A DNA stretch of 64,000 nt from Lysinibacillus fusiformis (lineage in GTDB: Bacteria; Bacillota; Bacilli; Bacillales_A; Planococcaceae). Every line of letters begins with the position of its first letter. Positions within the stretch are counted from its first letter, which is position 1. Positions 1 through 64,000 of the stretch are shown here, piece after piece. A program made the translations under genes and the position numbers. The notes under the pieces were generated by a model. That model made no database searches, had not been told where the DNA came from, and worked only from the letters and a program-made list of their open reading frames with translations. Location: the NCBI RefSeq assembly GCF_016925635.1, contig NZ_CP070490.1, forward strand, positions 248,001-312,000, written 5' to 3'.

Positions 1-770
1 ACCGCTTCACGCAATGATTCAGAAATTTCCTGTGAAGAAATTTCGATTGTTTTCGGTAAACCTGTTAACAGGTCACGACCTCTAATATCCATTCGTTCTT
101 CTGGTCCTTCTGCTAATGCCGTACCAATTTCCATTTTTACGGCTTCCGCTGTACGTTCACCAATTGTTAAATTATACGTTTTACGAATATACGAAATGAT
201 GGATTGATCCATAGCATCTCCACCAACACGTACCGATTCACTCGTTACAATACCACCTAAAGAAATAACGGCTACTTCTGTTGTACCCCCACCGATATCA
301 ACAACCATTGACCCAGTAGGATCCCATACAGGAAGATTTGAACCGATTGCTGCTGCAAATGGCTCTTCGATTGTGAACGCCTCTTTTGCACCCGCTTGTC
401 GTGCAGCATCAATAACCGCACGTTGCTCCACTGATGTAATACCATAAGGCACACAAATCATGACATTTGGTTTTTTCCAGTTACCTCCGGAGTTTTTACA
501 TGCTTCTTTTAAATAATACTCGATCATTGCTGTTGTAATATCAAAGTCAGCAATAACGCCATCTTTCATAGGACGAATCGCTACGATTGAGCCAGGTGTA
601 CGACCAATCATATTTTTCGCATCATTACCAACGGCAACGATATCCCCTGTTTTTGTATTTTTTGCTACAACTGAAGGTTCACGTAAAACGATTCCCTTTC
701 CTTTAATAAACACTAATGTATTCGCTGTGCCGAGGTCAATCCCGACATCTTTGCTTCCTAGTCCAAACAA
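1..770 (-). CDS. mreB: rod shape-determining protein MreB (partial, C-terminus outside window)
   Basis: Actin-like ATPase that forms membrane-associated filaments guiding lateral wall synthesis in rod-shaped cells. Translation from the left edge gives the first 256 residues. They begin [20 protein letters not shown] and include the phosphate-binding loop (GIDLGTANT), the segment [20 protein letters not shown], and the second loop [19 protein letters not shown]. The B. subtilis protein is 337 residues, so about 80 are cut off by the window edge. The start is a TTG at 768-770, preceded by a good Shine-Dalgarno (AAAGGGAG) about 8 bases upstream; there is no competing ATG. The order radC then mreB is as in B. 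subtilis, where mreC, mreD and minCD follow; those would lie left of this window. Unlike B. subtilis, a long spacer and a terminator separate radC from mreB. Confidence 0.97.
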
Positions 771-846
771 ATTGTGTACTCCCTTTCTATATAAGCCATA
801 CTTTCGTTGACATCCAATATATTTGACATCAATGTATAGGAATTTG

Positions 847-866
847 AATTGTGTAAATACACAATT
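847..866. promoter_or_regulatory. perfect inverted repeat in the mreB leader
   Basis: AATTGTGTAAATACACAATT is a perfect 8-bp inverted repeat around AAAT, about 77 bases upstream of the mreB start. It could be an operator or a small RNA hairpin. There is no T-run on either side, so it is not an intrinsic terminator. I do not recognise the regulator. Confidence 0.4.
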
Positions 867-887
867 GACTCCTTTCAAAGTCCATAA

Positions 888-1001
888 CACCTGTCAAAAT
901 TTTTTATCTTCATCAGCTGGTGATATACACCTTGAAAAAAATACACACTCATTCACCTCACCACCATTTTCGATGGGAGTCTTTCCTGAATAAAGATAAA
1001 A
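888..1001. repeat. hairpin-ended intergenic repeat, copy 1 (degenerate)
   Basis: Ends are near-complementary: TTTTATCTTCATCAG at 902-916 and CTGAATAAAGATAAAA at 986-1001. The flank ACACCTGTCA (from 888) and an internal CCAT/ATGG stem also match the clpX-tig spacer, where ATCTTCATTCAG and CTGAATGAAGAT bound a similar segment. It appears to be a degenerate member of a small non-coding repeat family. Confidence 0.45.
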
Positions 1002-1320
1002 TTCATACCGTTCATTATAACGGAAAAACGCAAGAATTTATAGTATCACATACTTCATCTCACAGAAAAGATACTATTTTAATTCCCTCTTAAACTAAAA
1101 ATAGTACGTATAGATTAGCATATAATTTTTATTCCCATAAGACAATGTGTATCAGGCTACCAATTTTTGTGAAGATAATTGCATTTCTATGAATACATTA
1201 ACGATATGTAAGAAAAAAGGTTCGCCAATATACCACAAAAAAATACAAAAATTTTATGACAGTATAATTAATAATGCCATGATAGACAAATGAATCTTCT
1301 ATACAACAAAACAGATTCAT

Positions 1321-1352
1321 CATAAAAAACTCTGCATATTGTATGCAGAGTT
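1321..1352 (-). terminator. intrinsic terminator after radC
   Basis: AACTCTGCATA and TATGCAGAGTT form a perfect 11-bp stem with a TTG loop, followed on the minus strand by a T-rich tract. The stem overlaps the radC stop codon. It separates radC transcription from mreB. Confidence 0.85.
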
Positions 1353-2049
1353 AAAAATACCCTTTTTCTTTTAAACTAATATATTGATGATCACCGATGA
1401 TGACATGATCAATTAACTCAATCCCTATAATATAACCAGCTTCAACAATTCGCTTTGTTACTTCAATATCCTCTGTGCTCGGTGTTGGCACCCCACTCGG
1501 ATGATTGTGAGCGCATATAATAGAAGCCGCAGATCTTTTGACAGCTTCTCGATAAATTTCCCTAGGATGAACGATGGAGGCGTTTAAACTGCCAATAAAA
1601 ATCGTCTGCTTATGAATAATTTGATTTTTAATATTTAAAAAAAGAACAACAAAATGCTCCTGGTTAAGCGAAGTCATATCAGGCATTAAGTAAGTTGCTG
1701 CATCTTGTGGAGAACGTATCGTAAATTTCTCATCATTATGTTTTTGAGCCAGTCTTCTACCAAGTTCAATGGCAGCTATTAATTGAATGGCTTTTACCTC
1801 ACCTATTCCTTTAATAGCCATCATTTCTTCAATGGTTGCGTGCTTCAGATGATGAAGTCGTTCAAAAACATTTAAAACCCTATTTGCGAGAACAAGCACA
1901 GATTCTTCCTTTGTGCCTGTCCTCAATAAAATCGCGAGTAGCTCTTGATTGGATAAACTTTCAGCCCCTTGTCGTAATAATCGTTCACGGGGGCGATCCT
2001 CTCTATTGACATCACGTATCATCAAAGTTGGTAAAGCGTCTTCAAGCAA
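1351..2049 (-). CDS. radC: RadC-family JAMM domain protein
   Basis: 232 residues with the two RadC parts: an N-terminal helix-hairpin-helix region (MAIKGIGEVKAIQLIAAIELG, around residues 78-98; first 20 residues are the motif core) and a C-terminal JAMM metalloprotease-like domain. The JAMM signature AHNHPSG followed by a distant aspartate (STED) is intact. The family was once linked to DNA repair, but its cellular role remains unsettled. The start is a TTG (2047-2049) with GGAGTG upstream; an internal ATG (MIRDVNREDRP) lacks a ribosome binding site. The maf gene ends 6 bases upstream, so maf and radC are co-transcribed. The gene order is the same as in B. subtilis. Confidence 0.95.
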   Translation of the reverse strand: MLEDALPTLMIRDVNREDRPRERLLRQGAESLSNQELLAILLRTGTKEESVLVLANRVLNVFERLHHLKHATIEEMMAIKGIGEVKAIQLIAAIELGRRLAQKHNDEKFTIRSPQDAATYLMPDMTSLNQEHFVVLFLNIKNQIIHKQTIFIGSLNASIVHPREIYREAVKRSAASIICAHNHPSGVPTPSTEDIEVTKRIVEAGYIIGIELIDHVIIGDHQYISLKEKGYF

Positions 2050-2055
2050 AAATAT

Positions 2056-2649
2056 TCACTCCTTCGCAAATTGGACTAACTGTAGATCTACCAATTGCGA
2101 AAACAAAGCTGCAAGTGGTAGACCTACAACATTGTTATAATCTCCTTCAATTCGTTTAACTAATAGTGTACCGATCGTTTGAATGCCATAACCGCCCGCT
2201 TTATCAAAAGGATCTCCTGAATCTACATAAGCTTCTATTAGTTCCTGCGATAAACGGTGGAAAACAACTTGGGTCTCTTCCACAAAGGTCGTTTCCTTTC
2301 CATTCGGTTCAATTATAGCGACGGCTGTCATCACACTATGTTTGTTATTTGACAAACGTAATAAGTGAGAAATAGCCTCCTCACGCGTTTTTGGTTTATG
2401 TAGTAGCTCTTGATTGTAAACTACGATTGTATCTGCACCAATAATCGTCGCATTCGTTGCTTTTTTGGCTACATCACGCGTCTTCAATAAAGCTACTCCT
2501 TTTACATAATCCTGCATTGTATGAGCTTGTACACTTGTTTCTTCCACTTCACTTGTTAAGACTTCAAATGGAAGTGCTAACATGTTAAGCAATTCCTTGC
2601 GCCTAGGGGAAGCAGAAGCAAGGACAAGCTTATGATTTGTTTTCAACAT
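2056..2649 (-). CDS. maf: Maf nucleoside triphosphate pyrophosphatase
   Basis: 197 residues, normal length for the family. Maf proteins hydrolyse dTTP, UTP and some modified nucleotides to monophosphates and affect septum formation. The N-terminal signature LASASPRRKELL (residues 10-21) and the catalytic-site motifs GADTIVV and GDPFDKAGGYGIQ are present. The ATG start has a strong AAGGAGG about 11 bases upstream. It is immediately followed by radC, as in B. subtilis, and preceded by the SPOR-like gene in the position occupied by spoIIB there. Confidence 0.95.
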   Translation of the reverse strand: MLKTNHKLVLASASPRRKELLNMLALPFEVLTSEVEETSVQAHTMQDYVKGVALLKTRDVAKKATNATIIGADTIVVYNQELLHKPKTREEAISHLLRLSNNKHSVMTAVAIIEPNGKETTFVEETQVVFHRLSQELIEAYVDSGDPFDKAGGYGIQTIGTLLVKRIEGDYNNVVGLPLAALFSQLVDLQLVQFAKE

Positions 2650-2747
2650 TATCTGACCATTCCTCCTTATCCTTATGATACAAAAGAATGGACAATTTGA
2701 AAATTTTCAAAAAAACAAGATAATGATGATTCCGCTAACATCTATAG

Positions 2748-3392
2748 TTAAAATTTCACCTGAAGACACGTATTTTTAGATTGATAATGGGCAAAAACAT
2801 GCAAACGAATGATGTTAACATCGTTGGAAATAGTAGAGGCAGCTGCCCCAATAGACTGCCAATCTTCAGGGAGCGTTGAATCCTTGCCATTTTCCTTAAA
2901 ATTTAATTTTGAGGCATTTTTATCTGCTAAAGCAGCTGGTATTTCTGCAAGAGTCGGTTCTTTACAGCTTTCACCGCTGACACTAAACGCCTTTTTAAAG
3001 GTAGCAGGGTCCTGTAAAAATTGTAGCTGGCTTTCTTCCGTCACCATGCTTGTCCATACGTAAAACTTGTCATCAACTTGAACAATCGCGCTCTCTTTTA
3101 AGGCAGGATACTCAGCAACAAATGAACTAGCGCTCTCATAGTTTGAATACACACCAGCTTGGCTAGCATAAAACATCGGTGCATTAGATGTATTGGTTGT
3201 CTCACCGGCAGTTGGAATCGTTTCTGTTTGTGATTGATTATTTGCCACTTCACTACCATTTTTATTTAAAGGTAACTGTGTACTGGCTTGTAAAACGCCC
3301 AAAAAAATCGCTACACCTAATAGACCAACAAATCCACCAATAATCATTGCTCGAAATATTTGTTTTTTCATCACATGACTTACAATTTTCAT
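2748..3392 (-). CDS. SpoIIB-like membrane-anchored SPOR-domain protein (probable)
   Basis: 214 residues. The N-terminus is short and basic, followed by one transmembrane segment at about 14-35. A Ser/Thr/Asn-rich linker leads to an extracytoplasmic domain containing FYASQAGVYSNYESASSFV, which resembles the start of a SPOR (peptidoglycan-binding) repeat. It sits just upstream of maf, exactly where B. subtilis has spoIIB, a septal SPOR protein needed for timely engulfment. Together these suggest a SpoIIB counterpart, although it is shorter than the B. subtilis protein (about 330 residues) and sequence similarity outside the SPOR-like core is not obvious to me. GAGGTGATAG supports the ATG start. 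The comC prepilin peptidase gene found here in B. subtilis is absent. Confidence 0.55.
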   Translation of the reverse strand: MKIVSHVMKKQIFRAMIIGGFVGLLGVAIFLGVLQASTQLPLNKNGSEVANNQSQTETIPTAGETTNTSNAPMFYASQAGVYSNYESASSFVAEYPALKESAIVQVDDKFYVWTSMVTEESQLQFLQDPATFKKAFSVSGESCKEPTLAEIPAALADKNASKLNFKENGKDSTLPEDWQSIGAAASTISNDVNIIRLHVFAHYQSKNTCLQVKF

Positions 3393-3539
3393 TCAACTAT
3401 CACCTCATCCTTCCACCTATCTATGCACTAGTAACGTTGCCAACATAATATGATATAAGTATATGTAGATTCCGAAGTGTAAATGCGAATTTATTATTTT
3501 TTGATACGGAACTCATTACAATCTAAATTTGCTACCATA

Positions 3540-3572
3540 AAAAAACTAGGACTCGCTATCAAGAGTCCTAGT
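3540..3572 (-). terminator. intrinsic terminator after the second folC
   Basis: ACTAGGACTC and GAGTCCTAGT form a perfect 10-bp stem with an 8-base loop. Read on the minus strand it is followed by six Ts, just after the folC stop codon. Confidence 0.9.
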
Positions 3573-3576
3573 CTTT

Positions 3577-4827
3577 TCATTCTTTTAATCTATTACGAAC
3601 CTCTGTTAATAAATATAACGAGCCTGATACAATTGTTCTTTGCTGTCTATGTGATTGCGCCTGTATAAAGGATGCATAATCAACTAAGGTTGTTTTTGAT
3701 GTTGCATGAGAAAGCTTGAGCATTTGTTGAGCTGTCATTGCACGAGAATTATCAAAATCCACGAAATAAAAATCATCACTCACCTGCTCTAAAAGTCGAA
3801 GAATCTGCTGAACATCTTTATCTGCTAGTATGCCAATAACAAATGTTATCTGCTCATTTGGATACTCACTTTGAATCGTTTCTACTAATTTTTCGGCACT
3901 CGCAGGATTATGTGCGCCATCCAAAATAACGAAAGGCATTATTTCTTCAAAGCGTCCTAAAATAGAGGCATTTTGCACAGCTTGACGAATGGCAGTTTTA
4001 TCCGTAGACACACCTAATACTGATGCCACTTCCAAAAATGCAGTAATGGCGAGTGCCATATTATTCGCCTGATGCGCTCCCTTCATAGAACGTGTTAGTT
4101 TTGCTATTTGAAACTGCTGTACGTCATTCGTATAGCTTTCTCCATCAGTTGCTTGCTCAATAGCAAAATGATGATTTAATGCCAATATAGCGGCATTTTT
4201 TTGAGTGGCTACGTCATCAACAACACGCTTTGCTTCATCTGGCAAATCACCCATAATGACTGGCCGTTGTTGTTTAATAATACCTGCTTTATGGCGTGCA
4301 ATGCTTTCAAGCGTATCCCCTAAAAACTTTGTGTGTTCTAAAGCTATGCTTGGGATAATAGAGACAATGGGTGTGACCACATTTGTGCTATCCAGTAAGC
4401 CACCCATTCCCGCTTCAATCAGTGCAATATCCACTTGGCCATTCACAAAATGTAAGAATGCTGCCACCGTCAGTAATTCAAAATCTGTTAGTTTGCCACT
4501 AAGCCCAGCTTCACGCATCTGTTGAAACACTCGATCCATTTCAGCTTCTGTTATAGGTTGACCAGCTATTTGAATTTGATCATGAACATCGACGATACAT
4601 GGTGACATAAATTTGCCCACGCGTAGGCCATGTTCTTGCGCAATTGCCTCTAGAAACGTTAAAGTAGAGCCTTTCCCGTTTGTACCAGCTAAGTGGACGA
4701 CACGCAAAGTTTGCTCAGGATTACCTACTAATGATAAAGCCTCTTCAATTGCTGCAAGACCTGGTTTAATCACATCATCACTTTTGACCTGCCATTTCTC
4801 TTTATAATGATCAAAGTTTGGAATCAT
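3577..4827 (-). CDS. folC: folylpolyglutamate/dihydrofolate synthase paralogue 2
   Basis: Mur-ligase-type ATPase that adds glutamate to folates (and in some members to dihydropteroate). The P-loop AGTNGKGST lies near residue 48, the conserved EAGMGGLLDSTNVV follows, and the C-terminal ligase domain carries ILDGAHNPASAEKL. The longest frame starts at a GTG at 4848, but CAGGAGGAAGGAC just before the ATG at 4827 makes that the real start, giving 416 residues. The ATG overlaps the stop of the upstream folC copy as ATGA, so the pair is translationally coupled. It is clearly diverged from copy 1, so this is an old duplication rather than a recent one. Confidence 0.9.
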   Translation of the reverse strand: MIPNFDHYKEKWQVKSDDVIKPGLAAIEEALSLVGNPEQTLRVVHLAGTNGKGSTLTFLEAIAQEHGLRVGKFMSPCIVDVHDQIQIAGQPITEAEMDRVFQQMREAGLSGKLTDFELLTVAAFLHFVNGQVDIALIEAGMGGLLDSTNVVTPIVSIIPSIALEHTKFLGDTLESIARHKAGIIKQQRPVIMGDLPDEAKRVVDDVATQKNAAILALNHHFAIEQATDGESYTNDVQQFQIAKLTRSMKGAHQANNMALAITAFLEVASVLGVSTDKTAIRQAVQNASILGRFEEIMPFVILDGAHNPASAEKLVETIQSEYPNEQITFVIGILADKDVQQILRLLEQVSDDFYFVDFDNSRAMTAQQMLKLSHATSKTTLVDYASFIQAQSHRQQRTIVSGSLYLLTEVRNRLKE

Positions 4828-6116
4828 TGTCCTTCCTCCTGTAGCCACTGTCGAGCTTCTGCTATAAAGTATAAAGAGCCTGTAATGACAACAATATCCT
4901 CTTCATGGCGTTCTTGTAATACGGTTTGAAGACTTTTTAGCCATTCTTTATGATGCGTTTTATTCGCATGCGTCGACAACATCGCTAAGCTTTCAGCAGG
5001 CATTGCATTCGGTAGGTTTATTTCTGTAAAAGCGATGGAGGTGGCAACAGCATCCATTAGTTCTATACTGTTGGCATGATCCTTATCTGCTAATGCAGCA
5101 TAAATAAAACGATATTTATTAGTTGGGTAGACGTTTTTTAGTGTTTGGATAAGAGCAGCTGTTCCCTCGGAATTATGAGCACCATCTAGCACAATACGAT
5201 TTGGCCTTTGCTCGAAGCGACCTGCCCATTGCGCACATTGTAGACCTCGATAAATTGAATCATCCGTGATTGCAATTGCCCCCTTCTCCCGTAACGTTAG
5301 CATTGCCGTGATAGCCAGACTTGCATTATTCATTTGATGCGGGCCAGCCATTTTTAAGGGCACATCCCTCATCAAGACATGGTCCTTTTCATATGTAAAG
5401 TGCTGATTGTCAATGCTTTGCCAACTATTTGTCACCGTAAAATCCTGCCCCAAAACAAAGCATGATGCATGTCGTTCCTCTGCAGTGGCTTTAATGACAG
5501 CCAATGCTTCCTCATTGTTAACGCCTACAACAACCGGGATGCCTTCTTTGATGATGCCAGCTTTTTCAGCGGCAACCTTTGCGAAGGTATCACCTAAAAA
5601 GGCTGTATGCTCTAGCGAAATCGTTGTAATAATAGCTACAATCGGCGTTACGACATTTGTCGCATCCAAACGTCCTCCAAGCCCTGTCTCAATAAGCGCT
5701 ATATCTACTCCTTCATGTGCAAAATATTGAAACATAATCAGTGTAACTACCTCAAAAAAGCTTGGAAAATCGCCATTGTAGTGCTCTTCTATAATTTTTG
5801 CAAGTTTATTGAAGTAGTAAAGAAATTGCTCATCCGAGATTTGGTGGCCGTTAATGGTCATCCGTTCATTGACTCGCTCTAAATGTGGGGACGTAAATGC
5901 CCCTACAGTGTAGCCTGCATGTTGTAGCATTTCTCTTAATGCGTTCACCGTAGAGCCTTTACCATTTGAGCCTGCTACATGGATTACTCGTAGTTTGTTG
6001 TGAGGTTCATCTAAATGTCCTAGTACTTCTCGCATAAGGACAAGTGGCGCACGTTTATGATCAACTGCTTTTAATGTAAAAATAAATTTTGTACATTCGT
6101 TCATTGTGTTAAACAA
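4824..6116 (-). CDS. folC: folylpolyglutamate/dihydrofolate synthase paralogue 1
   Basis: About 430 residues with the Mur-ligase P-loop AGSNGKGSTVNAL, the metal/substrate segment IETGLGGRLDATNVV and the C-terminal motif IVLDGAHNSEGTAAL. The family extends the polyglutamate tail of folate cofactors in the cytoplasm. A GTG at 6125 opens the frame, but the Shine-Dalgarno AGGGAG abuts it; the TTG at 6116 has better spacing (about 8 bases), and an ATG at 6104 is too far. The start is therefore uncertain. B. subtilis has one folC between valS and comC, whereas here two paralogues lie in tandem. One copy may serve dihydrofolate synthesis and the other polyglutamylation, but sequence alone does not show which. 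Confidence 0.88.
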   Translation of the reverse strand: MFNTMNECTKFIFTLKAVDHKRAPLVLMREVLGHLDEPHNKLRVIHVAGSNGKGSTVNALREMLQHAGYTVGAFTSPHLERVNERMTINGHQISDEQFLYYFNKLAKIIEEHYNGDFPSFFEVVTLIMFQYFAHEGVDIALIETGLGGRLDATNVVTPIVAIITTISLEHTAFLGDTFAKVAAEKAGIIKEGIPVVVGVNNEEALAVIKATAEERHASCFVLGQDFTVTNSWQSIDNQHFTYEKDHVLMRDVPLKMAGPHQMNNASLAITAMLTLREKGAIAITDDSIYRGLQCAQWAGRFEQRPNRIVLDGAHNSEGTAALIQTLKNVYPTNKYRFIYAALADKDHANSIELMDAVATSIAFTEINLPNAMPAESLAMLSTHANKTHHKEWLKSLQTVLQERHEEDIVVITGSLYFIAEARQWLQEEGQ

Positions 6117-6194
6117 AATAAACACTCCCTCTTACTGCAATATCTTTATTTTAGTACAAGTAACGTTTAATAACATAGCAAAATGACAAAATAC

Positions 6195-6222
6195 AAAAAA
6201 CACGCAGCTAGCGACTGCGTGT
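6195..6222 (-). terminator. intrinsic terminator after the 132-residue hypothetical gene
   Basis: ACACGCAG and CTGCGTGT form an 8-bp stem with a 7-base loop, followed on the minus strand by a run of Ts. It separates this gene from the folC pair. Confidence 0.85.
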
Positions 6223-6238
6223 TCGTACTAATATTAGA

Positions 6239-6637
6239 TTAGTGTACCTTGTGAGCACCTAATAAAGCACCCATATTGTTTAAAATAGTTTTTGCATCAC
6301 TATTTAATAACGGATGAACATCTGGACGTTGCACTAATTCAAAAGCGTTTTTTAACGTTCTTTTTAACATAGATATATCAAAGTCTGAGCAATACTCATT
6401 TATTTTTTGGATCGTTAATAAATCGGTCCTTGATAATTTAGCGCTATCCTGTTGAGGATTACTATTTGCTAATATGTGCTTAATAAGGACGCGACCACTT
6501 GTATTTAATAAACGATAATACTTTGCTTCTGATAATTTCAAGAGATTCGTTTCGATCAATACTCTCGCGCTTACAAAGTCTAATTCATCACATGCTTTGT
6601 TGACTTTTGTAATAATGGTTGCAATATTTCCTGACAT
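6239..6637 (-). CDS. conserved hypothetical protein, about 132 residues
   Basis: A soluble, mostly helical protein beginning MSGNIATIITKVNKACDELD. I recognise no catalytic motif, signal peptide or membrane segment. The longest frame starts at 6652, but GGAGGTG sits six bases before the ATG at 6637, which is the better start. It has its own terminator and lies between valS and folC. The region ADELDF-like start with repeated short helices resembles a small helical-repeat fold, but this is only an impression. Function unknown. Confidence 0.7.
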   Translation of the reverse strand: MSGNIATIITKVNKACDELDFVSARVLIETNLLKLSEAKYYRLLNTSGRVLIKHILANSNPQQDSAKLSRTDLLTIQKINEYCSDFDISMLKRTLKNAFELVQRPDVHPLLNSDAKTILNNMGALLGAHKVH

Positions 6638-6859
6638 TCTCAACACCTCCATTGACTCTTATTTTCTTTCATTAAAAAGACTGTCTATTTAAAAAAATAT
6701 CCATTCACACAATCTTAGCTTTGGTCTTTCATGGCTAAATAATATGAAATTAGGTTTTGTTTCCTACTAGTGCAGTGCCAATTATCATCTATTAGACTAA
6801 TTTATTTTAAATAATACTATATATTTTTTCCTAAAACAATGCATATCTTTAGATCCATA

Positions 6860-6900
6860 AAAAAAAGCAACGGATGACTTTTTCGCCACCCATTGCTTTA
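6860..6900 (-). terminator. intrinsic terminator after valS
   Basis: AAAGCAACGGATG and CACCCATTGCTTT pair over 11 of 13 positions and are followed on the minus strand by a T-run, immediately after the valS stop. Confidence 0.8.
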
Positions 6901-6903
6901 TCT

Positions 6904-9549
6904 TTACATATTTTTCAATTCATCTAAACGTTTTAAAACAACCGCATGCTTGCTTTCGTAATCTGCTAATTTTTCACGTTCTGCATTGACTAACGCTTCC
7001 GGTGCTTTCGATACGAACTTCTCATTCGATAGCTTACCTGTAACAAGCTTCACTTCTTTTGCCCATTTTTCTAATTCTTTTTCAAGGCGAGCAATTTCTT
7101 CCTCTAGATTGATCAGTCCAACAAGAGGTAGGAAAACCTGTGCTCCTGTAACAACAGCCGTCATCGATTGACCTGGAGCCTCTAAACCTTCACCAATTGT
7201 TAAAATGTCAGGATTACAGAATTTTTCTAAATATGCTTGATTCTCTTCGAGTACAGCTGCTGTTGCCGCATCTTTCGCTGAAATAAACAACGGTACTTTT
7301 TTGCTCATTGGCGTATTTACTTCCGCACGAATATTACGTACTGAACGTATAATATCCATTAGGAGCTTCATATTATCTGCTTCATCTGCAAAATGAAGAT
7401 CTGTGCGTACTGTTGGCCATGCTGCCACTGTAATAGATTCACCCTCGTGTGGTAAGTGCTGCCAGATTTCTTCTGTAATGAAAGGCATAAATGGATGTAA
7501 TAGACGCATTGTTTGATCTAGTACGTAAGCTAAAATAGAACGAGTTGTCTTTTTAGCTGCTTCATCCTCTCCGTAAAGTGGTAATTTTGCCATTTCAATA
7601 TACCAAGAACAGAAATCATCCCAAATGAAATTGTACAATTCACGACCCACTTCACCGAATTCATAACGCTCTGCAAGAGAAGTTACTCGTTCAATTGTTT
7701 CATTTAAGCGTGTTAAAATCCATTTGTCAGCAACTGATTTTTCACCAGTTAAGTCGATCTCATCATATGTCATACCATCCATATTCATAAGCGCAAAACG
7801 TGATGCATTCCAAATCTTATTGGAGAAGTTCCATACTGCTTCTACTTTTTCAGTTGTATAGCGTAAATCTTGACCAGGTGATGAACCAGTAGCTAAGAAG
7901 TAGCGTAATGAATCTGCACCGTATTGTTCAATAACATCCATTGGATCAACACCATTGCCAAGTGATTTACTCATTTTACGTCCTTCACCGTCACGTACTA
8001 AACCATGAATAAGCACATCTTTAAATGGACGTTGCTCTGTAAACTCAAGGCCTTGGAAAATCATGCGAGATACCCAGAAGAAAATAATATCATAACCTGT
8101 TACTAAAGTACTGGTTGGATAGTAACGTTTAAATTCTTCATTTGCTTCATCCGGCCAGCCCATTGTAGAAAATGGCCATAGTGCTGAAGAGAACCATGTA
8201 TCTAGTACATCTTCATCTTGCGTCCAGTTTTCTGCATCAGCTGGTGCTTCTTTACCTACGTATATTTCGCCTGTTTCATTATGGTACCAAGCTGGGATTT
8301 GATGGCCCCACCATAATTGACGAGAAATACACCAATCACGAATATTCTCCATCCAGCGAGAATATGTGTTTTCAAAACGAGCAGGAACAAAGTTTACTTT
8401 CCCTTCTTCATCCTTTTGTAGCTCTAGGGAAGCGTCAGCAAGTGGTTGCATTTTAACGAACCATTGTGCTGAAAGGTATGGCTCAACAACAGCACCAGAA
8501 CGTTCAGAGTGTCCTACTGAATGCATATGCTCTTCAATACGAATTAACACGCCTGCTTCTTGTAAATCAGCAACGATTTGCTTGCGGCATTCAAAGCGAT
8601 CCATTCCTTTATATTTACCAGCAAGATCATTCATTGTGCCGTCTTCATTCATTACTAGAATACGCTCTAGATTATGACGATTACCAACTTCAAAGTCGTT
8701 CGGATCATGGGCTGGTGTCATTTTTACAACCCCAGTACCAAATTCCATATCAACATAGTCATCAGCAACAATCGGGATTTCGCGACCTACAATCGGTAAA
8801 ATAACGGTTTTACCAATTAAATGCTGGTAACGCTCATCGTTCGGGTGAACAGCTACCCCAGAGTCACCAAGCATTGTTTCGGGACGTGTAGTAGCAACTT
8901 CTACATAGCCTGAGCCATCAGCTAATGGATATTTCATATGATAGAAGGCACCTTGCACATCCTGATAAATTACTTCAATATCAGACAATGCTGTTTTCGC
9001 CGCTGGGTCCCAGTTGATGATACGCTCACCACGGTAAATTAAACCTTTTTCATATAACTGAACAAAAACTGTTTTTACCGCATCTGAAAGGCCTTTATCT
9101 AGTGTGAAACGTTCACGCGTATAGTCTAATCCAAGACCAAGCTTTGCCCATTGATCACGAATATGTCCAGCATATTCTTCTTTCCATTCCCATGTTTTTT
9201 CAAGGAATTTTTCACGTCCTAAATCATAACGTGTAATATTATCCTCACGCAGCTTTGCTTCTACTTTTGCCTGTGTTGCAATACCCGCATGGTCCATACC
9301 AGGCAACCAAAGGGCATCATAGCCTTGCATGCGTTTCATACGGATGAGGATATCTTGTAATGTTGTATCCCAAGCATGACCAAGGTGTAATTTACCTGTT
9401 ACGTTTGGTGGTGGAATAACGATTGAATAGGGCTTTTTCCCACTTTCAGGCTGTGCCTCGAAAAACTTCCCTTGTAACCACCATTCATAGCGACCAGCTT
9501 CAATGGACTGTGGGTCATATTTAGTTGGCATTGAAATGTTTTCTGTCAT
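6904..9549 (-). CDS. valS: valyl-tRNA synthetase
   Basis: 881 residues, normal for a bacterial ValRS, which charges tRNA-Val and edits Thr-tRNA-Val. The class I HIGH-type motif is [13 protein letters not shown] (about residues 48-60), the KMSKS motif is [10 protein letters not shown] (about residues 527-536), and the C-terminus ends in the arm-like coiled coil [19 protein letters not shown]. The CP1 editing domain sits between the catalytic motifs, around residues 190-330. AGGAGGAGTC supports the ATG start. A T-box leader directly upstream shows regulation by uncharged tRNA-Val. Confidence 0.98.
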
Positions 9550-9611
9550 ATTGACTCCTCCTATTGTTTGAAAACTGTTGGTAAAGAAATGCTGTTCATT
9601 TTTTTACCCAA

Positions 9612-9886
9612 TAAAAAAACTCCTCTCGTCTAAAAGGACGAAGGAGTTTTAGTTCGCGGTACCACCTTTAATTCCAGCAGTGGTTAAGATAAATGTTAAA
9701 TGACACATTTTCTCAGCCTTCCCTACTGGCTCTCAATTCGGTAACGGTGTTTAACCGGCTTTAACTACTATTAGTTCACTAAAGCTGCTCAAGGGCTACC
9801 TTCAATTCAGTACAAATAGAAACTTCTCAGCTACCGTTTCCTCTCTGAAAATGTAGACAAAATTTACTCTTCCCTATCATAGCATC
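9612..9886 (-). promoter_or_regulatory. T-box leader of valS (tRNA-Val specific)
   Basis: Read on the minus strand, the conserved T-box AAAGGTGGTACCGCGAAC lies at about 9652-9669. It is followed by a GC-rich terminator stem (CTCCTTCGTCC / GACGAGAGGAG) and a run of seven Ts at 9612-9619. Upstream are the Stem I features, including an AGAGAGGAAACGG segment. In the specifier position the sequence GAAGGTAGCC offers GTA (9797-9799), a valine codon, in agreement with valS. Uncharged tRNA-Val would stabilise the antiterminator and allow valS transcription. Confidence 0.95.
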
Positions 9887-9903
9887 TGTATTTGATTTTC
9901 CTT

Positions 9904-9933
9904 ATTGTACCGCAGGATCGTGTCATTTTTCAA
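9904..9933 (-). promoter_or_regulatory. sigma-A type promoter of the valS T-box transcript
   Basis: On the minus strand TTGAAA (9928-9933) and TACAAT (9904-9909) are separated by 18 bases. Transcription would start near 9897, just upstream of T-box Stem I. Confidence 0.7.
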
Positions 9934-9991
9934 GTGATTTAGTCATCTTTTAGTAAGAGGAAAGTAAATAGAAAAGGAAGTGACAATTCAA

Positions 9992-10186
9992 ATGCGTCGA
10001 CGCAAGTATAACCCTTGGCTTTTACCACCTTGGCTACGTCAAGTTCGTTTTTATTGCAGAACCATTATCGTGCCGATTTGTGCTTTTCAGTTTATCCGTG
10101 TCATTATTGTGCCAACATCAGGTGATTTAGTCTTCTTATTACTCCTGCTACTTCTCTGCTATTTACTTTTGAAAGACATCATTTGA
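9992..10186 (+). CDS. small membrane protein, 64 residues
   Basis: Starts MRRRKYNPWLLPPWLRQVRF and is very basic at the N-terminus. Two hydrophobic stretches follow, around residues 24-42 and 47-61; the last is leucine-rich and membrane-spanning. The ATG at 9992 has GGAAGTG about 9 bases upstream; a GTG at 9980 is also in frame but coincides with the binding site. The gene is divergent from valS, and its 3' end overlaps the 3' end of the SpoVID-like gene on the other strand by 24 bases. I do not recognise a function. Confidence 0.6.
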   Translation: MRRRKYNPWLLPPWLRQVRFYCRTIIVPICAFQFIRVIIVPTSGDLVFLLLLLLLCYLLLKDII

Positions 10187-10918
10187 AACACGAACTTTAA
10201 GCGGTGTATATTCTTCTGTTAGATCCCAAATCATAGAAGGCACTTCATGCCAAGTACTGGATTCACGTACAACAATATGGCTTGAGGATTCTCTCAATAC
10301 AGCTTTTTGGTCAACTGTTGTAGAGTTCTCTTGGCGTGAAGCTGCTGCTACTGCGGCAGGTTGTTTCACTTGAACACTTTCTTCGATTACTGCCATTGTT
10401 TCCTCTTGTTCGAAAGCATGGGTTGATAAGTGTGGATTGTCTAACATATTTCTTTCAACAACAGGTTCATATTCATTGAAAGCACTTGTGACTGTCCACT
10501 CAAGCTGACACATCTGATTTGCCAGACTAGGGCGAATATCCTTGACCATTAAATCTTTGACATCCGATTCTTTTGGTAAATCAACATGTAAAGGTACGGC
10601 ATACTCAAAATAACCAGTATCTCCTTGGATATCAAGGGCATCAATTGTAATTAAATCTTCATTATCTGTAAATGCTTGCATATCTTGAAAATCAAAGCGA
10701 ACGTGTGCGGTGATATGATAGATGCCCATAAGTCGAAGTGAATCCTCTAACTGCATTGCCTGCCACTGAGGCTTAATTTGTACAGCTGCTATTTCTGTTG
10801 GGCAGCCGTATCCAGGAAAACAAAATGTTTCGCGCATATTCCAAGTTTTGTGTTCGATAATAATCCCTCCCTCTGCATCATATGACGCTTGGAAGGATAG
10901 TATGCTAGGGTGTTTCAA
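10163..10918 (-). CDS. SpoVID-like spore morphogenesis protein without LysM domain (probable)
   Basis: 251 residues. Segments such as DSLRLMGIYHITAHVRF and YFEYAVPLHVDLP resemble the repeated beta-strand pattern of the SpoVID N-terminal domain, which nucleates spore encasement by SafA and CotE. The position also fits: B. subtilis spoVID lies between hemL and valS. The B. subtilis protein is about 575 residues, with an acidic middle and a C-terminal LysM that binds lipid II. Here the protein ends after a short linker and I see no LysM. The frame opens with TTG at 10916-10918, and no clear ribosome binding site precedes it, so the start is uncertain. The first Met codon is far downstream. Confidence 0.5.
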   Translation of the reverse strand: MKHPSILSFQASYDAEGGIIIEHKTWNMRETFCFPGYGCPTEIAAVQIKPQWQAMQLEDSLRLMGIYHITAHVRFDFQDMQAFTDNEDLITIDALDIQGDTGYFEYAVPLHVDLPKESDVKDLMVKDIRPSLANQMCQLEWTVTSAFNEYEPVVERNMLDNPHLSTHAFEQEETMAVIEESVQVKQPAAVAAASRQENSTTVDQKAVLRESSSHIVVRESSTWHEVPSMIWDLTEEYTPLKVRVSNDVFQK

Positions 10919-10954
10919 GTTGAACAGAGTTAAAAATAGATACTACTAGAAAAA

Positions 10955-10986
10955 TGGCATGCTAGAAGTAGTATTCTAGCATGCCA
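10955..10986 (-). terminator. intrinsic terminator after the coxG-like gene (left duplicate)
   Basis: TGGCATGCTAGAA and TTCTAGCATGCCA form a perfect 13-bp stem with a 6-base loop. Eleven base pairs of the stem (GCATGCTAGAA) are identical to those of the hemL terminator at 11662-11691, so the coxG-like gene lies between two copies of the same terminator stem. Confidence 0.85.
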
Positions 10987-11008
10987 CTTTCATGGATGTT
11001 CGTCTTAA

Positions 11009-11455
11009 TTAAACATTTACTAATTTAATTTTATTAGCTACACGATCTGTTAGCATTTTCGTTGCCTTTGGTACGATCGGTTTAAAAATCGGATTTAAAA
11101 CAGGGCCAGCTAACCCACCAGCAACGACTTCTAAAAATCCTGTCATTTTTGTATTTTCAGCATCGATGCTTTCTGCAAGGAAATAACCATTTCCTGTGAA
11201 ATTATCAGAAAGACCCTTTAATTCGAATGTAACTTTTGAAGGTGCCAACCATTCTAAGATTGTAATTTCTACTTCTACTGTTTTTTTCAATACGCCAACA
11301 TTGCCTTTAAAAGTCCAAGTGGAGTGTTTGTCATCAATCATTTCGTGTGCATTATAACCTGGGACAAGCTTTGCCCATTTTTCCATATCACTAACGAAAT
11401 CCCATACATGTTCAATCCCTACGGGTACTTCGACCGTGTGTGTGCCTGTTGCCAT
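11009..11455 (-). CDS. CoxG/SRPBCC-family protein
   Basis: 148 residues, a single START/SRPBCC lipid- or cofactor-binding fold. Recognisable features are the opening EVPVGIEHVWDFVSDMEKWA, the segment WTFKGNVGVLKKTVEVEI and the C-terminal helix containing ATKMLTDRVANKI. The family is named after CO dehydrogenase subunit G, but most Bacillus members occur without CO dehydrogenase genes, as here, so the ligand is unknown. The ribosome binding site is weak (GAAAGTAG). In B. subtilis hemL and spoVID are adjacent, so this gene is an insertion relative to that order. It is bracketed by two terminators with the same stem. Confidence 0.8.
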   Translation of the reverse strand: MATGTHTVEVPVGIEHVWDFVSDMEKWAKLVPGYNAHEMIDDKHSTWTFKGNVGVLKKTVEVEITILEWLAPSKVTFELKGLSDNFTGNGYFLAESIDAENTKMTGFLEVVAGGLAGPVLNPIFKPIVPKATKMLTDRVANKIKLVNV

Positions 11456-11661
11456 ATCAATTCACTACTTTCTTTTATGAATAGCTATATTATAAACGAA
11501 ATCGCCCACAATTTGGCTATGCTGAAAGATGTAATTTTGACAAAAGCAGGTCCTTCATCCAGTATAGAAGATCTTGTTTACTAGTAAATATATGCTATTC
11601 CCCCTTTTTGTCCATACATTTCTCTAGCACTATAATGCTTTCTGCTTTATCCATCAAAAAA

Positions 11662-11691
11662 GAGCATGCTAGAAATAATTCTAGCATGCTC
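11662..11691 (-). terminator. intrinsic terminator after hemL (right duplicate)
   Basis: GAGCATGCTAGAA and TTCTAGCATGCTC form a perfect 13-bp stem with a 4-base loop, with a T-run on the minus strand. It ends the hem operon and shares an 11-bp stem with the terminator on the other side of the coxG-like gene. Confidence 0.9.
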
Positions 11692-11700
11692 TATCAAATT

Positions 11701-12993
11701 TTATTGCGCTAATTGTGCAAATACTTTATCGAATGCAGCCACCGTTTTCGCAATATGCTCTTCCGTATGAGCTGTTGAGATGAATAATCCTTCGAATTGA
11801 GAAGGCGGTAAGAAAATACCTTCTTCTGCCATCAAACGGAAGTATTCAGCAAACAATTGTAAATCAGACGTTTTAGCAGAAGCAAAATCAATGACATCTT
11901 CATTTGTAAAGAAGAAGCCAATCATAGAACCTGCACGATTAACAGTGTGCGGGATATTATATTTGGATGCTGCTTCACGGAAACCAGCTTCTAGCTGATC
12001 ACCTAATTTTTTAAAGTAGTCATATGTGCCATGATCTAAACGTGATAACGTTTCGTAACCAGCTGTCATCGCTAATGGATTCCCTGATAATGTACCTGCT
12101 TGATAAATTGGTCCAGCTGGTGCAACTTGCTCCATAATTTCCTTTTTCCCAGCAAAAGCACCTACAGGAAGACCGCCACCAATTACTTTTCCTAAAGTCG
12201 TCATATCAGGTGTTACCCCAAAATACCCTTGTGCACAGCCATAATCTACGCGGAAACCTGTCATCACTTCGTCAAAGATTAATAATGCACCATGCTCTGC
12301 AGTAAGCGTACGTAATCCTTCAAGGAAACCTGGCTGTGGTGGTACAACACCCATATTTCCTGCAACTGGCTCCACAATGACTGCTGCTAGCTCTGCACCA
12401 AACTTGTCGAAAATCACTTTTGCCCCTTCTAAATCATTGTAGGCAACTGTCAACGTATTGCGTGCGATATCTGCAGGTACACCAGGGCTATCAGGTAAGC
12501 CTAGTGTGGCAACACCTGAACCAGCTTTAATCAATAATGAATCACCATGACCATGATAAGAGCCTTCAAACTTTAAAATCTTATCACGCCCTGTAACACC
12601 GCGTGCTACACGTAATGCAGACATAGTAGCCTCTGTTCCCGAAGAGACAAAACGAATCATTTCCATACCTGGTAGACGATCTAATACTAATTGAGCTAAA
12701 CGATTTTCTGTATAGCTTGGAGCACCAAAGGAAGAACCCTTGGCTGCTGTGTCTGCAATTGCTTTCACTACCTCTGGATGTGTATGTCCTAGAATGAGTG
12801 GACCCCAAGACAATACATAATCAATATATTCGTTACCATCGATGTCTTTAATGATCGCACCATGGCCAGATTCCATGAAAATCGGGTCCATATTCACTGA
12901 TTTGAATGCACGTACTGGGCTACTAACACCACCCGGCATTAATTGAACAGCTTCAGCATAGGCTTGTTTTGATTTTTCGTAAGAACGTGTCAT
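11701..12993 (-). CDS. hemL: glutamate-1-semialdehyde 2,1-aminomutase
   Basis: 430 residues, full length. This PLP enzyme converts glutamate-1-semialdehyde to 5-aminolevulinate, the second step of the C5 haem pathway. The PLP-binding region contains [12 protein letters not shown] and the Schiff-base lysine in [16 protein letters not shown]; the gating-loop region ends [11 protein letters not shown]. hemB ends one base upstream, so hemB and hemL are co-transcribed. It is the last gene of the hem cluster, as in B. subtilis. Confidence 0.97.
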
Positions 12994-13974
12994 TTATTTC
13001 TCCTCCAACCAACGTGCAACATCTTTTGCATGATACGTAATAATTAAATCAGAGCCTGCTCGTTTCATGCCTAATAATGTTTCAAGCACAACTTTTTTCT
13101 CTTCAATCCATCCATTCATAGCAGCCGCTTTAATCATTGCATATTCACCTGAAACATTATACGCAACAAGCGGTAATGGATAGTTATTTTTCATGTCTCG
13201 AATAATATCTAAATAGCTTAAGGCCGGCTTTACGATTAAGAAATCTGCGCCTTCTTCGATATCTGACTCTGCCTCACGGAATGCCTCTAGACGGTTCGAT
13301 GGATCCATTTGGTAGGATTTACGATCACCAAATTGTGGAGCGCCATCTGCAGCGTCACGGAATGGTCCATAGTAGCTAGATGCATATTTGACTGCATAGG
13401 ACATAATCGGAATATGTTCAAAACCAGCTTCATCTAGACCAGCACGAATTGCAGCTACAAAGCCATCCATCATATTAGATGGAGCAATAATATCTGCGCC
13501 AGCTTTTGCCTGTGATATTGCCGTGCGGGCTAAAACATCTAATGAAGGATCATTCAAAATTTGATCGCCCTCAATTAAGCCACAATGTCCATGATCTGTA
13601 AATTCACATAGGCATGTATCTGCAATGACTAGTAGCTCAGGATGACGTGTTTTAATGAGTCGCGTCGCTTCTTGAACAATGCCGTGATCATGAAATGCAC
13701 CTGTTCCAACCGCATCCTTTTCAGCTGGCAAGCCAAATAAAATAACTGCAGGAATGCCTAATGCTACAACCTCATCAACCTCTGCTTCCAGTTTATCCAA
13801 TGAAAATTGAAAAACGCCAGGCATTGAATGTACTTCATTTTTTATATTTTCGCCTTCCATTACAAAAATAGGATAGATCAGGTCCTCTTTATGTAAGTAT
13901 GTTTCTTTTACCATTGATCGCATCGTTGCATTGGTACGCAAACGACGATGTCTTTGAAATTGTAGTTTTGTCAT
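12994..13974 (-). CDS. hemB: delta-aminolevulinic acid dehydratase (porphobilinogen synthase)
   Basis: 326 residues, full length. It condenses two 5-aminolevulinate molecules to porphobilinogen. The catalytic lysine lies in [14 protein letters not shown] and the metal-site cysteines in [14 protein letters not shown], so the zinc-type site appears intact. The ATG overlaps the hemD stop as ATGA, and hemL follows with no gap, indicating tight translational coupling. Gene order hemD-hemB-hemL is conserved in Bacillus. Confidence 0.97.
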
Positions 13975-14732
13975 GATTTGTCCCCTACTTTCATAATTTC
14001 TTCGATGACTGCTTGCATTGTATATACACTTGGCATAATATCCACAGTAGCACCGTATTGTTCAAGAGCTGCTTCCGTAATATGGCCGATGGCTGCAATG
14101 CGCGTTGCTTGCCACCCAACATGCGGCACTACATCCATTGCGTACACATCAACAGCTGAAGGACTTGCAAAAATCACCGTGACATCTTGATGTTGCTGGA
14201 TGCAACTGACAATAGCCGCAGTTTGATCATGTCGTTCTATCGTTTCATAGACTGTCCATTCTTTTAATTCAAAGGGCAGCCCATCCTTCAGTGTACTTTT
14301 CGCCTTTTCTCCTCGAATAAACAGACATCTCGGATGATTACCTGCTACACTTGGAAATTCTTTGACGAAAATATCAGCACTAAATACGGAAGGCATAAAG
14401 CTCACTTGAAATCCTAACTTTTCTAATGCTGTCGTTGTTTTAGTCCCAATGGAAGCAATCTTCCCTTGGAAGTGCTTAGCATTCAATTGATGCCGAAGCA
14501 TTTTACAAGCAAAAGCATCGACAGCATTTTGACTAGTAAAAATAATCCAATCATATTGATGGGCGCAATTCAATTGTTCAGCATCATTACTGTCTAATCG
14601 TTCGCACGTTTCAATTAATGGGGCTATGATTGCTTGTCCACCTAAAGCTGTTATGTTATCGACAATGGTTGTTGTCTTAGATGTACCTGTTAAAAGTATC
14701 GTTTTACCCTTTAAAGGTAAATTACTTGGCAT
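13971..14732 (-). CDS. hemD: uroporphyrinogen-III synthase
   Basis: 253 residues. HemD cyclises and inverts ring D of hydroxymethylbilane to give uroporphyrinogen III. The sequence is poorly conserved in this family, but the two-domain pattern is visible: [11 protein letters not shown] near the N-terminus, [12 protein letters not shown] and [11 protein letters not shown] in the two lobes, and [14 protein letters not shown] near the end. It overlaps the hemC 3' end by 11 bases and the hemB start by 4, as expected inside a compact operon. Confidence 0.92.
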
Positions 14733-15654
14733 CTTGCTCTGCCTTTACACGCTGAATTAAATCAAAAGCACCCTGTTCTGTTAAAATAGCAGCTAGCGCT
14801 TCTCCAATTTTTTGTGCATCTGTACCAACAACTGTTTCCTTATACATAACAGATGCATCTGGAGCAGCAACAAGGCCTGTTAATGTAATTTCTTCCCCAT
14901 TAGAAGTGGCATACCCAGCGATTGGTACTTGACAACCACCATCCATTGCTGCTAAAAATGCACGTTCTGCATGCGCCTCTTGCCATGTTAATGAATCAGT
15001 GAGCTTTCCTAATTCGGCTAATAGCTCCGCATCATCTGCGCGACATTCAATGCCTAGAGAGCCTTGCGCTACAGCTGGCAAACATTGTTCTACAGGTAAA
15101 AACTCAGTGACTACATCATCGCTCCAACCAAGACGTTTCAAACCAGCCGCAGCCAAAATAATGGCATCATATTCTTCTGTTTCGAGCTTAGCTAAACGTG
15201 TATCAACATTTCCACGAATCCATTTAATTTCGATATCAGGACGTACTGTTAAAAGCTGTGCACTACGACGTAAAGAACTTGTCCCAACAACTGCTCCCGC
15301 AGGAAGGTCAGCAAATTTAACATGACCTTTCGAGATAAATGCATCACGTGCATCTTCACGTGGTGGAATACAACCAATCACTAACCCATCTGGCAATACA
15401 GCAGGCATATCTTTCATAGAATGAACAGCAAAATCAATTTCTTTATCGTATAGGGCTTGTTCAATTTCTTTCACGAACAATCCTTTTCCACCTACTTTTG
15501 AAAGCTGTACATCTAAAATTTGATCACCTTTTGTTACAATCTCTTTTACTTCAAATTCAAATGGTACACCAGCCGCTTTTAATTCATTAATGAACCAATT
15601 TGTTTGAGTTAGCGCTAGCTTACTTCTCCTAGAACCTACAATAATTTTTCTCAA
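14722..15654 (-). CDS. hemC: porphobilinogen deaminase (hydroxymethylbilane synthase)
   Basis: 310 residues. It links four porphobilinogens into hydroxymethylbilane using a covalently bound dipyrromethane cofactor. The cofactor-binding cysteine is in [13 protein letters not shown]; the N-terminal GSRRSKLAL, the VHSMKDMP motif and SLRRSAQLL are all present. Translation starts at a TTG (15652-15654) with GGAG close upstream; no ATG is available near it. hemX ends 18 bases upstream. Confidence 0.97.
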
Positions 15655-15672
15655 CAGTCTCCAACCTTTCTT

Positions 15673-16500
15673 CTAATACCATAAATGAAATCGCGACAAA
15701 CTACTTCCTAGGAAGAAATTTACAACAACTAACAGATAGGCATAAATATGTACCCACGCATAAGTTGTACCTATCAGCTTGCTTTTGCGATTCACATATA
15801 GGATAAAACAATACAAAATTAAAATAATGAAAGACCCTATGATTTTCGCATCGAAAATCGAAAGACTCTCTAATGTTAATAGTGCCCATTCAAACCCTAA
15901 TATTAAACTTATAAATAACATTGGTATCCCAATAAAAAATGAAATATTCATCCAGCTACTCGTCTGCTGTAAGGAAGGCAACCTTGTCCATAAGTGTGAC
16001 CACTTTTTCTTTTTCAGCAAACGATATAGAACGAGGTACAAAATGGCAAACACAAATGTTAAAGTGAACGCTGCATAGGACAATATTGCAAATGATATAT
16101 GAATAAAAAGCATTTCCGAAATTAATGTATCCCCGACAGCTCCTGTAGGACGCTTCGGCATGAATGTAAATATACTAGCGAATAAAAATCCTAGTATATT
16201 AATAATAAACACAGGTAAATCCACCTTTGCTATGCAATGAAGGAAAATGGATAACGTCACGAGTAACCAGGAATAAAAAAGAATTCCCTCAGACAAGGAT
16301 AAAATCGGAAAACGCTTCGTCTCCACAAACGTTAAAATGATAATGGCACTTTGAATCACCCATACAAATGAAACAAGCCAAAAAGCAATACGCCTTGCTC
16401 GTACTTGCTTATAAAAATAATCAGTAAAGTAAAAAACTAGACTGATCGCATACAAGACGATCATCACTTCATACAACCTCGTCATGGTCAAATCAGCCAA
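15673..16500 (-). CDS. hemX: HemX, membrane protein of the haem pathway
   Basis: 275 residues with about eight transmembrane helices, of the CcsA/CcmC-like cytochrome assembly superfamily. In B. subtilis HemX lowers the cellular level of HemA, so it acts as a negative effector of haem synthesis. Position between hemA and hemC is conserved. The frame opens at a TTG (16500) with AAGGGA seven bases upstream; an ATG five codons later has no better site. A terminator and a likely extended -10 promoter separate it from hemA, which may give hemXCDBL transcripts independent of hemA. Confidence 0.9.
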   Translation of the reverse strand: MADLTMTRLYEVMIVLYAISLVFYFTDYFYKQVRARRIAFWLVSFVWVIQSAIIILTFVETKRFPILSLSEGILFYSWLLVTLSIFLHCIAKVDLPVFIINILGFLFASIFTFMPKRPTGAVGDTLISEMLFIHISFAILSYAAFTLTFVFAILYLVLYRLLKKKKWSHLWTRLPSLQQTSSWMNISFFIGIPMLFISLILGFEWALLTLESLSIFDAKIIGSFIILILYCFILYVNRKSKLIGTTYAWVHIYAYLLVVVNFFLGSSLSRFHLWY

Positions 16501-16536
16501 TAGACATCCCTTCTTTGTCGTGAAATTAATTAAGCT

Positions 16537-16547
16537 ATTCTAGCATA
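16537..16547 (-). promoter_or_regulatory. candidate extended -10 promoter of hemXCDBL
   Basis: On the minus strand TATGCTAGAAT contains a TGn-type extended -10 (TAGAAT) about 40 bases upstream of the hemX start and just downstream of the terminator between hemA and hemX. No good -35 is seen. Confidence 0.4.
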
Positions 16548-16550
16548 GAA

Positions 16551-16600
16551 AACAAAAAAACGTTTTCGTATCTTAAGTTTACCATACAGATACGAAAACG
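16551..16600 (-). terminator. intrinsic terminator between hemA and hemX
   Basis: CGTTTTCGTATCT and AGATACGAAAACG form a perfect 13-bp stem with a 14-base loop, followed on the minus strand by seven Ts. It lies inside the otherwise contiguous hemAXCDBL cluster, so hemA transcripts should end or attenuate here. Confidence 0.85.
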
Positions 16601-16683
16601 CCTCGTGTAATATCAGTAGAAAATCCAATTGCGCATAATACTCATGTACAACCACATTTGTCTACGCAAGCGCAATAGATATT

Positions 16684-18048
16684 TTAGAAAGAGTACTTTG
16701 GCTCAGTAGAAGTCTGAGATACCTGTGAGCGTTCTTTGCGCTCAAGCTCTTGCTTTGTCATCTCATGAACTTCAACTTCCACAGCATCCTCTATACCAAA
16801 AATTTGTTGGAATAAACGTAACTGTTCATTTGCTTTTGGAGAATTAGCCATTTCCTTAGCTTGTAAGATTGGCTCTTTTAACAATTGATTGATAATAGAT
16901 TTTGTATGTTTGCTTAAAATTTTACGTTCACGTTCCGTTAAATCTGGCATTTTATTTTCGATACTCATCATTGTCTCTTCTTGAATACGACTCGCTTTTT
17001 TACGTAATGCTGAAATGACTGGAACTACCCCAAGCGTTGCTACCCAGTCTTTAAATTGCACAACTTCTTTGCCAATCATATCGGTAATATCAGCAGCAGC
17101 ACGTTCACGCTCTGCTAAATTCGCCTCGACAATACCTTGTAAATCATCGATATCATAGAGGAAAACATTTGGTAGGTCGCCAACTCGTGGATCAATATCA
17201 CGAGGAACCGCAATATCTACCATAAATAATGGTTTTCCTTTACGTAAACGTTCCACAAATTGCATCAGCTCGTAATCAATAACATAATCTGTTGCACCTG
17301 TTGAAGTAATTAAAATATCCGCTTCTAACAATGAACATTGTAATTCCTTCATTGATTTAGCTTCACCATGGAATTTAGCCGCTAAGCTTTCTGCTTTTTC
17401 AAATGTACGGTTAATGACAGTAACTTTCCCTACGCCACTACCATAAAGGTTCTCAATCGCAAGTTCCCCCATTTTTCCTGCACCTAAAATAGCTACATGC
17501 TTGCGTTGTAATGAGCCAAAAATTTTCTTTGCTAATTCTACGGCAGCATAGGAAACGGATACCGCATTTTCACCGATCGCTGTTTCATTATGTGCACGCT
17601 TTGCAAATGTTACTGCTTGTTTAAATAGTTGATTGTATACCGTTCCTGTTGTGCCAATCTCTTGTCCACTTAAAAAGCTTTTTTTTACTTGCCCTAAAAT
17701 TTGTGTTTCACCTAGAACCATTGAATCGATTCCAGCTGTCACTTTAAATAAATGTTCGATTGCCTCATCTTCTTCACGAATTGTTAAATACGAAGAAAAT
17801 GTCTCCACAGGCAAATCAAACCAGTTGGCTAAAAATTGTTTCACAAAATGACGTCCAGTATGCAATTGATCCACAACAGCATATATTTCTGTACGATTAC
17901 ATGTCGAAACAATTACGTTCTCTAATATACTTTTTTGCTTTTGCAGCGCTTCCATTGCTTGTGGCAGTTCACTCTCAATGAATGATAACTTCTCACGTAT
18001 TTCAACAGGCGCTGTTTTATAATTCAAGCCTACTACGATGGCATGCAT
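16684..18048 (-). CDS. hemA: glutamyl-tRNA reductase
   Basis: 454 residues. It reduces the glutamate carried on tRNA-Glu to glutamate-1-semialdehyde with NADPH, the committed step of the C5 pathway. The catalytic cysteine is C50 in STCNRTE, the NADPH-binding motif is [13 protein letters not shown], and the dimerisation helix is at the C-terminus. The frame opens at a GTG (18057), but GTGAGGTG is correctly spaced for the ATG at 18048. The C-terminal tail after about residue 430 is Lys/Glu/Ser-rich. A PerR-like box lies about 110 bases upstream of the start. Confidence 0.97.
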
Positions 18049-18083
18049 GAATAACACCTCACACGTTCTAATTCACAAATCTC

Positions 18084-18092
18084 ATTATAGCA
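18084..18092 (-). promoter_or_regulatory. candidate hemA promoter (extended -10)
   Basis: TGCTATAAT on the minus strand, with the -10 hexamer at 18084-18089, would start transcription about 30 bases before the hemA start codon. No strong -35 is evident. Confidence 0.45.
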
Positions 18093-18158
18093 CAGTTCGA
18101 CAATAGTTCATCATTAATTTGTGAACATGTCATGAAGAACTGCAATTCGTCATCTAGA

Positions 18159-18173
18159 TTAGAATTATTATAA
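18159..18173. promoter_or_regulatory. PerR-like operator upstream of hemA
   Basis: TTAGAATTATTATAA matches the PerR box consensus TTATAATTATTATAA at 14 of 15 positions. The hemA operon is a known PerR target in B. subtilis. Here the box lies about 110 bases upstream of hemA and about 70 bases upstream of the best -10, so it may control a second, more distal promoter. Confidence 0.6.
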
Positions 18174-18210
18174 ACTAAGTGTAACAAATTATACGTGTTG
18201 TTTCAAATTA

Positions 18211-18242
18211 AAAAAACTGCCCCACAATCGGAGGCAGTTTTC
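18211..18242 (-). terminator. intrinsic terminator after the SLH/VWA gene
   Basis: AAACTGCC and GGCAGTTT flank a 10-base GC-containing loop and are followed on the minus strand by six Ts, just after the stop at 18248. Confidence 0.85.
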
Positions 18243-18247
18243 TCTCA

Positions 18248-21175
18248 TTAATTTGTTATTGAGACAGTCTTTAATGCAATCATATTTCCATCTTTATCAT
18301 ATGCTATAAACTCAATCTCATCATTCACTTTAAAATCCTGCATAGTTTGGACGGTTTTCGTTAACATATAAACATGATCACTACGCTTTTGCAAATCAAA
18401 TTGGACATCTCCACTGATCGAATTAAAACGTACATTCATCTTGGCAACATTTTGACAGTTACCATCGACTCGTGCGCTCATTGTAATATAGCCTTTTCGT
18501 AGAGAAACGCTCGTTTCTTCAAATAAATCTTCTGGATTGATACAGCTTGAAGCTGGCGTTTTACATAAAATTGTATCAATTAACTTCTGGAATACTTGAT
18601 GCAATTGTAAATTATCAATTGCATGGAAATACGTTCCACCCGTTTCTGAAGATAGTTGCATTAAAGTGGCATCATTTACTTGTGATTTCTTGCCCATACT
18701 TACTGTGTATACTTTGACACCTTGCTTTTTCGCTTCATTTATAACTTTTGTCATTTTTGATTTACTTGTTTTACCATCAGATACAACGACAATCGCTTTG
18801 GATGTTTTCGAATCATTCGAGAATTTTGTTAAAGCAATATCAATGCCTGCAAAAATATCAGTTGCACCCTTCTCTTTTGATGCTTTATAAAGATCTTTTT
18901 TTAGCACATTTTCTGTTGTACCTTCTCCAAGCACCGTTGCTTTTGTATTCGTTTCAATGACTATGTTATTTTTAGCCTTTAATTGATTGATTAGTTCAAT
19001 CATTTTCTTTCCACGATAATTTGTTGGATCAACGGCCTTCATGGAAGAGGAATAATCCACTACATAGGCAATTTCTGTTGCTAAAGAACAAGAATTTTTA
19101 CTGAAGTATGGATTAGCAAAAATGTCTTTCGTTACTGTTTTATCTTTTAAACCCTTCAAGGATGTTGCGTAGCGTGGGTCTATTGGATTGACAAGTATTG
19201 CTTCCACTTTAGATTTTCCATAAATAATTGAATCAAAGTAGGCTACGGCAGTACCTGGATTCCCTGTATTATTCAATGGGTCTGAAGTGTTCGTAATGAA
19301 TGAAGCTGTTTTTTCCACTCCATCATACTTAATTTTGACTGTCCCTTGATAATCCGTAATAGGCTCTCCACCTGGGCGCACTAAAGTCACCATCACTTTT
19401 GTATAACGATCTTTTCCTGATGGTCTTGATGCCGCATCGGCACTTTCCTTTAATGCCTCTACTCGTTTTTTATAGGCCTCTACTTGCCCAAGTAATTTAC
19501 CGCCTTGATATTTTAATAATACTGTACGGTCATAGTTACTTAAGTTTGTGAAGATCGTATAAATCTTCATAACACTATCATAATGCTCTAATGTTAAATC
19601 CTTTTCGTCTGGCATCTCTTTCATAAGTTGAATAATAGCGCCGACTGGATTAATGTTTTCTACCTGTGAGGCAATATCATCATCAATGCCTTGAACGCGA
19701 TAAATAGGACGACCATCGTCAGCAATCATATACATGATTTCCGTTATAGCTGTATTATCTTTAGTTGTAACAGAGTTTTGGAAACGCGTCTTTAAAAGTT
19801 CCTCAAATAAGTGAACAGAAATATCATAGTTTTCAAATTGTAGAATAGCATTTTCATAACCTAATGCTGGATATTTAGGATCAGATCCACCGTAACGTAA
19901 ATAGATGTTTTGCACATTTCCTAAAACATCTGTTACATTTGTTTGCTGTCCAATACTAAATAGCTTTCTATCCCCATCAAAGTCAAAAGGAACTGGGCTA
20001 TACACATCAATTAGGTTTTGCGTAAAGAACTCTGGGATATCTTCACTTTTTGGAAATTCAGGTATCACGCTGCCATTATCATCCGTATTTCCTGGGTCGT
20101 ATACTTGGTAATCAATACGCAATTCAGGCTGTGGTGCGTAACGCACTTCTGCATTTAATTTCTCTCCAACAAGACACTTCATTGCTGGGTCTGTATTATT
20201 AATTAGCTCAAAAGTGATGGTATCACGTACCGATTTAGTTAATTTTGGTGCTACAACGATAGCGGACACAGTTGAACCATCCGATTGGACAATATCAACT
20301 GCTTCACCTGAAGTATCAACAATATTTCCGTAGGATGCCTTCACGCGGAATGAATAGGATTTATCATCTGCGATAGGATCACCATTACAAGCCTTTAAAG
20401 ACACCGTAACAAGTGTTGTATCCACATTATTTGCAATTAAATCAGGTTTTTCCACCACAATACTTTGCAGTGCATTATTGACATTGTTCGGTCCAGTAAA
20501 ATCATTTGAATTATCCTTCGGTTCTTCAAAATCAGCACTACTAGATCCCATAAAACCTGGAGGTAACGTAATGCTATCATTATCACGACCCGCTGGACTA
20601 CGTTTTAATCCTTGTACTGCAAAAGTGCTATTTTGAACAGCACGATATAAGAATTCAGCAACATCACCACGTGTTAATTTTGTAGATGGATTGAAGCTAG
20701 CAAATGTCTTTTTGCCTGTAGAACTTGTAGATAAATCATTTGAATATAAATATTGCACTGCCTGTGGCTCATCTAAATCTAAGCCTTTAAAAGCAGCATA
20801 AATTTGGGCAAATTGGCCGCGCGTTACGGCTTTTGTTCGATTCGTATTCACATGTGTGCCGTTAAATGGTAAATAAAAATCGCTATAGAAATTATAAGCA
20901 ACACTATCTACATAAGATAACGCATAGTTACGATCTAGCTTGGCAAACATCAGGACAAGCTCACGATCTTTCACTTGCTCATTCGGTAAAAAGTTACTTG
21001 CACTATTTAAGGACATCAGGTCATTATCGACCGCCCAGGAAATAGCTTTATAATTATTGCTATTTGTTGGAACATCTCTAATGGTTGTAGCTGCTTGAGT
21101 GACAGTGGGTGTCGCTGTCATCAGTAGGAGCATGAAGCACAGCATAGCAAGCAATGCCTTTTTTACATATGTCAT
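18248..21175 (-). CDS. S-layer-homology and von Willebrand factor A domain surface protein
   Basis: 975 residues. A signal peptide (residues 1-28, ending TVTQAAT) is followed by two or three SLH-type repeats to about residue 185 (for example FNPSTKLTRGDVAEFLYRA), which anchor proteins to pyruvylated wall polymer. A large middle region with beta-sandwich character leads to a VWA domain from about residue 698. Its MIDAS motif is DYSSS, with later elements KAIVVVSDGKT and TGGTYFHA. A C-terminal beta domain closes the protein. Such proteins mediate adhesion or assembly outside the cell. It is the last gene of a block with another SLH gene and a secreted protein, inserted between hemA and engB relative to B. 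subtilis. Confidence 0.85.
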   Translation of the reverse strand: MTYVKKALLAMLCFMLLLMTATPTVTQAATTIRDVPTNSNNYKAISWAVDNDLMSLNSASNFLPNEQVKDRELVLMFAKLDRNYALSYVDSVAYNFYSDFYLPFNGTHVNTNRTKAVTRGQFAQIYAAFKGLDLDEPQAVQYLYSNDLSTSSTGKKTFASFNPSTKLTRGDVAEFLYRAVQNSTFAVQGLKRSPAGRDNDSITLPPGFMGSSSADFEEPKDNSNDFTGPNNVNNALQSIVVEKPDLIANNVDTTLVTVSLKACNGDPIADDKSYSFRVKASYGNIVDTSGEAVDIVQSDGSTVSAIVVAPKLTKSVRDTITFELINNTDPAMKCLVGEKLNAEVRYAPQPELRIDYQVYDPGNTDDNGSVIPEFPKSEDIPEFFTQNLIDVYSPVPFDFDGDRKLFSIGQQTNVTDVLGNVQNIYLRYGGSDPKYPALGYENAILQFENYDISVHLFEELLKTRFQNSVTTKDNTAITEIMYMIADDGRPIYRVQGIDDDIASQVENINPVGAIIQLMKEMPDEKDLTLEHYDSVMKIYTIFTNLSNYDRTVLLKYQGGKLLGQVEAYKKRVEALKESADAASRPSGKDRYTKVMVTLVRPGGEPITDYQGTVKIKYDGVEKTASFITNTSDPLNNTGNPGTAVAYFDSIIYGKSKVEAILVNPIDPRYATSLKGLKDKTVTKDIFANPYFSKNSCSLATEIAYVVDYSSSMKAVDPTNYRGKKMIELINQLKAKNNIVIETNTKATVLGEGTTENVLKKDLYKASKEKGATDIFAGIDIALTKFSNDSKTSKAIVVVSDGKTSKSKMTKVINEAKKQGVKVYTVSMGKKSQVNDATLMQLSSETGGTYFHAIDNLQLHQVFQKLIDTILCKTPASSCINPEDLFEETSVSLRKGYITMSARVDGNCQNVAKMNVRFNSISGDVQFDLQKRSDHVYMLTKTVQTMQDFKVNDEIEFIAYDKDGNMIALKTVSITN

Positions 21176-21193
21176 TTTTGTTCCATCCTTTCT

Positions 21194-22642
21194 TTAGTTA
21201 AAGAACAATATGTCATCACGATAGTTTTGTTTTAAGTCATCTTCCAAATATTTCAAGAATCGTTCTAGAACGACTGACGCCTCCGCACGAGTTAACGGTT
21301 TATTTGGATTAAAGCGACCAGCAGAATCACCAATCATTAAGCCAAGTTCATTCGCTATATAGATGCCATCTCTCGCATAATTTGGAATCTGTTTATCATC
21401 TGTAAATCTAGTTAAGTAGCCAGGATCGGGTGCTCTATTTTCAAGTCCTAAGGCACGAACAAAAATTGTTGCGGCCTGTGCTCGAGTAATCGCATTATCT
21501 GGCTTAAAGTAGTCAGCTGATACACCTTTAATGATCCCTTTATTTAATGCTGATTCAATATAGCCGTAATCTTTGATAGAACGCTTCAAATCTTTAAAAA
21601 CACTTGTAGTAGGTGTCTTTTTTGATTTCTTTTCTTCAAACACACGTAAGTCAACTGCTTTCCCAATAGCCGTCGTAAAATCAATACGTTTCATTGGCGT
21701 ATTAGGAGAGAAGAAATTACTTGAATCCGAGTAAATACCTAGAGAATAAAGTTTTTCAATTGCTTCTTTCGCGTAATGGGTTGTTAAATCTCTGAATTTA
21801 GGAATAATGAGACGTTCAATTGTTGGCATGTACTCTGTATCTAAATCTAGCGTCCCTTTTTGCCCTGAAGATAAGTCGTATGTATATTCAGAAATAACAT
21901 CCTTTTCACTAACGACTGCATATCCCCCTTCAAAACTCCCTAAACTACCGAGATTTTCCTCATAATTTAAGACACGTGATTTACTTGTAGATAAACGATT
22001 TTTCACATGGCTTGTCTTGCCATCACTATAAGAATAAACAGACTCTGTGATTTGAGTTTCAGTCGCACCCCAGAAGTTCTCATAGCCTGCATGTCGACTA
22101 TCTGTTTCAATTGTAACTGTGTTTTGAACAGCATTTTTCCCTTTTCCTGTTTCAAAAGCATAGGTTTTCCTAGAAATAATATTTCCTGAGTAATAATCTG
22201 AGGCTGCACGATTATCAGTAACTGTTCCTTGTGAAAATTGATAATCAACTAATGAATACGTAATAGCACCAATTGTAATTTTTTCAGTGTATTTCTTTAC
22301 TTCACCATTGGATGTTTTTTGACCAAGAACTGCATAATCCACTACATCTGATTCGTAGGCAATATTTCTTGTCAATGTAGCACCATTGCTTGCTGTTAAC
22401 TTCATACTATACGTTTCAGTTAATTTACCTTTTGATTCTTTTTGTGCAATTTTAATATCTTTACTTGTCCCTTTAAAAATAACAGGTGTCCCTGACAGGA
22501 ACACGGCTTCTTCATATGTATACTCGTTTTTTACAGCACCCGTTGTTTCTAATGAAGCGGCTGATGCATTGAACGGAATAGTAGTTCCAATCAAAAAAAT
22601 AGCAAGAACGATGAACATAATTTTAAATAATTTTTTTTGCAT
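21194..22642 (-). CDS. secreted SLH-domain protein
   Basis: 482 residues with a signal peptide (cleavage near NASAA, residues 25-29). The first 270 residues are a beta-rich, Tyr/Ser/Thr-rich region with no recognised domain. Three SLH repeats follow at about 285-470, seen as FRDLTTHYAKEAIEKLYSLG, then FKDLKRSIKDYGYIESALN with FKPDNAITRAQAATIFVRAL, then a third ending FNPNKPLTRAEASVVLERFL. In this protein the anchor is C-terminal, whereas in the downstream VWA protein it is N-terminal. RBS GAGAGGAAAAG supports the ATG. Only 18 bases separate it from the VWA gene, so the two are co-transcribed. Confidence 0.85.
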   Translation of the reverse strand: MQKKLFKIMFIVLAIFLIGTTIPFNASAASLETTGAVKNEYTYEEAVFLSGTPVIFKGTSKDIKIAQKESKGKLTETYSMKLTASNGATLTRNIAYESDVVDYAVLGQKTSNGEVKKYTEKITIGAITYSLVDYQFSQGTVTDNRAASDYYSGNIISRKTYAFETGKGKNAVQNTVTIETDSRHAGYENFWGATETQITESVYSYSDGKTSHVKNRLSTSKSRVLNYEENLGSLGSFEGGYAVVSEKDVISEYTYDLSSGQKGTLDLDTEYMPTIERLIIPKFRDLTTHYAKEAIEKLYSLGIYSDSSNFFSPNTPMKRIDFTTAIGKAVDLRVFEEKKSKKTPTTSVFKDLKRSIKDYGYIESALNKGIIKGVSADYFKPDNAITRAQAATIFVRALGLENRAPDPGYLTRFTDDKQIPNYARDGIYIANELGLMIGDSAGRFNPNKPLTRAEASVVLERFLKYLEDDLKQNYRDDILFFN

Positions 22643-22700
22643 TCACTTTTCCTCTCTTTCACTGTGCATGGCGTGCAGAATGAAGCTTGTTCTAATACTA

Positions 22701-22827
22701 CTAAAAAATCTGCTCGTCTAGCGAAAGTATGCACAATATAGCTTATGCGAAGTAACCTTCCTCTTTTTTAGATAAGAAACATCGCTCTTTTGCAAATACT
22801 ATTCGCATTAGACTCGCAGATTTTTTA
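22701..22827 (-). terminator. long imperfect hairpin with T-run between two surface-protein genes
   Basis: Arms at 22701-22725 and 22802-22827 are near-complementary: the sequence CTAAAAAATCTGC recurs inverted, followed by GTCTA and GCGAA. The stem has two small internal loops and encloses about 76 bases. On the minus strand the distal arm ends GCAGATTTTTT, so it can act as a terminator or attenuator after the 553-residue protein gene. The large loop is unusual. Confidence 0.5.
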
Positions 22828-22841
22828 GTAAAATATTTTTG

Positions 22842-24503
22842 CTAATCTACCAAAATAAAATGAGCTTTCACAAATCGATCTGATAATACTACTAATCGAT
22901 CAGATGGCTGTAAGTCAGAAGCTTGAATCACCTTACCTGCTTTTATCAGTGTCGCTTGGTCAATATTCATATTAACCATCTCACCTGCTTCATACCAACG
23001 ACCATTCTGCCATTGGCTAACACTCTTGACATTAATCACAGCAGGATACGTAGATTTCACAGACTGTAGCTTCCCTGCAAGCATTAGAGGCGCAACAGGT
23101 TTAGCATTGTCTAAAATATGAAGAGCTTGTACATGGCCTTCCTTCACATAGAAATATCCATAGTCGCCCTCAGATAAGTAAAGTTCAATATCAGGCATGA
23201 CACTATAGGTTTTATTGCCATCATCTACCATCGCTTTTGTGGAATTACTAACCGACAATACCGTACGATCTGCTTTTTTGAATACATTTGACTCAATCTT
23301 CATAGCATCGTCAATTTCAATTACATATCCATCAGCTTGAGATAAGCGTCCATAATATAATTCATGGCCAGCTAGATTAGGTGACATGAAGCTATCACTT
23401 GTTACTTGTATTACTTGTGCATAATGATCGCGCGTAGCACCATCAGCTACGACAAAAGCAGTACCATATGCCATTAGACCAGTAGGTTCAATTAAACGTC
23501 CATTTCGAATTAAAATAGTTCCATTATGGAAGTACATGGTACCTGCTGTTTTCAGTTTCAGTAGTTGGTAATCTGTATCTACAGACAGCATGGGTTCGTA
23601 ATATGTTCGTTCGTTATTTTTCAATACGACGATTTTCTCGATTACTTCCTTACCGAATTGTTTAACGGTCGCATAGTATGCTTCGCTGCCTATATAATTT
23701 TTCAGCTGACCTTTCTCGACTTTCGTATTCCCCACATATATTGGTACTTTAGATGTAAAAGGCATTGTTGAAAGATCATTTGTTGCTTGTGAGCCAAATT
23801 GCCAGTTAACAAAGGCATGTTGATTTTTCACGGTTAGCTTATTGGCATTCGGATTGACCGCTTGTATCTCACCTTTATATAAGTTTTCTACTAGTGTACC
23901 TGTTTCACTGATAGCTACCTTTGATAGGACTGAGGAGGTTTTATTTTTAAAACTTAATTTAACTCGATCCCCAACATATAATGCACTAATATCCGTTGCA
24001 GAAGAACCTTTTTGATAATTGGTTTCTTTGTTTAAATAATAAGTCGTTTCTGCACCAACATCTGGTTTGACCATAATAAATAATCCATTTGGATCAATAC
24101 TCGTTACAACACCAGCCATCGTTTTACCGTTGCTACTTCCAGTTGATGGTACATTTGTTTCTGTTGGTGTATTAGAGGTACCGCGAAGTTCAACAACACT
24201 TCTGAGAGAAATTTCAGCCTCAACTTCCATTCCCATCTTAAAGCCCTCAATAGTCGTTGACGTATTATTAATATATAATCGCGTGTTTTTATTAATATTG
24301 AATGTCACTGTTCGTCCACGATCATTTTCCAATGTTATTTTACTAAGCTGCTTTTCTATCGTGCCATCTGGCTTTGTATATTCTGAAAATGTTACATCGA
24401 CAAAGGTCCCAGTCACTAATTGGGCTGCTTTAGCAGTTTGGTTAAAGGAAAAACCTACTATCATCAGTAACACGATCATAAGTATGTATGAATATTTTTT
24501 CAA
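22842..24503 (-). CDS. secreted protein of unknown function
   Basis: 553 residues with a signal peptide (residues 1-26, ending KAAQ). No SLH domain or known catalytic motif is visible. The protein is beta-rich and contains repeated short domains that look OB-like: GTFVDVTFSEYTKPDGTIEK, AGVVTSIDPNGLFIMVKPDV, and KGEIQAVNPNANKLTVKNQH, each describing a strand, a charged turn and a second strand. Starts at a TTG (24501-24503) with GGAGG well spaced. Its position just upstream of two SLH genes suggests a cell-surface role. The similar opening style of the secreted protein at 61197 (tissue IKYFDGSSITLKG) suggests a shared OB-type module, by eye only. Confidence 0.65.
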   Translation of the reverse strand: MKKYSYILMIVLLMIVGFSFNQTAKAAQLVTGTFVDVTFSEYTKPDGTIEKQLSKITLENDRGRTVTFNINKNTRLYINNTSTTIEGFKMGMEVEAEISLRSVVELRGTSNTPTETNVPSTGSSNGKTMAGVVTSIDPNGLFIMVKPDVGAETTYYLNKETNYQKGSSATDISALYVGDRVKLSFKNKTSSVLSKVAISETGTLVENLYKGEIQAVNPNANKLTVKNQHAFVNWQFGSQATNDLSTMPFTSKVPIYVGNTKVEKGQLKNYIGSEAYYATVKQFGKEVIEKIVVLKNNERTYYEPMLSVDTDYQLLKLKTAGTMYFHNGTILIRNGRLIEPTGLMAYGTAFVVADGATRDHYAQVIQVTSDSFMSPNLAGHELYYGRLSQADGYVIEIDDAMKIESNVFKKADRTVLSVSNSTKAMVDDGNKTYSVMPDIELYLSEGDYGYFYVKEGHVQALHILDNAKPVAPLMLAGKLQSVKSTYPAVINVKSVSQWQNGRWYEAGEMVNMNIDQATLIKAGKVIQASDLQPSDRLVVLSDRFVKAHFILVD

Positions 24504-24602
24504 AAAACCTGCCTCCTTACTAATTATTAGTATATCGTATTATTGGTAGTTTTTCTTATTCGAAAAGTTACATTTTAGGCCTTTTTGAATTTATTTCTAA
24601 TG

Positions 24603-24638
24603 AAAAAAGTTGAGGTAGCTTTTAACTTCAAGCTACCT
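24603..24638 (-). terminator. intrinsic terminator after the YjfB-like gene
   Basis: AGGTAGCTT and AAGCTACCT form a 9-bp stem with an 8-base loop and are followed by Ts on the minus strand. Confidence 0.85.
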
Positions 24639-24646
24639 TGCCTGCT

Positions 24647-24820
24647 TCATACTTGAATATCAATTGTATGTCCGGCTGTTGGATGTGGAGCATCTAACAT
24701 TTCAACTAACTGTTCTGTATTTTGCTGTTGCATCTCCATTGCCTGTTTCGTAACAGCTAAAGATACATTTTGCATAAGTGTTGCTTGATTCATTGCCATC
24801 GATAAAGCTGCGATATCCAT
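24647..24820 (-). CDS. YjfB-like small protein (putative motility protein family)
   Basis: 57 residues, beginning MDIAALSMAMNQATLMQNVS and ending HTIDIQV. The pattern of a Met/Gln-rich helix and a short Pro-Gly-His tail fits the YjfB family, described as putative motility proteins. GGAGGTGG lies about 6 bases before the ATG. It is too short to stand out among longer frames but has its own ribosome binding site and terminator. There are no flagellar genes in the window, so the role is not clear from context. Confidence 0.8.
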   Translation of the reverse strand: MDIAALSMAMNQATLMQNVSLAVTKQAMEMQQQNTEQLVEMLDAPHPTAGHTIDIQV

Positions 24821-24909
24821 TTAGTCCACCTCCTATCTAATTTATCGGACAAATAGTTTCATCATCAAGTATTTTCCCTAATTTTCTGCACATCCCCCTA
24901 TTGAAAATA

Positions 24910-24952
24910 CAAAAACATCTATTGTCCTAACGCCTTAGACACAATAGATGTT
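24910..24952 (-). terminator. intrinsic terminator after engB
   Basis: AACATCTATTGT and ACAATAGATGTT form a perfect 12-bp stem with a smaller CTAA/TTAG stem inside the loop. It ends the lonA-engB transcript. Confidence 0.85.
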
Positions 24953-24957
24953 TATTA

Positions 24958-25539
24958 TTACATTTTATTTTCGATTGTTTTCCAAACTTCCTCAAAGCCA
25001 AGACCCGTTTCGGAAGAGAAGACAATAAGTGGATCACTTTTTTCCATCTCCAATGTCTCTTTGACAATTTTCTTATGTTTATCCCATTTACCTTTTGGAA
25101 TCTTATCTGCCTTCGTCGCAATAACAATGCAAGGAATATTGTAATGCTTTAAAAAATCATACATCATGCGATCATCAGCTGTTGGAGGATGACGCAAATC
25201 AATAATTTGTACGACTGCTTTTAACTCCTGGCGCCCTGTAAAATAGCGCTCAATCATTTTTCCCCATGCCTCACGCTCAGATTTAGAAACCTTTGCATAG
25301 CCATAACCCGGAACATCCACAAAAAATAACTGCTCTTCAATTTTATAAAAGTTAAGGGTTTGTGTTTTACCAGGCTTAGATGAAATACGTGCTAAAGCTT
25401 TACGTCCGATCATTCGATTAATGAAGGAAGACTTCCCTACATTCGAACGACCAGCTAATGCAAATTCTGGCAGTCCATCTTCTGGATATTGGTCTGGTCG
25501 TACCGCACTAATGACCATTTCGACATTATGGACTTTCAT
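24958..25539 (-). CDS. ysxC: ribosome biogenesis GTP-binding protein EngB (YsxC)
   Basis: 193 residues. An essential TrmE-Era-EngA-EngB-type GTPase that helps assemble the 50S subunit. G1 is [11 protein letters not shown]3 is VDVPGYG, G4 is ATKADK and G5 is FSSET. The longest frame reaches 25566, inside lonA, but the ATG at 25539 gives the usual start [20 protein letters not shown], matching the B. subtilis protein, and has GGAGG about 11 bases upstream. The gene follows lonA by four bases. In B. subtilis hemA is the next gene; here four surface and small-protein genes intervene. Confidence 0.96.
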
Positions 25540-25543
25540 TTTT

Positions 25544-27868
25544 CTAAAAACCTCCGTCCAGTGCATAGGCTAATACTTCATCAGCCGATGTCACTAGTTT
25601 AAATGTTAGTTGCTCGCGTACACTGTCAGGAATATCCTCTATATCACGTTCATTATCCTTTGGACAAATAATCGTCGTTAAGCCTGCACGGTGAGCACTT
25701 AGTGTTTTTTCTTTTAAGCCTCCGATAGGTAATACACGGCCACGTAAGGTAATTTCACCTGTCATACCTACTTCGCGGCGAATCGGGCGATGTAAAATAG
25801 CAGAAACGATAGCTGTTGCCATTGTAATACCAGCTGATGGCCCATCTTTAGGCACAGCACCCTCTGGCACATGGATATGAATATCATGTGTATCAAAAAA
25901 TTCGGCATCCACATTGAGGTGCTCCATCTTCGTGCGAACATAGGATAATGCTGTTTGAGCAGATTCCTTCATTACTTCACCAAGCTTACCAGTGAGCTGT
26001 AACTTCCCTTTACCTGGTGTTAATGATACTTCGATTTGTAATGTATCTCCACCAACTGTTGTATATGCAAGTCCAGTTGCTACACCTACTTGATTTTCCT
26101 TTTCAGCCTGACCATAACGGAAACGATGTTTACCCAGTAAATCTTGTAACGATTTTGAGTTAACCGTTACTCGTTTTTTCTCACCAGATACTATTATTTT
26201 GGCGATTTTACGGCAAAGCGTAGCGATTTGTCGTTCTAAACCGCGAACTCCTGCTTCCCGTGTATAATAACGAATAATATCAATGACAGCTTCATCTTTA
26301 ATTACTACTTGTGTTTTTTTCAAACCATGTTCTTTAAGCTGCTTTGGTATCAGATGATTTTTCGTAATTTGAGATTTTTCAATTTCAGTATAACCTGCAA
26401 TAGAAATTACTTCCATACGATCTAATAATGGTCCAGGGATACTACTTAAGTCATTGGCAGTGGCAATAAATAACACATTTGATAAATCATATGGTTCCTC
26501 AATATAATGATCACTAAATGTATTGTTTTGTGCAGGATCTAAGACTTCAAGCATGGCTGCTGCAGGGTCACCTCTAAAATCATTAGACATTTTATCGATT
26601 TCATCTAATAAAAATACTGGATTAACGGTACCTGCTTTTTTCATTCCTTGAATAATACGTCCTGGCATTGCACCAACATACGTACGTCGATGACCACGAA
26701 TTTCCGATTCATCCCGCACACCACCTAACGAAATACGAATAAACTTACGATCTAAGCTTTCCGCAATGGAGCGAGCTAATGATGTTTTACCTACTCCTGG
26801 AGGTCCTGCTAAGCATAAAATAGGTCCTCGCAGTGAATTTTTCAGCTGACGTACTGCTAAATATTCCAAAACACGTTCTTTGACTTTTTCTAATCCATCA
26901 TGATCTCGGTTTAAAATATTTTCAGCATGCGCAATATTCATGCGATCCTCTGTAGCAGTTGTCCATGGTAATGAGATAAGCCAATCAATATAATTGCGAA
27001 TAACACCGCTCTCTGCACTAGCTCCAGGTATTTTTTCATAGCGATCTAATTCTTTCAGTGCCGCTTCTTTTGTTGATTCAGGCATACCCGCTTCGTCGAT
27101 ACGCTTACGTAATTCCGCAACTTCTCCAGTTTTCCCTTCGCGATCGCCCAGCTCCGTTTGGATAGCTTTCATTTGCTCACGTAAATAATATTCTTTTTGC
27201 GTGCGTTCCATTGATTGCTTTACTTTGGAATTAATTTTCTTTTCTAGATCCAATACTTCCTGTTCATCATGCAAGCGAATAATTAAATGATCTAGTCGTT
27301 TTTTAACGCTAAGCATTTCCAATACTTCTTGCTTGTCAGCCATTTTAAATGGCAAATGAGAAGCAATAATATCTGCTAAACGGCCAGGCTCTTCAATATC
27401 TGTTACAGTATTGATCGTCTCAGTCGTAATTTTATTGGAGGATTTTGCATATTTTTCAAAATACGTCAACAATGTACGCATCAATGCTTGCGTTTCTACA
27501 TCTTTTTCTGTTGACTCCTCTTTAATATCAATATCCACAACTGTATACTTCTCTAATGCACGATAGTTTTCCCACGTTGCACGAGCAACTCCTTCTACAA
27601 GGATACGTAACGTGCCGTTTGGTAATTTTAGCATTTGTTTGACATAAGCAATTGTACCAACTGAATACAAATCTTGCTCTTCAGGCTGTTCATCGTGCAT
27701 TTCTTTTTGTGTCACCAATAAAATCATTTGGTCCTCTAACATTGCCTGCTCAAGCGCCGCTACAGAACGATTTCTACCCACATCAATATGTAACACCATC
27801 GATGGGAATACTAAAAGTCCACGCAAAGGCAATAATGGTACATTTGTTGTTTTTTGTATTGTCACCAT
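25544..27868 (-). CDS. lonA: ATP-dependent protease LonA
   Basis: 774 residues from the ATG at 27868, the same length as B. subtilis LonA; the frame is open to 27943, but CGGAGGTG precedes the ATG at 27868. Three regions are clear: N-terminal substrate-binding domain ([15 protein letters not shown]), AAA+ ATPase with Walker [10 protein letters not shown] and Walker [11 protein letters not shown], and a serine-lysine protease domain with the catalytic serine in [14 protein letters not shown]. It degrades damaged and regulatory proteins. lonB, which lies between clpX and lonA in B. subtilis, is missing here. Confidence 0.97.
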
Positions 27869-28007
27869 GCGGGCATTCACCTCCGTCAAAATTTTCATGT
27901 TAACATCCCGCGCTACTAGTATGTGTTTAAAAAGTTGATTCACACTAGTTATTGAAGCGAGCCAAAAATTTCTTCAAGTTACAGCTGGCTTTTATGTAGG
28001 AATGAAT

Positions 28008-28056
28008 AAAAAGCTGACTGTCGATATGTGCGAACATTGCACAATCGAAGTCAGCT
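28008..28056 (-). terminator. intrinsic terminator after clpX
   Basis: AGCTGACT / AGTCAGCT outer stem and TCGAT / ATCGA plus TGTGC / GCACA inner stem form a long interrupted hairpin, followed by five Ts on the minus strand. Confidence 0.8.
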
Positions 28057-28099
28057 AATTACTCTCTATCTCACAACGGTAGACAGCCACGTCTATTCA

Positions 28100-29371
28100 T
28101 TATGCTGAAGTTTTAGTGTCGCTACCTTCATCGAGTTCAGTGCCATCTTCAAGAAGCAATTTCGGTTTTTCTTTATCCGTAATTGTTTTTGCTGTAATGA
28201 TACATTTTTTTACGTCTTCACGTGAAGGCAATTCGTACATTACATCAAGCATTGTTGACTCAATAATTGAACGAAGACCACGCGCACCTGTTTTACGTTC
28301 AATCGCTTCCTTAGCAATTTCCACAAGAGCACCTTCATCAAATTCAAGCTCAACACCATCTAATTCAAGCATTTTTTGATATTGCTTGGCTAGTGCATTT
28401 TTCGGCTCTGTTAAAATTTGTACTAGTGCAGCTTCGTTTAATTGCTCCAGACTCGCAAGTACAGGTAATCGACCAATGAACTCTGGTATTAAACCAAATT
28501 TCAATAAATCCTCAGGAATCAGCTTGGACATGATAGAACCTTCATCTACATCTACTATATTCGGATCTGAACCGAATCCTATTACTTTTTCACCCTGACG
28601 TCGTTTAATGATGGTTTCAATGCCATCAAATGCACCACCCACAATGAAAAGAATATTAGTTGTATCGATTTGTAAAAATTCTTGATGAGGATGTTTTCGT
28701 CCTCCTTGCGGTGGAACGCTTGCAACTGTTCCTTCCAGAATCTTTAGGAGTGCCTGCTGAACACCTTCGCCAGAAACATCTCGTGTAATAGATGGATTCT
28801 CTGACTTACGTGCAACTTTGTCAATTTCATCAATATAGATAATCCCTTTTTCAGCGCGTTCGATATCGTAATCAGCTGATTGGATTAACTTTAATAAAAT
28901 ATTTTCAACGTCCTCACCAACATAACCTGCTTCAGTTAAGGAGGTAGCATCCGCAATTGCGAATGGAACATTTAAAATACGTGCTAACGTTTGAGCTAAT
29001 AAAGTTTTACCGCTACCAGTTGGGCCGATTAACACAATGTTCGATTTTGCTAATTCAATATCATCAATTTTACTATTCGTATTGATACGTTTATAGTGAT
29101 TGTAAACTGCGACTGCCAATGCCTTTTTAGCACGCTCTTGTCCAATTACATACTCATCTAGAATCGTTAAGATTTCTTTAGGTTTCGGAATATCTTGGAA
29201 TTCAATTTCCTCCTCTACACCTAGTTCCTCTACAACGATCTCTGAACAAAGCTCGATACATTCATCACAAATATAAACACCCGGACCTGCAACTAATTTA
29301 CGCACTTGTTCTTGTGGCTTTCCACAAAATGAGCATTTTAAATTGCCTTTTTCATCATTAAATTTGAACAA
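28100..29371 (-). CDS. clpX: ATP-dependent Clp protease ATP-binding subunit ClpX
   Basis: 423 residues. A hexameric AAA+ unfoldase that feeds substrates to ClpP. The N-terminal zinc finger has C13, C16, C35 and C38 (CSFCGKP and ICDEC). Walker A is GPTGSGKT, Walker B is IIYIDEID, and the ClpP-contact loop region contains IGFGSDPN. The C-terminal domain carries the sensor-2 GARGLR. Start is a TTG at 29369-29371 with AGGGGTG well spaced. The tig gene lies upstream, as in B. subtilis, but separated by a 700-base spacer holding a repeat. Confidence 0.97.
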
Positions 29372-29682
29372 TATGTTTCACCCCTATTCAAGCAACAATC
29401 TTACAAGATTATTGAACCTTTATCAAATAAATTGTCTGCATCATTTACGCCTCAGCATTTATGCATGTATAGATTATAACGTATCGTCATGTACTTTACT
29501 TCATTTGCCTTACGAAGCATGCTATCGAAACCTGCTTACTTCGCCACCTTATACTGCTATAAAGTTACATTTATTTACTTCCGACACACTACAAACTACT
29601 GATCTCTATTTATAAATCTACTACATTCATCAACCAAGGGTATATATCACTCAAAAAATAAGTTTTATTTATTATGACCTCT
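29372..29682. other. AT-rich spacer upstream of clpX, no gene
   Basis: No open frame has a ribosome binding site. The clpX promoter presumably lies here, but I see no clear hexamers, and no CtsR heptad repeat. Confidence 0.4.
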
Positions 29683-29911
29683 CTGAATGAAGTTAAGTTT
29701 AGCATCGTATCAATTTCGCCTTGACTCAAATAGCGTCTGGACATCAATCCAAATCCTTGACACCTGCCAGCAGGCTCTATCTTCATTCAGTCGTGGTTTA
29801 AACACACACTAAAAAGGTTAAAAAGGCATACAGTTCACCATCTATGTGAGATGGGCGTCATTTGTACCTGACGTTATGCTTTGGATACAAAAACATCTGC
29901 TGAATGAAGAT
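29683..29911. repeat. hairpin-ended intergenic repeat, copy 2
   Basis: CTGAATGAAG occurs at 29683-29692, inverted at 29781-29790 and direct again at 29900-29909. The last two extend to ATCTTCATTCAG and CTGAATGAAGAT, bounding a 132-base segment that contains a CCATCT/AGATGG hairpin. The flank CACCTGCCAGCAGG forms another small stem. The same ordered elements occur in degenerate form upstream of mreB at 888-1001. This indicates a non-coding repeat family. Confidence 0.55.
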
Positions 29912-29996
29912 AAAAACTAAAACAATACTATGTATAAGTGAAGTATAAAGTGAAATAAACGTTAAGGGGACTGATTTTTAAGAGTTTATGTGATAA

Positions 29997-30027
29997 AACA
30001 AGGCACGGATTCATGCCGTACCTTGTT
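29997..30027 (-). terminator. intrinsic terminator after tig
   Basis: AACAAGG-ACGG and GCCGT-CCTTGTT pair, with one G-U in the minus-strand RNA. It ends the ysoA-tig transcript; a T-run also follows on the plus strand. Confidence 0.85.
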
Positions 30028-30055
30028 TTTTTGGGCTATCTAATTACACAAAATC

Positions 30056-31345
30056 TTATTCAGTAATTTTAGCGTTTTCTACTAAAAATTCAACTGTTTT
30101 TTGGATTTTGATGTCGTTTTCAAGTACTGCTGTACCACCTAAAGCACTTGTGATTTGATCATTTGTCATGTTGAATTGAGCAGCCATTTTTTCTAATTCT
30201 GCTTCAATATCAGCTTCAGATGCTTCAATTTTTTCAGCTTCAGCAATCGCTTCAAGTGTTAATGAAACACGTACACGGCTTTCTGCTTCTTCTTTCATTT
30301 GACCACGTAGGTCTTCTTCTGATTGACCAGAGAATTGGTAGTAAAGGTCTAAGTTCATACCTTGCATTTGTAAACGTTGACCAAATTCTTGTAACATACG
30401 ATCAGTTTCAGAGTTAATCATACCTGCTGGCACTTCAAACTCAGCATTTTCAGCAGCTTTCTCTACTAGTTCATCACGAAGAGCAGCATCTGATTCTGTT
30501 GCCTTTTGAGCTGCAGTTTGTTCTTTAATTTTAGCGCGTAAAGCTTCAACGCCTTCAACTTCTGGATCTAATTCTTTTGCGAATTCATCATTTAACTCAG
30601 GAAGAACTTTTGTTTTTACTTCTTTCACTGTTACTTTGAAAGTAGCTTCTTTACCAGCTAATTCAGCTGCATGGTATTCTTCTGGGAATGTCACAACAAC
30701 ATCTTTAGATTCGCCAGTTTTAACACCAACAAGTTGCTCTTCAAAACCTGGAATGAATGAACCTGAACCGATTTCTAGTGGATAGTCTTCGCCTTTTCCA
30801 CCTTCAAAAGCTTCTTCACCTACGAAACCTTCGAAGTCGATCACAGCTGTATCACCTTCTACGATTGCTTCGTCTTCTTTGATTTCAAGTTCTGCTTTGC
30901 GAGCTAATTGATCTTGAATTTGAGCATCTACTTCTTCATCCGTTACTTCTACTGGCAGTTTAGATACTTCTAAACCTTTGTAGTCACCTAGCTTTGGTTC
31001 TGGTTTCACTGTTACTTGTGCAGTGAATGTGAAATCTTGGCCGTGTACAAAGTTTTCTGTACCAGCGATTTCTGGGTAATCAACTGGCATAATTCCAGCT
31101 TCATCAATTGCTTTTGCATAAGATTCAGGAACGATGATTTCTAATGCATCTTGGTATAGAGATTCGATACCAAAACGTTGTTCAAACATTTTACGAGGCA
31201 TTTTACCTTTACGGAAACCTGGTACGTTAATTTGTTTTACAACTTTTTTGAACGCTTGGTCCATTGCTGCATCGATTTCTGCAGCAGGTACTTCGATTGT
31301 AAGAGTACCGATATTACCTTCTTGTTTTTCCCATTTTGCTGACAT
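30056..31345 (-). CDS. tig: trigger factor (ribosome-associated chaperone, peptidyl-prolyl isomerase)
   Basis: 429 residues from the ATG at 31345 ([11 protein letters not shown]), where GGAGG is nine bases upstream; the longer frame to 31396 has no binding site. The N-terminal ribosome-binding domain contains the signature [14 protein letters not shown]-like segment [11 protein letters not shown]. The FKBP-type isomerase domain is visible as [20 protein letters not shown] and [10 protein letters not shown], and the C-terminal helical arms follow. It binds nascent chains at the ribosome exit. Followed by clpX, as in many bacteria. Confidence 0.97.
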
Positions 31346-31464
31346 GTATAAATACCTCCAAAATAAATAATCAAGTTTAGATGTTAGACAATTCATTCGT
31401 AACTACGATTTTGACAACCATTTTAGTATAACATAGATGTGTATAGTTTCAACTTATTTCATAC

Positions 31465-32448
31465 CTAATGTAGTTCTGTTAGCTTTTCTAACATTTGTAA
31501 AAAGTCGATGATTTCATAGTCCATTTCTTGTACATTTCCTAGCATGGCTAAGACAAAATCAATATAACTATAGGCAACATCATCTGCTTCGAACGGTTGC
31601 CATTCAAAAGGATACGTTACAATGGCATGCTTTGCCATTAAATATTGTACCATTTCCAACGTAGATGGGTCTTGTTCTAGCTTCATTTCCAATATATTTT
31701 TTATTTCTCCATACTGCGGTAACTGGTTAGGCAATACTAGCTCAGTCGGATTAACGGTTTTTGTTTGGTTGAATTTGGCTATTGTAACATCAATAGCTAC
31801 TTCTTGTTCCACTAATAATATTAATGCTAAGCTCTGGACAAAAGGATGAACCGTTGAACATTCAATGATCGCTTTTAATGCCTCTTTTAATTGTCTTACA
31901 TTTGTATCCATAAGACGATGTAAGCGAATGGATTGTTCATTTGGAGTAAGTGCACAAAATTTCTCAAGATCATACTCCTGTTCCTCTATTAAACGTTGTG
32001 CATTTTCTTTTTTTTCTAGATTCTTAGACACTTCACTATTCAAATTTTTTAATCGCTCAAATTTTTCAATTTGATCCTGAGGCAAAACATTTTCTTCAAG
32101 TAGGGTTGTAATTAATGACTCTACTTGATGATATTCTTTTAACTGCATGCATACGGTAATGTACAATTCCATGACTTCTACATAAAGTGTTGTACCCACC
32201 GAAAATAATTGCTCACAAACATTTTTTGCCTTGCTATAGTCCTTTAATTCATACAAAGCAAAAGCATAGGCACTAAGAGCAAACTCATCTCCAGCTTCGT
32301 ATGCAAATGCCTTTTCAAAACTTGCCACCGCTTTTTCATACTGAAAATTTTCAGCAAACATATGCCCTTCACGTATTAAAGTTTGGACAGCGCCTGGAAA
32401 AACAACAATATTGTCATGTTTAATGACATGACGCTTTCTTTTTGTCAT
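31465..32448 (-). CDS. ysoA: TPR-repeat protein YsoA
   Basis: 327 residues starting at the ATG at 32448 (MTKRKRHVIKHDNIVVFPG); GAGGTGAG is directly upstream. TPR-like helical pairs are seen at about 20-120, for example FQYEKAVASFEKAFAYEAG and YALYELKDYSKAKNVCEQL-type segments. The C-terminal half is helical without obvious repeats. In B. subtilis ysoA lies upstream of tig, in the same order. The role is not established; TPR proteins usually scaffold protein complexes. Confidence 0.8.
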   Translation of the reverse strand: MTKRKRHVIKHDNIVVFPGAVQTLIREGHMFAENFQYEKAVASFEKAFAYEAGDEFALSAYAFALYELKDYSKAKNVCEQLFSVGTTLYVEVMELYITVCMQLKEYHQVESLITTLLEENVLPQDQIEKFERLKNLNSEVSKNLEKKENAQRLIEEQEYDLEKFCALTPNEQSIRLHRLMDTNVRQLKEALKAIIECSTVHPFVQSLALILLVEQEVAIDVTIAKFNQTKTVNPTELVLPNQLPQYGEIKNILEMKLEQDPSTLEMVQYLMAKHAIVTYPFEWQPFEADDVAYSYIDFVLAMLGNVQEMDYEIIDFLQMLEKLTELH

Positions 32449-32661
32449 TTTTCTCACCTCATTATTCTAATTTTCATTTCTGTTATTTACTAAAAAAATC
32501 CACAAGTTTCTTGTTTTTAACAAAAAATCATTGCTTTTGCATTCATATTTTGTAATAAATTGTATTATAATTAGAATAGTCTAAAATTTATCACAATTCG
32601 CAGACGTTCCCCATTATTGTCTGCATCAAGAAAATCAAGTTCTTAACAAGGAGTGGAATCC

Positions 32662-33126
32662 ATGCAATTACTTGATACAATTACAGAATTTGATCATTGT
32701 ATCTCATCTGCATTCGAGGCATTATCGATTAAAGTCATTTCAATTTCTACAACGAACGGCCCTCTTCAAGATATGCCGATAGAATTTGAACTTTTAACAC
32801 GCACCAAAATCGACGTCTACACACAAGAAGCCAGCACCTATATTTTAAGAATTCAAGGGTGTATTCCTGGTTCTATTGCACTTGGTCATCAAAACGAGTC
32901 TCTTTCCATTATTCCTCAAAAAGTAAACATTGAATGCAACTACAAGCTGTTACATGTTGATAAAAAAGATATGCAGCAAATTTTACAACATCCTGAACCA
33001 AATCGTCATTATTGTGAATGGCTCATTGATGCAATCAAAAACGCCAATATTCTTGTCGAGTTAAAGACAAATCAACACACGCTTACTGAATGGCCAATTG
33101 GCATCAAATCAGCAGTCATTATTTAG
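32662..33126 (+). CDS. conserved hypothetical protein, 154 residues
   Basis: Starts MQLLDTITEFDHCISSAFEA. A GTG at 32653 also opens the frame, but AAGGAGTGG is spaced for the ATG at 32662. The protein looks like a small soluble alpha/beta protein with no signal peptide or known motif. The 3' end is followed within a few bases by the hairpin that begins the first large repeat. No function can be assigned. Confidence 0.7.
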   Translation: MQLLDTITEFDHCISSAFEALSIKVISISTTNGPLQDMPIEFELLTRTKIDVYTQEASTYILRIQGCIPGSIALGHQNESLSIIPQKVNIECNYKLLHVDKKDMQQILQHPEPNRHYCEWLIDAIKNANILVELKTNQHTLTEWPIGIKSAVII

Positions 33127-33132
33127 CTAGAC

Positions 33133-33160
33133 AAAGACATACTTTAATAGGTATGTCTTT
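33133..33160 (+). terminator. left terminator duplicate of repeat copy A
   Basis: AAAGACATAC and GTATGTCTTT form a 10-bp stem just after the stop of the 154-residue gene. The 28-base hairpin recurs with one mismatch at 33706-33733, on the other side of the repeat core. Confidence 0.85.
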
Positions 33161-33705
33161 TCTTGTTGTTGAAAAAAGATGTTGTCAACGGCAGAGAAAG
33201 CAATTTTGCAAGGTGAGGGGTTGATTTCCGTTCCGCCAGCGTCCTTTCCAGAGGGCGTCCGATGAGCCGCTTCACTCACTTACGTTCGCTCCAGGGTCTC
33301 CTCTGTGACGCTAAATCCCCAAGGAGTGACGCTGGCTCCACTCCAATCAACCATGCTGCAAAAGTGTCTTTACTTTTTTTCATAGTAGCATAGCGATCAA
33401 ATCGCCCATTAACTGTATTCTTAGAGGGGATAAACTCTTATTTTCAATGTGGAGAAGTGATGCGTGACAACACCTCTTCATAAAGAGCAGTGAGCACCTT
33501 CCCTTTATTTGAAAACCTTTGCTAAAAAGTCAGTGGGTTGAAGTGGAAGGCTACGTGACTCCAGTGGGATAGCGAGATAGGCGAAGCCCTGCACGGAGCG
33601 GTAGCGGAGGAAGCGATTCGGCGCTCACCCACAGGAAAGCAAGTAGTCTGCAACGGAAATCCATTTCTACCTTTCAATTGACAGTTTTGTTTTTCAACAC
33701 TAAGC
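33161..33705. repeat. composite inverted-palindrome element, copy A (545 bp)
   Basis: The ends are TGTTGAAAAA (33167-33176) and its inverse TTTTTCAACA (33690-33699). Inside are two GC-rich palindromic units facing each other. The left unit (33219-33352, 134 bp) is closed by GGTTGAT/ATCAACC and GCCAGCGTC/GACGCTGGC. The right unit (33536-33662, 127 bp) is closed by GGCTAC and GTAGTC-type arms, with CCCAC/GTGGG. The inverse of the right unit resembles the left (GATTTCCGTT, GAGCCGCTTC and CACTCCAA are shared). A 183-bp AT-rich spacer lies between them. Other copies: 40546-41033 and 58688-59222. Frames read across it are not credible genes. Confidence 0.9.
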
Positions 33706-33733
33706 AAAGACATACTTAAATAGGTATGTCTTT
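33706..33733 (+). terminator. right terminator duplicate of repeat copy A
   Basis: The same 28-base hairpin as at 33133-33160 with one loop difference, followed by seven Ts on the plus strand. Confidence 0.85.
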
Positions 33734-33937
33734 TTTTATTCACATTTAAGTTTTACCATTTTATTGCGTTTCTATCATAACAACTTTCTATAGGTTCTGG
33801 AAATAATATTGTAAAAGTTATGTTTTAAAGAGAGCATTCTAACAGTTCTTATTTAATGGGGGTTTCAAATTTATCCTTTCGAAATGAAATGGCGCTATAA
33901 TAATAGTACAAAAATGATGATGGAGGCTTTCTTAAAC

Positions 33938-34780
33938 ATGGATATTAAAGAAACATTACAATCTTTTTTTACAATGACACTGTCTGATCGCCAAGCATTT
34001 ATGTTGCAGCATAGTGATTGGCTATTACAGGAGATGTTAGCGCATATTGGCTCAGTTGATGCTGAATTACGAGACCACCTCATTTATCGTACCTTTGTTG
34101 ATTTACTAAGTGATAATTTATTGAACCCTCAACAACTTCAATATTTGTTTGAAACAGTTACGGGTGATGATTTTTTATATTTACATATTGGAGAAAAAGC
34201 AACAGATAGTGTCTTTACTCGTTCGTTTTCTGCATTACTTGTTGCAGGGCTTCTTGCAAAGGATGCTGAATTACTCGTTTTAAGTGATGATGACTTGCAA
34301 CTATTCTTTAAAAAAATTGGCCGCTATTTGTTATTAGAGCAAGATACGAGAGGATTTGTTCAGGATAAAGGATGGGCACACAGTATTGCACATGGTGCAG
34401 ATTTAGCTGCAACGACAATAAAACATCCAAAATTCGATTTACAGTATGCACCATCCATCTTACATGCATTAAAACTTGTCACTTGGAAAGAAACCGTCTT
34501 TGTTAATGACGAAGAGGAACGCTTAGTCAATATCGTGGATGCGCTATTACTTCAACATTACTCAGAGGAAGCACTGATCGAATTTGTTGAACAGGCTTTT
34601 GATAAATTTGAAATGCATTTAATGACACAAGGTTATAATGAGCTCTTCTTTAGTGGACGCACTTGTACGTTGAACTTTATGAAAACATTATATTTTTCTT
34701 TAAAAATGAATAATAAAGCTCCACAACTACAAAATATGATTTATGGTCAAGTAGCCAAATGGCTGAAGCTTGGTGATTGA
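33938..34780 (+). CDS. DUF2785-family protein
   Basis: 280 residues from the ATG at 33938 (MDIKETLQSFFTM); GGAGG lies about 11 bases upstream, which disfavours the 33884 start. A segment RGFVQDKGWAHSIAHGADLA is typical of the DUF2785 family, a helical protein of unknown role with the conserved GWAHSIAHGAD motif. No signal peptide or membrane span. It stands alone between repeat copy A and the qox operon, with its own terminator. Confidence 0.75.
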   Translation: MDIKETLQSFFTMTLSDRQAFMLQHSDWLLQEMLAHIGSVDAELRDHLIYRTFVDLLSDNLLNPQQLQYLFETVTGDDFLYLHIGEKATDSVFTRSFSALLVAGLLAKDAELLVLSDDDLQLFFKKIGRYLLLEQDTRGFVQDKGWAHSIAHGADLAATTIKHPKFDLQYAPSILHALKLVTWKETVFVNDEEERLVNIVDALLLQHYSEEALIEFVEQAFDKFEMHLMTQGYNELFFSGRTCTLNFMKTLYFSLKMNNKAPQLQNMIYGQVAKWLKLGD

Positions 34781-34848
34781 CAAGCAATCTTAAAAATGCT
34801 GATTAACTCCACTTAATTCTTCATAACATAATTTTTTTCTAAAATACT

Positions 34849-34880
34849 AGCAAACTAAGACAGCTCTTAGTTTGCTTTTT
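34849..34880 (+). terminator. intrinsic terminator after the DUF2785 gene
   Basis: AGCAAACTAAGA and TCTTAGTTTGCT form a perfect 12-bp stem with a CAGC loop, followed by Ts. Confidence 0.9.
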
Positions 34881-35608
34881 ACTTTTCAGATAAAACAAAC
34901 AAAGTAAAAATTTGGATTCCGAAGAAAATTGATTATTATATTAACATAATTAATAATCCGCACCATTTATTCCCTCTTCACTCATTCCTTTCATTGAAAA
35001 TTCAACCTATTGTTTCCATAAAACGTCATTATGTGTACTCCTTTTTTTAATAAAAGGCAAATAAAAAATCCCATTACGTCTGATATGGCCATGATTTTAT
35101 TACAAAACAGCGTCTAAAATGTGAAATGCCATTTTTCACAATATAAATTATTTACTTAGGTAAACATCAGGAATGCAGTATTTTCAACGTTTCCACAGTG
35201 TTTAATGATTAAAACCTATAAATACCAATACTAAAATAACGATTTTTGTTCAAAAAATGTTCAAATTCAACACCGCTATACTATCATTTTCATAACAAAA
35301 TTATGTTTTTTCTTAAAAACAGGGCGTATAATCCAATGTGCAAACAACGAGAGATTGTGACAATCGTAGTTAAGCAAGTACGTATTTAAAACGATTGCGC
35401 AAGTCATTGATTTTGCTAACGCTTGCATCAGATCAGTCAACACTAGATTTTATGTTTCATATTGAACCATGCCATTGTAATTTCTTATGTTGTTGATTGA
35501 TACGCCAAGATAAAAGAGGTGACCTCAGTATCTACTATTTGTAAATGTGACACTGACAAAAAAACACATGAATTTTATGAATAGCCGTTCTATAGAAAGG
35601 AGTCAAAC
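34881..35608. other. long AT-rich region upstream of qoxA, no gene
   Basis: About 730 bases without a credible open frame. A 7-bp inverted repeat TGTGAAA...TTTCACA at 35120-35140, with a 7-base spacer, may be an operator, but the spacing fits neither the Fnr nor the Rex consensus. A TATAAT at 35327-35332, preceded by GTATG-type sequence but no good -35, is a candidate -10; if used, the qox leader would be about 270 nt. Confidence 0.45.
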
Positions 35609-36514
35609 ATGAAGAAAAAATTAAGTTTAATGTTAGTAGCATTGAGTGCGCTTGCTCTTCTTGCTGGTTGTGAACCATTAACAGTGTTCAATCCAAAAGG
35701 ACCTAATGCTGAAACATTATCAAACACAATTATCTTATCCATTATTACAATGGCCTTTATATTACTAGTCGTGTATGTGCTTTTAGCCTTTATGCTTACA
35801 AAGTATCGTGCATCAAAAGCATCTGCTGATTATGAGCCTCCTCATGAAGAAGGAAGCCATCTTCTTGAAATTACATGGACAGTAATTCCAATTATTATCG
35901 TAGCATTCTTAGCTGTTGTGACTGTAAGAACAACATCTACAGTAGAAGCTCAACCAGCAGGTTATGACGATAAGGAACCTTTAGTTATTTATGCATCATC
36001 ATCAAACTGGAAATGGCACTTTAGTTATCCTGAAGAAGGTGTTGAAACAGTCAACTATGTAAACATTCCGGTGGATCGTCCAATCGAGTTCAAACTTTAC
36101 TCTTTTGGTCCAATTACAAGTTTCTGGATTCCTCAATTAGCAGGTCAAAAGTATGCCATGAGTGATATGTTAACAACAATTCACCTTGCGGCAGATGAAG
36201 TTGGTTCATTTATGGGACGTAACTCTAACTTTAATGGACGTGGCTTTGCTGAAATGGAATTTGAAGCACAGTCTATGACGCAAGAAGACTTCGATAAATG
36301 GGTTACTGATGTAAAAGCAAAAGAAGCACCATTAACAGAAGAAAAATTTGATGAGCTTCTAGAGGCAGAACATGTTGGTCGCCAAAGCTTCTCATCTACA
36401 CACTTAGACTTCAGTCCAGCTCCAATGGAACATGGTAAAAACATGAATATGGATGATATGGATCATGGGGATATGTCTGAGGAAGACATGAATAATGAAC
36501 ATTCTGGTCATTAA
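35609..36514 (+). CDS. qoxA: quinol oxidase subunit II (QoxA)
   Basis: 301 residues. A lipoprotein signal peptide ends in the lipobox LLAGC (Cys21). Two transmembrane helices follow (about 42-64 and 86-108), then the periplasm-facing cupredoxin domain. Motif WKWHFSYPEEG is present, but the CuA copper ligands of cytochrome c oxidases are absent, which identifies the quinol-type enzyme. The C-terminal 29 residues are rich in His and Met (MDHGDMSEEDMNNEHSGH ends the protein). First gene of qoxABCD; RBS GAAAGGAG. Confidence 0.95.
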   Translation: MKKKLSLMLVALSALALLAGCEPLTVFNPKGPNAETLSNTIILSIITMAFILLVVYVLLAFMLTKYRASKASADYEPPHEEGSHLLEITWTVIPIIIVAFLAVVTVRTTSTVEAQPAGYDDKEPLVIYASSSNWKWHFSYPEEGVETVNYVNIPVDRPIEFKLYSFGPITSFWIPQLAGQKYAMSDMLTTIHLAADEVGSFMGRNSNFNGRGFAEMEFEAQSMTQEDFDKWVTDVKAKEAPLTEEKFDELLEAEHVGRQSFSSTHLDFSPAPMEHGKNMNMDDMDHGDMSEEDMNNEHSGH

Positions 36515-36574
36515 TTTGAATTTAACTTTGAACGAATCGAGACTTAATTTTTAAATTTGAAAGGAGCGCATCCA

Positions 36575-38518
36575 ATGAGTATGGAAGAATTATTCCATCC
36601 AATGCAAGAACCGATGATTTTAGCGGCAGCTATTAGTATCGTAGTTGGTGCAGTGGTTATCGTAGCTGGCCTTACTTATTTCAAAAAATGGGGCTATTTC
36701 TACAAAAACTGGCTATCAACTGTTGACCATAAAAAAATCGGGATTATGTATATCGCAGTAGCGTTATTAATGCTATTCCGCGGTGGTATCGATGCACTAT
36801 TAATGCGTGCACAAACAGCCGTTCCAGATAACGGACTTCTTGATGCACAACACTATAATGAGATTTTCACAACACATGGTTTATTAATGATTCTATTTAT
36901 GGCGATGCCATTTGTCATCGGGTTAATGAACATTGTCATTCCACTTCAAATCGGTGCACGTGACGTTGCTTTCCCACGTTTAAATGCTGTCAGCTTCTGG
37001 CTATTTGCAGCAGGTGCTGGTTTATTAAACTTATCATTCATTATCGGTGGTTCACCAGACGCTGGTTGGACAGCCTACTTCCCTCTTGCAAGTACGGAAT
37101 TTAGTCCGACTGTAGGGAATAACTATTATTCTTTAGCACTTCAATTATCAGGTATTGGTACTTTAATGACAGGTGTTAACTTTATCACGACGATCATTAA
37201 AATGCGTGCCCCTGGTATGACATTAATGAAAATGCCAATGTTTTCTTGGTCTATTTTAATTACAAACATTATTATCGTATTCGCGTTCCCAGTATTAACT
37301 GTAGCGCTTGCACTTATGATGTTTGACCGTCAATTCGGCACAAAATTCTTTGCGATGCAAGACGGTGGTATGGATATGCTTTGGGCCAACCTATTCTGGG
37401 TTTGGGGACATCCTGAAGTTTATATCGTTATCCTACCTGCTTTCGGTATTTTCTCAGAAATCATTGCAACATTTGCACGTAAAAACTTATACGGTTACAA
37501 ATCAATGGTGATGAGTATGGTGGTCATTTCCCTACTATCATTCGTAGTTTGGGCCCACCACTTCTATACAATGGGTCACGGTGTAATGGTTAACAGTGTT
37601 TTCTCTATTACAACAATGGCAATCGCAGTTCCTACTGGTGTTAAAATATTTAACTGGCTACTCACAATGAGACACGGGAAAATTCAATTTACAACACCGA
37701 TGCTTTATGCACTTGGCTTTATTCCTATCTTCACCATTGGTGGGGTTACAGGGGTTATGCTCGCGATGGCAAGTGCCGACTACCAATATCATAATACGAT
37801 GTTCTTAGTTGCCCACTTCCACTATGTATTAATTCCAGGTACAGTATTTGGTGTGCTTGCAGGTTACCACTACTGGTGGCCAAAAATGTTCGGTTTCCGT
37901 CTAAATGAAAAATTAGGGAAAGCTGGTTTCTGGTTCATTGCCATCAGCTTCAACGTAACATTCTTCCCACTATTCATTTTAGGTTTAGATGGTTATGCTC
38001 GTCGTATGTACACTTATTCTGAGTCTACTGGTTATGGTCCATTGAACATGTTATCGTTCGTCGGTGCGCTAGGACTTGCAGTCGGCTTTGCATTAATTGT
38101 CTATAACATTTACTACAGCTGGAAACATATGCCTCGCAATGAAAAGGCAGATGTTTGGGATGGTCGTACACTTGAGTGGGCTACTCATTCTCCAGTACCA
38201 GAATATAACTTTGCCGTAGTGCCTACTGTTACTCGCTTAGATGAGTTTTGGTTCGCCAAAAAAGAAGGTCGCGATATTACTGCAGGTCCAATCGAAAAAA
38301 TTCACATGCCAAATAATACAGGCACACCATTCTGGATGAGTGGATTCTTCTTCCTTGCAGCATTCTTCGCTGTATTCAATCTATGGATTCCGGCCATCAT
38401 CAGTATGCTTGGTGTATTTGGCTTCATGATCCATCGTTCATTCGAAAAAGATCATGGTCGTTACATTTCAGTTGAGGAAGTAATGGCAACTGAGAAAAGC
38501 TTGAGAGGTGATAAATAA
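36575..38518 (+). CDS. qoxB: quinol oxidase subunit I (QoxB)
   Basis: 647 residues with about 14-15 transmembrane helices. Haem-copper oxidase catalytic subunit that reduces O2 to water with electrons from menaquinol. The conserved haem-copper motifs [10 protein letters not shown] (copper ligand His, cross-linked Tyr) and [10 protein letters not shown] (haem and copper ligand histidines) are visible, as is [16 protein letters not shown] supports the ATG at 36575 rather than the TTG at 36557. It overlaps neither neighbour, but qoxC follows by one base after its ribosome site. Confidence 0.97.
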
Positions 38519-38519
38519 T

Positions 38520-39119
38520 ATGAAAATCGATTCTTCACTTCCATTAGAATATAGTACAGAGGAAAACCGTCTAAAAATCTTTGGTTTTTGGATTTTCCTT
38601 GGCGCCGAAATCGTGTTATTTGCCACATTATTTACAGTGTATTTCACGCTTCATACACGTACAGGTAGTGGACCAAATGGTGCTGAAATTTTCGAATTAA
38701 CTCCAGTTCTATGGGAAACATTCTTATTATTAACAAGTAGTTTCACAATTGGCCTTGGTGTTCATGCAATGCGTATCGGACGTAAAAAAGCGATGATGAC
38801 TTTCTTTATCATCACTCTTTTACTAGGTCTTGGCTTCTTAGCTATTGAGATTGATGAATTTGTCACTTATGTACACGAAGGTGCGACGATTCAAACAAGC
38901 GCATTCTTATCGTCATTAATGACTCTACTTGGAACGCACGGTGCCCACGTAACATTTGGTTTCTTCTGGGGCGTAGCTATTTTAATCCAAGTAGCTAAAC
39001 GTGGTTTAAATCCACAAACAGCGAACAAAGCGTTTATCTTCTCATTGTACTGGCATTTCCTAGACGTTGTTTGGATTTTCATCTTCAGCTTCGTCTACTT
39101 GAAAGGACTGATTAGCTGA
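38520..39119 (+). CDS. qoxC: quinol oxidase subunit III (QoxC)
   Basis: 199 residues, five transmembrane helices, cytochrome c oxidase subunit III family. Motifs include IFGFWIFLGAEIVLFATLF and HGAHVTFGFFWG and the end segment LYWHFLDVVWIFIFSFVYL. GAGAGGTG supports the ATG at 38520 over the GTG at 38508. The 3' end overlaps qoxD (TGATG). Confidence 0.96.
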   Translation: MKIDSSLPLEYSTEENRLKIFGFWIFLGAEIVLFATLFTVYFTLHTRTGSGPNGAEIFELTPVLWETFLLLTSSFTIGLGVHAMRIGRKKAMMTFFIITLLLGLGFLAIEIDEFVTYVHEGATIQTSAFLSSLMTLLGTHGAHVTFGFFWGVAILIQVAKRGLNPQTANKAFIFSLYWHFLDVVWIFIFSFVYLKGLIS

Positions 39120-39403
39120 TGAAGGAATTATTCCCAAAACAACATGTGATGGGCTTCGGCTTTTCACTATTACTAACAATTATAGCTTTAGCAGTTGTTA
39201 AATTCGATATGTCTCTTAATATGGCATTTGGAATTTTACTAGTAACTGCCCTTGCACAAGCAACTGTACAATTAGTATTATTCATGCACATCGGTGAATC
39301 TGAAGATAAGAAAACGTTATATACAACGATTTTATACTCAGTATTCGTAGGTGTTGTGACAATCATCGGTACATTATTTGCTATGATCTGGGGTTATAAT
39401 TGA
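39119..39403 (+). CDS. qoxD: quinol oxidase subunit IV (QoxD)
   Basis: 94 residues with three predicted transmembrane helices, of the cytochrome o/aa3 subunit IV family. Motifs: MGFGFSLLLTIIAL and LVTALAQATVQLVLFMHIGE. It overlaps qoxC by three bases and closes the operon. A strong terminator follows. Confidence 0.95.
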   Translation: MKELFPKQHVMGFGFSLLLTIIALAVVKFDMSLNMAFGILLVTALAQATVQLVLFMHIGESEDKKTLYTTILYSVFVGVVTIIGTLFAMIWGYN

Positions 39404-39425
39404 TCCATTACGCCTCGGTGTAAAC

Positions 39426-39480
39426 AAAAAGCTGTCCCAACTTATTGTCTTTGTACGATAAGTTCGTGACAGCTTTTTTG
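39426..39480 (+). terminator. intrinsic terminator after qoxABCD
   Basis: AAAAAGCTGTC pairs with GACAGCTTTTTT, with an inner AACTTAT/ATAAGTT stem, and ends in six Ts. Confidence 0.9.
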
Positions 39481-39650
39481 TTTTATCCCTATTCATTTGA
39501 TAATTTTCACGTTTACCACTAAAAGAAGTAGGGAAAATGTTGTTTTTTTAATAAAAAATTAGTTCTTTTCTAACAATTTATGAAACTTTTCCTTTTCTAG
39601 TGCGTATAGTAGTAGATAGTGTTTTTTACCAAGAATAGGAGATGAAAGTA

Positions 39651-40508
39651 ATGAAGAAAATTTTTAAAGTATTAGCAGTCGGAACACTAGCGTTGACACT
39701 TGCCGCTTGTAATTCAAGTGCTACGCCTACGAAAGACACAACGAATAAAAGCAAACTCACTTTAGAACAAGTGTATGACAAAGCAGTGGATCGTCAGGCT
39801 GATATTAAAAGTGCAAGTGCAAAAATGGATATGACACAGGTGACAAAGGTTGGATCTGGTGAAGAGGCAATGGAGTTTTCGATCGACTCTAAAATGAAGA
39901 TGGATATCATCGTTGACCCACTTGCTATGCATTTATCAGGGTCTATGTCGATGCCAGATATGATGAGTGAAGGCGAAGAAACAATGGACATGCCAATAGA
40001 AATGTATATGAAAAAAGATGCTGGCCTATTTATGAAAGATATGACGACAGACAGCTGGTTAAAGCTTCCTGATGAGAACTTTGATGCTATTTTAGATCAA
40101 ACGGCGGCTTCTGCTGACGCGAAGGAACAGCTAGAACAACTGAAAAAATTCATTAATGACTTTACATTTGAACAAACGGATGATGAATATGTCCTTACAT
40201 TAGATGCAAAAGGCGATAAATTCAAAGAGCTTATCGATTCTGAAATTAATAAGTCTATGCAAGATATGGGTCTAGAAGAAAACCCTCTGGATCAACTAAC
40301 AATTGAAAAAATCAATTATGTGCTGCACATCGATAAAGAGACTTTCGATACGAACAAAATGGATATGAATTTTGATTTAAAAATGGCCGTAGAAGGTGAC
40401 GAATTGTTAATGAATACAAAATCAGTCGTTACGTATACTGAATTTAATCATCTAAAAACAATCGATATTCCCCAAAGCATTATTGATAACGCTCAAACAA
40501 TCGAATAA
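39651..40508 (+). CDS. secreted lipoprotein, LolA/LppX-like (DUF6612-like)
   Basis: 285 residues. Lipoprotein signal with lipobox LTLAAC (Cys20). The frame opens at an ATG 39642, but AGGAG abuts it, so the ATG at 39651 is the better start. The mature part is acidic and Asp/Met-rich, with pattern MDMTQVTKVGSGEEAMEFSI and long amphipathic beta strands, consistent with a small extracytoplasmic lipid- or ligand-binding fold. I recall similar Bacillus lipoproteins being placed in DUF6612; not checked. Function unknown. Confidence 0.75.
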   Translation: MKKIFKVLAVGTLALTLAACNSSATPTKDTTNKSKLTLEQVYDKAVDRQADIKSASAKMDMTQVTKVGSGEEAMEFSIDSKMKMDIIVDPLAMHLSGSMSMPDMMSEGEETMDMPIEMYMKKDAGLFMKDMTTDSWLKLPDENFDAILDQTAASADAKEQLEQLKKFINDFTFEQTDDEYVLTLDAKGDKFKELIDSEINKSMQDMGLEENPLDQLTIEKINYVLHIDKETFDTNKMDMNFDLKMAVEGDELLMNTKSVVTYTEFNHLKTIDIPQSIIDNAQTIE

Positions 40509-40513
40509 TTAAA

Positions 40514-40545
40514 AACCTGCTTGTGCTAGTTAGCGCAAGCAGGTT
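40514..40545 (+). terminator. left terminator duplicate of repeat copy B
   Basis: AACCTGCTTGTGC and GCGCAAGCAGGTT form a long stem directly after the lipoprotein gene. The right duplicate at 41034-41065 differs at four positions, and two of these are a compensatory T-A to A-T pair change. Confidence 0.85.
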
Positions 40546-41033
40546 CTTTTTGTTGAAAAAAGATGATGTCAACGGCAGAAAAAGCAACTTTGCAAGTGAG
40601 AGGTTGATTTCCGTTCCGTCAGCGTCCTTTCCAGGGGGCGTCCGATGAGCCGCTTCACTCACTAGCGTTCGCTCCAGGGTCTCCTCTGTGACACTCAATC
40701 CCCTAGGAGTGACGCTGGCTCTACTCCAATCAACCATTCTGCAAAGTGTTTAGAGGGGATAAGCTCTTATTTTCAATGTGAAGAAGTGATGCGTGACAAC
40801 ACCCCTCTATAAAGAGTAGTAAACACTTTCACTTTATTTGAAAACCTTTGCTAAAAAGTCAGTGGGTTGGAGTGGAAGGCTACTTGACTCCCGTGGGATA
40901 GCGAGACAGGCGAGCCCCTGCACGGAGCGGTAGCAGAGGAAGCGGCTCGGCGCTCGCCCACAGGAAAGCAAGTAGCCTGCAACGGAAATCCATTTCTACC
41001 TTTCAATTGACTGTTTTGTATTTCAACACTAAA
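40546..41033. repeat. composite inverted-palindrome element, copy B (488 bp)
   Basis: Same architecture as copy A: left palindromic unit 40602-40735 (134 bp), right unit 40865-40991 (127 bp), TGTTGAAAAA-type ends. The AT-rich spacer is 129 bp, about 50 bp shorter than in the other copies. In the right unit AGGCTACTTG and CAAGTAGCCT are perfectly complementary. It lies between the convergent lipoprotein and uspA genes, flanked by duplicated terminators. Confidence 0.9.
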
Positions 41034-41065
41034 AACCTGCATGTGCTAACTAGCGCATGCAGGTT
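41034..41065 (-). terminator. right terminator duplicate of repeat copy B
   Basis: AACCTGCATGTGC and GCGCATGCAGGTT form the stem. It lies 25 bases after the uspA stop and has a T-run on both strands, so it serves as the uspA terminator. Confidence 0.85.
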
Positions 41066-41090
41066 CTTTTATTCTAAACTATTAAAAAAA

Positions 41091-41510
41091 CTAACGAACA
41101 ATTAACACATCACATAGCGCATGTCGTACGACTTTCTCTGCAACAGAGCCTAACATCATTTTCTCCATACGATTTAATCCTGTTGCACCACAAACAATTA
41201 AATCAACCTGAGGTAATTGTGTTAAAATACCTTTTGGTGAACCTGTTTCTACCGTTGATTCTACCGCTTTGACCCCTGTTTGTAATGCCTCTTTTTCTAG
41301 CTTTTCCATTTTAAGAATGTTTTCCTTCTTCAATTCCTCCGCATATTTTAAGTCATATGCTGAAACTGCTCCAAACGATTTCGTATCAATTACATTCACT
41401 AATTGCAAAATAGCATTGTATTCTCTTGCTAATTGACTCGCTCTGTCCAATGCTTTTAATGATTGTTCTGAGAAATCAATTGCTACTGCGATTTTAAGAT
41501 AATTAGCCAT
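41091..41510 (-). CDS. universal stress protein, UspA family
   Basis: 139 residues from the ATG at 41510, where GGGGAGG is well spaced; the ATG at 41525 has none. The single Usp domain starts KIAVAIDFSEQSLKALDRAS and ends with the ATP-binding pattern VCGATGLNRMEKMMLGSVAEKVV (G-2x-G-9x-G-S type), so this is the nucleotide-binding subclass. Role in stress survival is general for the family. Confidence 0.93.
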   Translation of the reverse strand: MANYLKIAVAIDFSEQSLKALDRASQLAREYNAILQLVNVIDTKSFGAVSAYDLKYAEELKKENILKMEKLEKEALQTGVKAVESTVETGSPKGILTQLPQVDLIVCGATGLNRMEKMMLGSVAEKVVRHALCDVLIVR

Positions 41511-41560
41511 GTTCGTCCTCCCCATTCATCATACCATTCCATGTTTTCTCAAATATTATA

Positions 41561-42637
41561 TCACAATGGCGTTCGATATAGTTTATCGTCCTGCGGTTGC
41601 GGGTTTCCACGGCCATCTGTATTATTGCTAATAAAATAAAGAAATTTTTCATCCACAAAGACATCACGAATTCTACCAAATTCTGATAGTAGTTCATTGT
41701 GTTTGTTCTTATTTATATCAAATGCTAGGACTGCCGTACCTCTTAGTGCGGCGACATATAATTGATCATTTACAATGGCAATGCCTGATGGTGCCCATGT
41801 GGTAGAAGCATCGGATGTAAAGAGAGGTGCTATCATACCTTGCTCTTTCTCCGTTCCTTCAATCAGTGGCCAACCATAATTCTTCCCCTTCTCAATGATA
41901 TTAATTTCATCATTTGCTGCATTGCCATGCTCACTGGCATACATCGTACCATCAGTAGACCATGTTAAACCTTGTGGATTTCGATGCCCATAGCTGTATA
42001 CATAGGATTGAGGAAAAGGATTATCATTCGGTACGGAGCCATCCAAATTGATGCGCAAAATTTTCCCTTCTAAAGCATCCACATCCTGTGCTAAAGAAGG
42101 TTGTGTCGCATCTCCTATCGTTGCATACAGCTTCTCATCAGGACCTATTTTCAAACGTCCACCATGATGATATGTACCACTCTTTATTCGATCAATAATA
42201 ATATCCTGTTCTAGCCATTTATTATCGCTTAACGTTAACGTAACAATTCGATTAAATTGTTCCTCTTCCTCAACATACGTATAATACGCATAGGCAATCT
42301 GACTGGTAGGAAAATTAGGGGCTAGTACAAACCCTAATAAACCAGCTTCTGGCGCGGATGAAAGCTCCTTTTTCAGGATAATCTGTTGCCTATCAACGGT
42401 TTCTTCTGCAATCTTTACAATACTTCCTGGCCTTTCTGCTAGATAAAAGACATCACCACTTTTTTGAATCGACCAAGGTGTCTGCAATTGATCTGCTATT
42501 ATTTCAATAGAGGAATTCATTGAATCTATAGGGTGATTTTCCTCACTTTCTAACCTTTTATTGTTCTTATCCTTCGTTGATGTGCAAGCAACACAAAAAA
42601 TCATCGTTAGCAGTAATAAAGGCATGTAACGTCCCAT
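41561..42637 (-). CDS. PQQ-type soluble aldose dehydrogenase lipoprotein
   Basis: 358 residues. Lipobox CVAC (Cys18) at the N-terminus marks an extracytoplasmic lipoprotein. The rest is a six-bladed beta-propeller of the soluble glucose/aldose dehydrogenase type, with motifs TPWSI, EAGLLGFVLAPNF, HHGGRLKIGPDEKLYATIGD, YSYGHRNPQGL and EHGNAANDEINII. These enzymes oxidise sugar aldehydes with pyrroloquinoline quinone. Whether this host makes PQQ is not shown by the window; no pqq genes are present here. Confidence 0.9.
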   Translation of the reverse strand: MGRYMPLLLLTMIFCVACTSTKDKNNKRLESEENHPIDSMNSSIEIIADQLQTPWSIQKSGDVFYLAERPGSIVKIAEETVDRQQIILKKELSSAPEAGLLGFVLAPNFPTSQIAYAYYTYVEEEEQFNRIVTLTLSDNKWLEQDIIIDRIKSGTYHHGGRLKIGPDEKLYATIGDATQPSLAQDVDALEGKILRINLDGSVPNDNPFPQSYVYSYGHRNPQGLTWSTDGTMYASEHGNAANDEINIIEKGKNYGWPLIEGTEKEQGMIAPLFTSDASTTWAPSGIAIVNDQLYVAALRGTAVLAFDINKNKHNELLSEFGRIRDVFVDEKFLYFISNNTDGRGNPQPQDDKLYRTPL

Positions 42638-42681
42638 GATTAATCATCCTCTCATTTATGAAAAATAGAAAGAGACGCCAC

Positions 42682-42843
42682 CTAGACGCCTCTCTTACTT
42701 TTTATACTTTCAAACAGGATTATTTCACCAAATGTTCTTGTTTTCTCTAGCATCTCTAGATAGGCCTCTTTACGATGGATGAGTCGTTCTTGGTGCAATT
42801 TCTGATAGGAATGCTGAAAATCATCTATAGCTATTTTGTCCAT
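42682..42843 (-). CDS. small hypothetical protein, 53 residues
   Basis: Starts MDKIAIDDFQHSYQKLHQER and ends SIKSKRGV. GAGGTGAG precedes the ATG at the usual distance, and a terminator-like hairpin with G-U pairs (GAGGCGTC / GGCGTCTC) overlaps and follows the stop. It is highly charged and predicted helical, with no signal peptide. Too short to be recognised by family. Confidence 0.6.
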   Translation of the reverse strand: MDKIAIDDFQHSYQKLHQERLIHRKEAYLEMLEKTRTFGEIILFESIKSKRGV

Positions 42844-42994
42844 AAACTCACCTCATATAGTAGTACATGCTAACACCATTATAATGTTGGAAAATTCTTA
42901 CGACAATTCTATTTGTATTTTTGATTACAAGTTCCCAAAATAACAAGGATAAAAGACTTATGATTTCTTCCAGCAGCTATTTAAATTTATCTAA

Positions 42995-43411
42995 CTAGTG
43001 AATGAAAAATGGTAGTACTTTTTCTTCCACAGCTTGTTCACCTGCTTGAATCCATCTACTTTTATCATGAATGTATCCGTCTTTATCAAGCGGGGTTTGA
43101 AATTGGCTAGCACCAGTTGCATCTAGTAAGGAGCCCTCATCATAATCTAGACCAATATTTTCAACATGCTTAATGACAAATGGCTTTTGAAAACGAATTT
43201 GAGCATCTTCATTATCAAGCTCCCCTGATGTAACGATAAAAGGGACGCGTAAATAAATCGTTTCTCCTGCCTCTTTCCATAATACCGAGTCGAAGCTACC
43301 TTTATAATACTCCCAATTCCCGCCGATCGTGAAACCTCGATTGGCAATTTTATCTCGTAAATAGCCAAACCCTATCTCTTTTCCAACAATTTTTGAATCA
43401 AATTGTAACAA
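42995..43411 (-). CDS. YugN-like family protein
   Basis: 138 residues. The sequence GFTIGGNWEYYKGSFDSVLW followed by TIYLRVPFIVTSGELD is the YugN-like family pattern, known from B. subtilis YugN, function unknown. The frame opens at a GTG (43432), but AAAGGAGGAG is spaced for the TTG at 43411 (LQFDSKIVG). Soluble, with no membrane span. Stands alone between the PQQ dehydrogenase and the esterase operon. Confidence 0.75.
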   Translation of the reverse strand: MLQFDSKIVGKEIGFGYLRDKIANRGFTIGGNWEYYKGSFDSVLWKEAGETIYLRVPFIVTSGELDNEDAQIRFQKPFVIKHVENIGLDYDEGSLLDATGASQFQTPLDKDGYIHDKSRWIQAGEQAVEEKVLPFFIH

Positions 43412-43495
43412 TTTATATTCTCCTCCTTTCACTCGATAAAAGTTTAACCTAAAAGAGGATATTACAAACTAGCTATAAGATCATTTTGCTTAACA

Positions 43496-43536
43496 AAAAA
43501 AATCCCGAAACCTGAGGAATTTATGGTTTCGGGATT
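43496..43536 (-). terminator. intrinsic terminator after the esterase gene
   Basis: AATCCCGAAACC and GGTTTCGGGATT form a perfect 12-bp stem with a run of As upstream and Ts on both strands; it ends the BVMO operon. Confidence 0.9.
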
Positions 43537-43548
43537 TTCGTAAGTTTT

Positions 43549-44502
43549 TTATAAAGGCACTGAAATATTTCGATGCAACACATATTTAGCGGCTTCTACA
43601 TACTCAGTGACAGCTCTTTGACTGACTGTGGCTGTGGGCACAATACTCTCAAAGCCATGATAGCAGCCCGGGTATAAATGGAATTCAACATCTACTCCAG
43701 CCTGGCATAGCTTGGTTACATATTGTAAAGTCTCATCACGAAACGGATCAAGTTGACCAACACATGTATACGTAAATGGTAAACCTGATAAATCATCCGC
43801 TCTAGCTGCTGCGGCATATGGTGGCACATTATCGCTACCGTTTTCTCCATTCAAATACATTTCCCACCCCTTTTGATTGAGTGAGTGGTTCCAGATCATG
43901 TGGCCTGTGATTTCTAATGATGATGGTGTATTATTGCGATCATCAATCATTGGATAGAGCGGCATTTGGAAACTAAGCTTCGGATAATTCCGATCACGAG
44001 CAAGGAATGCAAGTGCAGCTGTGAGCCCCCCACCAGCACTAGCTCCAGCAATTCCTATACGGGAAGGATCAATCCCTAATTCGTCTGCATGATCCGCTAC
44101 CCATTTTAACGCTGCATAACAATCTTCAAGTGGGGCTGGATAAGGATGCTCAGGTGCAAGTCGATAGTCTACAGATACAACAACACATTTCGCTTCATTG
44201 ACAAAACGCTGACAAAGCACATCATCTCCCTCGGGAGCTCCTAAGACATAGCCCCCACCATGAATCCATAGCAGACCTGGGTAAATTTCATTTTGCTCTT
44301 TTGACTTATAGATACGAATACGAAGAGAATCGTTGTCATCAGGCCCTTGAATCACTTTATTTTCTACTGTGATATGCTCTTCTATTGGAGCTGGTACAGC
44401 AACGGCTGCCATTCCTTCTCTTGTAGCTTGTACATTATCCAAATCTAATGGGGGAAAAATTGCTAACGTTTCTTTTAGTTCTGAATTAATACGATGTTCC
44501 AT
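43549..44502 (-). CDS. alpha/beta hydrolase, hormone-sensitive-lipase-type esterase
   Basis: 317 residues. The oxyanion-hole motif HGGGYVLG (about 83-90) and nucleophile motif GASAGGG (about 154-160), with serine in GxSxGG, place it in the HSL family. The catalytic aspartate is in GQLDPFRDE and the histidine in YHGFE. Third gene of an operon after a Baeyer-Villiger monooxygenase and an SDR; it likely opens the lactone made by the monooxygenase. Co-transcribed with the SDR (33-base gap). Confidence 0.88.
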   Translation of the reverse strand: MEHRINSELKETLAIFPPLDLDNVQATREGMAAVAVPAPIEEHITVENKVIQGPDDNDSLRIRIYKSKEQNEIYPGLLWIHGGGYVLGAPEGDDVLCQRFVNEAKCVVVSVDYRLAPEHPYPAPLEDCYAALKWVADHADELGIDPSRIGIAGASAGGGLTAALAFLARDRNYPKLSFQMPLYPMIDDRNNTPSSLEITGHMIWNHSLNQKGWEMYLNGENGSDNVPPYAAAARADDLSGLPFTYTCVGQLDPFRDETLQYVTKLCQAGVDVEFHLYPGCYHGFESIVPTATVSQRAVTEYVEAAKYVLHRNISVPL

Positions 44503-44534
44503 TAAAATTCTTCCTCTCTTATTTAAAATGTTTT

Positions 44535-45260
44535 TTACGATGTTAAACCGCCATCAATTGGAACGACAGCGCCATTCACATAAGAAGCTTCTTGCGAAAT
44601 TAAGAAAGCGATTACATTTGCGATTTCAGTAGGGTCTGCTAATCTTCGTAATGGTCCATTTTCTTCTGGACTCGATGCCAATCCCTTCGTCATGTTTGTC
44701 ATCACGCCACCAGGACAAATTGCATTCACTCGAATACCTTTAGGTCCATATTCAATGGCTGCCGTTTTAGTTAACCCAATTACACCATGCTTACTTGCCG
44801 CATAGCCACCTAGATAAGGTTGTCCCTGTATACCAGCTGCTGAGGATGTATTCACAATGACACCTGATTGCTGTTGCTCCATTTCTTTTAACACATATTT
44901 TAAGCCTAAAAATGCCCCTTTAAGATTGACCGAGATCACTCTATCAAACGTCTCCTCTTCTAAATCTCCCAGTAGTGCTGGCGAGCTTAAAACGCCTGCA
45001 TTATTAATAAAAGCATCAATCCTGCCAAATGTTTCTTTTGCAGCGTCCACATATTTTTTGACATCTTGGCTTTGTGAAACATCAGCTTGGACAAAAATTG
45101 CTTGTTGTTGATGTTCCTTCACAGCATGTAGTGTGTCTTGTCCACTTTTTTCGTCAAAATCCACTAAAACTAATGCTTTGCCCTTGGTTGCAAGCAATTT
45201 TGCAGTCTCTCTTCCTATACCACTTCCCGCACCTGTAATAATGACTACTTGTTGCTCCAT
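44535..45260 (-). CDS. short-chain dehydrogenase/reductase
   Basis: 241 residues, classical SDR. The NAD(P)-binding motif TGAGSGIGRE is at residues 9-18, the NAG segment INNAGVL near 87-93 and the catalytic YAASK near 152-156. A C-terminal DGGLTS closes the substrate loop. The acidic residue after the first beta-strand (VLVDFD) favours NAD. In context it would oxidise a secondary alcohol to the ketone used by the monooxygenase. Confidence 0.9.
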   Translation of the reverse strand: MEQQVVIITGAGSGIGRETAKLLATKGKALVLVDFDEKSGQDTLHAVKEHQQQAIFVQADVSQSQDVKKYVDAAKETFGRIDAFINNAGVLSSPALLGDLEEETFDRVISVNLKGAFLGLKYVLKEMEQQQSGVIVNTSSAAGIQGQPYLGGYAASKHGVIGLTKTAAIEYGPKGIRVNAICPGGVMTNMTKGLASSPEENGPLRRLADPTEIANVIAFLISQEASYVNGAVVPIDGGLTS

Positions 45261-45286
45261 ATTGATATATGCTCCTCTCTCACAAA

Positions 45287-46912
45287 CTATGATATAGATT
45301 TTAATTTCATTAACTTAAAGCCTTCATAATTGTTTTGAGCCACCTCATTACAATGTTTTGTGTAATAATCAAATCCTCCTAGATAAATTAAAAAACTTCG
45401 AGGTTTGCCCTCAATATTAGCTCCCGTATACCAAGAATCACCTTTGACGTAGAGTGTTGCATTAGCAACCTCTCGGCAATGTTTGCTCCAAGCTTCCTCT
45501 GCTTCTCTAGTTGGTTCCACAAGGTCAATGTCATGCTCACGCAAGTATTGTATGCACTCGGTAATCCATTCGACATGCTGCTCAATAGCTATTGGCATAT
45601 TCACGAGGACAGAAGGGCTTTCTGGTCCCGTAATCATAAATAAATTAGGAAAACCTGCTGTTGTGAGTCCAAGATAGGTTTGAACCGCTGCCCCATCCTC
45701 CCATTTCTCCTTTAATGACACGCCATTCCTTCCTTGGATATCAATCTTAAATAAAGGTCCTGTCATGCCATCATAGCCTGTCGCAAAAATGATGATATCT
45801 AAATCAAAATGGTTATCCGCCGTTTGAATACCTTCTCCTGTTATTTTTTGAATGGGTGATTCTTTGACATCAACCAGTAAAACATTCTCTCTATTATAGG
45901 TTTCAAAATAATCGCTATCTAAAACCTGTCTTTTCGTGCCATACATATACTTTGGACATAATTTCTCTGCTACCACAGGGTCTTTCACAATCTGTCGTAT
46001 TTTGGAGCGAATAAATTCTGCCGCTTTTTCATTGGATTGTTCATTCGTTAACAAGTCATGATAAGTAGCTGAGAAGGCAAAGCCACCCTGTGCCCATGCT
46101 TTCTCAAAAACCGCCTGTCTCCTATCATCCCGTTCTTCCATTGCAGATTGCTGATTTTGTGCAAAAGGTGTACCTGAAACAGAATTTCTCATGGAATGCT
46201 TTATCGCTTCGAAATTTTGCTTGGTTTCTTTGATAAAGTCCTCATCATATGCATGGTTTCGAGCGGGAATCGTATATTGCGGTGTGCGTTGAAACACCGT
46301 TAGCTGCTCTGCTTCTTTTGCAATGACAGGTATTGCTTGAATACCACTGGAGCCTGTCCCGATAATTCCCACACGCTTCCCCGTAAAATCAATCTTTTCA
46401 TGTGTCCAATGCCCCGTGTGATACCATTTTCCGTTAAACTGTTGTAATCCTTGGATGTTCGGAACATTTGCAGCAGACAGACAGCCGATTCCTGTAATAA
46501 AATATTTTGTTAAAATGCACTGTCCATCGTTTAAATGAATTATCCATTTATGTCGTTCTTCATCAAAATGAGCCGCAGTGACTCTTGTGTCAAATTGAAT
46601 ATCTGTTCGCAATTGAAAGCGATCTGCTACGTAATTTAAATAGCGTAATATTTCCGCTTGTTCCGGAAATCTAGATGTCCAAGTCCATTCTTCATATAAT
46701 TCCTTTGAAAACGTGTAGTTATAATAGATGCTTTCAATATCACATCTAGCACCAGGATAACGATTCCAATACCAAACACCACCTACACCATCTCCAGCCT
46801 CGTATACAATGGTCGAAAAGCCTTTACTCCTCAACTGATGTAGCATATACAGACCTGCAAACCCAGCACCTAGAACAACTGCATCCACCTCTTTAATTGT
46901 TTGACTACTCAT
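45287..46912 (-). CDS. Baeyer-Villiger-type flavin monooxygenase
   Basis: 541 residues, similar length to cyclohexanone monooxygenase. The FAD-binding GAGFAG lies at residues 15-20 and the NADPH-binding GTGSSG at about 185-190. The Baeyer-Villiger fingerprint FxGxxxHxxxW is present as FNGKWYHTGHW, just before the second Rossmann motif. These enzymes insert one oxygen next to a ketone to give an ester or lactone. First gene of a three-gene operon with the SDR and esterase; a LuxR-type regulator is divergent. Confidence 0.9.
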   Translation of the reverse strand: MSSQTIKEVDAVVLGAGFAGLYMLHQLRSKGFSTIVYEAGDGVGGVWYWNRYPGARCDIESIYYNYTFSKELYEEWTWTSRFPEQAEILRYLNYVADRFQLRTDIQFDTRVTAAHFDEERHKWIIHLNDGQCILTKYFITGIGCLSAANVPNIQGLQQFNGKWYHTGHWTHEKIDFTGKRVGIIGTGSSGIQAIPVIAKEAEQLTVFQRTPQYTIPARNHAYDEDFIKETKQNFEAIKHSMRNSVSGTPFAQNQQSAMEERDDRRQAVFEKAWAQGGFAFSATYHDLLTNEQSNEKAAEFIRSKIRQIVKDPVVAEKLCPKYMYGTKRQVLDSDYFETYNRENVLLVDVKESPIQKITGEGIQTADNHFDLDIIIFATGYDGMTGPLFKIDIQGRNGVSLKEKWEDGAAVQTYLGLTTAGFPNLFMITGPESPSVLVNMPIAIEQHVEWITECIQYLREHDIDLVEPTREAEEAWSKHCREVANATLYVKGDSWYTGANIEGKPRSFLIYLGGFDYYTKHCNEVAQNNYEGFKLMKLKSIS

Positions 46913-46959
46913 CTGCCGCTCCCCCTCACACCAAAATAGGAAAATATGGATTTACTTAA

Positions 46960-47023
46960 CTTAAATACTACAACTTACAGAAAATATTGAAAATTCCTTA
47001 TTTTAAGCGTAGTATATACTTAA
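46960..47023. promoter_or_regulatory. inverted half-sites between the monooxygenase and luxR-type genes
   Basis: CTTAAATACTAC (46960-46971) and GTAGTATATACTTAA (47009-47023) are inverted versions of the same pattern, centres about 50 bases apart, in the 126-base gap between the divergent genes. They may be operator halves for the regulator. Confidence 0.35.
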
Positions 47024-47038
47024 AAAAGGGGATAGGTC

Positions 47039-47734
47039 ATGTCCAATCTTTATACCATTCAAAAACGTTTCGACACCGTACAAAGCTATGTCAACCATGA
47101 AGAGTTGTTGATACACATTTTGCAGGTATATTTAGATTCTTTTCCTATCAAGGATGCCTATTTATTAAGGTATTCTCCAATAGGCTTTGTCGCTGAAGGA
47201 ATCATTTTCTTGAATGAATCGGGTGGTAGTCATATCGGTGAAATTCGTGAGGAGATTCGCAGCTTCCCTATTATTTATGCTGCTATTGAAGATAAGAAGG
47301 CTAAATTTTGTACAGGAATGGACTATTTAAAAAATATCAGTATTAAATATTCTATTCCCTCGCAAAATAATTCTTTTTTAATTGTTCCTATTTTTATAGG
47401 GCAATATGTTTTTGGTTATATTTGTAGTACTCAATTGGAAGAGGAAATCGATGTAAATGAAAAGCTATTAGATGATATGACGACCTTTGGACATATGATT
47501 GGACAGCTTATCATGCAAGCTAGAAATAGTAAAAAAGAGGGTTTTCTTAGCAAACGTGAGCTCGAGGTAATGAGACAGGTAGCGCAGGGAGATAGTACAA
47601 AGGAAATAGCAGATGTTATGAATTTAAGTGAATTAACCATTACACAATATGTAAAATCGGCTATCAAAAAATTGCGTGCCAAAAATCGTTCCCATGCCAT
47701 TAGCATTCTTTATCAAGAGGGAATTATTCTATAA
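47039..47734 (+). CDS. LuxR-family transcriptional regulator
   Basis: 231 residues. The C-terminal 65 residues are a LuxR/GerE-type helix-turn-helix: LSKRELEVMRQVAQGDSTKEIADVMNLSELTI is the family signature (a glycine and lysine-glutamate-isoleucine pattern). The N-terminal 160 residues look GAF-like, without an obvious phosphorylatable receiver domain, so the protein probably senses a ligand directly. It is divergent from the Baeyer-Villiger operon with 126 bases between, so it likely controls it. Confidence 0.85.
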   Translation: MSNLYTIQKRFDTVQSYVNHEELLIHILQVYLDSFPIKDAYLLRYSPIGFVAEGIIFLNESGGSHIGEIREEIRSFPIIYAAIEDKKAKFCTGMDYLKNISIKYSIPSQNNSFLIVPIFIGQYVFGYICSTQLEEEIDVNEKLLDDMTTFGHMIGQLIMQARNSKKEGFLSKRELEVMRQVAQGDSTKEIADVMNLSELTITQYVKSAIKKLRAKNRSHAISILYQEGIIL

Positions 47735-47735
47735 A

Positions 47736-47765
47736 AAATTTGGGGAGCATGCCACTCCCCTTTGT
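47736..47765 (+). terminator. intrinsic terminator between the luxR-type gene and trmO
   Basis: GGGGAG and CTCCCC form the stem, AAAATT-type A-run precedes and TTTG follows. Suits both convergent genes. Confidence 0.7.
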
Positions 47766-47800
47766 TAAAATCCACAATTGTCTTCGCTTTAGCAACTTTA

Positions 47801-48262
47801 TTACTCCCAGTAGGCCCTCATTAAATCTATTGACCATGCTGGCTGTTTAACATCCTTTTTAGGTAAAAATTCTTTCATCACAGGCTTTATATCTAGTATA
47901 GGTGTGCCATCTATGGCGTCTAGCCCTTGAACGATTAATGCTCTAGGTTTGACCTCTAACAACGCAACGATTGTACTTCCTAATTTATTGGGTCTATTCT
48001 TACCCCTTTGCGCGAAAATGCCCACTTCGGGATAATCTTGATTATTTCTAGGATGTCTAGCCTCATATTGGATTTGATCGTCTGTAACTTTATCAAAATA
48101 AAAAATAATTTCTAGATGAGAAAAATCTTCTATTCCTTTTAAGGATGCCTCCTGGATATGAGCAGCAAGTTCTATGGTTGAAACAACCTCTCCCCAATGA
48201 TCATCTTTTATCATTTGCCGATTGTTACGAACTGTAGCGATTGATCGAACGGTATATTGCAT
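47801..48262 (-). CDS. TrmO/TsaA-like tRNA methyltransferase-family protein
   Basis: 153 residues, the AF0241/YaeB-type beta-barrel family. The motif RHPRNNQDYPEVGIFAQRG with RPNKLGSTIV is close to the family pattern, and LDAIDGTPILDIKP is the second typical segment. Homologues methylate the threonylcarbamoyl group of t6A37 in tRNA. Monocistronic by position: between the LuxR-type gene and the germination operon. Confidence 0.85.
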   Translation of the reverse strand: MQYTVRSIATVRNNRQMIKDDHWGEVVSTIELAAHIQEASLKGIEDFSHLEIIFYFDKVTDDQIQYEARHPRNNQDYPEVGIFAQRGKNRPNKLGSTIVALLEVKPRALIVQGLDAIDGTPILDIKPVMKEFLPKKDVKQPAWSIDLMRAYWE

Positions 48263-48332
48263 ACCTTTTATCCCCCATCTTTTCGAATGTCTACTATACG
48301 GTCTTTAATGCCAGTATATACTAAATAGACAG

Positions 48333-48360
48333 AAAAAAAGATGATTAACGATGTTAATCA
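48333..48360 (-). terminator. intrinsic terminator after the gerC-like gene
   Basis: TGATTAAC and GTTAATCA form a perfect 8-bp stem with a three-base loop, overlapping the stop codon, followed on the minus strand by Ts (48333-48339). Confidence 0.8.
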
Positions 48361-49544
48361 CCTGATGTGCCATAATCCTTGATGGATACATTCACTTCAC
48401 ATGTAATCGGAACCTCACTAAATGTTTGATCCCATTCTTTTTTTATTTTTTGCCATACTCTCGGATAGTTGATTCTGAGTTTATTGCCAAACCCTGAAAC
48501 ATCTGTTTGAAATTCATGTTGCGTTTTTTCTAAAACTTTCATCACCAATCGCTCAATCTCTTTTTCAAATACTTTCTCTGCTTTTTTCAAAAATTGATTG
48601 TCAAATGCTTTATCTGATAGAACCCAATGTTCAGCAATTCTTCCCTCTGATTGAATTTTTATCGTAAAGGAGATTTGATCTCCTTTCACATGTGGAATAA
48701 TTTTACTTTTAGTTGAAATAATTTCATATACAATGGGTGCACCTGACTCCTCATCAAACCCTTTGACTAGGCCACCTTTCGCATCCCCTGACATCCAAGC
48801 AATTCCTTCTATGTCACTCTCATTTACAAACCCTCGTAACTTTTTGGTTTTCCCTTCAATGATAGCAGCGCCTGCAAATTTTACTTCTCCATTTTCCGCT
48901 ATCACATTTTGCAATAAAAAGCTGGAATCTGAATATAGCTTCCCTTCTAGCTTTGCAACGGTCATCGGTGGTAAAATCTTAGTCGTCCTTTCATGCCCCT
49001 CCATCATTTCTACTAATTGAAAGGCTGGAATTTTCGTTGGTTCATTCGTTTCAAGTGCCTGACTTGCCTGATTTTGAGCAATAAGGAGAAGGCCACTAGG
49101 TCGTATTTCTAATTCTCTTAGAAAAAAATCTAGTGTTTGTTGCAGGTTGACGGTGCTGGCTAATTCTTCTCCAATGATAATCACTTTGGAATGTTCAGCA
49201 AAGGAATGTTTATCAACCTTTAAAAGCATATTTCGTAAAGTTGGTAAAACCGCATCACCTGTCTCAGAAACATTTTTATACGCTTTTTCTGGCAATGCTC
49301 CCTCTCTTGTTCCAGAAACCGTTGTCTCTGACGTAACAAATTGATTGGTAATCGTTAACAGCTCCCTATTTGCATATCTAGCATCTTGTTGCTCCTCAGA
49401 AGATACATCACCCGTTTCTAAATCCAATGATGTACCTACAATGAGACCTAAATCCTCAATCTCTTTACTACTCCAGCATCCAGTAAGAAAGAAGGGTACA
49501 GTCATTACTAGAAGGTATTGGCTATATCGATGTTTTCGCTTCAT
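48354..49544 (-). CDS. spore germination lipoprotein, Ger(x)C family
   Basis: 396 residues. Lipobox FLTGC near residue 22 of the reading starting MKRKHRYSQYLLVMTVPFFL, so it is anchored outside the inner spore membrane. The rest has the three-domain Ger(x)C pattern (WSSKEIEDLGLIVGTSLDLE, then a middle segment with VIIGEELASTV). Starts at the ATG at 49544, which overlaps the gerB stop as ATGA; AAGGAAAG is upstream. Third gene of the gerABC operon. Confidence 0.9.
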   Translation of the reverse strand: MKRKHRYSQYLLVMTVPFFLTGCWSSKEIEDLGLIVGTSLDLETGDVSSEEQQDARYANRELLTITNQFVTSETTVSGTREGALPEKAYKNVSETGDAVLPTLRNMLLKVDKHSFAEHSKVIIIGEELASTVNLQQTLDFFLRELEIRPSGLLLIAQNQASQALETNEPTKIPAFQLVEMMEGHERTTKILPPMTVAKLEGKLYSDSSFLLQNVIAENGEVKFAGAAIIEGKTKKLRGFVNESDIEGIAWMSGDAKGGLVKGFDEESGAPIVYEIISTKSKIIPHVKGDQISFTIKIQSEGRIAEHWVLSDKAFDNQFLKKAEKVFEKEIERLVMKVLEKTQHEFQTDVSGFGNKLRINYPRVWQKIKKEWDQTFSEVPITCEVNVSIKDYGTSGD

Positions 49545-50638
49545 GCTTTCTTTCCTTTCCATTTCGATATAAGGAGTAAAATGATAGGTACGGCACCAAA
49601 TAAAATCAATGCAGCATGACCAATCTTATCGCCAAATGTAAAAAGATCATTAATATTTTTTGGCGTCATCGCAATAATGTAGATAATTGGCAACAATCCG
49701 TATAAGAAAGGATGCATACTTTTTTTAAAAAGTTGGGCTAATCCTAAAGCAGCTGCATAATAAGTAATCGTAAAGGTAGCAAATATTTGCATAATCCAAA
49801 TTACAAGAAGAAACGACTCAAAGCGTTCAAAAATTAATCCTGGAATTTCAAAACTTCGCATCAATTCAATCGTTGGCCATGTCCTTGTCATAACCCCTTC
49901 AATGGAGAGAGCACCGATGACCATCACAACCGTGATGACATAAAAAAGCAGAGGAATGGTGATGCCCACCAGCACAACCTTTACAGCTTTTGATCTATCT
50001 GATGGGTACATAAATGCCACGAGGAGCAACATAATTTCAGGTCCTAAAAAGGCTAGTGTCGCTGTTTTGATCCCCTTTAACATCGGTACAACGCCCAAGC
50101 CTAATACTGGTCTAAGATTATCGATTTCAAAAATCCCTAAGCTTAAAAAGGCCACAAGTAAAAAAATAACAAAGGTAATAGGAAAAATGATTTCAAATAG
50201 ACGAGCGATTGTATTGATACCACCACTTATTAAGTAAAGCCCAACCCATAAAAAAGGAAGAATAATGGCCCATGTAGGGGTACCCTCTAATAAGAAGAGG
50301 GAGGTTACTTCAGCCATTATGCGAACCTCAAATGCAGAAATGGTAAAAAAGTAGACTATTACACACGTACTTAAGAACCAGCCTAACCACTTCCCTAGGA
50401 TGTCTTGATTATATTGATAAAATGTTTTATCAGGGTATTGTTGGCTTAGCTTGACAATGATTACCCCTGCAATCATCGCAACGATTCCGCCTAAAAATAC
50501 ACTAATCCAAACATCCGGGGTCTTTACTTTTTCTACAGAGGCACGAGGTAAGGTAAGAATTCCAGTGGCAAGAATATAGTTAATAATAATAACAACTGCT
50601 TGTGAGGTCGTTATTTTATCTTTCAAACTGCTGTTCAT
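49541..50638 (-). CDS. spore germination permease, GerAB family
   Basis: 365 residues with ten predicted transmembrane segments, APC-type fold (endospore germination permease family). Opens MNSSLKDKITTSQAVVIIINY; AAAGGAG supports the ATG. The B subunit binds the germinant. Overlaps the gerC start by four bases and follows gerA after a 21-base gap, as in other ger operons. Confidence 0.93.
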   Translation of the reverse strand: MNSSLKDKITTSQAVVIIINYILATGILTLPRASVEKVKTPDVWISVFLGGIVAMIAGVIIVKLSQQYPDKTFYQYNQDILGKWLGWFLSTCVIVYFFTISAFEVRIMAEVTSLFLLEGTPTWAIILPFLWVGLYLISGGINTIARLFEIIFPITFVIFLLVAFLSLGIFEIDNLRPVLGLGVVPMLKGIKTATLAFLGPEIMLLLVAFMYPSDRSKAVKVVLVGITIPLLFYVITVVMVIGALSIEGVMTRTWPTIELMRSFEIPGLIFERFESFLLVIWIMQIFATFTITYYAAALGLAQLFKKSMHPFLYGLLPIIYIIAMTPKNINDLFTFGDKIGHAALILFGAVPIILLLISKWKGKKA

Positions 50639-50659
50639 GACTGTTTTTCTCCTTTCCTC

Positions 50660-52327
50660 TTATTCCCCTTTGCGGACAGAATCTTTTGGCTTTAACAATC
50701 TAGGACGATGTTTCATCATCCTGAACGGCATACGAACCATAAAGTCTTTCCAATCACCTGCTCGATACGGAACAGTAGGACTTAGATACGATACACCGAA
50801 GCTCTTTAGCTTCACTAAATGACTGCAAAGGAATAAGAAAAACAGGATGATGCCATATAGTCCAAATAAAGCTGCAGAAAACATGGCGACAAAACGCAGC
50901 ATTCGTAGCGTGATTCCAGCATTGTATTGAGGGATAGCAAAAGAAGAAATCGCTGTTAGTGCAACAACAATGACCATAATCGGACTAACAATTCCTGCCT
51001 GTACTGCTGCTTCTCCAATGACAAGCCCTCCCACAATCCCCATTGTCGGACCGATTGGCTTCGGCAAGCGAAGTCCCGCTTCTCTTAATATTTCAATGGC
51101 AACCTCCATAATGAGGGCTTCAATTAATGCTGGGAACGGTACTCCCTGCCTTGTCGCCATCATAGACAAGGCTAGTTTAGTGGGAATTAATCCCTGATGA
51201 AATGATACAAAAGCAATGTACAGAGATGGTCCAAATAAGGAGATACCGGCAGCAAAGTAGCGAAGCAAGCGAATAAGTGAGCTTGACAACCAACGTTCAT
51301 AATAATCTTCTGGTGATTGCAGTAACATATTAAACGTGACTGGCACAATTAGCGCAAATGGCGTTCCATCTAATAAAATTGCCACTCGTCCCTCCAGTAA
51401 AGCGGCAACAACACGATCAGGACGCTCGGTACTCTGTACTTGCGTAAACGGACTAAGATAATTATCCTCAATTAATTGCTCAATATATCCTGATTCAGCT
51501 ACATCATCCAAATGGATTGTTTCAATTCGTTTTCTCACCTCTTTGACGAGATTAGGCTCCACAATCTCATCTATATAGGCTATAACCAACTCTTTTTTTG
51601 TACGCTCGCCCACTTCCATCTCAATTATGGATAAATTTCGATTTTCTCCATGTTGTCTTAATAAAGAAGTGTTCACACTTAATTTTTCCGTGAAGCCCAC
51701 TCTTGGTCCACGTACCAATGCCTCAGAAACGGGCTCTTCAAGATTTCGAGTCTTTCCATGTGCAGTACCAATAATAAATACATTCTGTATCCCATCCACA
51801 ATTAATACAGTGGATCCCGTTAATACTTTCCCAACAGCTTTCATAACTTTCGTTTCCTCTAGCAGATCACTCACTGGTAGGATTTCATTTACAATCAATT
51901 GCTGTAGCTCATAACCTCTTATCAAAGTGGATCTTTCTGAAAGTCCATTCATTAATGATTTCAAAATATGTTTGTCAATCAACTCTTTATCGCATAAACC
52001 TTTAAGAAAAACGATGGCTGCACGATTATCCGTATTCCCAATTTGAAATTCTCTAAAATGGATATCCCAATTATGACCAAGCTCTTTCTTCATTTGTAAA
52101 AAATCTTCACTGTAATCACCTGTAAATTGCTCTAACTTTTTTTGAACAGGTATTTGTATTGTCTCACTTTGTTCACTATTTTCTTTCATATCAATTTTGC
52201 CATTGCTCTTATTAACAAATAAAAAAACATGAAACAATTTATAAATTAAATATGGAATAAAAAATGCTAAAAAGCCTTGTAAAAAAACTTGCCAATGCGG
52301 CATGTAGGAAATTACCTTTTCCCACAT
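50660..52327 (-). CDS. spore germination receptor subunit A, GerAA family
   Basis: 555 residues from the ATG at 52327 (GAGGGTG six bases upstream; the GTG at 52336 has none). The N-terminal cytoplasmic domain (about 1-300) and four to six membrane helices in the second half match GerAA. Segments [15 protein letters not shown] and [20 protein letters not shown] are typical. The receptor starts germination in response to small nutrients; the ligand cannot be told from the sequence. First gene of the operon. Confidence 0.93.
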
Positions 52328-52553
52328 ATTGATCACCCTCTTTAGTACACTTGTACAGAGTATATCTACATGTTTTTATCATTATCTAAGCAACCGTATT
52401 TTAAACTTCTAATCCTCAACATTCTTTCATAACAAGATACTAATATTTGCTGGACATAAAAAAATCCAGCCTCATATTGAGTACTGGTACTTATAAAAGC
52501 AATCTTTAGGTTATGGTATACTAGCTACTATGAAAAATTAGAAGGTGAAATTT

Positions 52554-53558
52554 ATGCTAGAAGTCAGTGAAAGTAAATTAGCACAATATAGTCTGCATTT
52601 TTTGAGCGAGACGCTTATTTTAGGAGAAGAAGTTTTTACACAACCTGAAGTTATGTTAGAAGCAGCCTTTACGCAGCTTGCTTTTAATAAAATCGATATG
52701 GAACAGCAATATGAATTTTTCCATGAAAGCAATATTGCACTCAATGAAGTTTTTACGTATTCCAAAGCCATTTTCGAACAGGAAAGTAATTTCCTCGAAC
52801 AATCACAAAATATAGCCAAGCACTTACATAGTGTGTCACAGCACCCAAACATCAAAAGCGGAGAACTGTTTATTGGCCTATTTGAAAATTGTTTACTATT
52901 GAATGAGGCTAAAAAGGTTATCGCCATTGTCAAAATTGATGAAAAAGAAATGTTTTTAGATGTAAAAAATGAACACAATCAAATGATTGTTAATGGCGTG
53001 GATGGCATTAACGTCAAGAAAATTAATAATATGGCTATTATTATTGATATGGGACCAGATCAATTTCCTGCCGTGTATATCAAAACAAAACGGAAAGAAG
53101 ATATTGTTTATTGGCAAGAACGATTTTTAAAAATACAAGCAGCAGATGCGCATTATTATAAAACCAATTTAGCACTAACAGAATGCAAAAAAATTATTTT
53201 AAAGGAAGAAAATTATACAAGCACAGAAAAGCTTGGGCTTTTGAATAAAACACTGGATTACTTTAGAAATGAAGAGGAATTTCAGGTAAATCATTATATC
53301 GAAACCGTTTTTGAGCAAGCGGACACTACCCAAAAAGATGTCATTATTAACTCGGTCAAACCCTATGAGACGGTCATTTCTGATAGTGCTTTAGAAAAGG
53401 CTGAAAAGAAATACAAACGTAAAATTAAACTCGATTCCAATATTGAAATCCAAGTAAATATTCAGCATATCGACCAAATAGATGAATTAATTGAAGTAGG
53501 CTATGATGAGGCAACGAATCGCAAATTCTATAAAATCTATTTTCAGGATGAACAGTAG
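52554..53558 (+). CDS. NdpA-like nucleoid-associated protein
   Basis: 334 residues. The whole protein is similar to the 37-kDa nucleoid-associated family (for example the segment GELFIGLFENCLLLNEAKKVIAI) with no signal peptide. The ATG at 52554 is preceded by AGAAGGTG, giving the better start; a GTG at 52545 is also in frame. Its partner is not identifiable from context: it is divergent from the ger operon, upstream of the PucR-type regulator. Related proteins bind DNA or anchor defence systems, but nothing here indicates that. Confidence 0.7.
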   Translation: MLEVSESKLAQYSLHFLSETLILGEEVFTQPEVMLEAAFTQLAFNKIDMEQQYEFFHESNIALNEVFTYSKAIFEQESNFLEQSQNIAKHLHSVSQHPNIKSGELFIGLFENCLLLNEAKKVIAIVKIDEKEMFLDVKNEHNQMIVNGVDGINVKKINNMAIIIDMGPDQFPAVYIKTKRKEDIVYWQERFLKIQAADAHYYKTNLALTECKKIILKEENYTSTEKLGLLNKTLDYFRNEEEFQVNHYIETVFEQADTTQKDVIINSVKPYETVISDSALEKAEKKYKRKIKLDSNIEIQVNIQHIDQIDELIEVGYDEATNRKFYKIYFQDEQ

Positions 53559-53606
53559 AAAAGGTACTTCCTATTTTTATCAACGAATTTAAAAATAAGT
53601 AAATGA

Positions 53607-53717
53607 TTTCCGTTCCAGGCTATATGCTTGCCATTGACGCCTCGCTTTCGTACAGAGTAAAGCTTCTTGTGAGAAACTCATTAAGCTTCACAGGGAAGCA
53701 CTTGGTCGGAACGGAAA
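53607..53717. repeat. solo palindromic repeat related to the composite element
   Basis: TTTCCGTTCC (53607-53616) and GGAACGGAAA (53708-53717) are perfectly complementary ends of an about 111-bp palindromic sequence. GATTTCCGTTCC also opens the left unit of each composite element, and AACGGAAATC closes the right unit. It therefore looks like a single-unit relative. It lies between two convergent genes. It is not flanked by duplicated terminators. Confidence 0.6.
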
Positions 53718-53788
53718 ACAACTTCTCTTTGCACAATCATCTTTTGCTTAAAACACTAAAATTCATCTATTACTTTATCCTCTTCTTG

Positions 53789-55810
53789 TTAAGGCACCAT
53801 CCCCCTTAAATAACAGGCAAGCTGAAGCTTTAGGACATCTTCAGCATTTTGAAAAGAGATGGTTAGCTTTTCTTCGATTTTTCTCAAACGCTGATACAAC
53901 GTATTGACATGAATGTGTAGTTGTTTAGCTGTCTCCCCTACAGAGCCGTTTTGCTTAATATATACCAGCAAAGTTTCTTCCAGCAGCTGATGTTTTGTTT
54001 TTTCATTGCGCAATGGTTGGAACACTTCATTCACAAAACTCAGTAGTTCCTCCTGTGTTTGATGAATAAAGAGTCGATTCACCCCAATCTCCTGATAATG
54101 CATGATGCCCCAGCGTTGACGGGTGATCAAAAACGACAGTGCTTTATCCGCTTCATGATAACTTTTCGCTATATGGTCCATGCCCAGATACAATGAACCG
54201 ATTCCAATTTTCAACTTATTGCTTTTTACTTTTTCCCAGTTCGCTTGCAATTGCTTTACAAGTTGCAGCACTTCATTACCGATTCGTTTAAATTGACAAA
54301 GAATCGTTATTTTATGACCAAAGCCAAATACTATTGGTGCATGCTCTTGAAAATGTTTTTTAATTTCCCCAATTAATAGATGAACTTGCCTATCCATCAC
54401 TTGACTATCCATACTCGATGATAATTGAATTAAAACGACAGCATAATAGGTATTTGACTCAAGTCCGAGCTCTTCACCCTTTTTCATAAGCTGTCCAGGA
54501 TCCTTACACATTAAAAAATCATGAAATAGATTATGTGTTTTTTTATAAAACGCATCCACAATTGTTTGTTTCCGTATCATTTCTAGAGCAATAACGGAGC
54601 TAGCTTGCTCGATAATTAATTTATGAATCGATTCTAGCTCCTGTTCACTTACTTCGATAAGTAGAAAGCCAAGGATTTGACCTACACCAACAATCGGTTG
54701 AATATAGTAATCCACCCATTCATTCTCGATTTCAATTGTATAAAATGCTGGAGATTCTTTTAAATGAATGGAAGATCGTAATATGTCTACATCATCATTG
54801 TCTATCCAATGACGTGGACTTGCATAAATGGAGTCATCCATTAAATCTCTAATGACGAGTCGCAAATTCAGCATATGTCTTATTTCATTGACAATGACTT
54901 GCATACCAGCATTTTGCAAAGAAAGCTTCATAAAAGTATGGTGAATTTGATCTCGTTGCAGTAGTAATTCATTTTGAAGCTTCAAATGCTGAAACAGTTT
55001 TGAATTCGTCAATGCAATAGATACCTGATCAGAAAAACTTTCTAAAAGCTGTTTATCTTCTGTTGTTAGCAATGCATGTTCCCCATTTTGATAAATAATG
55101 ACCACACATAGTGTTTGCTCCTCAACCACAATCGGAACAGCAATAACCGATTGTAAATGCTCAAACGTATAGGCATTTAATAAATGACGTAGATTCTCTT
55201 CTGTTACAGATGAAGAAGCTTTTAGCACGTCTGTATACGAAGTCAAAATCATGGACTGGTTTTCTTTAAAGGTCTTTCCAATAATCCCTTCTCCGACCTT
55301 CATGCGCATATTTTTAATGTCCTCACCAGGTCCCCCTGCCCATGCTTTTGGTACAAGTGCTGCTTCGCTTTCCTCATACATCCACAGTACCCCAAAATCT
55401 GCAGCCGGTATAACAGATAGCGCATTCTCTAAAATCGTGGTCAGTAGAATATGAATATCGTTTAAAACGGAAATTTCCCGTATACTTTCCATCATTTTCT
55501 CCCGAATAAATTGTTCTTTCTCCAGCATTAATTCTAAGTAATATGCATGAAGTACTGTTTCGATAATTTGTTGCTCCGTTGCTAATAGCACTCTATTAAT
55601 CCGAATGACCAAACGTCCCCTTTCATGGAATTCGAAGAAATAATCATGAAAACCTGCCACTTTCTTGTCATAAGAAGGTGGCAGATGATTTTCTACCCCT
55701 TGAGAAAGCACCAGAGAAAAACGATCCTCATTAATATTTTTCCATACTTGAAATTGTGTTAACTTGCAAAAATCAAAGAGGAATTGTTGTAGTCTATCTA
55801 CTATCGTCAT
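53789..55810 (-). CDS. PucR/CdaR-type transcriptional regulator with GAF domain
   Basis: 673 residues from the ATG at 55810 (GTGAGGTA upstream). A GAF domain (about 150-290, LHDIHILLTTILENALSVI to VIVEEQTLCVVIIYQNG) is followed by a GGDEF-like/PucR middle region, and the C-terminal helix-turn-helix of the PucR type: LLEETLLVYIKQNGSVGETA, then LHIHVNTLYQRLRKIEE. PucR-family proteins respond to nitrogen or catabolic metabolites. Divergent to the MFS gene (138 bases), so it probably regulates the transporter-hydrolase operon. Confidence 0.88.
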   Translation of the reverse strand: MTIVDRLQQFLFDFCKLTQFQVWKNINEDRFSLVLSQGVENHLPPSYDKKVAGFHDYFFEFHERGRLVIRINRVLLATEQQIIETVLHAYYLELMLEKEQFIREKMMESIREISVLNDIHILLTTILENALSVIPAADFGVLWMYEESEAALVPKAWAGGPGEDIKNMRMKVGEGIIGKTFKENQSMILTSYTDVLKASSSVTEENLRHLLNAYTFEHLQSVIAVPIVVEEQTLCVVIIYQNGEHALLTTEDKQLLESFSDQVSIALTNSKLFQHLKLQNELLLQRDQIHHTFMKLSLQNAGMQVIVNEIRHMLNLRLVIRDLMDDSIYASPRHWIDNDDVDILRSSIHLKESPAFYTIEIENEWVDYYIQPIVGVGQILGFLLIEVSEQELESIHKLIIEQASSVIALEMIRKQTIVDAFYKKTHNLFHDFLMCKDPGQLMKKGEELGLESNTYYAVVLIQLSSSMDSQVMDRQVHLLIGEIKKHFQEHAPIVFGFGHKITILCQFKRIGNEVLQLVKQLQANWEKVKSNKLKIGIGSLYLGMDHIAKSYHEADKALSFLITRQRWGIMHYQEIGVNRLFIHQTQEELLSFVNEVFQPLRNEKTKHQLLEETLLVYIKQNGSVGETAKQLHIHVNTLYQRLRKIEEKLTISFQNAEDVLKLQLACYLRGMVP

Positions 55811-55948
55811 GCTGAAATACCTCACTTTATATGGATAAACATCTACATTTATTAGATTTATTATATGAAAACACACATTGTTAGAAAAGTCTAAATTTTT
55901 TATACTTTGCAATATAAACAAATCCACTATTGCTAGGAGGAAAAAACA

Positions 55949-57187
55949 ATGACAACAACTGCTAAAAATGCTAGATATCTTGTAATTGCTATGTTGTTTC
56001 TAGGGTGGTCATTAGGGAACTTTGATCGTTTCATTATTAACTTCGCCATTCTCGATATTTCAAAGGAATTACAATTGACTGAATCATTAACGGGCATTGT
56101 TTTAAGTAGCTTTTTTGCTGGTTATGCCTTAATGCAAATTCCAGGTGGCTGGTTAGCTGATCGATTTGGCTATCGAAAGGTGCTCATATCAACGATCTTA
56201 GTTTGGTCCATCTTCACTGTCTTAACGGGTGCTGCCTGGTCGTTTCTATCAATCATTGTAATTCGATTCCTATTCGGTGTAGGTGAAGGAAGCTATTTCC
56301 CAGCTGCCTCTAAGGGCATTGCCAATTGGTTCCCGGTTGATGAACGTAGTAAAGCCATGTCTATTATGTTAACATCTGGCTCAATTATGGGCGTTGTGGC
56401 ACCGATTGTAGGAACATACCTAATGCTAGCACTTGGTTGGCGAGATATTTTCTACATTGTAGGCGCACTAGGTATTGTTGTTGCACTTAGTTTCTTCTTC
56501 TTAGTGAAGGAAAAAAATACACCTGCGACAGAGCAAGTAAAGGCACAAACTTCAAAAGCTCCATTAAGAGACGTCTTAAAGACACCAATGATTTGGAAGC
56601 TGTTTATTGCCTATTTCAGTATTTATGCAGTGAACTGGGGCTTAACATCTTGGATGCCAACGTATTTATCTAAAGTAAAAGGGTTAGAATTGACTGCTGT
56701 TGGTATCTATTCAGCTATTCCTCCATTTATTGGAATCTTCGCTATGCTTTGTAGCGGTTATGTGCTAGATAAAATGCCTCAAGGACGAGATAAGCTGGTC
56801 GCTGGCATTTTTGCCATTATTGCAGGTATAGGGCTATTATTCATGGCGAATGCACCAAGCATGCTCATATTTACGGTATGTCAAAGTGTCGTGACGGTCA
56901 TGCTGTCCTTTAATATTATTTTAATAACATCTGTTCCACTGAAAATTTTACCAGAGGCAGTAGTAGGAACAGCAAATGGCTTTATTAATACAGGCGCTCA
57001 ATTCGCAGGGGTACTTACACCAATGCTGATTGGTTTTTTAGTGGAAGCTTTTGGTGGTTCTTATAGTGCTGCATTCACAATGCTGATTGGCTTTACAATT
57101 GTGTGTGCTGTGTCATTATTTATGATCCGCCCGAATAAAAATACGGTTGTGTTGAATTCCCCTTCTATAAATGAAATCATCGACTAA
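55949..57187 (+). CDS. MFS transporter, anion:cation symporter-like
   Basis: 412 residues with 12 transmembrane segments. Opens MTTTAKNARYLVIAMLFLGW; the loop 2-3 signature is GGWLADRFGYRKVL. The segment GNFDRFIINFAIL is typical of the ACS family that carries organic acids such as glucarate, phthalate and aromatic conjugates. TAGGAGGAAAAA supports the start. Just upstream (13 bases) of the AbgB-like hydrolase, it probably imports that enzyme's substrate. Confidence 0.88.
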   Translation: MTTTAKNARYLVIAMLFLGWSLGNFDRFIINFAILDISKELQLTESLTGIVLSSFFAGYALMQIPGGWLADRFGYRKVLISTILVWSIFTVLTGAAWSFLSIIVIRFLFGVGEGSYFPAASKGIANWFPVDERSKAMSIMLTSGSIMGVVAPIVGTYLMLALGWRDIFYIVGALGIVVALSFFFLVKEKNTPATEQVKAQTSKAPLRDVLKTPMIWKLFIAYFSIYAVNWGLTSWMPTYLSKVKGLELTAVGIYSAIPPFIGIFAMLCSGYVLDKMPQGRDKLVAGIFAIIAGIGLLFMANAPSMLIFTVCQSVVTVMLSFNIILITSVPLKILPEAVVGTANGFINTGAQFAGVLTPMLIGFLVEAFGGSYSAAFTMLIGFTIVCAVSLFMIRPNKNTVVLNSPSINEIID

Positions 57188-57200
57188 GGAGTGATAGTTT

Positions 57201-58646
57201 ATGAGTTTAACAGACAAAATTGCACACTATATTGATCAAAAAAGCGGGCTATATAAAAATGTAAGCGATCGCATTTGGGACTATGCGGAAACAAGATTTG
57301 ATGAGGTTCGCTCAGCCGATTTATTATGTAAAACGTTAGAGAATGAAGGGTTTCAAGTCGAAAGAGGCGTTACAAATCTTGAAACAGGCTTCATTGCAAC
57401 CTTTGGAAATGGAAAGCCAGTGATCGCTATACTTGGTGAATATGATGCACTTGCAGAGTTAAGTCAACAGGCAGGGAGCGCGAACTATGAGCCAATCATC
57501 CAAAATGGCAATGGTCATGGCTGTGGTCATAACCTATTAGGTGTCGGGGCACTTGCAGGAGCCATTGCTACAAAACAGTACTTGGAGGACCATAACTTAG
57601 CCGGAACTGTAAAATATTTTGGCTGCCCTGCCGAAGAAAGTGGCTACGGCAAATCCTTTTTGGCTAGAGATGGGTATTTTAAAGATGTAGATGTTGCCTT
57701 TTCTTGGCATCCTGGCACAGTCAATGCCATTATGCATGCTAGAGCCAATGCGGTTATTAACGCTACATTTAAATTTAAAGGACGCAGTTCACACGCTGCT
57801 GCCACCCCTCATTTAGGAAGAAGTGCATTAGACGCAGTAGAGTTAATGAATGTTGGAGTAAATTATTTACGAGAACATATCGTAGATGAAGCAAGAATCC
57901 ACTATGCCGTGACCAATACAGGTGGACTTGCGCCAAATGTTGTACAAGCTGAGGCTGAAGTGACTTACTTGATTCGCGCACCAAAACCAAATCAAGTAAA
58001 AGACTTATATCAACGTGTCCTCAATTGTGCAAAGGGTGCTGCTTTAATGACCGAAACAACGGTAGAAGAGCAAATTGTGGGATCTTGCCATAATTTAATT
58101 CCTAACAAAACATTGGAGAAGGTTATGCATCAGCATATGGAGGACTTAGGTAGCGCTAAAATCACAGAAGATGATATTCATTTTGCTAAGGAAATCTATC
58201 ATACACTCTCCGACGAAGAAAAGAATGTAGCAGCTTTACAGGTTGGTAAAGAAGCGGCGCAAATTCTCATTGACAAGCCTATTGTTGATTTTCTTGCCCC
58301 TCTTCCAGAAGAACCATTTTTCATGGGTGGCTCAACCGATGTGGCGGATGTCAGCTGGAATGTTCCAACTGCCCAATGCACGACAGCCACATGGGCATTC
58401 GGAACACCATTCCATACATGGCAGGCTGTCGCACAAGGAAAATCAGCCTATGCTCATGAGGCAACACTGCTTGCTGGCAAGGCGATTGCTTGTACAGCGA
58501 TCTCAGCTCTGGAAAATCCGTCATTAATCGAAGACGCAAAGGCCGAGTTAGTGGAGCGTCTTGATGGTGAAACGTATGAAGCCCTAATTCCTCAAGACTT
58601 AGTGCCCCCTAAAGCAATTCAAGCAACAGCTGTTATCATGGCATAA
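57201..58646 (+). CDS. M20 amidohydrolase, AbgB-like
   Basis: 481 residues. M20/AbgB family amidohydrolase; the metal-binding GHGCGHNLLGVGAL and the catalytic glutamate pair in CPAEESGYGKSF are visible, and the inserted dimerisation domain contains KGRSSHAAATPH. AbgB is a subunit of p-aminobenzoyl-glutamate hydrolase in E. coli, paired with AbgA; no abgA is present here, so the enzyme probably works alone and may cleave another aromatic amide. Preceded by AAGGAGTG. A terminator hairpin follows the stop. Confidence 0.85.
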   Translation: MSLTDKIAHYIDQKSGLYKNVSDRIWDYAETRFDEVRSADLLCKTLENEGFQVERGVTNLETGFIATFGNGKPVIAILGEYDALAELSQQAGSANYEPIIQNGNGHGCGHNLLGVGALAGAIATKQYLEDHNLAGTVKYFGCPAEESGYGKSFLARDGYFKDVDVAFSWHPGTVNAIMHARANAVINATFKFKGRSSHAAATPHLGRSALDAVELMNVGVNYLREHIVDEARIHYAVTNTGGLAPNVVQAEAEVTYLIRAPKPNQVKDLYQRVLNCAKGAALMTETTVEEQIVGSCHNLIPNKTLEKVMHQHMEDLGSAKITEDDIHFAKEIYHTLSDEEKNVAALQVGKEAAQILIDKPIVDFLAPLPEEPFFMGGSTDVADVSWNVPTAQCTTATWAFGTPFHTWQAVAQGKSAYAHEATLLAGKAIACTAISALENPSLIEDAKAELVERLDGETYEALIPQDLVPPKAIQATAVIMA

Positions 58647-58651
58647 CTGCC

Positions 58652-58687
58652 AATAAGACTTTCTATTGTTTGATAGAAAGTCTTATT
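58652..58687 (+). terminator. left terminator duplicate of repeat copy C
   Basis: AATAAGACTTTCTAT pairs with ATAGAAAGTCTTATT after the AbgB stop. The 36-base hairpin recurs, identical, at 59223-59258. Confidence 0.85.
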
Positions 58688-59222
58688 CATGTTGTTGAAA
58701 AAAGATAATGTCAACGGCAGAAAAAGCAACTTGGCAAGGTGAGGGGTTGATTTCCGTTCCGCCAGCATCCTTTCCAGGGGGCGTCCGATGAGCCGCTTCA
58801 CTCACTTCCGTTCGCTCCAGGGTCTCCTCTGTGACGCTAAATCCCCTTGGAGTGACGCTGGCTCCACTCCAATCAACCATTCTGCAAAGTGTCTTTACTT
58901 TTTTCATAGTAGCGATCAAATCGCCCATTATCTGTATTCTTAGCGGGGATAAGCTCTTATTTTCAGTGTGGAGAAGGATGCGTGACAACACCCTTCCATA
59001 AAGAGTAGTGAGCACCTTCACTTTATTTGAAAACCTTTGCTAAAAAGTTAGTGGGTTGAAGTGGAAGGCTACTTGACTCCCGTGGGATAGCGAGACAGGC
59101 GAGCCCCTGCACGGAGCGGGAGCGGAGGAAGCGGCTCGGCGCTCGCCCACAGGAAAGCAAGTAGCCTGCAACGGAAATCCATTTCTACCTTTCAATTGAC
59201 TGTTTTGTTTTTCAACACTAAG
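58688..59222. repeat. composite inverted-palindrome element, copy C (535 bp)
   Basis: Same architecture: left unit 58745-58878 (134 bp), right unit 59054-59180 (127 bp), AT-rich spacer of 175 bp, TGTTGAAAAA-type ends. Left units of copies A and C are clearly very similar by eye. It lies between two convergent genes and duplicates the terminator exactly. Confidence 0.9.
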
Positions 59223-59258
59223 AATAAGACTTTCTATTGTTTGATAGAAAGTCTTATT
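59223..59258 (-). terminator. right terminator duplicate of repeat copy C
   Basis: A 36-base hairpin identical to 58652-58687. It lies 12 bases after the stop of the NCS2-like permease and serves that gene; a T-run is present on the plus strand as well. Confidence 0.9.
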
Positions 59259-59270
59259 TTTATAGGCACT

Positions 59271-60812
59271 CTATTCACTTAAATTTTGTGCAGGGTCTTT
59301 CCGATCAACAAAATATTTGTAAAGGAATAAGCCTGTAACCATTAAGTATGCATAGACAAACTGCATCAGTTCAGGTTGAGCAATTCCTACTGTAGGTGCA
59401 TGAATAATTCCAAAGAAGGATAGTATTGCGGCAATAAAGGCAAATATTGCAGCACGTAATGGCTTACCTAATATAGCAAAAATGGTGATTGAGCCCCAAA
59501 TTAAACTACTAAGTGGTGCACCATTACCTAAATGAATTAGTCCATTATAATAGACGCCTTTCCCTAGCAGTGTATCTATACCGACAGAAGCCGCTGATGT
59601 TCCTGCAGCTGAAAAAATATTATTAGCCATTGTTAAGGCCCAGTTGGCAATCCAAGGGAATAATGTAATGAAAATAACAGGTACTTCTAAACTTGGTGTT
59701 TCGCGGACTACTTGGTTCGCTGTCACAATTCCTACATAAACAAGAATTGGTACAATGGCTACCACTGGTATTATCGCTAGTAGTAATTCTCCAACTCCAA
59801 ACAAGCAAATAATGAGCATTGTAAAGCCTGAGGCAATTGTATAACCGATGCCAGCTCCCATTGCCTTCCATCCAGCATGTCCAATGTAGACTGTAACAGG
59901 AAATGGATTTCCAGAAAAAGCGCCAATGCTTGAAGCCACGCCATTCACTAACATCACATTGCGCGTATTATAGGGGTCCCCTGCCGCATGAGCACTTTCG
60001 ATGTTTTCTAAATCAAAAATATAGTTTGCTAAACCTAAAGGAATGGCAGATGCTAAATAGGGTAAAGCATAGGGAATTGCTTGGAATAACCCGACAATAT
60101 GTACCTCTGGCGGATTAAAGCCTAAATTTGAAAGGGCTGCTGTAATTGCCTCAGGACTCTGTAAACCAAACACCCACGCAAGAGCAGTCCCAGAAGCAAG
60201 CAGTAAAAACCCTGTTGGAATTTTCTTAAAGATCGGTGATTTCCCAAACCAGTTGATAAAAATAATCACTAATACAACAAATGCCACAATAGGTGTTTCA
60301 AATGACTGTAGCATGGGGTTCATAGCTAGCAATAATAAACCTAGTCCCGATAAACAGGACAACAGCACTGTTCTAGGAATTAGTTTACGCAGTAAGTCTC
60401 CTAGAAACGACCCAACAACCAAAATCATTGCTTCAAAGAAACACCAAACTAAGCCAATTTGAATAGCAAGATTAGCATCTTCAGTTTCTCTAAAGACGGG
60501 AATCAATACTAAAAACGTAACTGTAAAAATAGATGGAGCACTCGGCCCAGATGGTAAAGCCGTGACATCGGTTCTCCCCGTTTTCTTAGCCAGCTGCTGC
60601 GCAAACCAAGTGTAGGCAATGCTCGCAAGGAAAATGGCCAGGCCAAATGCAGGGACAACCCTTCCATAAACAAGATCATCTGGAAAACCTACAACAAATA
60701 AAAGTAGTGAAGCCATCGTCAACAAATTCGTTAAATTGTTAGCTAATAAACCAAAATATCCTGCCCAATCGCCTCGTTTCCAAAGCATTTCTTTAAATGA
60801 CACTTGATTCAT
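59271..60812 (-). CDS. NCS2/AzgA-like nucleobase permease
   Basis: 513 residues with about 12-13 transmembrane segments. The opening WAGYFGLLANNLTNLLTMAS and the segment TALPSGPSAPSIFTV resemble the AzgA-like branch of NCS2 carriers, which take up purines such as adenine and hypoxanthine. The substrate is inferred only from family resemblance. Transcribed toward the AbgB gene. A cre-like palindrome lies about 115 bases upstream, so CcpA control is possible. Confidence 0.8.
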   Translation of the reverse strand: MNQVSFKEMLWKRGDWAGYFGLLANNLTNLLTMASLLLFVVGFPDDLVYGRVVPAFGLAIFLASIAYTWFAQQLAKKTGRTDVTALPSGPSAPSIFTVTFLVLIPVFRETEDANLAIQIGLVWCFFEAMILVVGSFLGDLLRKLIPRTVLLSCLSGLGLLLLAMNPMLQSFETPIVAFVVLVIIFINWFGKSPIFKKIPTGFLLLASGTALAWVFGLQSPEAITAALSNLGFNPPEVHIVGLFQAIPYALPYLASAIPLGLANYIFDLENIESAHAAGDPYNTRNVMLVNGVASSIGAFSGNPFPVTVYIGHAGWKAMGAGIGYTIASGFTMLIICLFGVGELLLAIIPVVAIVPILVYVGIVTANQVVRETPSLEVPVIFITLFPWIANWALTMANNIFSAAGTSAASVGIDTLLGKGVYYNGLIHLGNGAPLSSLIWGSITIFAILGKPLRAAIFAFIAAILSFFGIIHAPTVGIAQPELMQFVYAYLMVTGLFLYKYFVDRKDPAQNLSE

Positions 60813-61196
60813 GTTTATCTCCCCTTTACTCGTGTATTGAGTAATTCAAATAAACCTATTTCCACTTTTAGCAAAAAAGGATGAATGTGCACATCTAGTA
60901 AACGCATTGTACTTCTTCATTTCATAGAAAGCGCTTTCTTGTCACTATTGTAAATTTTTCATTATATACCGTCATTAGCTATATAAACCAAAATAAGTTC
61001 CCCTCTGTTGTGCATTATGTACTGTAAATAATGACTATTTTCAACGAAATCGGGTAATAAAAAATGAAATACATGTAATCTATACTTTCTCGGAAAACAA
61101 TCTTTTTAAAAATTTTTAAAAAAATTAAAACTTTTTCAATTGGTAAAACGTCTAATAATTGGTAACAGAAGTTAACCTAAAGGAGAATTGATAAAT
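60813..61196. other. divergent promoter region of the permease and the repeat protein
   Basis: No open frame. Contains the cre-like palindrome at 60926-60939 and, just before the repeat-protein gene, two direct copies of AATTGGTAA (61138-61146 and 61157-61165), 19 bases apart, which may be a binding site. Confidence 0.4.
60926..60939. promoter_or_regulatory. cre-like site (CcpA) upstream of the permease
   Basis: AGAAAGCGCTTTCT is a perfect 14-bp palindrome matching the B. subtilis cre core TGAAAGCGCTTTCA except for the outer bases. It lies about 115 bases upstream of the permease start. Confidence 0.45.
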
Positions 61197-62324
61197 ATGA
61201 AAAAACCTGCTAAAAAAACATGGATATTGGCTTCAGCACTAACACTTGGGATGGCCGTATTAACACCGCTTCAAGCTGGTGCAACATCTGTTGATACAAC
61301 CAATAATGTAACGATTCAAATAGAACAAAAAATAACAGGTACCATTAAATATTTTGATGGTAGTAGCATTACCCTTAAAGGAACAGATGGAAAAAACTAC
61401 TTCATTGGTTTGTATAAGTTCTCTGATAAGCAAATTGAGCAATTAAAGCTAAGGGAGGGGCAGGAAATTTCAGTTGAGGGTAGTATTTTGAAAGATTACT
61501 CAGACTTCTTTACCTTTGAAGTATATAAAAAAAGCTTACCTAAAGAAGTCACAAAAGAAGAATTAGTCCAACTAGAAAAGCTCTTTTCTGACATAAAAAA
61601 GGCTGAAAAAGAAGAGAATTATGAGGAAATGGAACGAATCTATGAGGCGATGGATAACATCACAAGACCTTATGAATTAGCAAATTGGCAACCTGAGCCA
61701 TTTGAAGAATTTATCAATGAAGCGGCATTCGCTGAAAAAAATATCGTTATCAAAGCGCAAGATAAAGAACAGCTAAAAACACTTTATAGTAACTGGATTA
61801 AGTATGTAAAAGAAAATAAAACGGATGAGGCATCAGAAAACATTGATAAAATTTTCACTATTCTTGAACCTTATTACCAAGAATTATATCCTCCATTAAC
61901 TTTTGAAGAGTACATGGCAGATATGAACGTCGATTTAACAAAAGAGGAACTTGCAAAACTTAAAACCCTCTATGAAGAGGCACAAAAAGCTGAAAAAGAT
62001 AAAGACGATGAGTTGGCCATGAAGAAATGGGATCAATTCTATGAAATACTTCGCCCACACTTTAAGCCTGTTCCCTTCGAGGAATATATGACAGATATCG
62101 AATTCAGCATTAGTAATGCGGATTACGCAAAATTAAAACAACACTATGAAGAAGCAGTTGCCCTTGAACAAAAGGGTGAAGATGAAAAAGCTGGCGAGCA
62201 ATGGGAAGCCTTCTACAAAATTTTAGACCCTTACTACGAAGCTAATAGAGAAATTCTCATCTCAGCATCTAAATTAACATTTAACGGGCAAGATTTACTT
62301 CCAGAGCCAGAACAAACTAAATAA
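61197..62324 (+). CDS. secreted protein with OB-like module and helical repeats
   Basis: 375 residues from the ATG at 61197 (AAAGGAG upstream; TTG at 61188 is too close to the binding site). Signal peptide at 1-30. An OB-like module (GTIKYFDGSSITLKGTDGKN to GQEISVEGSIL) follows. Then about four repeats of roughly 60 residues, each with a PFEEY or PLTFEEYM start, a Leu-rich helix and a Tyr-Pro end: EPFEEFINEAAFAEKNIVIK, PLTFEEYMADMNVDLTKEEL, PVPFEEYMTDIEFSISNADY, and the first, KEVTKEELVQLEKLFSDIKK. The repeats are acidic. A terminator follows. Function unknown. Confidence 0.7.
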   Translation: MKKPAKKTWILASALTLGMAVLTPLQAGATSVDTTNNVTIQIEQKITGTIKYFDGSSITLKGTDGKNYFIGLYKFSDKQIEQLKLREGQEISVEGSILKDYSDFFTFEVYKKSLPKEVTKEELVQLEKLFSDIKKAEKEENYEEMERIYEAMDNITRPYELANWQPEPFEEFINEAAFAEKNIVIKAQDKEQLKTLYSNWIKYVKENKTDEASENIDKIFTILEPYYQELYPPLTFEEYMADMNVDLTKEELAKLKTLYEEAQKAEKDKDDELAMKKWDQFYEILRPHFKPVPFEEYMTDIEFSISNADYAKLKQHYEEAVALEQKGEDEKAGEQWEAFYKILDPYYEANREILISASKLTFNGQDLLPEPEQTK

Positions 62325-62330
62325 AATTTC

Positions 62331-62366
62331 AAGGGCCCTCCTATTGGTTTAGGAGTGGCCCTTTTT
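62331..62366 (+). terminator. intrinsic terminator after the repeat protein
   Basis: AAGGGCC and GGCCCTT form the outer stem, CTCCTA and TAGGAG the inner one, followed by five Ts. Confidence 0.9.
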
Positions 62367-62418
62367 GAAGTGACAATTTTGTCATGTTATCCGTGAAATA
62401 GTCATGTTAATCGATGGT

Positions 62419-63414
62419 TTACCCTAGAGAAATATTAATACTGGGGAGCGGAACTAGCTCTTTCCGCTCTAATGTTTTTTCATCTATAATTCTTATAGTG
62501 GGTGTGATGACTAGCGTTCGAATAGAAGGATCAGGTATAAAAACCTCAATATAGCCCTTTACTCGCCCTGAATCGCTTTTGATGGTTGTTGTTCCTACAT
62601 TTTCATATATATTTCCAAGATTATCTTGTATGTCCACCATTAAAAATTCTGTATCCCAATCTAGATTGCCCTCAAAATAAAGAGTGGTTATATATTTTCC
62701 CGCTGTTATTTGATTACATAATAACTGGTATTGTTCATTACCAAATGGTATATTTACTTTTTTCGAATAGGCTCCGGTTGGTGTAAGTTCTAGTTGAAAG
62801 TTCCATAATCCTTCCACAAGGGTCGTATTCTCGATACCCTTAAAATCTTTAGGACGCCATTGAACATTTATCGTTTCATCAATCACTTTGTCTGAAATTC
62901 TCGCCGTAAACATACCAATCCAAGTATCATCATTCTTTTTAATGATTTGATGACTACGTACGTCTAAGTTGTTTCCGTTGACTTCTAAATCACCACTCCA
63001 AAATAGCGGGGGTTCATTTATCGGTTCTTCGTGCTTCACTTCATAACTAACCGATACAATCGTTCCATCGAAAAAAGCCTCAGCTAATTCAATGGAAGTG
63101 CCGTTACTTTCGTCTATTTGATTAATGATTGTTGCATAATCACTAAATACTTGTAATTGAGGATTATCATTGCTTTTTAATAGCTGCTGTACAATCGGTA
63201 AACGATTAGCCACGGCTGGTAGCCAAATGACACTACTAGTAAAAATGAATGTCAACATGGCGACCACACTAACCCATTTCCATTTTTTAAGTGCATCCTT
63301 CTTGCTTGAAGTTGATCGTAAAACACTTTTTTCAATATTACTCTTTTCCCAATCAGATAATTCAACTGCTTCAATCTCTTCAACATCTAATTTGATAAAG
63401 TCCTTTTCGTTCAT
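62419..63414 (-). CDS. anti-sigma factor-like protein, DUF4179 family
   Basis: 331 residues. The N-terminal 50 residues are cytoplasmic and would bind the sigma factor; one transmembrane span is at about 49-67. The extracytoplasmic part begins with the DUF4179 pattern (around VANRLPIVQQLLKS, then YATIINQIDESNGTSIELAE) and continues as beta-rich domains. The ATG directly follows the sigma stop codon (TAAATG) with GGGAGG in the sigma tail, so the pair is translationally coupled. It likely holds the sigma factor inactive until an envelope signal. Confidence 0.8.
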   Translation of the reverse strand: MNEKDFIKLDVEEIEAVELSDWEKSNIEKSVLRSTSSKKDALKKWKWVSVVAMLTFIFTSSVIWLPAVANRLPIVQQLLKSNDNPQLQVFSDYATIINQIDESNGTSIELAEAFFDGTIVSVSYEVKHEEPINEPPLFWSGDLEVNGNNLDVRSHQIIKKNDDTWIGMFTARISDKVIDETINVQWRPKDFKGIENTTLVEGLWNFQLELTPTGAYSKKVNIPFGNEQYQLLCNQITAGKYITTLYFEGNLDWDTEFLMVDIQDNLGNIYENVGTTTIKSDSGRVKGYIEVFIPDPSIRTLVITPTIRIIDEKTLERKELVPLPSINISLG

Positions 63415-63945
63415 TTAGATACCTCCCAGCTCTTCTGTTAACTTTAACTTCCCTCGATATAAACGATTTTCAACCGCTGATTTAGTTAGACCAAATATCT
63501 CTGCGATTTCTCTGTTCGAATATCCTAAGTAGTATTTCAAAAGAAAAATTTCCTGATCGTTTTTATTTAAATTTAAAATACTGATAAATAGCTGCTCTTT
63601 TTGTACTCTTCGTTCTACGATGCTTTCTGGAAGGTCCTTGTTATTTGAAATTGATGGGAGTAACTCGACTGTTTTTGGTTTATTTTGAAGGCTTCGGTAT
63701 GTATCAATCGCTTTATATTTTGCAATAACACCAATCCATTTTTTAAAATCAATCTCATCACCAGTAAATTGCATACTCTTTTGCCAAATGGTTAGAAATA
63801 CATCGTTGATACATTCTTCAATAGCTGTATGGTTAGGCTGTAACACTTTTAACACAATGGCTTTAACATACCCTCCATATCTGTTAATCACTTCTCTTAA
63901 AGCTTGTTCATCCTTTTTTTGTAGCTGATTAATTAATGAATACAC
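63415..63945 (-). CDS. ECF-type RNA polymerase sigma factor
   Basis: 176 residues from the GTG at 63945; AAAGGAGG lies 12 bases upstream. The frame continues to 63990 without a better start. Region 2 contains EECINDVFLTIWQ and FKKWIGVIAKYKAIDTYRS, region 4 the helix-turn-helix LLKYYLGYSNREIAEIFGLT followed by VENRLYRGKLKL. It pairs with the anti-sigma gene just downstream. Targets are unknown; the secreted repeat protein nearby is a candidate. Confidence 0.88.
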   Translation of the reverse strand: MYSLINQLQKKDEQALREVINRYGGYVKAIVLKVLQPNHTAIEECINDVFLTIWQKSMQFTGDEIDFKKWIGVIAKYKAIDTYRSLQNKPKTVELLPSISNNKDLPESIVERRVQKEQLFISILNLNKNDQEIFLLKYYLGYSNREIAEIFGLTKSAVENRLYRGKLKLTEELGGI

Positions 63946-64000
63946 GAAGTTAGAAAACCTCCTTTCTTCTCTACAAGTAATAACGAGCAAATGAAAGAAA

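Follow-up and report, generated by a model that had tools for sequence, protein, structure and literature searches.

A MITE of Lysinibacillus fusiformis flanked by two copies of a terminator hairpin, and its probable mobilization by an IS1182-family transposase

How does a gene come to be followed by two copies of the same terminator hairpin, with a repeat lying between them? This question is raised by a locus of Lysinibacillus fusiformis, in a 64,000-nucleotide stretch of contig NZ_CP070490.1 (positions 248,001 to 312,000, forward strand) that was analysed as a whole and is called the window here. The original prediction left two options: either the repeat doubles a terminator by inserting there, or it is copied together with its terminator. 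Target duplications of DDE transposons are usually short and of fixed length. Long or variable target duplications occur with other transposase groups, the IS1634/IS1549 group and the IS1202 group, and we know of none there that is centred on a hairpin. Group IIC introns also insert at intrinsic terminators, as retro-elements without a DDE transposase; to our knowledge, they do not duplicate the hairpin. For the IS1182 family, ISfinder is said to hold a wide range of repeat lengths.

Three copies of the element in the window

Three copies of the element, A, B and C, share a common core and have different hairpins, and a direct-repeat search gives the same three cores as direct reading. The features are laid out as follows.

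33132..33161, + strand: left target duplication of copy A, formed by the upstream gene's terminator hairpin; 30 bp, differing from the right copy at 1 position, terminator-like on the + strand
33162..33704, + strand: MITE of copy A, without a transposase gene; 543 bp, with ends CTTGTTGTTGAAAAA and TTTTTCAACACTAAG that were compared with IS1182-type ends
33705..33734, + strand: right target duplication of copy A; 30 bp, terminator-like on both strands
33219..33352, + strand: internal unit 1 of copy A, which also occurs alone in other species; arm pair 33219-33243/33328-33352
33535..33670, + strand: internal unit 2 of copy A, inverted and diverged relative to unit 1, with which it aligns at a score of 33 (shuffles, 25 or less)
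40514..40545, + strand: left hairpin of copy B, terminator-like
40546..41033, + strand: MITE of copy B, with a right boundary uncertain by about 2 bases (A run)
41034..41065, + strand: right hairpin of copy B, terminator-like
58652..58687, + strand: left target duplication of copy C; 36 bp, identical to the right copy
58688..59222, + strand: MITE of copy C, with the same core as A
59223..59258, + strand: right target duplication of copy C, identical to the left copy

In copy A, the hairpins AAAGACATACTTTAATAGGTATGTCTTT (33133-33160) and AAAGACATACTTAAATAGGTATGTCTTT (33706-33733) enclose an element with the inverted ends TGTTGAAAAA and TTTTTCAACA. Direct reading bore out the claim that these 28-base hairpins are equal at 27 of 28 positions, and reading and direct-repeat search together bore out the recurrence of the arrangement at B and C with other hairpins. 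The element described as a 545-bp core also stood, but not its size: the best bounds, 33162-33704, give 543 bp, with a duplication of 30 bp and one mismatch. Its inverted ends, CTTGTTGTTGAAAAA and CTTAGTGTTGAAAAA, are the terminal inverted repeats expected of a MITE. The element is non-autonomous: a transposase gene of its own is absent, the only frames overlapping copies B and C being of 85 and 112 aa, neither with a Pfam match. A search for known RNAs in the core, run with Rfam on 32900-41300, yielded two matches under the gathering score, neither of which lies in the element.

At all three copies, the left hairpin starts 5-6 bases past the stop codon of the upstream gene. A simple scan calls all four hairpins of A and B terminator-like on the + strand, and in copy C it calls one terminator-like hairpin on each strand. 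The two hairpins of copy B differ from each other in ways that keep the stem paired: between 40514-40545 and 41034-41065, one stem pair has undergone a compensated change (T-A versus A-T), and the loop reads GT versus AC.

The core had been described as carrying two inverted palindromic units. Their mutual inversion holds, since units 1 and 2 align as diverged inverted copies with a score of 33 versus a best of 25 in 200 shuffles. Aligned with its own reverse complement, each unit failed to beat its shuffles (19 with a shuffle maximum of 22, and 15 with a maximum of 23), so that apart from one 25-nt arm pair at 76% in unit 1, a palindromic nature of the units themselves finds little backing. 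Core positions ~37-187, the first internal unit, also occur alone at ~82-88% identity in many copies in G021, G013 and other genomes of the same genus, and this unit may be an independent repeat.

Flanking hairpins across the genome and empty sites in relatives

The one-contig genome of 5.01 Mb has 43 listed core matches, at least 40 of them near full length, and a same-genus search found a core match in 24 of 32 genomes, the own genome counted. These copy numbers are lower bounds, with 40 of 140 first-look candidates scored and at most 19 copies per related genome. The pattern of the right end, at one mismatch or fewer, occurs 70 times, and its reversed control once. Copies with a match reaching within 12 bases of both ends entered the listing of copy ends; both ends were located in 34 of the 40 own-genome copies, the other six having no locatable end. 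An ungapped flank duplication was found in 27 of the 34 (score 14-36), with a hairpin that differs from locus to locus, while 1,122 mismatched flank pairs, made of the left flank of one copy and the right flank of another, reached a maximum of 3.0. A lack of matching hairpins at most other copies had been named as the finding that would speak against the original prediction, and the 27 copies show the opposite. The presence of a terminator-hairpin copy on each side of the MITE is thereby confirmed.

Seven of the 34 copies fall outside this group. On visual inspection, the duplication of L014 and L023 is there but contains an indel; in L005 and L021 the left hairpin is absent, which fits a deletion at a 5-base microhomology; and L020 adjoins another element, a local reason for the missing score. 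L063 has no duplication score and no local explanation.

What did these loci look like before the element arrived? Orthologues of the upstream genes were located in relatives, the sequence past their stop codons was read, and the flanks of each copy were projected onto it. For copy A, 30 loci were available, with both flanks aligned in 28, of which 27 lie outside the own genome. The projected flanks overlap by 28-33 bases in 18 of the 27, so that one hairpin serves both sides; three (L117-L119) carry other insertions at that place, and the remaining six are unreadable by the overlap measure (one overlap of 17 and five negative values). The 17 loci of copy B gave an overlap of 31 in four, other positive values from partial matches in eight, and negative values in five. 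The copy C test used six of 30 loci (L284-L289), the rest being paralogues at ~55% identity, and gave three loci, two with overlaps of 36-37; in the third, L286, the overlap is 2, the right flank having matched the hairpin in reverse, and the sequence itself has one hairpin. The empty sites predicted for the copies agree with close relatives. Two hairpins at an orthologous locus before insertion would contradict duplication on insertion; single-hairpin relatives exist for A, B and C.

Since orthologous loci lacking the element have a single hairpin, the hairpin was duplicated by the insertion, and the duplication of the whole hairpin is itself nearly certain. Of the two options left by the original prediction, insertion at a terminator with its duplication is supported by these empty sites, and copying together with the terminator is not, as the hairpin is particular to each locus and matches the one in the corresponding empty site. 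It might still be argued that the element travels with its terminators, every scored copy having a hairpin pair at its ends much as a longer repeat unit would, or that tandem terminators predate the insertion. The variation of the hairpins by locus, and their match with the lone hairpin at the empty site concerned, make this scarcely credible. Chance and pre-existing tandem terminators are ruled out by the control flank pairs together with the single-hairpin empty sites.

Two of the loci with other insertions deserve description. L117, from another species, has an element with related ends at the orthologue of the copy A terminator, with the hairpin AGACATACTAAATAGGTATGTCT on both sides. At the orthologue of that terminator, L119 (G030:C8, downstream of 292139-292606, minus strand) has a short unit with AACAAATCTTTTCTGTGCGAAAGCGAAGCG in it, repeated in a long tandem array.

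IS1182-family elements with shorter and longer transposases

Which transposase could move an element without a transposase gene? A transposase-domain search of the own genome gave seven matches and led to an IS1182-type element, L088, flanked by a perfect 33-bp hairpin duplication. It is the sole copy of the presumed mobilizer found in the own genome, and its transposase is broken by one stop. By inspection, with no measure of significance, the MITE and the IS1182-type IS have common ends of the type CAT--TGTTGAAAAAC----GTCAAT, with CTT for CAT in copy A. Relatives of L088 at 62% identity have open 473-aa frames in G013 and G021, and five of the eight relatives examined show a duplication (14-37 bp). 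In a search against NF033551 (cut-off 270 bits), L183 scored 474.5, L232 481.1, L079 427.5 and L256, one of the L088 relatives, 288.9. L088, searched as two pieces, gave 193.9 and 69.3, both under the cut-off, and the fifth protein in this search, a 33-aa stretch, had no match. From the ends and the mode of targeting, we infer that a transposase of this IS1182 clade moves the MITE in trans. In its full form this is our best explanation, and a probable one: the mobilizer would be an IS1182-family DDE transposase of a clade that targets stem-loops, usually intrinsic terminators just past a stop codon.

Transposase frames of two other families lie inside MITE copies and might be taken for the movers. 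In L087 (G000:C1:1741900-1745500), the region L087:683-2845 is a MITE with a nested IS4-family IS that has a 450-aa frame. Inverted ends and a 10-bp duplication (GCTACTTGAC) belong to this insert itself, and the duplicated hairpin of the MITE is left intact; as a nested insertion with its own ends and duplication, it is ruled out as the mobilizer. L086 (G000:C1:2631700-2635200) has IS3-family transposase frames inside a MITE copy, which we took as a nested IS3 copy with its bounds left unset. With the IS4 insert nested, and with MITE-like ends and hairpin duplication both found in the IS1182-type IS, movement of the MITE by an IS4 or IS3 transposase is very improbable.

The hairpin duplication extends to IS1182 elements with shorter transposases in genomes of the same taxonomic family. 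Among 63 such copies, ends were located in 59, and a duplication (score at least 12) was present in 52 and absent in seven, versus 1 of 3,422 swapped pairs (swapped maximum 19). The transposase frames in the 52 duplicated rows have 417-473 aa, and the first piece of L088 has 349 aa. In named genomes, a scan covered the best 80 of 587 relatives, some of them the same places as in the 59-copy set. A long direct repeat was found in 73 of these 80 and was absent in seven (swapped outer flanks, 1 of 400), and 66 of the 73 repeats are palindromic to a degree that 2% of random sequences attain; one of the 73, L328, does not count as a flank duplication, its match lying inside the IS. All of these best 80 of 587 are from Bacillales, including Ureibacillus, Lysinibacillus, Bacillus, Cytobacillus, Neobacillus, Peribacillus, Mesobacillus, Sporosarcina and Lederbergia. 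A first de novo search had found repeats in only eight of 37 IS1182 loci, as it pooled two clades and used pieces that did not reach all of the ends; sorting the loci by transposase length resolved this low yield.

The other clade consists of IS1182 elements with long transposases (frames of 535-674 aa), whose ends were set by copy comparison. Among 23 of the 24 fetched copies (L247, with a broken alignment, was left out), drawn from five genomes, none had a flank duplication, with a maximum score of 5 even at 8 bases of allowed slack. Both outcomes can be seen at one locus. At L003/L080 of the own genome (G000:C1:~1136929-1139181), the left hairpin of a MITE is missing and a long-transposase IS1182 element of ~1.8 kb stands in its place, with the right hairpin retained; at the same locus in G002 (L031, G002:C17:44752-45288), the left hairpin is present. 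L003 is without a duplication score because its left hairpin was replaced by the long-transposase element. By eye, the left end of the long-transposase elements, GAGGCTGGGACAAAACCCACCTC (for example, L079 from base 173), can be folded as a hairpin beside retained A and T tracts, and the replacing element may bring a substitute terminator. In a quick tree of 38 transposases, with 10 unlabelled rows and long branches flagged, one change separates 23 duplicating from five non-duplicating rows. Duplication thus depends on the transposase clade. These results go beyond the original prediction, as the ends tie the element to the IS1182 family and the duplication belongs to a transposase clade and not to the repeat alone.

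Related systems have been described in part. IS1272 and TnSha1, IS1182-family elements of Staphylococcus, target stem-loops without a primary sequence consensus, several of them terminators, and remove or replace all or part of the stem-loop with no target duplication, according to excerpts of PMC5678879 and PMC4923244. On this evidence, they resemble the MITE system in family of transposase and in type of target. They lose the stem-loop, whereas 27 of 34 MITE copies and 52 of 59 IS copies described here duplicate it, an outcome other than replacement. Duplication of the whole stem-loop is drawn in the excerpted part of PMC5678879 as a hypothetical pathway b only; this is the outcome found here, dyad-centred in 132 of 139 insertions. 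ISCbo5, another IS1182-family element, lies at gene-end hairpins that probably stop transcription (excerpt of PMC3098183, silent on hairpin duplication) and is like the present elements in this target. IS1182 members with 4-bp repeats include ISPse1 (PMC3281130) and ISCaa15 (PMC3196728), and a MITE has been paired with an IS1182 element, ISMac2 (PMC3852290); in the passages available, these share the family name with our elements and have short repeats (4 bp listed), with no hairpin target mentioned. The excerpt of a MITE review does not mention IS1182.

The original prediction knew of no description of terminator duplication. We also found no paper documenting whole-hairpin duplication, in a literature search weak on subscription papers, and ISfinder may record it; judging from its excerpts, PMC5678879 had already drawn the hypothetical pathway. 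As far as these partial sources go, hairpin replacement by IS1272 was already known and whole-hairpin duplication had been put forward only hypothetically. An outcome that the excerpted PMC5678879 presented as no more than a possibility now has many natural examples, and a related clade that does not duplicate its target stands beside them. The factor that decides between duplication and replacement can now be tested by comparing the two kinds of transposase. In addition, identical terminator pairs around a repeat in these genomes serve as readable footprints of insertion.

Geometry of the duplication and its possible mechanism

The MITE and IS insertions were pooled (52 IS, 69 named and 26 MITE rows, 147 in total), and removal of eight repeats left 139 distinct insertions. 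With the hairpin centre sought only within the duplication, the two centres coincide in 132 of 139 and lie within 2 nt in 136 of 139, compared with 4.7% of length-matched random intervals. Duplications range from 14 to 52 bp, with a median of 28, and their length correlates with that of the hairpin (Spearman 0.62). Base-for-base symmetry is imperfect, as the first and last base pair with each other in 42 of 52 IS rows and L175 is offset by about 3 bases. At the level of sequence, the insertions establish a single pre-existing hairpin that is duplicated whole, over a length varying with the hairpin, and cuts that have dyad symmetry. A duplication of 14-52 bp that is placed by the hairpin dyad points to recognition of DNA structure.

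A structural mechanism of insertion is likely. The palindrome would fold, for instance by extrusion of a cruciform; both 3' ends of the element would be joined to the two 5' feet of the stem-loops, and filling in of the long gaps would then keep a complete hairpin on each side. This route corresponds to 'pathway b', put forward as a hypothesis by Wan et al. 2017. We also incline, if only slightly, to a broader account of the IS1182 clade, in which the transposase reads DNA shape and cuts exactly symmetrically at the base of any stem-loop, irrespective of its sequence and size, and the duplicated target is therefore the hairpin as such; a related clade would remove the hairpin, one change in the tree would part copying from replacing, and the copying mode would give terminator-sparing insertions at re-usable sites.

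Could the same geometry arise from an unfolded duplex target? A transposase dimer might read the palindrome as duplex DNA, with one subunit per arm near the junction of the stem and the A/T tract and with flexible spacing. Among the 113 distinct IS insertions, the first base of the duplication is A in 97 and the last is T in 100, which argues for some sequence preference at the cuts. A range of 14-52 bp with exact symmetry would, however, demand an unusually elastic complex, and the base counts of the pooled insertions contain no other shared sequence; we regard the dimer as rather unlikely. In a second alternative, the hairpin would be met as single-stranded DNA, at a replication fork or in a transcription bubble, and copied in repair. 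The targets do lie at gene ends, where transcription stops, but the presumed enzyme is DDE and not HUH, and the cuts are symmetric on both strands, which leaves the single-stranded route improbable.

The landing sites can be described in raw counts, without a random-position baseline and possibly with repeat insertions included. The nearest frames in the 113 IS rows are convergent in 52, tandem in 57, divergent in three and undetermined on one side in one; the 3' end of the nearest gene is at a median of 13 nt and within 30 nt in 83 of 110, and a frame reaches the duplication in eight. The 26 MITE rows comprise 16 convergent, 10 tandem and no divergent sites, and 22 are within 30 nt of a gene 3' end. 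Since the terminator is kept and doubled, insertion would be mild for the neighbouring genes and the site would be usable again; termination would be spared and re-use of the site permitted. Consistent with such re-use, IS copies in G021 (L256, L265) and G007 (L219, L220) lie at the hairpin that follows an earlier element with CAACACTA-type ends, and the re-used hairpins are directly at, or a few bases past, the right end of that earlier element.
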